A DNA stretch of 49,712 nucleotides, taken from assembly GCA_027604005.1 (NCBI GenBank), contig JADGJT010000136.1, positions 1 to 49,712 of the forward strand, read 5' to 3'. The stretch comes from Dinochytrium kinnereticum. Taxonomy: Eukaryota; Chytridiomycota; Chytridiomycetes; Chytridiales; Chytridiaceae. Shown piece after piece: positions 1 through 49,712 of the stretch. Made by a program: the position numbers and the translations under genes. The notes beneath the pieces are model-generated. The model was not told where the DNA came from. It did no database searches and worked only from the letters and a program-made list of their open reading frames with translations. Every line of letters begins with the position of its first letter. Position 1 is the first letter of the stretch.

Positions 1-156
1 CCCCTAGCTGTCTCGGTCTGCGGTGGGGTTTGGGGGGGGGCCCCGTGTGGGGGGGGGGCGGGGGGGGTTGTGTGGGGGGGGGGGGTGGGGCACGGCGCGG
101 CGGGGGGTAGGGACGGACGGGGAGAGGGGGCGGCGTTGACGGACTCGGGCGAGACG

Positions 157-183
157 GATGGATGGATGGATGGATGGATGGTA
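157..183. repeat. (GGAT)n tetranucleotide microsatellite
   Basis: About six consecutive GGAT units. The same tetranucleotide, or its complement CATC/CCAT, recurs at 6908-6943, 48928-48957 and 49099-49124. Confidence 0.9.
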
Positions 184-455
184 TGCAGGGGCGAGGATCG
201 GAGGGAAGAGAAAATTGGAAACGGGGGCAGAGAGGCAGCGAGGCAGGGTGGTACGAGCGCCTTGTAATTCGCTCGGAGAATATTTATTTGCCAGTCCAAA
301 AAAAACACAAAACGCACACCAATAACAATAATCTGGGTGTTAAAAAATAATTATTATATGTAATTATTATTATTTTTTTATAATGCCTTTCTTTTGCTCT
401 GTTTGTAATAACATGCATACATGCAATAGCTATTTATTCTATGCGTAATGTAATA

Positions 456-477
456 GTAATAATAATAATAATAATAA
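456..477. repeat. (TAA)n trinucleotide microsatellite
   Basis: Seven TAA/AAT units in an AT-rich stretch, directly visible. Probably non-coding. Confidence 0.9.
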
Positions 478-556
478 ATGTGTGATGATAATAATAATAT
501 CAACAATGATAATATGCGGTCATGCTCACCTGGGGGTTTGAGGGAATAAATAATGT

Positions 557-562
557 TTTATT
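557..562 (-). terminator. Polyadenylation signal AATAAA
   Basis: AATAAA on the minus strand, 8 nt beyond the TGA stop at 571-573 of the glycosidase module. This close signal supports the gene ending here. Confidence 0.55.
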
Positions 563-570
563 GATGCTGC

Positions 571-1656
571 TCACCCCGCCAAAATGGACATGGTCTTGCT
601 GCCAAATTCAAGTGTCAGCACATCCCCCGCGTCCGTGCGCGCCATCACCGTTCCACTCCTCTCAAACCCAACCTTCACCTCAACCACCCGGGTTAGCTTC
701 TCTACCCAGTCGGGGATAGGGCGGTAAGGCAAAACAGCATTATCAGGTCCACTGGCAGAGTACTGACTGGTGGTCCAACTGACCGCGTCAACACCGTCCG
801 CTGTAGCTGCAGCCACCATAAAATCCCACTTCCGCGGGTCAAAGGTGCAAGCCGCCTGAGAAGTAGTTTGGCATCCCCACAAATCGATTCCAAAGGCAGT
901 TTTGGCTTTTTGAAGAGCCTCAAGATGGATGCGGTAATCTCTAAAGGATTCAGCGGCATGTGATGAGTTGGGGTCCTCCTCTGCTGAACTGAATATATAG
1001 CTCTCGTAAAGGATGGCATCGCTTTGGTTCCAGGGTATGGCGGTATCTTGAGAGTGAGAGAGCAAGTCAACAAGATCATTCGGATTCCAAGCGTTAAAGG
1101 TCACGCTCATCCCCTTCTGATGACAATACCGAGCGACAGCAACCTGTCGCATTCTCATCTCCGTCTTTTCCCCAGGTAACCAGTAGTCGAATCCCGCCTC
1201 GTCCACAAAAATTCCTTTGGCGCCCATAGAACTCCAGGAATCAATCTGTCGGGACAGTTGATCCAAAGTAAACATCGATCCCTGTCCGAAAGGCCCGCAT
1301 CCAATAGTGATGTAACCGTACACCTTGCCATGAGGGTTGACCATCATCATGCGATGAATGATTTCCTTTGTCTTAGCATGATCACCATGTGCCTCCGAAG
1401 CCAATCCAATACTACCACCGGGAACGTCACCACCAAAGACGACATAATCGAATTGAGCGTAAAACCCAGCAACGGATTCGAGGTTCCACTTCAGCGTTGA
1501 ACTGTTAGTGCAGCTTGGCCAGCCATAGTAGATGGCAAAGTTCTTGAGTTTGGATGGCTGAGATTCGCCATAGGAGTCTGGAAGGATGAGGCTTGATGGT
1601 GGCATGTTTTCTGGCGGGGAACGGGGGGGGGGGGTGAATCTGGAATATGATTGTGA
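571..1656 (-). CDS. TIM-barrel glycosidase-like module, probably C-terminal part of the esterase-CBM21 gene
   Basis: About 361 residues after a candidate acceptor (TCTTCAG) at 1657. A Ser/Pro-rich linker is followed by a domain with motifs IYYGWPSC, FDYVVFGGD, KVYGYI, GIFVDEAGFDYW, VTFNAWNP and ILYESY. These resemble TIM-barrel glycosidases of the spherulin-4/polygalactosaminidase type (GH114/GH135-like); the Asp/Glu pair in VDEAG is a candidate catalytic site. No signal peptide and no good ATG precede it: the open frame starts at a TTG, and the first internal Met falls inside the linker. The candidate acceptor is phase 0, matching the phase-0 donor at the end of the third CBM21 exon (2190). 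I therefore infer one gene, with a ~530-nt intron between. A separate gene with an unseen first exon is the alternative. The family assignment is by motif memory only. Confidence 0.6.
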   Translation of the reverse strand, partial: SQSYSRFTPPPRSPPENMPPSSLILPDSYGESQPSKLKNFAIYYGWPSCTNSSTLKWNLESVAGFYAQFDYVVFGGDVPGGSIGLASEAHGDHAKTKEIIHRMMMVNPHGKVYGYITIGCGPFGQGSMFTLDQLSRQIDSWSSMGAKGIFVDEAGFDYWLPGEKTEMRMRQVAVARYCHQKGMSVTFNAWNPNDLVDLLSHSQDTAIPWNQSDAILYESYIFSSAEEDPNSSHAAESFRDYRIHLEALQKAKTAFGIDLWGCQTTSQAACTFDPRKWDFMVAAATADGVDAVSWTTSQYSASGPDNAVLPYRPIPDWVEKLTRVVEVKVGFERSGTVMARTDAGDVLTLEFGSKTMSILAG

Positions 1657-1904
1657 CTGAAGACCGCCTCCGTCGAGTTCAGTGGTATCAATCAAGTCGC
1701 CTGGTTATAAGAATAAAGGTATTTAAGATGTTCTTAACTTTCTCTTTGAAGCCCTTTATGTCAGATTCAATGTGATTGTTGGACATGACAGGCCGAAAAA
1801 GGGGAAGAATTTCTCTCAAAGTTTCACGACAAACGCCACAAACTCTAAAGGAAAGTCATGGCTTGCCCCAAGAACATAAAACTTGAGCCTTCACACAACC
1901 GAAC

Positions 1905-2047
1905 ATTCTTCTTGTTCCAGCTGTTACGTGTGTTGTAGAGACTTACGTCTTGACATAAACCTCTTATTTCCTTGACATATTCTTCTTGTTCCAGCTGTTA
2001 CGTGTGTTGTAGAGACTTACGTCTTGACATAAACCTCTTATTTCCTT
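1905..2047. repeat. Tandem duplication, 74-bp period
   Basis: Sixty-nine bases starting at 1905 recur without change starting at 1979. It lies in the long spacer or intron between the CBM21 modules and the glycosidase module. Read on the minus strand, each copy contains ATGTCAAGAC followed by GTAAGT, a good splice-donor sequence, so each copy also duplicates a potential donor. Confidence 0.95.
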
Positions 2048-2189
2048 ATGATATATATTTGATAAGAGTATTCACAAAAGTCTGAAATAGACGTAAACTT
2101 AAACCTGGAACTACAAGAACGAAGCCAACAAAAACTTAGAACAGGAATCTCACCAACAAAAGAAAAACATAAGCGATTCATAAACTCAC

Positions 2190-5100
2190 ATTCACAGAAT
2201 TATTGTTGTCAAAAAACGTCTGCCCAGCAACCTCATACTTAACATAAAACTGCCGAATCGAAGCAACCGGCTGTCCAAAATTCCAAAGCTCATAGGTCGA
2301 CGTAGCCCCGGGATAAGCCGACCGATAATTCGCTTTCACCAAATTTGTTGCCGACCATACGCCGTTCAAATCTTGGTAAAGCACGCTCACCACCTAGCGC
2401 GAACAAAAAAAGAAATAAAAAGGAAGAAACATAAATAAGTAACAAACAAAAAAAAATCAGCAGCAACGCGAAGAAACTAAAGGAGAAACTAAGGGAATAG
2501 GAAAGAAAACAGAAAATTAAAGAAAGGATAAGAGCAAAACCCTATGACAGACCTTCTGAAATGCAATGTTCCTAACCCCGATCTGCCCACCAAGCACCCC
2601 ATTTTGATAACTAAACTGAACCACTTGAACGTTCTTCGTTGGGATCGGAAGAGGCGCGGGAGTTGGAGTAACTGGTGACGGTGCCTTTTTTGGTTTTAAA
2701 CCAAACGATGATGTCGGCAAAAGGGTAGGAGGCAGATGATAATTAACAAACTAATACAAACTAATAAAAGGAAAGTTTCTTACCAATCCAGTGACATAAA
2801 ACTTCCCCTCGTTATTGTCAATAAATGTCTGCCCAATATCGAGAGCGTTATAACTAACTGTTTACCCCCCAAAAAAGTGAGCGCATTAAAGGGTTACAAA
2901 TATCATCTCCCATCATCATCCTCCGACGAAAACGAAAAAAAGGGGGAATATGACAGAAATAAAATTATAGAGCAAAAAATAATTGGAAACCAAAAGCAAA
3001 CCAAACAAACCATAAAACGATACCACCCCCCCGAAAGCCCCAAAAGTCCATTTTTCCAAGCTGCCATCTTCATTCAAGGGTCCTGAATAAGAAACCACGA
3101 TATTCGTCGTGCTCCCTGATGCTAAAGTGGCAACAATCTGAACCCTCTTATTGTAACAGAGGTTTCGGACTTGGACCGATCCAGAAAGGTAGCTATCTTG
3201 GAAGGCAAAGGAGATGAGGTTGACATTTCCTGTTAATGGTGGCGTTGGGAGAAGGGTGGTGATTGTCGTTAAGGGAGGCACCGTAGAAGTTGGAGGAGTG
3301 TCAGTTGGGACAGTGATACTGGAAATAGAGGTGGGGTCTGCTGGGCCGGTGAAAGTTGTAATTGTTGTGGTCGTAGTGGTGGCGATGGTAGCGGTAGTAG
3401 TTCGAGGAGCGATCTGATAGTTAAGATGTTATTCATAATAGAAAATAACAACAAAATGTCCAATAAAGCACTAAACAACTTAACGATAAAAGAAAATCCT
3501 CTTTACATTTACAGGAAACCTGGCCCCCCCATTATCATCAATGTAAGTTCTCGCAGTATCAACCGCCTCATACGTTACTAAAGAAAAAAAGAAAGAAAAA
3601 TGGATTGCACGGTAAACACTATGAAATCCATAGCGAAACTTAATGGTAGAAACAAAGAGAACCTGTAAACGAGACCCCCGCAGCAGGTCCACTAAACGAC
3701 CAAATCTCTAGCCTATTATTCGACGTGACAGCCCTCGTATACCTCGCATTAATTGGCACCCCCACTCCATTCCCCCTGGAGTCAAAGAACCGCACTATCA
3801 CCCTCTTAGTAAACGAATAATTGACAACTTGCACAGCCCCCGTCAAAACCCCCGTCGCCTCCTCAATCCCATACCCCAAAACGCTAACGTCAAAACTCGT
3901 ACCCCTAACCATCCCCCAAAAAGCGCACCTATCCTCAATAAAATTCTCAACCTCCATTCGAATCCCCGTTGAAGTCGGAAGGTTCAGGTACATTTGTTCA
4001 CCGCCTCCATTTGCAGTTCCAATCGGTGGGCTATACTGCGACCAAGGTTTGTTAATCATTCCTGATCCGGGTTGGCCGATAGTGGCAAAGGATACCCAGA
4101 AGAAAATCATGGCGCGGCCTAGGGATTGTTCGGCTTGGGAGAGAGAGTTAAGGGACCAGAGGAGTTCGACGTCGAGGCTATGATAGGCTCCGTAGTTTAG
4201 ACCAGGTGTGTTGCCACCTGGAGTGAAGTTTGGGCCACGCTAGAAACGTACAATGTGCATTGAGATAAATGAAGGGGAATATTAAGACGGGGGTAGAAGT
4301 GAGAAAAGAGGTGATGTTACTGACTTGATAGTCAAGACGGTATTTATAGACCGGAACTTTGGATCGAGCATATACGTCAGCAAGGTTCCGAACTTGGCAC
4401 GTGTACTTGTAATTGCCATAGACATCAGCGGCAGCAGCAAAAACGCTAGGGTAATTTGCTTGCGGGTAATACGTCGTAATCTGTATCAGTATTTTAAGTT
4501 AAAAGCAAATACTTTAAAGAAGAAGAAAAAATGGATGGAAAGGTTAAGAGCAGAAACCTGATTCGCGTCAGTATTCGAGAGTCCAAAAAGCGGTTGAAAT
4601 TTGTTCTGGATCCAGGAAGTATAGCCATTTGCAACATCCTTATTTACGAAAACCGTTCCCTATAATTTAAACGATAGAAAACCGACCATGAGAATAGGAG
4701 GGGCAAAAAAAAAAAAGGAAAACAGGATCAAAAAATCATACCTCATTCGAATTTGATCCCACCAAGATAGGCACCCGACTGAACGCCCCAACATCTAAAG
4801 CTTTTCCAGGCTCAATATTAATGTACGTCCCATCCACATACGGTCCAAAAGCATAATTATTGTTAATAGCAGCGTCCGCCAAATTCGACAGTGTGAGGGC
4901 ACTCAATCCGCGAAGACAAGCCACTTGATCAACAGATGCCGCACATCCAGAGTTTTGGAGAACCTGATCAGTGAATTTGTAGGTATCCAGACGGGGGCTC
5001 GAGGTTGGCGAACCGGATTGAAGAATCGCGCGTGAAAAGAGCTTTTGAGTGCCGCTTTGAGCTATGAGGTGCATTCCAACTGAGGCTGGTAGTTCAGGAG

Positions 5101-6148
5101 GGGTAAGATTCGAGAGTTGTAAAAATAATATAAATGCAACGAAACGAAGAGCAATATAAAGCACTGCGTTTCTGCCAAGAAAAGCGGGAAGGAAATTAAG
5201 GAATAACACTCACTTCCCCCTGCACTTTCTCCAAACGCTGTGATTCGACTCGGGTCACCACCAAAAGCCACAATGTGCTGGTTGATCCATTCAAAAGCAG
5301 CTTTCTGGTCCAACAGTCCAAGATTAAGACGACCTTGTCTTCGCAAAGAATCTGTGACGAGGAACCCGAAGGCATTGAGACGGTATTGAATGGTGACGAC
5401 GATGACGGCATTGTTTGAATTCTGGACAAATTGAGCGCCATCTGTTATTCAGCAGGTTTTGTTTTAATACAGAGGAGGGTGGAATGTGGAAGTTAGCGAG
5501 GAGTTTATTATTGGTCGCTCCAGCCCTTTCATTTAAGGGGCGTTGGGACTTACCCAGACGACCATCGCCATTGGCAAAAGCGCCGCCGTGGATCCAGACC
5601 TTTATGCGAAAACAATCAGGAAATGATAATGTGTCAACCAGAGTGGAGTGGAACAATCGACGACTCACCATGACAGGCAGTGGAGCCGAAACTTCAGCCG
5701 GGACGTGAATGTTCAAATACAAGCAATCCTCACTTCCCCGATCACTTCCAAAAGTCTAATAACAAAAAAAAAACAACATATGAATAATGTAAAAAAGTAT
5801 ATTAACAGTCGTCTTTGGCATGAACAAGCGCGTAATTTGCCTTGCTTGAACGCTCGATCCCGCTTTGCTCCGAACAAAAGATCATACCTGAATGCATTTT
5901 GGTTTATAACTCGTGGCTTGCAAGACCCCCGACCAAGGGGTCAGTGGAAGCGGAGGCAGAAAGCGGTTTGCTTGAGTCTGAGTGCCCGCAAAGGGTATGC
6001 CGAGGAAGGATCGGACATTGTTGTTTGCGGCCAGAGTTCCCCGAACAGATCCGAGGGCAGGGATTGTGATTTGAAGCTGTTGAGCCGATGAGGGGCATGC
6101 AGCGAATGCGAGCAGCAGCAGCAGCAGCATGAATGTGTTGATGCTCAT
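2190..6148 (-). CDS. Secreted type B carboxylesterase fused to three CBM21 modules
   Basis: Exons (minus, high to low): 6148-5888, 5755-5669, 5599-5554, 5441-5214, 5085-4742, 4659-4558, 4480-4325, 4239-3663, 3577-3507, 3413-3011, 2857-2784, 2684(or 2750)-2553, 2393-2190; phases agree. The protein opens with a signal peptide (MSINTFMLLLLLLAF) and the esterase N-terminus. The triad is visible: Ser in GESAGG (~residue 204), Glu in GSNSNEGTVF, and His in GAYHSLD; the oxyanion motif is HGGAF. After the esterase come three CBM21 starch-binding modules (cores LTGAVQVVNYSFTKRV, LSGSVQVRNLCYNKRV, LGGQIGVRNIAFQK; ends of the YIDDNGGARF type) joined by Thr- or Pro-rich linkers. It probably acts outside the cell on esterified or starch-bound substrate. 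The acceptor of the twelfth exon is uncertain. The frame can continue into the glycosidase module at 1656. Confidence 0.85.
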
Positions 6149-7218
6149 GAGGTGGCAATGGTTACGAATACACCAGAGTATGAGGTATCAGTGCATGCGT
6201 GGTGAAGGTGTCGATGGTATATTTTATTTCTTTTCTTTCTCTACCATTATACCATTATTATTATTACTATTATTATTATTATTCGGCCATGCGTTGCTTT
6301 GCTGGTGGTCACTTGCACGGAGGGACATGGCGATGATGGGTGAGGGCAAGCCTTGGGACTGTTCAATTAACACAAATCGTACTGACAATTGACAATTCAT
6401 TGACCTGTAAATGGGTCAGTCACACGATCAACCCTTTGATGCTGGAAAGCCCGCGTGCGCATACAAATCACCACTGCCTGGCAGCCAGCACCAGGATATT
6501 ACCAGATGGCTAGCTTTCATCCCAAACCTCTTCCAATGCGCGAGCGAGTAAGGCACGCACACTCTCAGAGGGCCTACTCTACACAAGGAGCATGGGGACG
6601 CGAAGCATTAGGGGTCCTGGAGGTCTTCCCCACTCACCATCTCCATTGATTGATATATATTTATTGATTTGATTGGTTGCGACGGGTCACCCCAGCTATT
6701 ATTGGCATACCCCCCTCTCAATGAGAGAGGCCTTCTTTCAGCTAAGCTTCATGGTGTCATGAAGATCGCACCTCATCCACCCGCTTATATTCCTAGCAGA
6801 GCTTCGGGCCAGGCTTGTCCATCTTATCGCTCGCGAATACCTTCTCGGCGTGGCCCTCACGCCCTTAAGCTCGAAAAGGCGACCATTCCTTCTCAAAAAA
6901 AGACGAGTCCATCCATCCCATCCATCCATCCATCCATCCATCCCACTTCCCAGGCAGCCTTTCCCATGAGCGTATGAAAGAGTACTAAAGCATGATGATG
7001 GTGGGGTGCATGCGAGACATGCTCCCTTCCCATACTGTCCTTGGTGAGGCATCATCCACCAACCATGCTGTCGGGTTCAACCTTGTAGTATCTATCAAAT
7101 CGGCCTGCTGATTGGTTACGGAAATTTTTCTAAAAAGCCATTTTCGAAGGAGACCTCAACACCACATCAAACAACCACCTTCAAACCTTTGCCGCCTTAA
7201 AAAGAAGCATTCCAGTTC
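6149..7218. other. Divergent intergenic region, esterase / eIF1
   Basis: Upstream of both the minus-strand esterase and plus-strand eIF1. It contains AT-rich runs near 6240-6285 and a CATC microsatellite at 6908-6943. Short open frames here carry no recognisable domain. I see no gene. Confidence 0.6.
6908..6943. repeat. (CCAT)n tetranucleotide microsatellite
   Basis: Repeated CCAT units with one interruption, the complement of the GGAT repeats near both window ends. Confidence 0.9.
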
Positions 7219-8060
7219 ATGTCAGGAGGCCTTCAGAAGTAAGTCCCAGAGCTCGTCAGAGAAAGGAAGAGAAGGGAGAAAGGAGAGGGGGGCCAGAAGC
7301 TGCATGTTGGTGTGGAAGGGGCGAACTTTTGGCGATCATTTTGGCATGCATATCTTAACATCCCTTGTTTTCGTTTTAATCGCTTAAAGTCTTGCAGCCT
7401 ACGACCCCTTTGCGGACACTGGGGAGGAGAGCAACCTTGAGGTCCAAGGATACATCCGTGAGTTTCATTCTAATTTTCCAAAGGAGTGCTCTGTAACGGC
7501 TTTTCTGGGTTCTGAGGAAGGATTTGGAACAACGATTTGCATGGGTGCCCCGCAGTCTATAGTTGATACATTTCACCTTAGAATGATGGTTCTTAAAAGT
7601 TGAAAGCTGTTGATGCATTCACACTGGAAGCTGTTCATCTTAGCCTCCATCTTGCAACCCCAACACCAACTTAAAAGTCCCTCTTTTCTCACTACTCTCT
7701 CCAGACATTCGTATTCAACAACGTAACGGTCGCAAGACCTTGACCACTGTCCAGGGTCTCCCCGAAGAGCTTGACCAGAAGAGGATTCTCAAGGCCTTCA
7801 AGAAGGTCAGACTTTTTAATGCTTCATTTTGTTTACTTTTCCTGCTGGCATGTATTGCCTGAGTGTTCACCCCGGTCCCTACCCTACTCTTCACATCACT
7901 ATATCATGATTAGGAATTCGCATGCAATGGAACTGTAGTTGAGGATGAAGAGTTGGGCGAGGTTATTCAGCTTCAAGGGGATCAACGTTTGAAGGTTCAG
8001 CAGTTTTTGGTGCAGCAGGAGATTACTACCAAGGAGAAGGTGAAGATCCACGGTTTCTAG
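7219..8060 (+). CDS. SUI1: Translation initiation factor eIF1 (SUI1)
   Basis: Exons 7219-7238, 7390-7457, 7705-7805 and 7914-8060 give a 111-residue protein, the usual size. It starts MSGGLQNLAAYDPFAD and contains the family signatures IHIRIQQRNGRKTLTTVQGL, LKAFKKEFACNGTV, VIQLQGDQR and a C-terminal KIHGF. eIF1 binds the 40S subunit near the P site and enforces accurate AUG selection. The start is fixed by a 20-nt first exon ending AA|GTAAGT; the spliced codon AAT restores the conserved Asn-Leu before the YDPFAD motif. A small first coding exon of this kind is easily missed by automatic annotation. Confidence 0.95.
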
Positions 8061-8975
8061 AAGAAAATTAAAAAGGACGGTATGTGGTTATTCTAAGGTT
8101 TCTGTTTCCTTCGTAGAATTTAATGCTTCTTCTAACTCTTTTACTTTTTAAACGAAACCATTTAGTCCTTTGCAGATGCGTGCCACGATACCAACAACAT
8201 CACACATGTGTGTTAATTTGCCACCTTTTTTTCTCTCTTGGCATGCCAACAGCCTCTATAGGGCCTTTCTTGTCCTTCTGGCTCTCCGATCATCCTGCTT
8301 ATCCAACAGTACAAAAATAAAAATGCGTAAAATATTAAGCTTTTCTGCCTTCTCTGCATTGGCGACAACAAGGAGGGGTGCTGATGCCTGGCGCTTTCGT
8401 GCAGGGTGTTTGACCTCTGAGTTCGAATTGCTGGTGGCGGATACTGTATGTTGAGTTGGAATTTGACTTTTGAGCAAGGGTGCTTTGAGGGGAAGGGGGG
8501 CCTGGCAGAAAAAGAATTCTGACAAGTCCGCTTCTCATGACAGTCCAACCACCGTTTTCTCCTCTCACCAACCCATCTCGTTCAACCACGGCGCATCCAA
8601 CTTCTGACGAGGAGTCCTCCACTTACACCTCAACCGTCTTTACTTCTGCAACCTCTTTCATACTTCATTCACTCTTTCCCTCCAGCAAATAAGGGATTGC
8701 CATTCTCTGTTAATCCCTGGCTTCACTCAATACATCAACGTACCAAACACAACACAACCCACCATTCCTCATCCCACCAGACTCCTTCCTTACTACCATA
8801 GTCTTCTCCGTAATCAGCTTCTTGTCTTGGACTTCTATCTTGGAATCCCTTCCTTTACATCCGGCATTCGTTGCACAGAGCAGGTGTCAAACGTTTGGGA
8901 AGTCTCCTTCCAACACCCAACCGAAAGTCAAAAAAGGATTCTTGGTCAGGCGACGCGGATAGTGTCGAACCAAAA
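8061..8975. other. Intergenic region, eIF1 to coiled-coil gene
   Basis: The first part is the eIF1 3' region. From about 8540 the sequence is pyrimidine-rich with no ATG until 8976, consistent with a promoter and 5' leader. Overlapping short open frames at 8170-8620 have no recognisable content. Confidence 0.5.
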
Positions 8976-11486
8976 ATGGGAAAGAAAGAGGGCACTGCAC
9001 TTTTTTCTTCGGAGGGGAATGCCTTTTCGTTGCCGGATGGGGGGGAGGGGTATGAGGAGGCCAAGAGGTTATTGGAGGCTTCGCAGATGGATATTACAAA
9101 GGTGGGGTTTTCTGGGTTCATATTTTGAGTTTAATGTTTTTTAATGGTTTATGTTACTTGGTTGGGTTGGTTTGATGTGCGGGGATGTTTTTTTGTTGGT
9201 GGTGGATATCTACTTGTCCTTACGTATCGGTTAGCTTATGTCCGGTTTATGCTAAAGAGCTTCTTTATTGTGTTCACTCCCACACAGCTCCACGCAAGGA
9301 TAGAGGAGCTTGAAACAGAGCTAGAATCTTCAAACGCTGACCAATCTAAGTTAAAAAGTGTAAGACCTTGACACATCTCTTTTTCTTTTTTTTTTCGAAC
9401 CATAACCTTTCCATCACCCAATCCTCCCACCTTCTCCGAACTCTTTGCCTTGTGGTTATTTTTCACAGAAATACTCTTTCAAATTTCAAGAAGTCGAGGC
9501 TACACGTCAAAACATCTGTGAGCTTGAGGTTCAACTTCAGGCTTATTCGACTGATATTGAAAATCTGAGACGAGAGAATAGAAGTCTTGTTAAAGAAAAC
9601 ATGGATTTGAGCAACCGGATTGAAAGAGAGGTGAGGTCTTCTGTTTTGGGGTTGTTTTTTGTGCGGCTTTGTTTCTTTCTCGATAGGATTCCCTAATACT
9701 TTTTGGTTTCTGAGTAGGGTAAGAATATGGAACGTTTGAGATCAGAATGGTCGTCGCGAGAAGGGAGCTTGATTGAACAGTTGAGACAGCAACGGCAAGA
9801 TAACAAAAGTGAGATTGCTATTTTTTTTCTTCTGCATTTTACGTGAAGACGAAAAAGAAAATCTTAGCTGTCTGTCCGTTGCCAGCCACATCTTTTCCAC
9901 TTTTAAAGTTGCCAGACTCATGCTGTTTTATTTGATTTTTTGGAATCTAGTGTTAAAATCGCAGAATGCTATGTACGAAAAACAACTTGAGACGGCCATT
10001 AATTCTGATTGCGCTGCCGAGTCGAGTGAGATGGAGGAGTTACGTAACGAGGTTAAACGATCTGAAAACAAAATTCATCAAATGTCTTTAGAATTGACTG
10101 AGGTAAGAACCAAAAATAGAACCTTTGCAAAACTCTCCGACGCCCACCGCCTTATTTTTCTCCTATAGGGCGTCACAAGCGTATTTTATTAATGTCTCTA
10201 TTTGCTTGTTTTCAGGCCCAAAAAATTGCAGGAGAGCTCGAAGCCCGACTTCGCGCCGAGCTCGACGTATCTTCTAACCTCCGTGAGCAACGTGACGAGC
10301 TTTCCACCCTCAACGCATCGCTTATGGAAGATGCAGAGAATTTTCAAACTCTTTATGAGCAGCACGGGATTGTGCATCTGGAGGAGGCGGGTGGTGGATG
10401 GCGGGGTGAGGAAATTCGACGGGGTTCTGAGGATTCCGGGAGGAAAGGGAGCTTGGCTGATGAGATTACGAGTTGCAGTGGACGGTCTTCGCCGGTTGAG
10501 AAGAGGTCTTTGAGTGTGGATACGGTTTTGACGGCTCTGAATCCGTTAACTGGGAATAGTTATGATTTGGAGATTGCTCGTACGTCCCTTTTTTTCTTAC
10601 ACGTGATTTTCATTACTATTGCTTTTGACTCACCAGTCGTTTTTTTTTCTTTCCTATTTTTGCTTTTCTGTTTTCCATAGACTTGAAACATAAGATCAAT
10701 GGCTATGAAGACCTGATTGAAAAGCTCCTTCACCGAATCCGTGAAGATGATGACGACTTTGAAGCCCTCGACGCTGACAAAAAAGCCGCACTGCGTGAAA
10801 AAACCCGTCAACTCGCCTCCCAGATCATTCGTGACGCTCATAACGGCCGACGACTCTCATGGTTCTTTGGATCGAAGCACCCCCTTCGTTCACCTACAAC
10901 ACCCTCTTCTTCTAAATCCCAATCCCAACCCCGACTGTCTGTTGACACCCGAGCAGCACAAAATCAACGGATAGATAAGGAAGATGACTTAATCTCGCGG
11001 TCTCCGACGGATTCGTTGGGGTCCACTACGTCTTCTTCGGCGTCGGAAGATGCAGTATCGCAACAACTTCACTATAACAGTAAATTCGACGCGGTGTCAG
11101 ACGCGATGAGACTCTCGAGTCGACTTGAAAAAGTCGTATCGAGATCCTCATCCATGAACTTTGCGGAAACTCAACAGCCCCCCTCGACACCGCGAAAAGA
11201 GTCTGTCGTGCACCAGCAAGCGTATAATCATCCGCAATCCAACCCTGGGCTTATGAGAAGGATTTGGAGAGGGGTTTCGTGGATCGCTGGTGCTCCTGTA
11301 GCTTCTGCTTCTCCTCCGCCGGTTGGTGGCGCGCCACCGGGGGCCGTGAAGGGCAGGGTGGGGGTGCCTTCGGCAGCGGAACCGGTATTGATGACGAGTT
11401 GTGAGGATGATGTTTGGGATGGGTATTTTGCTGAGGGGGAGGAGGGGCAGGGGCTGGAGGAGGAAGTGTTTGGGGCGAGTGAGTGA
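8976..11486 (+). CDS. Coiled-coil protein of unknown function
   Basis: Exons 8976-9101, 9288-9359, 9469-9630, 9718-9808, 9951-10102, 10216-10579 and 10681-11486; phases agree, giving ~590 residues. The ATG at 8976 is the first in about 430 nt. Residues ~40-240 are near-continuous heptad coiled coil (for example LHARIEELETELE and ENRSLVKENMDLSNRIERE). A second helical segment begins at the last exon (KHKINGYEDLIEKLLHRI) and leads into a basic patch with an aromatic motif (RRLSWFFGSK). The C-terminal ~200 residues are Ser/Pro-rich and look disordered, ending in an acidic tail. It lies head to tail with POC1, 268 bp upstream, so a role at the centrosome is conceivable but unsupported. The segment LSTLNASLMEDAENF loosely recalls Sec2-type exchange-factor coils; I do not assign it. 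Confidence 0.8.
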
Positions 11487-11635
11487 GGGATTATTAATGG
11501 GATAGTGGTGGATATAGCATATTATCACCTGTTCCTACAGAAGCGGGGAGCCATTTTTCTTGTCTGTTTTTTTTATATGTATTATTATTTCAATTTTTTT
11601 ATTGCATCTACTCATTTTTCACCCCCAAAAGAATC

Positions 11636-11641
11636 AATAAA
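11636..11641 (+). terminator. Polyadenylation signal AATAAA
   Basis: AATAAA 150 nt after the stop of the coiled-coil gene and 114 nt before the POC1 start codon, so the two plus-strand genes are closely packed. Confidence 0.45.
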
Positions 11642-11754
11642 GCAATAACAAAGTAGAAGTCGGTAAAAGTGATGGGAGCAGTGTGAAATGAGGGGAAAAT
11701 TTTCCAACAGCAAAAAAGCGGACTTGCATTTGCGGACAACAAAGTATTGGCAAG

Positions 11755-14335
11755 ATGACAATGGATCCTATCCTTGAGAGGTCCTTCCGCGGACACAAAG
11801 ATGTCATCACCTCCCTCGCCTTCAAACCCTCCATGACACAACTCGCCTCAGGGTCGATGGACCATTCAGTCATGGTCTGGAACTTCAAACCCCAGCTAAG
11901 GGCATTCCGGTTTGTGGGGCACAAGGTGAGGAGGGTCTGAAAGGAGGAATGATTGCGGTCTTGCATTTGCTGTCGTTGTTTTTCATCATCATTAACATTC
12001 TTAATGCTTTTCTTTCCTTTTTCATCCCTTTTTGGGCTCGGTTTTTGTTGGGGAAAGGCTGCTGTCACTGCCGTGGATTTCTCGCCCTCTGGACACCTTC
12101 TGGCTTCGTCGTCCAGGGATACGACGGTTCGCTTGTGGACGCCTAATGTGTAAGAAATAGGATCTATCCCGATTTTCTTTTGCTCTTCCTGTTGGAAGAA
12201 GGAGAGAGCACCGTCGTCGTCAACTCGTTTGTGTTTTTCTGTTTAACTGGAAAGCTGATTGGAATGGATTTCATTCATAGAAAAGGAGATGTGACGGTTT
12301 TTAAAGCCCACACGTCAACTGTGAGGACGGTACAATTTTCTACGGATGGGGAGAGTTTGTTGACGGCTTCAGATGATAAGACTATCAAGGTGTTTTTTTT
12401 TTATACTTTTTTTTGGAGTTGTTGACATGATGGCGGGCGCTAACATCCCATCCGGGTTTTGTTTCAATTTTTTTGCAGTTATGGTCGACGCATCGGACCA
12501 AGTTTCAGTACACTCTGGGAGGTCACTTGAATTGGGTGAGGGCCGCTAAGTTCTCCCCTGATTCGCGGTTGATTGTTTCTGGGAGTGATGATAAGACCGT
12601 CAAGTTGTGGGATTTGTCCAGCAAAACTTGTATAAAAAGCTATTACGATCATACCGGGTAAGCCTTACGACCGAAGAAAAAGAAGCGATTTCGACTAAAT
12701 GATTAATGTTCATAACATTCTGTTGTATATATTAGTATGGTCACCTCAGTTGCCTTCCACCCAGCTGGTACCATCATCGCATCCGCATCAACAGACAGAA
12801 GCATCAAACTCTTCGATATCAGAACGCATAAATTGATTCAGCATTATAGTAATGCTCATCTTCTGGATTCTGTGTCTGGGAATGATGGGAGTTGGCCGAG
12901 TGGTGGAACGCCGAATAGTATTTCGTTTGATCAGAGTCGAGGAGATTGGCTGGTTAGCACGGGAATGGACGGACTTGTTAAGGTATAGTAATGCACAGGG
13001 AATTTGGTTGTTAAGAGGGTGATTGAATTATGATGTATTATGTCGGCTCTCTCTCGGTTACCTGTCCTCGCTATTCTTTTTATCTCTTTTTTGGTTACAA
13101 GCCTAACCTTAACCCCGACTACCCTTTTAATTTCCTTAAAACGTGGCGTTTAGATTTGGGATTTAAAAGAGGGACACCTCTTCTACACACTGCATGGCCA
13201 TAAATTTGGACCGACGACTGCCGCTGTCTTTTCTCCCGAAGCCGACTTTTTCGCAACAGGTGGTAGTGATTCTCAGATAATGGTCTGGAGAAGTAACTTT
13301 GACCGGACGTTAAAAAACATTGAGCTGGGAGGTAAGAAAGTTGAACCCTGCCCCCCCCCCTTTTGCTCTTCGCTCTGGTATTTCCCTAATCTCGTCAAAC
13401 TTCGATAATCATACTCACAAACAAATTAGAGAAGAGAGCTGCCACATCGCCTAATCGTCACCCACCCACACGATCCGACCCATTCCCGAGACCATCAAGC
13501 AAGCAACAAAATCATCATGAAGCCGATGCAATTATATCAGCGAAACCGGTTGCTGTGTCAAACAAAAAGGATGGGGATATGGACAGTACTCGATCGAATC
13601 GACCAGCGTCACGAGCCAATCGACCTCGGACGCCTGATGCGGAGATCTTTAACAGGTTTCATGCGCAAGGACCGAGTATTGTTGACGTTGGTGGGCCAGT
13701 GCTTGATGATGGCTTACGAGAAGGTCTGCACTTTTGGCTTTTTATTTACGTTACATCTTTTTGGTTTACCTTTAATTAATTGTTCTATCATGGTTTTCTG
13801 AATTTGTTAAATTTTAATTTGGTTGTTTTAGACGGACGATATTCGAGGGAGGAAGGTGGAGAGCCTATCACTAGTCAGTTGGAGCCTCGAACCATTCCAG
13901 AGCACTTAGCTTCCACGCTACAACACATTGTCAGGCAGATTGACGTGCTGACGCAGACTATGACTATTTTTGAGGTGAACACAGAGTTTCTGCCTCGTTA
14001 AGTTTTGATATTGATCCGTTACTTTGCTCTTGCGCGGGAGAGGCCACTTATCTGGCTTTTTTTTACTTTCTATGTTTCTTCAACAGAGCCGACTTAGTAT
14101 GAACGAAGACAAAATTGTCGAAGTCAGCAGAACTCTTGCCAGCTTAACTGCAGCAAAGAACGTTGCTGGTGGCGGTAATCCGAACGAGACAAAACGTTAC
14201 TCCGCTGATAAACGCGAAAGACCCGCAAGTGCAGCCAGTATGCATAACAATTATATGACTTCAACGCTTCAACCTACGATAGCTGGAGTCAAACCTTTTG
14301 GTGGGCACCTGGCATCCGAATATTCTCAACCATAA
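11755..14335 (+). CDS. POC1: POC1 centriolar WD40 protein
   Basis: Exons 11755-11925, 12058-12149, 12281-12389, 12479-12657, 12736-12982, 13154-13331, 13430-13723, 13832-13974 and 14087-14335; 553 residues, phases consistent. Seven WD40 repeats fill the first ~300 residues (starting [19 protein letters not shown]; others such as [16 protein letters not shown] and [16 protein letters not shown]). A disordered linker leads to the short C-terminal POC1 coiled coil ([20 protein letters not shown]). POC1 stabilises the centriole/basal-body barrel and triplet microtubules. It is found in lineages that keep centrioles, and in fungi that means zoosporic groups, so this gene is the best taxonomic clue in the window. 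Confidence 0.93.
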
Positions 14336-14464
14336 GGTTTTGGGTATTCGATTCATTTTTGAATCTGGTAAACCCGCACCCCTTCTTTGGCATACGAGAA
14401 AATATGTGTTTGTGTATAGATGATAAAACAACCAATTGTGTATAGATCCTTGTTTTGTTTTTAA

Positions 14465-14470
14465 AATAAA
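14465..14470 (+). terminator. Polyadenylation signal AATAAA
   Basis: AATAAA 130 nt after the POC1 stop and 12 nt before the stop of the convergent PDI-like gene. POC1 transcripts therefore probably end at, or overlap, the 3' end of that gene. Confidence 0.45.
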
Positions 14471-14481
14471 CTGTCATGCCA

Positions 14482-15374
14482 CTACAATTCCGTATGTGTG
14501 CGTGTGGGCCCAGTTGTATCCTTCGTCTTGAACGTCGTTGAAGTCACCGGAATATCGGCCGTAATTGGGGCTCCCAACGAACTTACAGCCGTTGGCTTGA
14601 AACCTTCACCTCCCACAGCAGTCGACGTGGGCTCCACCACCACATTAGCCCCAATATCCTTGCTGTAAATGTTGACCTTTTGGAGAATGTATTGGTAGAT
14701 ATCGGTTGGTTCGTGTTCGCCCATATATTCCTCAATGTATTGGCCGTTGTGGTAGAGGTATAGAGAAGGGTAGGCGTCAGCCTTTTTAGAAGCGCACCAT
14801 TCTTTTTTTTGAAAGGGCGGAAGGTTAGGAAGTGACTGTGTTAAGTAAGGAAAAGGGAGAAGGTCAAGGACAATAAACCAACCATCCACTTCCGTGCAAT
14901 CAACTTTTGCAATGTTGATGTTCTTGTTAAGGAGACCGTCTTCCAAAAATCGCTTTTGGACACCCAACCAGCGCGGGGAGAGTCTTTTCAAAGGAGTCAG
15001 GTGCTTCGAAAAAAAGAACACATCCTTTTCACAACAAACCTTTTACAGAACTTGCACCATCTTCAAGAAAAACAAGTCGACCCTTAGGTTAGAGGGATGG
15101 GGGTATCCAAACCAACGAAACCTTACCGAACACCGAAGAAGATCAACCAGGTTCCAGATTGAATGCGAGTATCAAAGTCATTCTGGTTCAGATGCCAGAT
15201 TTGCGCGTCGGCGGCTCTGGCTCGTTCATTAATTTCCTAGTTTTCGAGCACCATGATCAGAGACCGAGTGTTTCGAGCCGGCCTTACCTCTGGCGTGAGC
15301 TTCCGGCCTTGATCCGCCACTGCGACGGCGACGAGTGTGGAGACAATCAGGAGGAGAAGGTGACCGCAGCGCAT
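14482..15374 (-). CDS. ER-lumenal thioredoxin/PDI-like protein ending HTEL
   Basis: Exons (minus): 15374-15288 (signal peptide MRCGHLLLLIVSTLVAVAVA), 15236-15127, a 21-nt exon 15060-15040 carrying WCKFCK, 15003-14883, and 14801-14482. The CxxC motif, followed by HLTPLKRLSPRWLGV, NINIAKVDCTEVD and ADAYPSLYLYHNGQ, forms one thioredoxin fold of PDI type, which oxidises or isomerises disulfides of secreted proteins. The C-terminus is HTEL, a variant of the HDEL/KDEL retrieval signal. About 205 residues. One junction is not resolved: the CxxC exon ends in phase 2 while the next clear frame begins in phase 0 at CAC (15003), so that boundary or the base count nearby needs checking. The gene begins 57 bp downstream of the dynamin stop on the same strand. 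Confidence 0.8.
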
Positions 15375-15431
15375 TGAAACAATTTTTGTTACACACTTTA
15401 TTCTGAATACAGCCAACCTCTATCACAGAAA

Positions 15432-17998
15432 TCACATCCCAAACTCATGAAGTGCGCGCCAAACGTTTTCAAGCCGCGTCCGCTGCTCCTGCAACGCCTT
15501 CCTCCTTTCAGCAACAAACCGATCCTCTTCAACCATCGACGCAACAGACGCCGCGTCTTTCTCAAGAACACCCAGCCGCGCCACCAGCTCCTTCTCAAGC
15601 CCCTCTCCAATCTTGGATAAGAAGTGGAAGTCAACGTGCATGGGGACGTTATCTCCCAATCGCTTGAACGCCAATCTAAAATACGCATCAGAAGCCGCCA
15701 TCACGTGCAGAATTTCATCATCATCAGGGTTGTCGCGAAGCCTTGCAAGGTCTTTTGGGGAAAGGCCAGTGTATCCTGCTTCGGCAAGAGCGGCCAGAGC
15801 CTTGTTGACGGTTTCTTGACGCTGAGTCAAAATCATGGTGGCGTTTGGGGTGTTGGATGTTGGGGCGCCTCCTGATCTGACCATCTCGAGTTGGGCTTTG
15901 AATTCGTGAAGGGCACTGGACTTTAGACGGGAGAATTCTTCGGAGCCCATCGTGAACGGGTATCGCTTTTCCATCAGAACGAGGTTGTTGACAAGTTCCA
16001 TAGTTGTGCGGTACATTTCGGATTGGAAAACTTGGATGACGAATCTATTTGTGCGGTTAGGGTCAGGAGGTAGAGATTGGAAGATTGGGGTTCTTACCGG
16101 ACTTGACCGTGGAGGTTCACAAATCTTCCAAAAATCTCCTCTGTAAGCTTTTGGATCAAAGAGTGAAGCTCATGCGACACGTTTGAAAGGCAGGCGGCCG
16201 CGTATTTATTCCACTCCTCCTGGAAGCCAGCCACGATGTAAGTGAATGCGCCATAAGGAGAGTATCCTTGGAGCTCGCGTCCCTTCTGCTGATCAATGAT
16301 TCTTCGAACATCTGAAAGCGTCAGAGGACGGTTCAGCTCTAGCCCCGGATTATCCTCCGTTGCCGATGATTGCGACTTCGCCGCGGATGACGGAACAGAA
16401 GATGAACTGGCTTTTGCACTCTCCTTTTTCTTTTCGTCTGACGAGATCGTGCTCCAGACTGATGATATTGCGGATGAGACAGATGAAGTAAGGGATGATG
16501 ATGAGGCAGCTGAGTGGCTCGTGGTGGGGTGTTTTCGGTCCAGTGCAAAAACTGGTCGGCTAGAGTAGATAGCCCTCCTAAAGGTCTCAAAATGCGATCT
16601 GATTCGCTGATAAAAGCCCTTAAAATCCTGATGTGCCGACAGGTTGTAATTGAGAACGGTGGAAAAGTGGCGGATCATTTGAAGGAGCTCAATTCTGGAG
16701 TTATCACTGAGAGGTGGCGGCATTTTTGATAACTCTAACGAGGTTGCTTGCATAACTTCTTCCGTCCTGATCTTCATATCAGGAAGGCTTGAATCTGTCA
16801 GCAAGGCGAGCTGCCTGCTCATCTCTCGACGAAGTGAGTCAATACCAAACCTGTCAATCTGGTGTCTCAGTGAAGACCAAGGTGCGTGAGAAGCGAAGAA
16901 TGTCTCCTCCTTCGCTCTGGCCTCGTCGAAACTTAATTTGCGGTCGAGGTCCGATTTGTTGGGGTTTTTAACCATCCAGTATCCTAGCTTGAGAGAATAG
17001 TTTTGACCCAGCAAAATCTGAAGCCAGCGATCATGAGTGCCGGCCTCAATGGTGTCGGGCTTTGTTAGCACACCGATAGTGCGCACGCCTATGGGGTCCA
17101 CTTCTTTAGCCATATGGACAATTGCCTGCAATGGTACTTCGTTAAACCAGAGGAACAAGAAGGACACTCTCACCTGATTATCAATCTCGTCCTTGCATGT
17201 AATAGTTCCCACAATAATGGCACGCTCATTCGTAATGTACTTTCGGACAAGATCTTGAATAAGCTCAATAAAAGGGGCATCCTCCTTTTTATCAACACTG
17301 CGAATGATCCCAGGCAAATCAATCAGCGTCAAGTTAACGCCCGCTCCTCTTATATCAACGCAAACCACGTTCTTGGTGAATTTCAGCTCGTTACTGGCCG
17401 CCTCCTTGTCTCTTGAAGCAGCGGTGCGGTCATCGAAAACAACGCCAACAAACTTGAAAGGATCCACGGAAGGGTTGAGCACCGCCTTTTGGGCCCTACG
17501 AACAGCAAGCTCGACATCATCCGGATTTCTGATCTCCTCTATGAATATGATCTCCCTTGGCGCCTTCAAAGGAGCTCCAGTAGAATCAAATTCTAAACGA
17601 AGCTTGATGGAGCATCGCCACTCCGGGTTGAACATGACGGTATCCTTTGGCGTTGCGGCATCATCGAGAACAGTCTCTGTCATGCGCACTTCAGTTACGG
17701 ACCGCGTGCAGGTTCCTTCAGCTCTTGGCAGAACAACGCCACACAGTGCCTCAATCAAACTACTCTTGCCTACACTCTGGTTGCCGCATACAACAACGGT
17801 GGGGAGGTCCAAATCCATGTGGGCGCCTGCATCCCTCATAGTGTTGACTAACTGAACCAGGCGACGGGCTCTTTCGCCGAAAGCGCTCGTTTTTAGAAAC
17901 ATGGATGGGGACATGGAGGCTGTCATTGAGCTGTGAAAGTACTCGGCCCTTCCGTACGGGCCAAGGTTGGCAGAATGGGGCAGCGTGGATGCACTCAT
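15432..17998 (-). CDS. Dynamin superfamily GTPase (Mx/dynamin-like)
   Basis: Exons 17998-17174, 17125-16098 and 16044-15432; 821 residues. The first intron is only 48 nt, a multiple of three with no stop, so it is easily mistaken for coding sequence; removing it restores the continuous motif DEIDNQAIVHMAKEVDP. The GTPase domain shows the P-loop GNQSVGKSS (residues 72-80), switch CTRSVTEVRM, DLPGII and TKPD. Middle/stalk helices follow, interrupted by a Ser-rich, probably disordered loop near residues 490-545, then a C-terminal GED-like helix (YRTTMELVNNLVLMEKRYPF and the last ~80 residues). No PH domain or transmembrane anchor is seen, which fits the fungal Mx-like/soluble dynamin group. It presumably remodels membranes by GTP-driven assembly; which membrane cannot be told. 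Confidence 0.92.
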
Positions 17999-18031
17999 TG
18001 AATCTTTAAAGATAGTTAAGGAAGGGGAGGA

Positions 18032-18436
18032 TCATTCGAGCATGCTACCAGTAGTTGGCTGCCTCCGTGGCGAACGTGGTGTCAAGTCCTTTTCCTTTTC
18101 TCCTTCACCGTCGTCGTCTTCCTGCACGGATGCACCTGATGATGATGCTCGAGATGTAGCTTCAGAAATGTCGGCTGAAAAGACAGAGTATGCGTTGGAG
18201 GCAGCAGAGATTGACGGCAGGAGGGAGCCGACACCTGAGACCACTGACCACATGAATTTCGCACCAATGGGCTTTGCGTACTTTTTGGATGGATCGTGGA
18301 CCCAAAGACCTTCAACGACGTGGCAATTGGCCCATGAATAACATTCACGACGAGACGTCTGGTGCTTTATTGAACTGCGCTGCATGTTTGCTTCTGCATG
18401 AGCTGAATGCGCTGCCATACAGCCCGAATCCCACAA
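18032..18436 (-). CDS. Possible small protein or long upstream ORF before the dynamin gene
   Basis: A 134-codon open frame on the dynamin strand, ending 33 bp before the dynamin ATG. The middle (GLWVHDPSKKYAKPIGAKFM) looks protein-like, and the C-terminal part is acidic and Ser-rich with SP sites (DLTPRSPRR), as in disordered regions. It could be a separate tightly packed gene, a 5'-leader ORF of the dynamin mRNA, or chance; an opposing plus-strand frame of similar length overlaps it. No family recognised. Confidence 0.3.
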   Translation of the reverse strand: MWDSGCMAAHSAHAEANMQRSSIKHQTSRRECYSWANCHVVEGLWVHDPSKKYAKPIGAKFMWSVVSGVGSLLPSISAASNAYSVFSADISEATSRASSSGASVQEDDDGEGEKEKDLTPRSPRRQPTTGSMLE

Positions 18437-19319
18437 TGCATGCCGTACCTACCCCGAGTTAGGACGGAACGCACTTGAAGCAATCAAATCTCACCGGCCA
18501 AGGCGGGCTTCAGCAGAGTATACCTTTGGAAAAGCGCTGGGGCTTTCCGCTGATGCCGAACGACTGAGAAAAAGTACCCTGAGCGAACATCCAAGTGTCA
18601 GAACTTTGCTCCCTTTGAATTCCTCCTTCCCTCCCTCCCCCTCACTCCTCTCCCTCCATTTCCCACTCGCACCCAACGGAACTAACCCAATGCAGCTCCT
18701 GAGAATCCAATTAGGCCAGCGCTGACCTTGCACTGCCAAATGGCCTCTTCGAAGGTCTCTGGCTTTTTTGGAGGCATGAAGGAAAAATGTTCTTTTGAAA
18801 TTGAGGGAAGAAAGAGCCTGAGCAGAGAGACCCCCTACAACAACCCTGAACGACCCACCTACTTAATTGCAAATGGTTGGTGGCTGTGTGCAGCAGCGTC
18901 TTTAATGGCCTCGGCCTGTTGCGGCAGGAGACAGCAGTAGACAAACAAGTAGTGAATGGGGGTCTCGTAACGCAATAAACATGCAAAGAAAACACAAACA
19001 AACGAGCTCTGCCTGTATTTGGGTGTCTGAAGCAAACTCCGCCAGGCATCTTGCTCGCGGCACCCACCCATTGGAGCGTCTCGCTACGCGTTATTTATTT
19101 TCCGTTGTCCCCCAACAAACAACTTCTCGTCTCCCAAACAAACAATTCACCAATTTTTCTCGTTTGTTTTGCTCAACCCCATCGCATGTCGACAGTTATA
19201 AAAGACCACCTGGAGAGCACGGAGCGCGTAGCTAGTTGCCCCCTCCCCTGCTCTGCTCCTCTTAGTGTCATCGGATCCATCTCCCACGACATCCTTATCC
19301 TTGATCGCTCTTATCCGTC
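18437..19319. other. Divergent intergenic region
   Basis: Lies between the minus-strand dynamin block and the plus-strand Ser/Thr-rich protein. The last ~250 bases are pyrimidine-rich and ATG-poor, as expected for a promoter and leader. No gene seen. Confidence 0.55.
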
Positions 19320-22300
19320 ATGAAGCTCACCCTCACGGCCGCCGTTGCGGCCCTGCTGCCCATGGCACTCGCGTTGCCCTTGCACGATCGAGCCTTGGAG
19401 GCTCGTGGAGAGGCTCTCACACCGTCATCGGCGACGACGAACGATTTTGTTTACACTCTTTCCTGGGGTAAGCCTTTTGTTTTGGGACTTATCCTTGATG
19501 AATGCTCACAATACTTCCAGAAAGCACAACCCTTCCCGCTACCAGCGCCAAGAAAACCAGCACAACATCTGTCGGATACACCTCTTCCGCATCCGATTCA
19601 TCCAGTGTAGCCACTTCTTCAGAGGCCTTCACTGCACCCGAGATGACCGGAGTTCCTACTTCCACGGCGCCTTCCGGAGCACCCGAGATTACTGGCGTCC
19701 CTTCTTCCACAGAGACCACCGTTCCCATCCCAACCTCCACTTATTCGGATCAACCCGAGAGCCCTTGGATCTACTCTATCACGAAAGGTTGTTCATCTGT
19801 CTTTACTTTGAACTAACATTGCAATAGATGCCTTCACAGAGCCTGCTGTCGAACAAACTAACACGCCATCTACCACAGCCGAGCCCTCCTCTACCGCATC
19901 TGCTTCTGAAGAAACAGCCACAGCCACTTCCTCTGAGGTTACTTCAACGGCACCCATTGTTGAGGAGACAGCGACAGGTACCGGCACCGTGCAAGTAATT
20001 GAGGAAACCACCACATCAGAGGCCTATGGGTTTACTTCGACTGAACCCTCTATTGAGGAGACAACAAGACCGGCGGTTCCCGAAGAGACCACGACTACAT
20101 CGGCGCCTGAGGGGACTTCGACCGCTCTTGCAATTGAAGAGACCACCATCTCAATTCCAGAATTTACGTCCATCGTGACCACCGTTACCGACGAGACCCT
20201 CACCAACTCGGTTGCTGAAGAAACCACTACGGCTACTACACCTGAGGGGATCTCGGCTACATCGACCGCGCCAGATATTGAGGAAACCACTGTTCCCGAT
20301 GAAACAACCACCACCCCTGTCGTTGAGGAGGCCACTGCTACTTCGTCCATTGAGCCCACCTCGACCGCGTCGGCCATGGAGGAGACCACAGCAACTCTTC
20401 CTGAGGAAGTATTCACCACAACTGCCCTGGTATCCACCGATACTGCATCAGTTGTTGAAGAGACCACCACTGCCACTATGGCTGATGAAGCAACCTCTAC
20501 CGCTCCAGCTCTTGAGGGGACGGGTTCATCGTCAGTTGTGGTTGCGACAGGCTCACCTACTCCACGGACAAGCCCGACTGCACTTGGTGAGACTCAGACG
20601 AGGCAGCCTGGAGCTACATCGACGGTTGGAGAAGAAGTTAAGATGACTTATCAAAGTAAGCTTATCGGTCTATTGCTTGCCTTAACTCTAACTTTCCTTC
20701 AGTCCCGACCCCCACTCCGGCCTTTAGCACTACGCGTCTTCCAACCTTTTCTCCTACGACTAGCCCAACGGCACTCGGTGAGACTGTGACCAAACTAAGT
20801 GAGTTGGAGAACTTCTTTTCTAAACTAGGCTAACGTTGAGATTTTACAGGCACTAGCACTACCCTTGATGACCCCGTTTCGATCGAAAACTCACCTTCGA
20901 CCACCGACACTATGCCTACCGCAACCGGTGGTGCACTGGGACTTTTGAGCTCTTCAGAGACAGGGTCTCCCTCCACTGCCGCAGTGACTACCAGCACGCT
21001 CTCTCCTGCCGTAACTGGAGACTCTGGTTCGGTTGATGTCACAACAACGCCGGCCTGGAACTACAGCGTACCCACTTCATCTCCTGCTGCCACTCAATCT
21101 TCAACAGCCGTTGTTACGCCACCTGAGCTTTCGACTTTCCCGGCTTCCACCACTACGGCTGATTCCCCAATAGTTACACCATCGACCACTACGGAGGAGA
21201 CCACCACTGTTGTCACGCCACCTTCGCTTTCATCTTTTATGATTTTTACCACCTCGGCCCCGTCTTCCTCAATTCCTTTCGGTCCTACGCGTAGCCCAAC
21301 TGCTTTGGGAGAAGGACTTACAAAGTCATCGACTGGTACCATTGAGTTAGAGATTCCTACTTCAACTGTCGAGCCTTCATCTTCAGCTGTTGAAACTATG
21401 GAGGTTAATTCGGCTATTGAGACGACCACTGCTGTAGCTGCAACTACTAAAACAACTGAGGTTGTAACTTCTACCACTACTATTGCTGAAGAGGTATCTG
21501 CTTTGGCTTCGGATGCTTCCACCGAGACAGCGGCTGCCACCACGACCACGGAAGGTCCAGAGGAGACTACAGAGGGAGTTCCTACGCCCTCTAGGTCGAC
21601 CTTTTTTTACACTGTCCCTTCCATGACCACCCATGCGGTCACCACCACTGAAGAGACTTCCTCCGAGCCCACACTACCCCCAACTGCGAACCCAACGGTG
21701 CTTGGAGTTGAAGAGACTTTGACCACAACGGATGTTACTACTATGTCTTCTTCAACTGATTGCGAGTCTACCACTACGCTATTCATTCAGGGAAAGAATG
21801 TGATTCTGGTTCCTGGAGGTTCCGGAGCTGGCCTTGCGAACGCAACCACTTCTTCATCCACTATCACTACGACTACTACTGAAGAATCTTGTAAGTTTTT
21901 TGTTATTTGAAACAATGTGGCCAGTCTCTCACCAGTTTCTTCCCTTACTCTTTTCTTTGCTAGCAACTGTCATTCAGTTCACTGAGATTATTCCTGAGGC
22001 ACCTACCACCTTCTTCGACGAGCCTGAACAGACTACCTCAATCGTTGAGACAATAACCTCCACAGCCTCACCTACTACCTCTACCACAGCATCTGAAATT
22101 AGAGAGATTGATACCGAGGTTGCTTCTTCCACCATTACTGCCATTGAATTAATTCCTGAGCCGACGACCACTACTGACGAGTCTGCAACGTCGACGACTA
22201 CCAGTACTGAGGCGGAGGATGTTCCCACTACGACAACTGTGTCCGTTCTGGAGACGACTTCTACGGCCGACGCTGAGGTTTTGCCTACTACTACTACCAC

Positions 22301-23631
22301 AGAGGCTGAGATTCCTAGAACCACCACTGCTTTTGCGTCTGAGGCAACCACTACTATTAGTGCAGTTGAGTCAACTACATCGACTGAGCCCATTCCAGAG
22401 ACCACAGCAACTACCACTGAGGGAACCGCGACCACTGCAGAAATTAGTGAGACCACTGCGGAAACGACCTCACAGCCCACTACTACCACTGAGGCTTATC
22501 CCGAAGTTTCCTCTACGACGTTAGTTGAGGTCCCTGCACCGACTACTACTGAAGAGGTCATGATTGCCTCGGCCTCTTCAACGGTGGAGGCTGAGCCCAC
22601 GACCTCTACACCATGCTCAGAAAAGGTTAGCTCTGAAACTGGGACACCTGTTGTCTCTCCTCCCACCGCCACTGGAACCAAGACCGCGACTGGTATTGGA
22701 GAGTCTCTCGATGCTAGCAGCAGCTCGACGATTGTTGAAACGACCGCTGTTACCCCTCCCGAGGTTACGGCTACCAATGTTGTCGCATCTCCATCGGCGA
22801 CTTCTACTCCCTGCGACCACGAGACCACCACGAGTACCGAGGTTATTCCTACCGCCACCTCGACGATTCCCGCTCCTCCGTCGATATCGCTACCCCCGAC
22901 CACGAATGTAGAGGAGGAGGGTACTGCTACGGCCGCTGTTGTGACTGATACTGAGACGACTACTGAGCAAGAGTTCACTCGGCCTCCGGCTATGGAGACT
23001 GAAACAACGACGACTGCGGAGGCGATTGCGACTACAATTGAGGCTTCTGCTTCGGAGACATCAGTTCCTCCTTCTTTGACATTGCCGCCTACTACCGCGG
23101 TGACTCCCACTGCTACAACTGCGGGATTCTACTACACTTGGTCCGCTGGTAGCCCTGGTGAGTCTCTTAAACCTTTAGCAACCTTCAGACAAAAAAACAA
23201 TGCTAAACTAACCTTATTTTCTCTTCTAAGCCCTCCCCTCCATATCTCCCGAAAAGCTCGTCCACACAGACTGCGCAGTCAAAGCCAGACTCGTCGGTAA
23301 CTCTAAGTTCCGTGGTATCGCCCGCGGCCAATCTCAGTACCAGATCACTGTCTCCTCCAAATCCCGAGTCGACGCCTATGTGGTCCGAACTTCATTCGAC
23401 TCTCCTCAAGCGTACATCTCTTCGTTCGCTAGGGCCAACCTCCTTTCAGGGTCTCTTAACAACCCCTCGAGGAATGTTTATGAGTTTGGTGCAGCTTCCC
23501 CGGATAGGTTTGAGTCGCTTCAGGGAGGACAGAGCCATACTTTCTTGGTCGGTGTGAAGGCGACGGCGGATGCACCATTGAGCGTCAGAGCGCCTGTTGT
23601 GGAGGTTTCTTGCATGGCTTTGGCTGCTTAA
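19320..23631 (+). CDS. Large secreted Ser/Thr-rich (mucin-like) wall or surface protein
   Basis: Exons 19320-19467, 19521-19787, 19828-20655, 20703-20798, 20850-21890, 21964-23157 and 23231-23631; 1,324 residues. The signal peptide is MKLTLTAAVAALLPMALALP. About 1,100 residues are Thr/Ser/Glu/Pro-rich (EETTT, TTTTE, TSTAP), the typical substrate of heavy O-mannosylation in fungal wall proteins. A motif of the form SPTALGE recurs near exon ends (TSPTALGETQT, TSPTALGETVT, RSPTALGEGLT, and NPTVLGVEETL). The last exon encodes a non-repetitive ~130-residue domain with two Cys (VHTDCAVKARLVGNSKF ... VVEVSCMALAA). There is no hydrophobic GPI-type tail, so wall retention may depend on that domain. 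All six introns are phase 1. Strong open frames on the other strand are by-products of the repeat composition. Confidence 0.88.
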
Positions 23632-24226
23632 TTTATTTATTTATTTATAATTATTGGGTTACAAGCCCATGTTTTTATTGCTATTTGTATTGTTGGTCAA
23701 AACTTATTGCCGCTATTGTACTTCTGTTGTGGGGTTATCTATTGTGGAGCTATCTATCCATTCTCTCTTTGTATTTGGACGTTATGGTTTTTGCCTTTGC
23801 CATGTCGCTAAATTGTGCTGTTGTTGTTAGAAAATGTAGAAATATCTAATATTTTATTCAGCCTTTATCCAACGCTCACATTCACATTTTCACTTTCAAT
23901 AGTTGTGACTTTTCAGCAATTACCAACCATTCTATTCCAGCCTTCCACTCGTGTTTAAGGAGCCAAAAAGAGCCCTCCCTACACTAGGTAGCTAACTTTG
24001 ACATTTGACATGACATGCACAATAAAATCTCTTTATTCGATAATTAGCACTTCAGCAACAGGCAACCTCTTCCAAGCCAAACGAAAAACAAAAACAAAAA
24101 AAGTCACAAAATGATACACAATAGGACATAACATAAAATGGAGAATAAGTAATGAATGTAAGTAAAGCGGCAAAAAAAAAAATAAATCACATGAACGAAG
24201 CAGTCAATAGAATACAAAACAAATCA
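23632..24226. other. Convergent 3' region with opposed poly(A) signals
   Basis: Between the stops of two convergent genes. At 24021-24037 an AATAAA on the plus strand is followed by TTTATT (AATAAA on the minus strand), a compact bidirectional signal that could serve both genes. No coding region seen. Confidence 0.5.
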
Positions 24227-25683
24227 CTAAATCTTAGAAATCAACCCAACGGTCAAAGCACCGCCCAAAACCATCGAGCTAACAGTCCACATCACATTCC
24301 GAACGAGAGGGTAAACCCTTCCAGGTCGTTTACGGTCAGAAACTCCACATTTTTCATGAATCGACAAGCGAATACGCTTTTCAGCTTCCTCGATCGCCAT
24401 TGTAAGATCATCAACCTTGCGTTTCAGAGAAATAGCGGGCTCTCTTTCACACATAACAGTATCAGGTTCATCAACTACTTCGAGAAGAGGTGTTGGGGGA
24501 TATGTCACAACCTCTCTAACAGCCTCGATAACCTCCCGACAAGACCTGATGTCTCTGATAACGTCATCACGGAAAGTCTCCTGACGCATCTCAAAACTTT
24601 CCCGGTGGTCTTGAAGGGCTTGAAAGGCTATCTTCATATCCGCGGCCGCCTTTTCTTGAGCCTTAATAGAGTCGCGACAGGCTTCCATGCTCTGCATGAG
24701 TACATCATGTTGCTGCTTCATAGTTTCTTGCATCTTCACCCAAGTGGTAGTATCGAACTTCATAGCCGTATCCTCGCCATTTTCCTCGGATTCGTGTAGG
24801 GTCTTGGTGTCATCCGCAAAATTATCGGCAGCTTCGCTACTGCCCGAGGGTTGCGCAGATATCTAGAATAATTGGTTAGTATTTTAATATTAGAGTCCGA
24901 GAAACCTTTTCGACAGTTGATTCAGCTGCCTTGCTGATTAAACTTGGATGAAGAGGGCCTACGGAAGACGATCGTCGCTTTTTGGTTGGAATAGCGACCG
25001 ACCGCGACTGAATTGAGGAAGTGATGTTTTCTTCGTCCACGTCAGTTTCTTCCACATTAGAGTTTGCAAGCTCATCGTCAGCCTCTGCCCCACCCTGATC
25101 CCGATCTTCCTTTTTCCCAAGTTTCAAGTCAAAGATGTCAACATCATCCATTTCATCATGGTCCTCCATCTCAGAATCATCTTGGCGCTTCCCCTTCTCT
25201 CCCTTCTCACCTTTTTTCCTTTCATCAGATCCCAAGTTGGCAAGGGAGTCAAGGGGAGGCCGGAACATGCGAGAAATATCTGTCGACTTGGATGGAAGGT
25301 TCTTTATCTCGCTTCGGGAAAAGTCGGACTCCGGGTGGTCCTAAATGCATGGATGAGAAAATAATGGCATGAAGTAACTACTTCATCTCCCGAGCTAAAT
25401 CGGACTGGCGAAAAAATGGTACTCTTCCAAGTGCTTTTGGTGGGGAAAGCACTGACGGGTTTTCGAGGGATGAAGAAATCGCTATCCTCATCTGACTCAG
25501 TCAACACCATGATAGTGTCATTGTACGAAGAGGAGGATTGCTAGTTATTGAGAAGACGTAAGTTACAAATTCTCTCCATCTCCACATCACAACCAACAGC
25601 GGCTCACCAAGCTTTGCTTGGGTGGCGGCCAAGTTTGACAGAACAAGAAGAGATGCAGAAAAAGTATCTCTTACCGAAAACAT
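24227..25683 (-). CDS. Tail-anchored coiled-coil protein, function unknown
   Basis: Exons (minus): 25683-25675 (only MFS), 25540-25382, 25340-24906 and 24862-24227; 412 residues with consistent phases. The N-terminal half is polar, with acidic and Lys/Glu-rich runs and a basic KKRRSSS patch, and looks disordered. Residues ~240-370 are helical and coiled-coil-like (WVKMQETMKQQHDVLMQSME and VDDLTMAIEEAEKRIRLSI). The C-terminus is one hydrophobic segment (VMWTVSSMVLGGALTVGLI) followed by two residues, the layout of a tail-anchored membrane protein. The 9-nt first coding exon is inferred from the donor TTTTCG|GTAAGA and acceptor AACTAG|CAATCC; starting at an internal Met is the alternative. No family recognised. 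Confidence 0.75.
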
Positions 25684-26658
25684 CTTGCAGCTGAGCAGTG
25701 TTGGAGACTATTCCAGGTGAATTGTACACAGGGATTGATACCGTGGGAGCTCTATGCCGTGAGAACTTGACAGGTACGCGGGTGCCTCCTTCACACCAAC
25801 CAAGGATGTGGCACTGTCAGCTAACGAGCCATCAAGGGAGCTTTAAGAGCATCAGAGCCGTACCTACCGAAGCTGGTGAAGTCCACTGAGCTGCTTGATG
25901 GCTGCAAGGAGGGGGAGTCGCCACTGAGCAAGAATGGTTTGTTTTTCTGAGGGTGAAAATTGATGCTTTTAAAATTGAAGGGGCACAGCATCTCATGAGT
26001 GCCTAGGCGCTTCCAGTTGCTTGCTACCAGTGCGTGACGGGACAGGAGCGATGCGCTTAATGCGCTGCTTGCACATCCTCTGCACACACGCTCTTTTCGC
26101 ATTGGAGTCAAGTGCGCTTGCCTTTCTCTGGAATTCCCCCTTGGGCGAATCGTGCCAGCTGCGGGCATTGCATATTGAATAGTGATTTGACTTACAGGCC
26201 CCCATCTAAGCATCGGGGCTGGAGAGATGATGCTTCCAGAGAGAGTCCTCACAAAGCGCTCAAGACAGGTATCAGTTTTTTATGACGAGCAATCACCCAT
26301 CTGATGCAAAGAATTGAAAGGAGCAAAACGCATCCAACATTTTCAAACACTAGATGCCTTCTGTAAGCCCAACACTCATGACACACCGATGGTGTGATCC
26401 GTCCCGCACATCATGAGTGGGTGAGGACATGCACTCATCCATCAACAGAATGTGCCATCGTTGGGACGTAGTCAGGCACATATCACTCAAAAGTTCTTTC
26501 AGAAAAAGCCGCAAGGTCCGTGAGCATCACTGCTAGGCGCCTCACCATCTCAGCAACGGCTCTTCAATTCACTCCTCCGTCGCTCCCAACCTCCCAACCT
26601 CATCTTCATTCACTGTATCACGCTGCTCTAGAATTTTGCACAAGAAAAAAAAGCAAAA
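25684..26658. other. Divergent promoter region with a repeated 9-mer
   Basis: Between the tail-anchored gene (minus) and ATP synthase subunit e (plus). The 9-mer TCATGAGTG occurs at 25993-26001 and 26411-26419, with its complement at 26373-26381: three copies in about 430 bp. No coding region is convincing. Confidence 0.5.
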
Positions 26659-27464
26659 ATGGCAACGGCTGCGACCACCTCCATCGTCAACCACTCTTCT
26701 GTCAACGTGAGCACCACACCATCCGAACTTGCTTCTACGCTGGGGGAGGGGAGCTGGCTGGTGGGGACCACCGCTCGCGGCTGGGTTGGCTGGGGCTGGC
26801 TGGAGGTTTCTGGATCGCGTTGATTGGGATGATTGGAGCTTGGGATTTTGTGGAGGGGTGCTGGGGGATGATGATGCAATGGGTGGGCTTAGGCTTGGTC
26901 GAAGGATATGAATCTAGGAATGATATAAGAGCATGTACAATGCTGCATTTAGACTATTCATGCGAATGAAGGGGTTTCATGTCGTTGCATTTCTTTTAAA
27001 TACTCAACCATCCATCCCTCCACAACACAGTTCCTCCGATGGAGCGCCCTCCTCGTCGGTGTCTACTGGGGATACTCTCGCAAGTCCTCGCTGACCCACT
27101 TCGTCAAGGAGCGTGCGGAGGCGGCCGAGCGTCAGCACTATGAGGACCTCGTTGAGGAAGGAAAGGTTGCTTTCGAGGCGGCGTACAACCGCGAGCAGGC
27201 TGCCAAGGCCGAGCTTGCCGGAAGTAAGTTGGACTCTCATGATATTCCTCGCATTAGATCGTCTGTCGCAATTATAATTATCGGATTCTTTATTCTTATC
27301 GCCTTCCTAGTCGCCGCGATCGACTCCGACTCCTACCGCTTCAACGCCGAGAGGTGGATCAACTGGGCGATTGTATGTTGTCTCTCTGTAAATCGTCGTG
27401 GCATGTTCTAACTCTTGTGTGTGAATCACAGGCGGATTCGGAGGGTGCTGCCAAGAAGAAGTAA
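26659..27464 (+). CDS. Mitochondrial ATP synthase subunit e
   Basis: Exons 26659-26706, 27031-27223, 27311-27372 and 27432-27464; 111 residues. It starts MATAATTSIVNHSSVN, then the membrane segment FLRWSALLVGVYWGYSRKSS with the GxxxG motif (GVYWG) that drives dimerisation of F1Fo complexes, followed by a helical, charged segment. Subunit e shapes cristae through ATP synthase dimers. The first intron is 324 nt, long for this window and G-rich at its start. The final exon is only 33 nt (ADSEGAAKKK). The identification rests on the WSALL-GVxxG pattern, the size and the charged tail. Confidence 0.85.
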
Positions 27465-27732
27465 GCTTCAGGCTTCACGGCTGTTTATACCGGAAGTTCA
27501 TCACATCGGCCATAAGCATTTGCTGGATGAGAGTCTTTCTGATATATCTTTATCAATACACCTTGTTCCCGCCAGCCCCTTTTATCTCATACATCTCTGA
27601 ATTTGAGTCCATTTTTTTTATTATCGTTTTCGTCTCGTATTTTTATCGATAGGATTCTTGGTGATGCTAGGTAATCACAACGTAACTTTTGAATGAAAGA
27701 CGGCGCTGGGTTGAGGTTTTATTGCATCCAGC

Positions 27733-30700
27733 TTAAAGCTCTGTGTGCTCATCTGCCGTCGACTTGGAAGACGTGTCCTCGAAGCAGGCGTTAGGTGTCT
27801 TCAGCTTCATCGCGTACTGCAGAGACGAGAGTTAGCTCAACACATATATATTTTTTCGGAAACAAACCTCGCATTTACTGGGCTCTGTCACAGCGAGTAT
27901 CTTGTGCTCAGTGCCACACTCCAACTCAAGCTCCACAGACCTCGCGGGCCCGTTCCAGCAATGCGCGCCATTCTCGAATACCATATAAAGGTATTTATTT
28001 GGTCCATCAATGGAGCCGGAACGCGGCCCGAATCTCGAGAATCGACTAGAACGATGGAAAAACGATAAGCAACCCATGTATAAGAAGGGGACGGACAGAA
28101 GTTACCCGTGCCCAACCAATTCTGCGAAAAAGAAACAAAAAAATGCTGAAAAATACAAATAAAAAAAGAGCGAGTCGAAGCTGGCAGGTGCTGGACGACA
28201 CAAAAAAGTGATAAACTCACCCCATATCCGTGCTTCCCCCATTCTTCGACTTCTGACTCGCGCGATCATGGAAGCAAATCTCATAAACATATTCCGCTGT
28301 GTCAAAAGTAATACACTTCCCTACGGCCTTCTCCCACTCTCCAGCAATCCCATAATCCATCTCCTCCTTCCTCTTCAACTCATCGAGCTTCCCCTGTAGT
28401 TGTCCTTTACTTCCCTCAGCCTCCGACAACGTCGCCCTGGCTTTAGGGGGATCAGATCGAAGCATACTAGCCTCCTCAGATGGAGCCAGGGTTGAAAAAA
28501 TTCCAATAAAGGAACGGTAGGCCCGTCTCCATCCTGCCCATTTCACAGGGGCCGTTAGGGACAGGTAAAAGTGTTTGACAACACCGTGGAAGGAGGAGGT
28601 AATGCATTCGGTCAACGACTGGGTGGGGTCTGTGCAAGGATCTTCGAAGACCACATCATCGGCATTTGAGGAGGAAGCCGTAGCGTCATCCTCCATGACT
28701 GGAACATCGTCATTCTCCTCGTACTCGTAGTCGATGGCAACAGGGTTATCTTCAGTCCCGTGATCCTGCTTATACTGATCGTACATGTCATATGTTTCCT
28801 TTAAAATGGGCTTGTCACGCAGAAGGGCCTGAAAAGCAGCTCCCTCCTCAGCATCCTTCAATGAGGTAAGGTGATCAAGAGCGTTACGAAGCTGCGATAC
28901 CCTGCCGTTAAGGGTTTCAATGTCCATGCGAAGCTTTGTCTTTGATTCGCGGCACTTGTTAATCTTGTCGGGAAGCAATTTAAGATTATCTTGGGCCAGC
29001 TTCTTGGCTTTCGCAGCGTTAATTTGAGTTTCAAACACCTCAGCATCGGCTTTGATGACTTTTTTAAAAAAATTGAGCGGTTGGAATTCCGTATAGAATA
29101 TATCATTTAAAAGGAAAAGAGAAAATTAAGAGAAAAGAAAAAGAAAAGAAAACAAAAGGAAAGAGAAACGTAACAGAAAGCAAACTTACCCTTAAGCTCC
29201 TCAATCTTGGCGGTAACGTTTGCGATCTGGAGGGTCAAATCGTCAATCTCCCTTCTGCGGTCTGCCCTAGACTTAGCCGCAAAAGCAACGTTCTCGTTCT
29301 TTATCCTCAAGCCCTAATTTTTAATGTGCATGGATTCCACAATTGAAACCCGTTTAGCGTTGTTACAAATTAATTCAAATGACGAGGGTTGAGAAAAACG
29401 AGGTCAATAATGAAAAAGGAGGGTATGACTTAAATATATAGGCTATCGGGAAAAAAAGGTAGGTAAAAAACAAAGAGCTTTTGGTATCAGGTGGCAAAAG
29501 ACAACTTTGCTATCAAGCATGATCAATCCACACCCCAAAATACACTAGAAAAAAGATAAAGCACCGCCATCACTCTCCCTCCCAGCATTAACGCCCATAC
29601 CGATTCATAGCAACCAACATGCTGCAGAGAACTGCCAAAGTAGAATACGCAGCGCCACACACAAGCCCAAAGACAAGGAAAGGAAACTGATCCGTCTCCT
29701 CCACTGGCAAAAGTGACGGCGGTCTCACTGACGGTGTCTCATGCTTTTCGTGTGGGCGCTTGGAAAATGTGAAAGAAAGAAGTGGGGTGGGTGGGTTCTT
29801 TTTTACAATGTTTAGGTTGGTTTAAGGGGGGTTGTGAAGGTTAAATGTGGAACGGTGCATAAACTACAAGGACTGTGAAGTCAAGGGAGTTGAAGACAAA
29901 ACAAGAAAAATAATTCACAGCTAAAAGGCAAAGATAAAGAAAAACTCTCGAAAACAAATATTAAGAAGACGCACAAAGAATAGGCAAACTGACCTCCTTT
30001 AATATCTTCTTCCGCTGCTGTTCCGCCTTTTTAAACTCTGACCCAATTTTCTTGCAAACATTAGGGCATTTTGCCCCGCTCCCGTACTCGTCGGATCCAT
30101 CGCAGCATTCAGGATCTAACAGATGCGAGAAGAAAAAAGAAAGAATACTATCAATCAAACCGTTTGCTGTTTTTTTTTTTCATTTTGCAATTTGTATCAA
30201 AGTGCCGTGATTCGATTGCAAAAGCAGAAATAAAATAATATAGCCAAGAGGTAGTTTACCGCAGATGCCATCATTCACGCGTGAGCTCAGAATCGTTGAC
30301 GGGACATGACCCTCATTAAGGCAGTAGAATGTTCCGTTTTGACATGCAGAAGTTCCTTTTTTAAGTTCAAAGTAGGATTAAATACTCTTATCTCATAATC
30401 ATCACAGAGAACGAGCATGAGTAATTCTACAACCACAAAAAAACAAGAGGAAAATGGACAGTAAGAGTACCTGGTTCGTCGCTTCCATCCGCACAATCAC
30501 AATAGTCATCATTCACAGCCTTCGCAAGAACAGTTTTCGATCCATCTAGGCAAGTGAATTTTGAAGAGGCATCGGAAAAGGTGTAGAGGTGCTTTCCTGC
30601 AAAGGAATGACGGGTACAGTGTGAGCCGATTTTAGAAGACATTCCGTATGTGGCAGCATTTCAGTATTTGAGAACTACAAAGTGATTCCTTGTGGACATG

Positions 30701-31034
30701 TGCGGAAGCAAGACTATAAAGATAGCTTATGCAGAGCCGTGAATGTAATCACCGGATCTTCTGAAGCTTCCACAATCTTCCGCAGTATCCATCACTTTCT
30801 TCCCTCTTCAATAATGGCCAGAAAAATCTCTTTTGGCCTCTAAATCAAGCAAGATGAAACATACTTCATCTTCAATAATCATCAAACACCCCCTCTCCAA
30901 CAATACGGGATACCAGACAAAACATCCTTACGTTCGGGGTTGACTCCCAAGAGCTTATCAATATTCGAAGAAGACGACGCGGAATGGATGAGGATCAGGA
31001 ACGCCAGCAGGCATGCTGGAGCCGCTGCGAACAT
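27733..31034 (-). CDS. GTB1: Glucosidase II beta subunit (PRKCSH/GTB1-like)
   Basis: Exons (minus): 31034-30932, 30596-30471, 30355-30260, 30115-29994, 29313-29190, 29058-28221, 28045-27868 and 27816-27733; 556 residues with all phases consistent. A signal peptide ([20 protein letters not shown]) is followed by two Cys-rich LDLa-like Ca-binding repeats ([38 protein letters not shown]), a Glu/Lys-rich coiled coil with an acidic stretch, and a C-terminal MRH lectin domain ([15 protein letters not shown] ... [19 protein letters not shown]). It partners the catalytic alpha subunit in the ER, trims glucose from N-glycans and senses mannose through the MRH domain. It ends HTEL. The intron between the fourth and fifth exons is 680 nt and holds a second coding candidate. 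The ATG lies 83 bp downstream of the C-CAP gene stop. Confidence 0.93.
29588..29758 (-). CDS. Candidate alternative terminal exon (membrane anchor) inside glucosidase II beta
   Basis: Inside the 680-nt intron, on the same strand. After a pyrimidine tract and acceptor (TTTTCCAAG) an open frame of 56 codons runs to TAA. It encodes a polar Pro-containing stretch ([19 protein letters not shown]) and one hydrophobic segment ([20 protein letters not shown]) with a short basic tail. The acceptor is phase 0, exactly matching the phase-0 donor at 29994, so splicing would give a glucosidase II beta N-terminus anchored in the membrane and lacking coiled coil, MRH domain and HTEL. Alternatively it is the last exon of a small nested gene. 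No family recognised. Confidence 0.4.
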   Translation of the reverse strand, partial: RPHEKHETPSVRPPSLLPVEETDQFPFLVFGLVCGAAYSTLAVLCSMLVAMNRYGR

Positions 31035-31117
31035 GTTTTTTCGAATGAATGGAAGTCGCTTGGGTGTAACACAACACTTATCAACTTTTAGTAAAATATA
31101 TTGACAAGAGGATTTCT

Positions 31118-32683
31118 TTATTGCGAAGGTGATTTGGGGATGGATGGCCCAGGTAATGCCGGTGATTGATGCGTTGGTTCAATCACTTTTGAATCCAATG
31201 GGCCCGCAGAGGAATTATCCAATTTTTGTCTCTTGTTCTGCTTCTGCTCTTCTTCCGTCTCTCTTGCCTTCTTCTTGACATGCGCGGCGAGGGACTTTAA
31301 ATCCACGTTTTTGAAGAACGTCTTTGTTTGCAAGGAGAAAAGAATACAGGTTGATGAGATCGTGAGGGTATTAAATGCGAAAAGAGTTCAAGGATTCTTC
31401 ACAGCCCGTCTAAGGCTTCTGATCGATCAGCTTTTAAAGCAAGGAAGGCCAAACAAACAAAACGCAAGAAAAGTAAGCAATAAAAGGAATTAATCAAAGA
31501 AACAAAGCACGTAGAGATACACATTTGACAACAGTGCAAACAACAGATCTACTCACCTCAGCAACTTTCTCCAAAATCATTTCCTTCCTCTTAACAGCCT
31601 CCCCATCTTCTCTATCCGTTGAAGCGTATCCACCTCCGACTCGAATCACAACCTCTACTTTCAAGACACCTTTCAAAAACCTTACAATGAATTGATCAAG
31701 GTCGAGCACCGCATTGAAATCAGGAGATGCTGCTTGAAACCGCTCAAACCCAGTCGAGAATCGTCCTTCGGCGTCCATACCTTCTGAAAGAGAGATAGAA
31801 AATAAAGCATGAGAAAGGAACTGCTACGATCAAGTATAATCTGGTGGTAGGGATTTAAAATAAAATGGGAGATTTAATGGGCAATTAATTACCTTGGCCT
31901 GTGCAGTCTCCAAAACGAAGGTGAATGTCATCGGATTTTGCCCAAACAAGCGAGGCGAAATCATCCTTCTTCTCGTAGAAGACGTCCAGATTCTTACACA
32001 TATCCACCTGCAGTGTCTGTATGGGACTCGAGATCTGAGCATGCCAAAATTTATAAGCTTCGGTTACCCTTCATTGAAAGAAGAACAACAAAACTACAGT
32101 GGGGAGCAAACACCACGAACCTCAATTTTGCAGTCATCTGACCTCCAAACCTCCAGCATCTGAGTAATGACCCTCTTCTTCAACCTCAATGTGATCGCGA
32201 TGCAATCTTCTACCATTACCTTTGTGACGGTCGTATCGATAGTGATGTCGCAGTTTTTTAGTTTTCGGAGAAAGAGGGAATTCGAAAGTGGGATAGATCC
32301 GGATTCGAAAACCCGCGTCTCGCCATCAAGATCAGCCTGCAGAAAAGAAAAGAGGTGGAGGGAAAACATTACATTTAATTAAAAGGATGATCCCGATGAA
32401 AAGCGGTAAAGACTGATGATGACTTCTTGACTATGGATGCCCAGTAATAGAATCAAGGAAAGCGCGGGATATATCAACAACGGTGGATTACCAAGTAATA
32501 ATTCTTCAACACTGGAAGCTTGGCATGCGCCAATAGCTTTGACAGCTCTGCACCAGCCTTTGGATTAGCACGGCGAGGGGGTCCAACGGTTGATGGTGAA
32601 GCCTCAGGTTTTGATGATGCGTCCGCAGCCACAGACGAGGTTTCCGAGGGCTCATCTCGCTCAGGGGGTATACTAGAATCCAT
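31118..32683 (-). CDS. C-CAP/tubulin cofactor C-like beta-helix protein
   Basis: Exons (minus): 32683-32492, 32336-32121, 32034-31893, 31783-31557 and 31321-31118; 326 residues. After a Ser/Pro-rich N-terminus comes a repeat-like beta pattern (GSIPLSNSLFLRKLKNCDIT, TVTKVMVEDCIAITLRLKK, VDMCKNLDVFYEK) of the kind in the C-terminal domains of cyclase-associated protein and tubulin cofactor C (CARP motifs). The last exon is basic and low-complexity (RETEEEQKQNKRQKL). CAP proteins recycle actin; cofactor-C-type proteins act on tubulin or small GTPases. Lacking other CAP domains, this is better called a C-CAP-domain protein of unknown role. The acceptor at 31783 could instead lie at 31780. Confidence 0.65.
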
Positions 32684-34053
32684 TTTACTTCACAGTACTG
32701 TATCTACTTGGTCTGTGGTTGATTATGATATGTAATTTGGAACTGTTTAATTTTGAAAGGCTGAAGACACGTCCTTTAATAGTAATGAATGCAAAGTCCA
32801 ATTTATTTGATTTTGCCCAAAGGTATCTGGAATGCCAACACACAAGAGCGCCACCGCTTGGTGCATCAGTAGTTGTTAACGGCCGAACTTATCCTGTTAC
32901 AACGTTGTTGCGCGAGTCACATGAAGAAAAATCAACCGAATAGCAAGTAATTCTCTTGTTGCTTCATACGGCAAACACCTTCACGCTTGACTTTATTTGC
33001 TATTTCTTATGTTGAAAGCTTTCAATCTACTTGTTGACTGTATTGATGGCAGTAAATATGAGAAACGAAGAGTTTGACGTTCGCTTGACCACTGAACACT
33101 ATGCACCATCAATTGCACATAACCGCACAAGAACTTTTGCTTTACAAGTGGGCGGGGGGGCTGTAGATGATTAGCAGCAGCTTTTGGCTCTGCAATTCGC
33201 CTCAACAAGCTCCACATTCTTTTTTATCTTCGTGAAATTAGCTGCAGACTTCGATGTCCCTTTTCAAGTCGGAAAGTGTTGGAATTAAATACCTACACCG
33301 AGCCAACTTCCATGTACTATTTTTCGAATTCGATGAGTACTGGCATGTTTGGTCTCCGAGTTGTGTTTAGAGAATGTATCTTATCAATTGGCGGCAAACT
33401 TCATCAACTATTGCCCCTTGCCCTTCTGCTGCTCAAAATGGCGGAAGTAAGACTTAATTTCAATTGTGAGCCATGACTTGGTCTCGATACTGTCACCTTG
33501 AGGATTGATTGGCCATCTACTCCAGAGGATTTGTTTGAGATTCGATGGTTGCATACTTAAATGACCAACCCCTGTATCTGTATCATCCATCAATTAAGTA
33601 GATGCCTCGTGAATAGGGGAAAGAAATATCCTCGGCATCGCCATCTCCACTACTTGGCAATGAACCACCATATTGTTATTGAAGCCATCTCCTGCTCAAA
33701 CAACAGCGTGAGTGGAAAAGGCGGGAGGTGGGCAGGAGGAGGCTGGACGAATTTCAAGTCCAGCTCAGCCTTCCTATCCTGCCATTCATCCCACTGCGGA
33801 TTATCATTCTCGCCATGAGCGCCATTGCGGAAAAGCATTCAATGCATCTGCGCCACCGCTAAGACATATTCCTGCCACCTTCCCTGCTTACCCTTCCCTG
33901 TCCTATATTGGAAACCAAAACCTTTAAAGTAAACCAAGACTGCACTCCCGCTCCGCCTCCCTCAACCCATCACACTTCCTCTTAAAGCACCACCAACTCG
34001 ACTCGCATCCAAACGCATCCACTCCAACCAGGACCCATACCATTCACACCACC
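32684..34053. other. Divergent intergenic region, 1.37 kb
   Basis: Between the C-CAP gene (minus) and the first tetraspanin (plus). The last ~120 bases are C-rich and ATG-poor, a plausible leader. Scattered short frames have no recognisable features; I see no gene. Confidence 0.55.
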
Positions 34054-34961
34054 ATGCGCGAGTCAAAGAAGATCTTCTCAAGGACATTCCTGGTCATCAT
34101 CAACCTGCTCGCGTTCTTGACGTCCATTGGTGTCATCATCCTTGGCGCCGTCGTCATTAAATCCGCAAAGAGTGCCAGCGAAAAGTCATCCAAAAACCTT
34201 AACGAAAGCGCTGTCGATATCTCTGGCGTTGAGACATCTGTCTACAACCTTCTCCGTGCGATTGGCATAACTGTAAGTATATCACTTTTCCTACTGGTAG
34301 GCAGCAAGCAGGGTCTAACATGTCAACTCTTCGCCTTTTTCCTTGACTAGTTGATTATTTACGGCTCGTTTATTCTGCTCACGGCAACCTGTGGATTCTT
34401 TGGAGCCTGCACTCGCCGCAGTGGTCTTCTTAGTTGCTACATTTCATCACTCGTCTTTGATGTCATCCTTACCCTTGCGGTCACTATCTACACCCTTGTT
34501 GTCCTCATTGGCAAGATGAATGAATGGGACAAGTACACTGTTGTGGACTGGAACGGATTCAACAATGCCCAGAAAGACTACTACCAGGTATTTTCTAGGT
34601 TCCCTACAGGCTCTGCAGCTCCTTATCGCCTCGAGAGATTAATAGAAAATTCTTTTACCTTTAGCTTTCCTTCGGCTGCTGTGGATTTGACCAGAAGAAC
34701 AACCTTCCTTATCTCGGAGAGTCTCACTTTGTCGATTCCAACAACTGCACCACCGCTGCTATCGAAGCCAAGACTTACCTTGGTTGCCAAATGGCGGGAC
34801 ACAACTACTATTACATGCTCACCATCTACAATGCCATCGCTTCCTCAGTCGTTATGGCTATCCTATTGGCCTCAATTGGTGCTGCCCACCAAACTCGCAA
34901 GCGTGAATTTGTTGAACCTGCCAGCCAACCCATGGTTGCTGCTGCTGATCAAAAGTTCTAG
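34054..34961 (+). CDS. Tetraspanin-like membrane protein, copy 1
   Basis: Exons 34054-34272 (219 nt), 34351-34587 (237 nt) and 34665-34961 (297 nt); 250 residues, both introns phase 0. Four membrane segments: FLVIINLLAFLTSIGVIIL, LIIYGSFILLTATCGFF, YISSLVFDVILTLAVTIY and a last one around AIASSVVMAILLASIG. The large extracellular loop before the fourth contains the tetraspanin CCG motif (FGCCGFD) plus two further Cys (NNC and GC), a four-Cys loop. Tetraspanins organise membrane microdomains with partner proteins. The start MRESKKIFSRTFLVI is identical to that of copy 2, except Ile/Val just after. Confidence 0.88.
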
Positions 34962-35808
34962 GACGGCTTCGAGCGGTTTTTGGTGTTCTGGTTGGCGCTG
35001 TATTGTGCTGTTGATTAGAGCCTCCTGTTCTATTCCTTGTTGCATAGTTGTTGTTTCTATCGGCGTCCTTCAGCAACTTTCTTTCGATTCTTTTACCTTT
35101 GGTTTTGGGAGCTTGGTCAACTGTTGCTCGCGTCTTAACTTTATTTCTTTTGTTTTTTGGTCTTATCTTGTTTCCTTATCAATCAGCACCATTATTGTTT
35201 TCTACCACCCTTGGATATATCCTTGGTTATGTTCTAGTTCTTACCCCAATCTTCTCTGTACTTAAATACACCTTCTTGATGCAGTTGTTGCATGACTTTC
35301 CGTCAAGTATGTAGTATCAAACATTATTAACGGAAGCGTTAGTTGGCTGAGAGGCAATTGATGTGGCGGGCATTATATTTACTGTAGAAAAGGATCAAGT
35401 GGCTGGGTTGTCGTCTGCTCCTATTTTACCAGCCCCAAGAAAATTAAATTCAGTAATTTGGACTACTTCCCCTTCACTCTCAAAACAAGCAAGCTTCTTG
35501 TGAGTATGCGTATGGACGGGCTAGCCTGAATGGTATCAGAGGAGGAGGAAGGGAGGAGAAGGGAGGAGAAGGGAGGAGGAGAGGAGCAGTGTCGCCTGGT
35601 CTGCTGATAGGGCTGGGGACGCGAACTGGTTTTGGTGCTTGGCATTCCAACGGGACGTCTGTCTCTGCTGAGGTCTACTTTGGCTGTTTGGTCTTCAGCA
35701 TGCATTGAGATGATAAGATTGATGAAAGACTCATCAATCTACTCACCTTTTAAAGAACAAGCTGGTTTCATCCGCCATTTAGTAACCTCCGTTTCATTTA
35801 GAATTAAC
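34962..35808. other. Spacer between tandem tetraspanins
   Basis: 3' region of copy 1 and promoter of copy 2. It contains a polypurine tract at 35538-35586 built of GGGAGGAGAA units. No gene seen. Confidence 0.6.
35538..35586. repeat. Polypurine tract
   Basis: Forty-nine consecutive purines with repeated GGGAGGAGAA units, about 220 bp upstream of the copy 2 start. Confidence 0.9.
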
Positions 35809-36763
35809 ATGCGCGAGTCGAAGAAGATCTTTTCCCGGACCTTCCTGGTCATTGTAAACTTGCTCGCCTTTTTGGCCTCTGGAGCCATCATCTTCCTTGG
35901 ATCCCTTATCCTCAGGTCGGCCAAGTCAGCCAGTGAGAAGTCAGCAAGTAACCTTAATGACAACACCATCGATGTTTCTGGTGTTCAGAGTGCGGTTTTC
36001 AACCTTCTTAGGGCTATTGCAATTACCGTAAGTGCTCCTTCGGGGATTCTCTTGCCTACTAGTTTCTTGCTTCGCTTCTGTTGACATAGTGCTAAAAATC
36101 ACCTCTTAATACCCCCTCCCCTTTGTTTTATACTGTAGTTGATTGTGTACGGCGCTTTTATCTTGTTGACGGCGGTCTGTGGATTCTTTGGAGCATGCAC
36201 CAGAAATAATGGTCTACTTGGTTGTTACATCTCGACACTCGTCTTTGATGTCATCCTCACCATCGCAGTTGCCATCTACTCGATCGTTGTCCTTGTCAAT
36301 AGAATGAAGGAGTGGGACAACTACTCCGTAACGGACTGGACCGGCTTTAACGACGCTCAGAGGGATTACTATCAGGTAACTTTTCTTCATTGGACCGTAT
36401 TACATGTTGTTTGGTTGTTGTTAGTTTTTTCCCCGGTCATCTCTCTTACCGATGCCTCTTCTGTAGCTTTCGTTTGGATGCTGTGGGTTCGACGAGAGCA
36501 ATAGCAACGCCTACACTGGCGAATCTTTCTTCCTTGAAGCCAACAACTGCACCACTGCTGCCATCACAGCAAAGACCTATCCTGGCTGCAAGCAGGCTGG
36601 TCACGACTATTACTACAGGTTTGCTCTGTATGATGGGATTGGGTCTGCTGTCATTTTGGTCATTCTGCTTTGCTGCATCAGCGCTGCCCATCATGCTCGC
36701 AAGACTTACTATAATGACTCTGCCCGTCAACCTATGGTTACTGTTATTGCTCAAAGGTATTAG
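35809..36763 (+). CDS. Tetraspanin-like membrane protein, copy 2
   Basis: Exons 35809-36027 (219 nt), 36139-36375 (237 nt) and 36467-36763 (297 nt): exactly the same exon sizes and phases as copy 1, 250 residues. Four membrane segments, CCG motif in FGCCGFDESN, loop Cys in NNCTTAAI and PGCKQAGHDYYY, and a C-terminal tail RQPMV like the SQPMV of copy 1. The two are tandem duplicates. The extracellular loop has diverged most (for example DQKNNLPYLGE versus DESNSNAYTGE), as expected if the loop sets partner choice. Confidence 0.88.
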
Positions 36764-37432
36764 TTGGGTTGTGATTAAGGGGGCGTGTGTTTGCTGGATT
36801 TGGTTCTTATCCCTGTTGATGGGACTGTGGGGGATTTGGGTCGGTCTCCTCTTCCACCATATATCTAGTTGTTCTTTCCATTGTTATTTTGTTTACATTA
36901 TTACTGTTGTTTTCTAAATACTGTTGTTTCTTTTGCATAAAGGCCGTTAAGCCTTTTCTTTTCGTGCTTGTATTGAATATATGCTATTGGTTATTAAGCA
37001 TGTTTTGCAGAGCATGCGTATTTTACATCAGTAGCTGGCCCGTATAGCCTTAAACATACCGATGGAAGTAGTCCGGGCCGTTAACCAATCTCTATCAAGT
37101 CCAACCTGGATTTATGCCTCTTATTTATTTCTGTCTCTCCTTGTTGAATGATGACCACAAATATCTGCCTCACCAAAAAAGAGCAAGAAATCATTCTTGT
37201 CCGACACCTTCAGACTTGTCACCATTTCCAAAACCTCCAAAAAACTTGCCCTCTGACTTCAGACACGCGCTTCGCGATGACAAGACACGGCTCAATATCT
37301 CCACGTCCACCTCTGCTTAAATAAAACACCTTCGTTTTCTTGCATCCATTCTTCATCGCCGTGTCTCTGGGCTGCTGCTCTTGATTTTCGAGTTTGAAGC
37401 AGGAGTATCGGTTGACACCATTTCAAGCAACG
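36764..37432. other. Intergenic region before the repeat-protein pair
   Basis: 3' region of tetraspanin copy 2, then the promoter of the next gene. A TATA-like AAATAAAA lies near 37318, about 115 bp before the ATG. No gene seen. Confidence 0.5.
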
Positions 37433-40200
37433 ATGAAGATGCGTCCTTTGCAACGATCAAACGCCTTCTTGGCCGTGATCGCTGCTCTTTTCATGGCTTC
37501 TTGTATTGCTCCTACCTTTGTTACTCCAGCCATGGCTGTTCCAACTTCATCTCCTGTGAGGTCTGCGATGTTTCATCAAGATCATAGAGCTGTTGAGTTG
37601 TCTCCAGATGATATCGACTCGACAGAGCTTGCCACTGATAAAATGAGCAATGATGAGATTGATGCGAATTCCATCGCTGAGGATGAGTTTTTCGGTAGAA
37701 TGAGGCGGTATGTACACTTCTACATTTATGAGTTGGGTCTCACTCTTTTTTCTTTGCCATTCAATTCAGATCTTTTGGAGGCTTTGGTAGAACTATGAGC
37801 CGTGGTGTCTCGCGCGGTGTCAACCGCGCCCGAAGTGGCGTTACGCGGTCGGTCAGAAAAGCTGGAAATGGTGTCAGGAGGGGGGTTGGTCGAGTTCAAC
37901 GAGGTGCCAGGACAGGCATTAATCGTGCCCGTCGAGGTGCGAGGCAGGGAATAAATAGGGCGAAGAATGGCGCCAGGAGAGGATTTAATCGAGCACGTCG
38001 AGGCGCAAGGAATGGATTTAATAGGGCTAGGAATGGGGCTAGGAGTGGATTCAATCGAGCACGTCGGGGTGCAAGGAATGGATTTAATAGGGCTAGGAAT
38101 GGAGCTAGGAATGGATTTAATCGAGCGCGTCGGGGCGCAAGGAATGGATTTAATAGAGCTAGGAATGGTGCAAGAAATGGATTAAACAAGGTAAAGAATG
38201 GCGCTAGAGGGGCGTGGAACAAGCATGGAGGATCTTTGAAAAAAGCTGGAGAGTGAGTGGTTTTATTTATTTGCTTTGAGTTTTTTTTTGCATTCGTGAA
38301 TCGTGGATTTATTGAAGATATCGTTTCGATATTGTTTTTTGTCTCCTTTTTTTCTTCTTTCCAATCTCTCCTAACATTCTGTTTGTTTATTTTTGCCTCA
38401 GGTTCGTCAAGAACAACCGAGAAGAGATGTAGGCATTACTTAATCCGAATCAAATTAACAACCTCTCTTCCCTCCTATTTTCACGTCTTCTGAATTCTAA
38501 ACACAGTCTTACCACGTAAGTCTCTGATTCCACACACGATACTCCACAATTCCCGAGACTAATACATCTTCTTCCTTTTAACATATGTGCGAATTAACAG
38601 TGGACTTAACGTGTAAGTAACTCTCTACGTGCCATCTTCCACGCATCCACCTCGAACCACAACCCCATACCACTTCTTGGAGACATCAACTCATTACTTC
38701 CTACCTGCCCCTTGAAAAAAAAACAAAAACACTAGTGCCGGAACAATGGCTGGCGTTGGCCCTGTCGGCGACTACCAACGCATGGTCCGCAATGGTATCG
38801 ACGGTAAGCCCATCAACGAAGGGACCCAAGGCGGCGGTCTCGGAGGGATGCTTGGTGGCGGCATGCTCGGAGGAGGTAAAATGGGACTGCTTGCCGGCGG
38901 ACTCGGAGCCCTCTCCAAAAGTGGGATCGTCCCAGGAGAGGCTGGAAAAGCATTAAACGTCGCGTCCGGGGTGATGGATGGAATGGCGTCTGGAGGGCCT
39001 ATGGGTGCTGTTTCGAGTGGTCTTGGCGCGCTTGCTGGCAGTGGGATTGTTCCTGGGAAAGCTGGGCAGGTGCTTAATGCTGCGTCTGGAGTGATGGACG
39101 GGTATTCGAAAGGTGGGCCCATGGGTGCTGTTTCGAGCGGCCTTGGGGCTCTCGCGAACAGTGGAGTCGTTCCTGGCCCAGGCGGTAAAGTACTTAACGC
39201 CGCCTCTGGAGTGCTGGACGGATATTCCAAAGGTGGAGCCATGGGTGCTGTTTCGAGCGGCCTCGGAGCTCTTGCCGATAGTGGAGTCGTTCCTGGCCCT
39301 GGTGGTAAAGTTCTCAACGCCGCCTCTGGTGTGATGAATGGTTTCGCAACCGGTGGACCGATGGGAGCTATCTCAAGCGGCCTCGGAGCTCTTGCCGACA
39401 GTGGAGTTGTTCCTGGACCTGGTGGTAAAGTCCTTAACGCCGCCTCTGGGGTGATGAATGGTTTCGCAACCGGTGGACCGATGGGAGCTGTCTCAAGTGG
39501 CCTCGGAGCTCTTGCTAACAGTGGAGTACTTCCTGGAAAGGCTGGTGGAATTCTCAACGCCGCTTCTGGCATCCTGGGTGCTTTCGGCGGAGGAGGGGGT
39601 GGTGGTAAGAAAAAAGGAGGTTTCTTCGGACTCTTCCTTAACGCGGATGAAGCGGTCGCCGAGTCCTTTGCGAATATGCTGGATGCTGAAGGAATTGACG
39701 CGGATGATCTTCAAACTGTGCAAGCCCTGTTCAAAGGCGCATTTATGGGATCTGACGCGAGGTTGGCGGCTATGGCAGGCGTTGAGTCTCTTGCGGAGAT
39801 GGAGGCTAACGCTGAACAACTTTCGTCAGAGGCTGTTAAGGAGTTTATTGAAAATTCTGTTAGACGCGCTGCGAACAATGCTGTGAGCATTGCGGAGGCC
39901 AATGATTTTCGACAGGAGATGATGGAGGGACGCACTGAGATGATTGATGGAGAAGCCATGGATACAGAGGAGTTTGGTGGGGATGAGGCGTTTGATGTTG
40001 ATGAGATAGACGCGGAGACGCTTATGGGAGATGAATTGGATGCTGATGAATTAGACGAAGAGTCTTACGATTCTGATGGATATAGTAAGGAGGGGCTCGA
40101 GGACACTGCGTACGAAACTGAGTACGAAAGCGATGGGCTTGACGGTGATAATTATGATGCTGATGGAGTTTTGGGGAAGGGTCTCCTTGATGACGAGTAG
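37433..40200 (+). CDS. Novel secreted acidic/cationic repeat protein, copy A
   Basis: Exons 37433-37707, 37770-38252, 38402-38428 (27 nt), 38507-38515 (9 nt), 38601-38612 (12 nt) and 38736-40200; 756 residues, all five introns phase 2. Order: signal peptide (SNAFLAVIAALFMASCIAP); acidic segment in five-residue units (DDIDS TELAT DKMSN DEIDA); dibasic site GRMRR; a cationic segment of 13 exact 11-residue repeats (type GFNRARRGARN); the spliced core NREEILTTGLNVAG then AGVGPVGDYQRMVRNGIDGK; five full plus one partial 40-residue Gly/Ala-rich repeats; a helical domain (ADEAVAESFANMLDAEG ... VKEFIENSVRRAANNA); and an acidic tail (DELDADELDEESYDSDGY). The micro-exons are supported by perfect parallel structure in copy B. 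No known family. It could be a processed cationic membrane-active peptide precursor or a structural surface protein; both are inference. Confidence 0.85.
37816..38244 (+). repeat. 33-bp tandem repeats (13 hendecads), copy A
   Basis: Thirteen contiguous 33-bp units encoding 11-residue repeats from GVNRARSGVTR to AWNKHGGSLKK, with no insertion or deletion. The central units alternate RRGARN and NGARN forms, giving a 66-bp higher-order unit and pointing to recent pairwise duplication. The array fills nearly the whole exon. Confidence 0.93.
38899..39600 (+). repeat. 120-bp tandem repeats (40-residue units), copy A only
   Basis: Five complete 40-residue units beginning GLGAL and ending GAVSS or GAISS, plus a partial sixth that runs into a glycine run and KKKGG. 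The fourth and fifth units are almost identical, so recent. The block sits where copy B goes directly from TGGGLP to its next domain. Confidence 0.93.
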
Positions 40201-40823
40201 AGATTAATAGGGCTTTTCATTCTCTTTTTAAGCTTGCTACTAAACGTGTGTTATTACTGTATGTTTTGCTTTTATCACGCGTAATACTGCAGCTGCGGTT
40301 TACTTTTTTTCTCCTTTATTATATCTGTATTGTTTTATTGTTCTATTGTTTTATCGCTTAAAATATCCACTCTTCTGGCCTACATTTTTTCATACAATTG
40401 CGGAAGCTGTGACTTCTTTTGATCGTTTTTCATCGTCTGCTCAATACCTTGGTTCTGCTGGCCTTCACATGCACATCCTTCTAAAGATCAACGCTTCTTG
40501 AATAAAAGGGCGTCCACCCTCATGCATGCTGGACGCGCTCCTCTCGCGCGTGCGCATGTTCGCCTCGTTCAACAAGAATTGGTTGGCGATGCAGCCGCTT
40601 AGAGACACTTTTAATTTCTCAGACACAAATCTTACTTGAGGGTCCTTGGGTCCGACTTTGTACTGACAATTGCTGGCTGTCTGCCCTCAGCCTGTTGAGT
40701 CGGCTCGCGCCCTTTACGCAACTTTGACGGCCTTATTAACCAGTGCTTGACCCATCTCGCATCCCCCATTCCTCCTCACCCGTCCCCTCCACCCCCCGCC
40801 GCACAGGATAATCCAACTGTGCA
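40201..40823. other. Spacer between copies A and B
   Basis: 3' region of A and promoter of B. The last ~70 bases are C-rich and lack ATG. No coding region seen. Confidence 0.55.
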
Positions 40824-42740
40824 ATGGCTGTGTCGAAATGGACTCCAGGGCTCATGCTCTTGCTGTCTACCCTTCTGCTCATCTCAACCATTCTTCCCGT
40901 CTTTGTTCCAGGTGCTTTGGCTCTTCCTGTGGCACTGCCCGCTCTTCAAAAGGAGCTTGCGCGCCCGGAGGCCGTTCAAGGGCTTCAAGAGGATAGCTTA
41001 GGGGCGAATGAGGTTGACGTTGAGGAGTTGGATGATGACGATTTGGAAGCTGATGAGATTGCTGCTGATGAATTGGGGGTTGGGGAGTTGGATATTGAGG
41101 GGTTGAACGCGGACGAACTTCAGGTTGAAGAGATGAGGGCTGAGGAGATGGCTGCTGAATCATTGAGGCAAGAGAGGTTTTGGAAAAAGCTTAAAAGGCA
41201 AGTACCTCTCTCCGTTCATTTATTTTCAATTGTTGCTCTCATTAGTACTCATCTTGTCATTACAGAGGCTTCAACCGTCTGAAGAACAAGATCAGTAATG
41301 GCTTCAAGAAGGTCGCCAACCATGTTCGAGGCGCCGTCAATCGTGTAAAGAAGACTGTTAGGGGCGCCTGGAACAAGGCCCGTGGTGCTGTCCGTAAAAC
41401 TTGGAACAAAGTCAAGAGTGGTGCGAAGAAAGCTTGGGGCCACGTCAAGACGGGTGTTCGTAAAGCTGGGAAGTAACGTATCGTTCCCTCTTCTTTGTTT
41501 TTTTTTTTTTTTTTTTTTTGTTCTCTTTCGCTTTGCATTAATTGACTTTATTCATAACGGGTTTTGTTGTATCATTCTGATATGTTTTTTGCACTTTTTT
41601 TTTGCAGATGGATTAAGGATAACCGAGAAGCAATGTAAGCCGATTTGAATGGAAGGTTTCAATCTAACTCTTTGCTCTTTATTCTCCTTTAACAGTTTGC
41701 GACAGTAAGTTATTATCATACTTCTCTTCCGTCTAGAATATCCGAAGATTAACCAATGGCTTTTACTTGACGTCCTTTTTAGTGGTTTGAATATGTAAGG
41801 CAGAGTTTTTGCACACAACCATAGAAAAAAGAAGCTTGAACTTATCCATCATTTTACTTCCAGTGTCGGTAACATAGCTGGAGTCGGCGACGTCGGGGAC
41901 TACCAAAGAATGGTCCGAAACGGTATCGCCGGAAAACCAATAGACCAAGGCACAGGAGGTGGTCTTCCCTTCCTCCAAGCCGACCAAGCGTCCCCCGAAT
42001 CCTTCTCAAGCCCCGACCTCGCATCTGACTCCCTTGACGTCAAGGACCTCGCTGGTGTAGAGGCTTCCCCTGACTTGCTGCAAGCTGAGGAGATCTTGAC
42101 ATCTGCTTTAAAGTCGAGTGAAGCCAGAATGAACGAACTTGCAAGCGATAAATTTTCTGGAGACGCGGTTAAGGCGCTTGTTGAGAATACTTTAAGGGGA
42201 GCTGCCGTTGATGCTGCTGGGGTTCTTGAGGCCCAGGGTGTTGCGGCTGAAGAGGTTGAGGTTGAGGGATTGTCACGCGTTGAAGGGCTGGATGGGGAGG
42301 GTATTGAGGTGGATGGAGTTGATGGTTCGGAGGTTGACGCAGAGGCTCTAGAGGCGGATGAGCTTGATGGCGAAACTGTCGTTGGGGAATTGGATGCCGA
42401 GGAACTTGATGGGGATTCTTTGGCAGAGAATGAAATCGAGGGTGAGGGGTATGATGTTGAAGGGGTTGGCGCGGGTGAGCTCTCGATTGATGAGGTTTCC
42501 GCTGACGGATACGCTTCGGACGAAGTTGATGCTGACGATTACACTTTGGACGAGGTTAACGCCGATGGTTATGGTTCGGACGAAATCAATGTCGACGGTT
42601 ATTCTTCAGATGAGGCGGATGCGGATAGTTATACCATGGAAGATGTGAACACTGATGAATCTCTAGCGGACGAGGTGGATGCTGATGGGTATGAGATTGA
42701 TGAGGCTCGGTCAGAAGAAGTCGGAGCTGATGAGATCTAG
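40824..42740 (+). CDS. Novel secreted acidic/cationic repeat protein, copy B
   Basis: Exons 40824-41197, 41266-41472, 41608-41634 (27 nt), 41696-41704 (9 nt), 41783-41794 (12 nt) and 41864-42740; 501 residues, all introns phase 2. The first intron is GC-AG (AAAAG|GCAAGT). Order: signal peptide (LMLLLSTLLLISTILPVFVP); eleven or more acidic pentads (EELDD DDLEA DEIAA DELGV); dibasic site KKLKR exactly at the exon end; six 11-residue cationic repeats (GFNRLKNKISN first); spliced core NREAILRHGLNIVGN then AGVGDVGDYQRMVRNGIAGK; a helical domain related to that of A (LKSSEARMNELASDKFSG ... VKALVENTLRGAAVDA); and about 30 acidic pentads to the C-terminus (DEVDA DGYAS type). It lacks the 40-residue repeats of A. 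No known family; the same functional caution applies. Confidence 0.85.
41267..41464 (+). repeat. Six hendecad repeats (33-bp units), copy B
   Basis: Six exact 11-residue units, more diverged than in A (GFKKVANHVRG, AVNRVKKTVRG, AWNKARGAVRK, TWNKVKSGAKK, AWGHVKTGVRK). Trp, Val or Phe keeps the same position in each unit. As in A, the array ends with Ala-Gly just before the donor. Confidence 0.9.
42282..42740 (+). repeat. Acidic five-residue repeats, C-terminus of copy B
   Basis: About 30 consecutive pentads of the pattern acidic - E/G - hydrophobic or Tyr - polar - small residue, with one single-residue slip. The DNA is divergent enough that the register appears to be kept at the protein level. 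Confidence 0.85.
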
Positions 42741-43227
42741 TGAGATGAATTGGTCGGAGAGGGGGAAGAGGTCTAGTTTTCTGTCTTTGTTAGCTTTCTG
42801 TGCGTATTTTTTCCACGGTGCTTTTTATAAGCTTGTGATTGCAATTGATTTTTGTTTCTTTATCTCCTTTCATCATCCTCTTTGCGAGGTTAATTTTTCG
42901 GGTGTTGCTTCTTCTTTTCTTCTTCTTCTTTTTCCATGTGTTTTTCTTGGTACTGGGTGTGGGATGAAACCGTTTTTATATGTTTCTAAAATACTGACTG
43001 ATAAATAATTGTGTATGAAGTTCTATTGCCAGGAATAATTTATTTAGTTCTTAAAAAAACCAAGAACATCAAGATGCTGCCGAGTATTGAGAAAGCTGCA
43101 TTTAGATCTTGAAAGATGAAGGAGGATCTTTCACCTTAATATTGATATTCAAGTATAAATGCAATAGAACCAGCTCTCCAACACGAATTATACAAACTAA
43201 ATAATATACAAGCACTCCAACCATCCC
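42741..43227. other. Convergent 3' region, copy B / BTB gene
   Basis: AT-rich towards 43000-43200. It probably holds the 3' ends of both convergent genes. No coding region seen. Confidence 0.55.
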
Positions 43228-44210
43228 TTAAACAACCTTTACATCCAGTACCACAACCGAAAACCCAACAGTATCAGTAAGCCCAAAGCCCGTCTCCAAT
43301 CTAACCCTCACCTCATCAACCTTTCCCGTCACCTTCCGAACCCCAGTCAAAGCCTCGACAATCACATCCAAATCCCCGACAGCGTCTTTCACAAACCCCA
43401 GCGTGGGTTCTGGAATCTCACCATGACCGGATTTCCTCACCATGGAGGTCTCCGGGAGGACAACAAACTCCCTAATGTGAGAGTCGGAACCAAACCTCAA
43501 GATGGAAGGCGCGTTCACCGCCACCTCAGGCTGACAAAGAACAATCTCAAACGATCTATGGCCGAGCTCAGCGTGTCGCGAGATAAGGGGGGTGAGGTGT
43601 TGGGTCACTAACATCTCTAACCGAAGCCTTCCAACATTCAAAGCGGACGTGGGTGCTCGGTGATTGTTGTAAGCAGGAGGTTCATCTTCAAGCGTATTTG
43701 TCGTCGAATAGGCTCGCCAAGCTTGGGAGATTTCGTCTCTGGTGGGGTTGATGCCAAACTCGGAGAGGAGGAACAAGACGAGGTCCAGTGGAACTGTTTT
43801 CGGACAAAAGAGACGGTCGTGACGGATGTAGTCGATGAGAACAATGAAGGCTGCAGGGTTTGCGTCGATGAAGATTTCGATGGTTGGAGGAGACCGTGTG
43901 GTCAACGAGGTGGGGCGGGAGTAGGAGGTGAAGACGCCTGTTTTCGGTGGTGCTTGGGTCTTGGAGGAGGAGAACGAGGCAAATGCGGAGCGGGTGGTGC
44001 TATCCAATGCTTCGTTAATGATTTTCGCAAGCCTGGATTCCGAGTACTTCTCTGGTCATGGCAGTTAGCTGCAGTTGGCAACATGGCTTAATGGAGATTT
44101 TGGTTTATTCACTTACTGGAGAGGAGGTGGCGCCATGAAGCCGTCTCAATGATCGAACCGCCGACGTTGAATCTGACGGTTGGAGGGTTGTCCTGCATCA
44201 TCATCATCAT
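43228..44210 (-). CDS. BTB/POZ (KCTD-type) domain protein
   Basis: Exons (minus) 44210-44117 and 44051-43228; 305 residues, intron phase 1. The start is a run of five ATG codons (MMMMMQDNPP). A K-channel-tetramerisation-type BTB domain follows: VRFNVGGSIIETASWRHLL across the intron to KYSESRLAKIINEAL, then after an insert IFIDANPAAFIVLIDYIRHD and LLSEFGINPTRDEI. The ~190-residue C-terminal part is unassigned, with beta-rich character. KCTD-type proteins commonly oligomerise and some recruit cullin-3; nothing here identifies the partner. The ~40-residue Ser/Thr-rich insert within the BTB fold is unusual. Confidence 0.75.
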
Positions 44211-44685
44211 CCTTGATGTTGACAAAAATCAACTTGACCACCACTGGCCTTATCAGTCGTGTCTTGGGTTAGTGCAAAACACAATAATGTTCAACACCAA
44301 CAAAAAAAAACCTGCCAAATACGTTTATGGGTCGGCATCTGCAGACAACCATTCAGACCTCGTGCAGGGTCTTTTGGCGTGCGTTCAAATCCAGCCACAG
44401 AGTTCGATACATCTGCCAGTCGTGAAACATCAAGCAACGTGCGACGACAAACATTATGGCACAGTTTTTGATAGCTGAAGCAATGCGGAGGGGTACATGT
44501 GCCTCAAGGATATCGTTGCTGTGAACGTGCGTTCTGTTGGTTTGTCCTCTTTGATTGTAGCTCATCCTGGGGCTGTGTGAGGGGATGGAGGTGAATAAAA
44601 GGCAGAGAGGTTGGCCCGCTGCAACCTCCACTGGTTTTATCACACTTGACTCTCCCCCTTCGTTTTTACTGAAAACCTACTTAAA
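44211..44685. other. Divergent promoter, BTB gene / flotillin
   Basis: 475 bp shared upstream region of two divergent genes. An ATC trinucleotide run at its left edge is the start-codon run of the BTB gene. No gene seen. Confidence 0.6.
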
Positions 44686-46522
44686 ATGGGATACGGCTAT
44701 CACGTCGCAAAGCCTTCAGAGTACTTGGTTATTCGTGGTTTCGGCATTCAGTGAGCACCTTTATTAATTTGAACACCCAAGTTGTTTGCCACATCCTAAC
44801 CTCTCCCTTTCTTTCACCAATACCAGCGACACGCACATATGCTCCAAGTTCTTTGTCATGCCCGGCCAACGGGTGAGCCGACTCAACATGGCTCCCATCA
44901 ACTACACCCTTTCTCTTCAAGGTGAGTCTCAGCTTCATTGGGTTGCTTCCAAACGTTTCAATTCTCTGTCTGATCGCTCCTTCCCATTTTCTTCAGCCAT
45001 GAGTCACGAGAAGCTTGAGTTTGAGCTTCCCGCTGTCTTCACCATCGGTCCCAAGGATGATGGGGAATCTTTGAGGCGATATGCTCGGTTTTTGGCGGAG
45101 ACGGCTGGGTCCAAGCCTACGAGCCTTGAGGAATTGATCAGAGGTGTTATCGAGGGTGAAATGCGTGTTATTGCGGCTTCTCTTACGATTGAGGAGATTT
45201 TTAAGGACCGCAAGTCTGTTAAAGGTGTGTTCTTTTTTATACGTACTTTATTACGATTTGCTTTCACTGTTGGTCAGAGTAGGACTGACACACCATTTTA
45301 AATGTACAGAGGGCATCATGTCGAACGTTCAGAAAGAGTTGGATCAATTCGGCCTGTTTATCTACAACGCAAACATCAAGGTATGCCAATAACTTCCTTT
45401 ATTTCGCAAATGAAGCAAAACCAAAGAGCGTCTTTCCCTAACGAACCATCTCTCAGCAACTCCATGACTCCTCTGGCAGCGAGTACTTCCAATACATGCG
45501 CCTCAAAACCCACGAAGGCGCCGTCAACCAAGCCAAGGTCGACGTCGCAGCCGCCAGATACCACGGAGACGTCGGAGAAGCCGAACGCAAAGGCAAAACG
45601 CGTCAAGAGAATTCCCGCATCGAAGCCTCGACGATCATCTTTGAGAATGAGCGAAAAGCTGAGATCGTCAACGCTCAGACTCAGCTAAACCTCCACACCA
45701 CCGAGTACGATCTTAAAGTCAATTTGGCGAAGATTGAGGCTCAGAAGGCCTCTGAGTTGAGGGGCTTTGAGTTGCAGAGGAATATTGAGACTAAGAAGGC
45801 TGCCGCGGAGGAGGAGAGGTTGAGGGCTACGCAGCTTGCTAAAGCCAAGGTTGAGGCGGAGGCGACGATTGCTACGGCTGATGCGGAGCTTTACAAGGCG
45901 CAGAGGGAGGCTGATGCTGGGCTTTACAGTCGAGCCAAGGTTGAGGCTGAGGCGAGGATTACGTTGGCCGATGCAGAGCTTTACAAGAGACAGAAGGACG
46001 CCGATGCTGCTCTTTACTCTCGCCAGAAAGACGCCGAGGGTGTCCTTTATTCTAGTCAGAAGGAGGCGGAGGGTATCAAGGCCAAATTCGAGGCTCAAGC
46101 TCAAGGTTTGAAAGCCATCCAGGAGGTGTTCAAGTTAGTAGTACATCTGTCTTCCCGTCTCATCTCAGCAAAAAATCATCTAACCTCCCACCTCCTTCAC
46201 TTTCTGAATCAACAGCGACCCACAAGCCATGATCCAATACATCATGATCGAGAAAGGCATCTACCAAGACCTCGCCAAATCCAACGCCGAGGCCATCCGC
46301 GGTCTTCAACCCAAACTCAACATCTGGAACACGGGGGGCTCATCCGATGGTGGCGCGGGTGGAGATCCTCTCAAGTCCATTCGCGACATGCAGAGCGTTA
46401 TTCCGCTTGTCTCGGGGATCAATGAGATGACGGGGATCTCGCCCCCTGCTTGGTTGGGAACTTTGCCTCCTAAGGAGGGGACCGTGAACGTTAAAAGTGC
46501 GATGGCTGCGGCTGCGGTTTGA
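44686..46522 (+). CDS. Flotillin-like SPFH-domain protein
   Basis: Exons 44686-44750, 44827-44921, 44997-45224, 45310-45380, 45457-46133 and 46216-46522; 480 residues, phases consistent. The N-terminal SPFH (band 7) domain starts MGYGYHVAKPSEYLVIRGFG and includes VMPGQRVSRLNMAPINYTL and ELIRGVIEGEMRVIAASLT. It is followed by a long coiled coil rich in Ala-Glu repeats (AKVEAEATIATADAELYK, AKVEAEARITLADAELYK, RQKDADAALYSRQKDAEG). The C-terminus has the flotillin segment QYIMIEKGIYQDLAKSNAEA and a short Gly-rich tail. Flotillins form membrane-associated scaffolds at ordered lipid domains. Internal coil repeats of ~33 residues suggest local duplication. Confidence 0.92.
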
Positions 46523-47130
46523 GATTGAGTGGTTTTGTACTTGTGGCGTTTGGAGGGTTTGAGATCTTCTTATTGTTTTGGCTCGCAGCTGTTTGTTTTT
46601 TTCACTTGATCACACTTCACTATTCCCAACCTCTCTTACACCATTCGACTTCATCACATTTCTTCTTTTCTTCAACGGTCAAAAAAATCTATAATGTGTA
46701 AAGCACCTCTTTGTTGTAGCACTCACTTCTCCCCCGTTCTCCATCTTATTCTTCTGATTTTTTTAGTAATCGATAATGTTTCAAAGACCTCGTTTTTATC
46801 TTCTCCCATTTGTATATAAAAACTCATACATTACGAAATCTGTTCTTTGCTTTTACACGAGACGTTGCTTTTAGATGAATAACAGGTCAAAAAACTTGTT
46901 TTGACGGCCATAATCTGCCTTTCCCTTCATACCTGTGCCATAAAACTTCCTTTGCACCTCGTTTGTACCTCTATTCTATGTATTCTCCGCCCCCTTTTTT
47001 TCTTTGATCTCACTATCAACCATTTGACCAAATGCATTGTAATTGTCGCGTCTTAAGCAACAGTTTATTGAGAAACAATCCCTCTCCAAAAAAAAAATTA
47101 AAAAAAAAATAGGACTTGAACCTCACTTCA
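46523..47130. other. Convergent 3' region, flotillin / HADH
   Basis: AT-rich, with homopolymer A runs near 47090-47110. It probably contains both 3' untranslated regions. No gene seen. Confidence 0.55.
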
Positions 47131-48642
47131 TTACTTAGTGTAAGTGTAAAACCCTCGTCCAGTCTTCTTGCCTATTCACAAAAAGAATTAACAACAGAAA
47201 GAGAGCAAGGGTTACAAGCCGTGAGCACACTCACCAAGGTATCCAGCATCCACGTACTTGACAAGGAGGGGGGAGGGTCGGTACTTGGTGTCTCCGAGCT
47301 GAGTGTGGAGAACCCTCATGATTGACAAGCAAGTGTCAAGACCAATGAAATCCGCGAGAGTCAAGGGACCCATGGGAACGTTGGTTCCGAGCTTCATTGT
47401 CGTGTCGATGTCTTCCTTGGTGGCGATCCCCTGACGAATAAGACAAGAAATTGATAAAATGGGTATGAGTTTCCGGCAAAATCTGACCAAAGGTAAGCAA
47501 ACGCATTACCTCCTGAAGAACGTAGCAAGCCTCATTGATATAAGGCATCAGAACGCGGTTGGCAATAAACCCAGGCACATCCACCGACTTGGTGGTAACC
47601 TTCCCCATAGCCTTCGACAGCTCCAACGTAACATTTAAAGTCTCCTCCGAGGTATCCAACCCCGGAATAATCTCCACCAACTTCATGACAGGCACCGGGT
47701 TCATGAAATGCATCCCAATGACCTTCTCCGGGCGATTGGTGGAAGCCGCAATCTTTGTGATGGAGATGGATGAAGTGTTGGTTGCGAGGATCGCGTGGGG
47801 TTTGGTGATTCGGTCGAGGTTTTGAAAGAGCTCACGTTTTAGGGAGGGGTTCTCGGACACGGCTTCGATGGCGAAATCGACCTCGCTAAAGTCGTTGATG
47901 TCGTCGGTTGTGCGGATGCGGGCGAGGGTTTGGGCTTTTTCTTCCTTGGTGATCCTGCCTTTAAGTATGTCCTTTTCAAGAAGGATGTCTGGTGGGGCGG
48001 GGTAAGGGGAGGTTGGGTCAATGAAGCGCACAAAAGGTTGGAAAGGGAGGCAGACGCAACCACAAAACAACGAGGTGTCCAAAAATCCTCACCAATAAGC
48101 TTGACACTCTTCTCCAACTGCCTCTGATCAGAGTCCAACAACAACACATTGGGAGTCTTGGCAATGTGAGCAGCGACATGGGCGATCCCAACGCCCATCT
48201 GTCCAGCTCCCACAACACCAACCGTCTTCACAGCTGAGACGGACGAGATGCATCGAAGGCTTTGATGGCGCAAAAGGGAGCGAAGAGGCGCCTGTTGGAA
48301 TAAATGGGAAGGGATCAGACTATATGATGGATGTGCGAGGGGAGCATCGGCTTTCGCCTTGAGGGATGCAATTTTCAATGCAGCTGATACATGCAAAAGA
48401 TGCTACGTCAACAACGCCATTGGAAGGAGCGCAAGCAGTCCCGACCATTCATCGGATACTGACGGAGCAAAGAGCCGTAAGCATCGCACAGCTTGGCAGT
48501 CCAGACGTGCAAGAGTATCCGGGAAAGGCTTCTCTCGCCAATGGAATGTATCAGCCGGGTGGTGATGCGGCGCAGATGGGAGGGGTTATGGTATGGGATG
48601 GATGATGCTTACGCTGGATCGGGAAGAGAACGCGATGGACAT
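47131..48642 (-). CDS. 3-hydroxyacyl-CoA dehydrogenase, probably mitochondrial
   Basis: Exons (minus): 48642-48613 (30 nt), 48291-48093, 47988-47510, 47430-47235 and 47171-47131; 314 residues, phases consistent. The N-terminus ([10 protein letters not shown] then [15 protein letters not shown]) is Arg/Ser-rich without acids, as in mitochondrial targeting. The Rossmann motif is [35 protein letters not shown], the catalytic-His motif [15 protein letters not shown], and [16 protein letters not shown] follow, ending [12 protein letters not shown]. The enzyme oxidises L-3-hydroxyacyl-CoA with NAD in beta-oxidation or butanoate metabolism. The first exon is separated by a 321-nt intron and is easily missed; without it the frame opens at a TTG. 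Confidence 0.93.
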
Positions 48643-48927
48643 TGCTTTTGAAAAAGTGAAATTTTGAGACTTTCGTTACTGCACACTGCAGTGATAATAA
48701 AACCCATACAGGATATGTAGGAGAGGGTTGGGTATTCGTGCAAGCGCATCATGAGGCAGATGCTCGGGAAGAGGATGAAGATGAATGAATAGGGCATGCG
48801 CGGGATGAGGAGAGGAGAGGGACTGAGGGAGGGATGAATGAGGGGTAAAGGGAGGGAAGAAGAGTGGACGGAGGGAGGGATCCAGTGCAGAGGGAGATGA
48901 GGTGGATGCACGCACACACGCATTGAG

Positions 48928-48957
48928 GGATGGATGGATGGATGGAGGGATGGATGG
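48928..48957. repeat. (GGAT)n microsatellite
   Basis: GGAT units with one GGAG interruption, inverted relative to the repeat at 49099-49124. Confidence 0.9.
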
Positions 48958-49098
48958 GTCAATGGTTGGTTTGAATATCGAGAATCGCATAAGAACACGT
49001 GACACATGCTGCATGATCGCCAAGGAGGTCAAACCCTGTGCAACATTCACTGGACTGCTGCAAGGACACTGACGGACTCGTTGGAGGCGACACCTTCC

Positions 49099-49124
49099 TT
49101 CATCCATCCATCCATCCATCCATC
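49099..49124. repeat. (CATC)n microsatellite
   Basis: Six CATC units, the inverted counterpart of the repeat at 48928-48957; the two could pair in single-stranded DNA or RNA. Confidence 0.9.
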
Positions 49125-49192
49125 TGTCCGTGCATCACCACCACCATACACTTCTCCTGCAGCAAGTGATCCATCTCACAGCATCAGGAAGC

Positions 49193-49712
49193 ATGCGCTC
49201 CATCCTGATCATCATCGCTTGCTGCCTGCTTCTGTGCCTTGATTCCACTCTGGCGCAGCAACCACCAACAGCAACATCTTCCCCTCCACCATCAACCATC
49301 ACCAATTCCCCCATATTACCCACGAGAATAGACGATGGTACCCTCCTCAGATCTTTAATATCCTTTTTTGTTATTATTTATCACAACCCTTCCTCACCCC
49401 CTTTTTTTCTCTTTACAGTCATCAGCATTGTTTTCCCAACCCCGCAACCAGACAGGGTCTTCTCGCCTTGCACGCAATGTAACAACAATCAGACGCTTTG
49501 TCCGAACCTGTTGTCTTATTGTCCTGGACCGAACGTGCGTTTCACGGTCAGGATTCGGGCGAGGTCGACGGTGGAGCTTGATTGGACTTTTAAAGGGAGG
49601 GAGGAATTGAGATCGAGATATAAGATGGATTTGTATTTGAAGGTGAGGGAGTTGGTTGAGTTGGTTGATTTGGTGTTGTTTCGTTTGTTTTTTTTGTTTT
49701 TTTTTGTTTTTT
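49193..49712 (+). CDS. Secreted Cys-containing protein, 5' part only
   Basis: Exons 49193-49337 and 49419-49642, then a donor (AAG|GTGAGG) with the gene running off the window. A clear signal peptide (MRSILIIIACCLLLCLDSTLA) is followed by a Pro/Ser/Thr-rich stretch and a Cys cluster (SPCTQCNNNQTLCPN, then LLSYCPG) leading into a beta-type segment (VRFTVRIRARSTVELDW). It looks like an extracellular or wall-associated protein; the family cannot be told from this part. The intron is phase 1. Confidence 0.6.
   Translation, partial: MRSILIIIACCLLLCLDSTLAQQPPTATSSPPPSTITNSPILPTRIDDGTLLRSLISFFVIIYHNPSSPPFFLFTVISIVFPTPQPDRVFSPCTQCNNNQTLCPNLLSYCPGPNVRFTVRIRARSTVELDWTFKGREELRSRYKMDLYLKVRELVELVDLVLFRLFFLFFFVF

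Follow-up and report, generated by a model that had tools for sequence, protein, structure and literature searches.

Precursors of antimicrobial peptides of the amphibian type are composed of a signal peptide, an acidic propiece, a KR site and a cationic amphipathic segment, and their mature part is short and ends the protein. Perilipins and apolipoproteins have 11-residue amphipathic repeats, and synuclein has a hydrophobic middle and Tyr in its tail. For synuclein, an 11-residue amphipathic period and an acidic C-terminal tail have been described (PMC6504812). The diatom silaffin Sil1p is presented in PMC4557024 as a protein with a signal peptide, an acidic segment and strongly basic repeats processed at basic motifs. 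Fungal Kex2-processed repeat proteins (KEPs) combine a signal peptide with repeats and KR/RR sites (PMC6339444, PMC7329392); the rules given in PMC6339444 ask for at least three near-identical repeats that are separated by KR, RR or KK and make up at least 15% of the protein, and KK is treated there as a lesser Kex2 cleavage site. In addition, the sandcastle-worm cement and the diatom proteins AC714 and AC4076 are secreted and carry strongly opposite charges, with coacervation described or proposed (PMC11277488, PMC4220933). In the worm these charges lie mostly on separate proteins, and a Pc3 form is termed zwitterionic or polyampholyte (PMC11277488), while the discussion in the diatom paper states that the charged domains of AC714 and AC4076 "might self-aggregate" (PMC4220933).

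In the present study, we analysed a window of 49,712 nucleotides from the chytrid Dinochytrium kinnereticum, and the public dynamin-like protein of this species aligns to it without a single mismatch. An earlier note had placed two tandem genes at 37433..42740, and both are present there, with products of 756 aa (gene 1) and 501 aa (gene 2) and six exons apiece. The order it had given, from signal peptide through acidic segment, dibasic site, cationic block, core and helical domain to a second acidic segment, is correct. The best explanation of the neighbouring genes, to which we give a probability of roughly 40%, is that they are two diverged tandem paralogues coding for secreted block polyampholytes, whose opposite blocks would pair to form a surface, matrix or adhesive material. 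Unlike the worm cement, both charges stand on one chain here, and this chain adds periodic 11-mers and a conserved core that set it apart from the cement and from AC714/AC4076. The parts of the two genes are as follows.

37433..37707, + strand: gene 1 exon 1, with signal peptide, acidic propiece and most of the RMRR site
37433-37537, + strand: gene 1 signal peptide, judged by eye
37538-37693, + strand: gene 1 acidic propiece, net -10 over residues 36-87
37770..38252, + strand: gene 1 exon 2, cationic 11-residue-repeat block (hydrophobicity autocorrelation at lag 11)
37919..38183, + strand: gene 1 66-bp tandem array, 4.0 copies, with a 22-residue superperiod
38402..38428, + strand: gene 1 exon 3, 27 nt, end of the cationic block and start of the core
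38507..38515, + strand: gene 1 exon 4, 9-nt microexon with length and phase as in gene 2
38601..38612, + strand: gene 1 exon 5, 12-nt microexon encoding GLN[V]
38736..40200, + strand: gene 1 exon 6, with core, Gly-rich repeats, helical domain, acidic tail and stop
38767..38799, + strand: gene 1 GDYQRMVRNGI core, shared with gene 2
38995..39569, + strand: gene 1 Gly-Ala-Val repeats, 120-bp/40-residue unit, 4.8 copies
39622..39909, + strand: gene 1 helical domain (residues 565-660), similar to that of gene 2 with z 11
39910..40197, + strand: gene 1 acidic tail, net -35 by charge count
40824..41197, + strand: gene 2 exon 1, with signal peptide, acidic pentad-repeat propiece and most of the KLKR site
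40824-40925, + strand: gene 2 signal peptide, judged by eye
40926-41174, + strand: gene 2 acidic propiece of pentad repeats, net -24
41266..41472, + strand: gene 2 exon 2, cationic 11-residue repeats, from periodicity
41608..41634, + strand: gene 2 exon 3, 27 nt, length as in gene 1
41696..41704, + strand: gene 2 exon 4, 9-nt microexon, length as in gene 1
41783..41794, + strand: gene 2 exon 5, 12-nt microexon, length as in gene 1
41864..42740, + strand: gene 2 exon 6, with core, helical domain, acidic decapeptide tail and stop
41895..41927, + strand: gene 2 GDYQRMVRNGI core, shared with gene 1
41964..42239, + strand: gene 2 helical domain, from structure prediction
42240..42737, + strand: gene 2 acidic tail, net -62, predicted disordered

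The gene models are supported by conservation between the paralogues. All ten introns are in phase 2, nine with GT-AG borders and one (gene 2 intron 1) with GC-AG. Exons 3, 4 and 5 have equal lengths in both genes (27, 9 and 12 nt), and exon 5 encodes GLN[V/I] in both, the GLN codons differing by synonymous changes. That these frames are an artefact, being exons of separate genes or non-coding low-complexity DNA, is hardly credible to us. Exons 4-5 of merely 9 and 12 nt would suit it, as would the fact that neither protein is among database proteins of fitting length; however, exon lengths and phases are equal in both paralogues, the frames are open throughout, and the core (exons 3-6) has a dS of 1.6 or more with a dN of 0.15-0.35 between the genes, which shows purifying selection. 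Exon phases and microexon conservation led us to reject the assignment of the exons to separate genes. A short isoform through retention of intron 3, where a stop is reached, was also rejected as evidence, because any phase-2 intron with a GTAA or GTAG donor yields such a stop.

Similarity between the two proteins exceeded 1000/1000 shuffles in all six segments tested, with z scores of 28 for the core, 15 for the cationic block, 15 for the signal peptide with acidic propiece, 11 for the helical domain, 8.6 for the acidic tail and 6.7 for the acidic propiece alone, and this confirms that tandem genes share these segments. Gene 1 has in addition about five 40-residue Gly/Ala/Val repeats, absent from gene 2 and from the earlier note. 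Beyond the pair, a search of the own genome with three protein queries recovered only gene 1 and gene 2, and with the gene 2 tail as query the gene 1 tail was absent at E<=0.001. The protein database, which includes D. kinnereticum dynamin and chytrid relatives, gave nothing at E<=10 among 4458 candidates, nor in a second search of the 8000 best-sharing candidates, the candidates being restricted to 0.55-1.75 times query length and by shared words. No relative was met in 27 pattern stretches of viral contigs or 70 of prokaryote contigs, and neither protein had a Pfam match above cut-off. Under the cut-off were PF25296 (Decapeptide repeat region) on the gene 2 tail (27.3 bits vs 45, E 3.3e-6), Perilipin on the gene 2 block (12.3 bits vs 33, E 0.084), and CCDC90-like and DJ-1 matches; the synuclein family was not listed among the Pfam matches. 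The best PDB matches of gene 2 (E 0.72) and of its block plus core (E 0.35) were rejected. A phage tape-measure chain in PDB matched gene 1 residues 93-569 at E 0.00089, which we read as a shared 11-residue rhythm; a literature search for tape-measure repeats yielded nothing. Thus, within the own genome, the protein database and Pfam, the view of an unrecognised two-member secreted family is upheld, and the label "orphan" is provisional, since the own genome was the sole fungal genome searched as DNA.

The cationic 11-residue repeats are far beyond shuffles in both blocks, as had been claimed: hydrophobicity peaks at lag 11 (0.83 in gene 1, 0.59 in gene 2; 0/2000 shuffles each), and for charge the strongest lag is 22 in gene 1 (0.58, as against 0.54 at lag 11; 0/2000) and 11 in gene 2 (0.42; P 0.0005). 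The hydrophobic moment is coherent over the whole block near 98-99 degrees (0.40 and 0.55; 0/2000 shuffles each), the best angle of 98.5-99 degrees corresponding to 3.64-3.65 residues per turn. The open frames of at least 100 aa in the window yield 11268 stretches of 73 residues, and at an angle of 98.2 degrees the gene 1 block has the highest moment among them (0.438); the gene 2 block, in a frame too short for this ranking, reaches 0.484. The acidic five-residue repeats held for both acidic segments of gene 2 (0/2000 shuffles) but not for gene 1 alone, where the N-terminal segment has its best lag at 10 (P 0.17) and the tail at 5 (P 0.06). Counted together with the boundary site and a portion of exon 3, the cationic block has a net charge of +51 over residues 88-257 of gene 1 and of +27 over residues 118-198 of gene 2. 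The basic repeats are made of Arg/Gly/Asn/Ala in gene 1 (Gly 33 and Asn 23 of 165 block residues) and are rich in Lys/Gly/Val/Ala in gene 2; Arg/Phe repeats occur in gene 1. Full-length gene 2 has a net charge of -68, against a near-zero +2 for gene 1, which becomes -1 after signal peptide removal and +6 after a cut at RMRR. The SCD of gene 1 is -42 after signal peptide removal (shuffled mean -1.6, z -49) and -52 after the RMRR cut (shuffled mean -1.2, z -59), and that of gene 2 passes from +39 before the KLKR cut to -7.8 after it (shuffled mean +32.8, z -23).

The signal peptides, judged by their basic start, hydrophobic stretch and the junctions AMA/VP and ALA/LP, would route both proteins through the ER. 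Dibasic sites stand at the boundary to the cationic block, RMRR at residues 89-92 of gene 1 and KLKR at 122-125 of gene 2, and a Kex2-like protease would probably cut there in the Golgi and remove the N-terminal acidic propiece, which may until then prevent sticking of the cationic block on its way through the secretory pathway. The own genome encodes a P-domain (Kex2-type) protein. KLKR is the sole KR/RR of gene 2, and exactly one site within the first 10 residues was obtained in 1.2% of shuffled gene 2 blocks (P 0.012). A cationic fragment would have a candidate release site on its N-terminal side in both genes. On the C-terminal side, no KR, RR or KK stands between block and acidic tail in gene 2 (none after residue 180); therefore, the KLKR cut alone would leave a chain of net -50 with both blocks attached, although pieces could still be freed at weaker KK sites within the block. 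The earlier proposal that acidic segments neutralise the block until cleavage is half supported: the boundary site is plausible, but after a cut there alone the -62 tail of gene 2 would stay attached. The alternative named in the note, a charged structural polymer of the surface, suits the observations no less well.

We suggest that after the cut mainly one chain would be left. It would comprise the cationic block, its hydrophobic residues aligned every 11 residues, followed by the core, a short hairpin of helices and the acidic tail with its Tyr residues, and in gene 1 the Gly-rich repeats in addition. Cationic and acidic blocks could then pair within or between chains into a dense charged phase that may serve as a cell coat or fix the cell to a substrate, the cationic stripe remaining free to hold anionic surfaces. 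Counting for the block polyampholyte are the charge segregation in both genes and the almost balanced charge of gene 1, the lack of any KR/RR/KK between the gene 2 block and its tail, the Kex2-like protein, and the gene 1 Arg/Phe repeats together with Tyr in the gene 2 tail (406, 426, 436, 446, 456, 466 and 486, with 10-residue spacing over 426-466). The predicted disorder of most of gene 2 exon 6 (pLDDT <50 in 222/291 residues) also counts for it, in a low-confidence model (mean pLDDT 46.8, pTM 0.22) where two helices are predicted at residues 279-302 and 309-333, with block-mean pLDDT of 61-72 over most of the two. Ten tyrosinase-family matches in the own genome are circumstantial support. 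Published work on the worm cement, on AC714/AC4076 and on the coacervation of charge-segregated proteins (PMC7503639) counts for it as well. Near-complete segregation is also said to favour intrachain over interchain pairing (PMC7503639), which by analogy would count against the polyampholyte. The net -50 of gene 2 after the cut disfavours self-coacervation alone, and with an SCD of +39 before it, the KLKR cut and probably a cationic partner would therefore be required. Cleavage at gene 1 RXRR or gene 2 KK sites could break the chain. Also counting against it, the strict 11/3 hydrophobic stripe exceeds what a plain polycation needs, and the Gly-rich repeats and conserved core are left without explanation. 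The Tyr/Lys-rich diatom protein AC3362 proved not to be an adhesive (PMC4220933), a case that may by analogy count against an adhesive role here.

The main rival, which we hold to be possible but the weaker bet, is the prepro-form of an antimicrobial-type polypeptide that is cationic and acts on membranes. In it the acidic propiece would silence an amphipathic block, and Kex2-type cleavage would free this block to bind and perturb anionic membranes. The segment order up to the cationic block, the coherent moment with the gene 1 block at the top of its ranking, and the lone KR at the gene 2 boundary all agree with it. Furthermore, KK pairs lie within the gene 2 block (121, 139, 153 and 179), and cleavage there could release cationic pieces. 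Against this, gene 2 lacks a KR/RR/KK that would part its block from the core and from the tail of net -62, and a cationic segment fused to a larger acidic chain differs from amphibian-type precursors. Membrane-active peptides tend to be shorter than these blocks, which have 73 and 165 residues, and the Gly/Asn-rich gene 1 block is poor for a stable helix. A secreted, synuclein-like lipid- or polyanion-binding protein, whose 11/3 amphipathic helix would lie along an anionic surface with the acidic tail projecting into solution as a brush, seems unlikely. It shares with alpha-synuclein the order of 11-residue amphipathic repeats first and acidic tail last (PMC6504812), and the best-moment angle and the weak Perilipin match agree with it; however, the chytrid proteins have an apparent signal peptide and would not be cytosolic, they carry far more charge, no sequence relation was seen, and the Perilipin match may reflect periodicity alone, as with the tape-measure chain.

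Processing of gene 1, and not gene 2, as a Kex2-processed repeat protein that releases 22-residue Arg-rich peptides (GARNGFNRARN...RARR units) is quite improbable. In this putative signal-peptide protein RXRR motifs start every 22 residues (144, 166, 188 and 210) within the block, followed by a single later RR at 645-646, and a Kex2-like gene is present; but RR/KR pairs in the block are rarer than in shuffles (6 vs 11.9, P 0.012), and gene 2 has none between its repeats. Near-identical repeats in gene 1 amount to three 22-mers if only RXRR is cut and two if every RR is cut, and in gene 2 to none; we rejected KEP membership, the gene 1 repeats making up 8.7% (three 22-mers) to 11.6% (four) of the protein, under the 15% of PMC6339444. 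Least favoured among the functional readings, and very improbable, is a silaffin-like protein templating mineral or polyphosphate deposition. In its favour, Sil1p has a signal peptide, an acidic domain and basic repeats with RR motifs that are missing from the mature peptides (PMC4557024), but by eye we met no RRXL-type motifs (RRIL/RRNL) and no Lys clusters with Ser in gene 1 or gene 2, the chytrid pair has a core, a helical domain and an acidic tail besides, and no sequence relation is known. We know of no biomineral in D. kinnereticum.

The preferred reading, a secreted block polyampholyte, would, if true, provide a fungal coacervate made of a single chain and a candidate protein behind the coating or attachment of such zoosporic fungi. 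A bolder form of it is doubtful, namely that one secreted, self-coacervating chain joins polycation and polyanion, is switched on by a Golgi cut and serves the fungus as an underwater glue or coat, the synuclein-like 11/3 helix acting as the sticky block and the core as a nucleation or cross-linking point. Gene annotation easily overlooks secreted proteins that are rich in repeats, and neither gene is among database proteins of fitting length. The core is held by strong selection and the repeats vary freely, and the core and exon pattern may serve as a handle for finding the family in other chytrids. Neither protein contains an N-glycosylation sequon, and the one Cys across both lies inside the gene 1 signal peptide.

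Two tandem paralogues were rebuilt from the DNA, each coding for a putative signal peptide, an acidic propiece, a dibasic site, a cationic block of 11-residue repeats, a core, a helical domain and an acidic tail.

37433-40200, + strand: gene 1, six exons, rebuilt from DNA
40824-42740, + strand: gene 2, six exons, rebuilt from DNA

All ten introns are in phase 2 (nine GT-AG, one GC-AG), and exons 3, 4 and 5 measure 27, 9 and 12 nt in both genes. The predicted six-exon models are supported by conservation between the paralogues. The GC-AG intron lies at 41198-41265 in gene 2; its counterpart in gene 1 is GT-AG. The similarity of the two genes exceeded that of all 1000 shuffles in each of six segment pairs. 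Across the stretch that runs from the cationic end to GKPI.EGT, the two proteins share 43 of 71 residues, while the synonymous sites there are saturated (pS 0.77 vs pN 0.28). Within the NRE..GT part (42 codons) dN was 0.21 against a dS of 1.6, and over the 26 codons from GVG it was 0.15 against about 2.

The charge of both proteins is segregated far beyond that of shuffled sequences. In gene 1 the net charge is -10 in the propiece, +51 in the cationic block, +7 in the Gly-repeat region, -13 in the helical domain and -35 in the tail, giving +2 in total; in gene 2 the propiece (-24), cationic block (+27), helical domain (-11) and tail (-62) sum to -68. Neither protein contains an N-glycosylation sequon (P by shuffling 0.005 and 0.17), and the only Cys of the two together lies inside the gene 1 signal peptide. 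The 11-residue repeats described in the earlier note were borne out in both cationic blocks, with a hydrophobicity autocorrelation of 0.83 and 0.59 that was reached in 0 of 2000 shuffles, and the best helical angles were 98.5 and 99 degrees. The stripe keeps strictly to 11/3, since the hydrophobic moment of the gene 1 block (170 residues) was 0.40 at 98.2 degrees and only 0.07 at 100 degrees. In gene 2 the acidic five-residue period was well supported; in gene 1 it did not reach significance.

We give a probability of about 0.4 to a secreted block polyampholyte whose charged phase would serve as a surface layer, a matrix or an adhesive. Against it counts that the gene 2 protein is still strongly negative; moreover, according to PMC7503639, very strong charge segregation can favour pairing inside one chain, which also argues against such a phase.

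A precursor of membrane-active peptides is a less probable reading. It was proposed that removal of an acidic mask releases the cationic peptide, and the boundary site agrees with this: the sole KR/RR of gene 2 is KLKR, at the acid/cation boundary, and a single such pair in the whole block, placed among the first 10 residues, occurred in 1.2% of shuffled blocks. Further KR/RR in this block number 0 vs 2.1 in shuffles, which alone is not significant (P 0.07); in the gene 1 block they are rarer than in shuffles (6 vs 11.9, P 0.012), and gene 1 carries RMRR at the boundary plus four more RXRR spaced 22 residues apart. On the C-terminal side of gene 2, KR, RR and KK were sought between block and tail and none is present, so a model of simple release is incomplete at that end. 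Partial release of cationic pieces through the KK pairs within the gene 2 block (121, 139, 153 and 179) is possible from the sequence. Four P-domain matches were found in the genome, over three contigs, and the best continues, by eye, in frame into a transmembrane-like stretch, a likeness to Kex2, in which a P-domain is followed by a transmembrane stretch.

A synuclein-like surface binder is unlikely, and the remaining share falls to processing like that of Kex2-processed repeat proteins, mineral templating, an artefact or other causes. There is overlap among all these readings, several of which would gain from the 11/3 stripe. An AlphaFold2 model of gene 2 exon 6 from a two-sequence input (mean pLDDT 46.8, pTM 0.22) gave predicted helices at 279-302 and 309-333 with block-mean pLDDT mostly 61-72, three shorter ones in lower-confidence stretches, and a disordered acidic tail.

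The pair had been regarded as a two-member family, and this was upheld in its own genome (22.4 Mb, 558 contigs, the window being C136), where three protein queries returned gene 1 and gene 2 only. The gene 2 tail also matched an acidic-repeat frame on C394, another contig of this genome (best E 1.6e-7), for which composition may be the cause; the gene 1 tail was absent from the matches of this search at E<=0.001.

3336-4934 of C394 (L024), - strand: 532-aa acidic pentad-repeat frame, truncated where the contig stops, from the own-genome search

This frame extends past the contig end, and its sequenced part has neither core nor cationic block. It holds four ARGGGHYL cassettes, 32, 32 and 43 residues apart with acidic spacers between, and gave no match in Pfam. 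Protein-database searches, with candidates restricted by length and shared words, gave none at E<=10. The database does contain chytrid proteins. Low-complexity proteins may have been left out of gene annotation; thus this result is not proof of absence in other chytrids. A literature search for Dinochytrium kinnereticum gave a paper on another protein family, and no paper on either gene was found.

Directly upstream of the pair are two tandem tetraspanin-like genes (about 33928-35265 and 35611-36790, + strand), so that two tandem duplications neighbour each other in one stretch. Pfam Tetraspanin matched single exons with E 0.0006 in the first and 2.7e-9 in the second, only the latter being above the cut-off. 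A long mucin-like Ser/Thr-rich stretch is spread over several open frames at about 19305-23631, + strand; one of these, 20843-21910, had no match in Pfam. The dynamin-like gene of the window matches D. kinnereticum HDU67_001455 (P0001), a dynamin joined to a thioredoxin-like part (14485-17914, - strand), of which all four aligned pieces have zero mismatches and the gaps were read as introns. This places the window in that chytrid (Chytridiales). The thioredoxin-like part (residues 781-959) maps to 15248-14485. This join is perhaps an annotation fusion; the same join is found in P0003, a protein of Phlyctochytrium bullatum.
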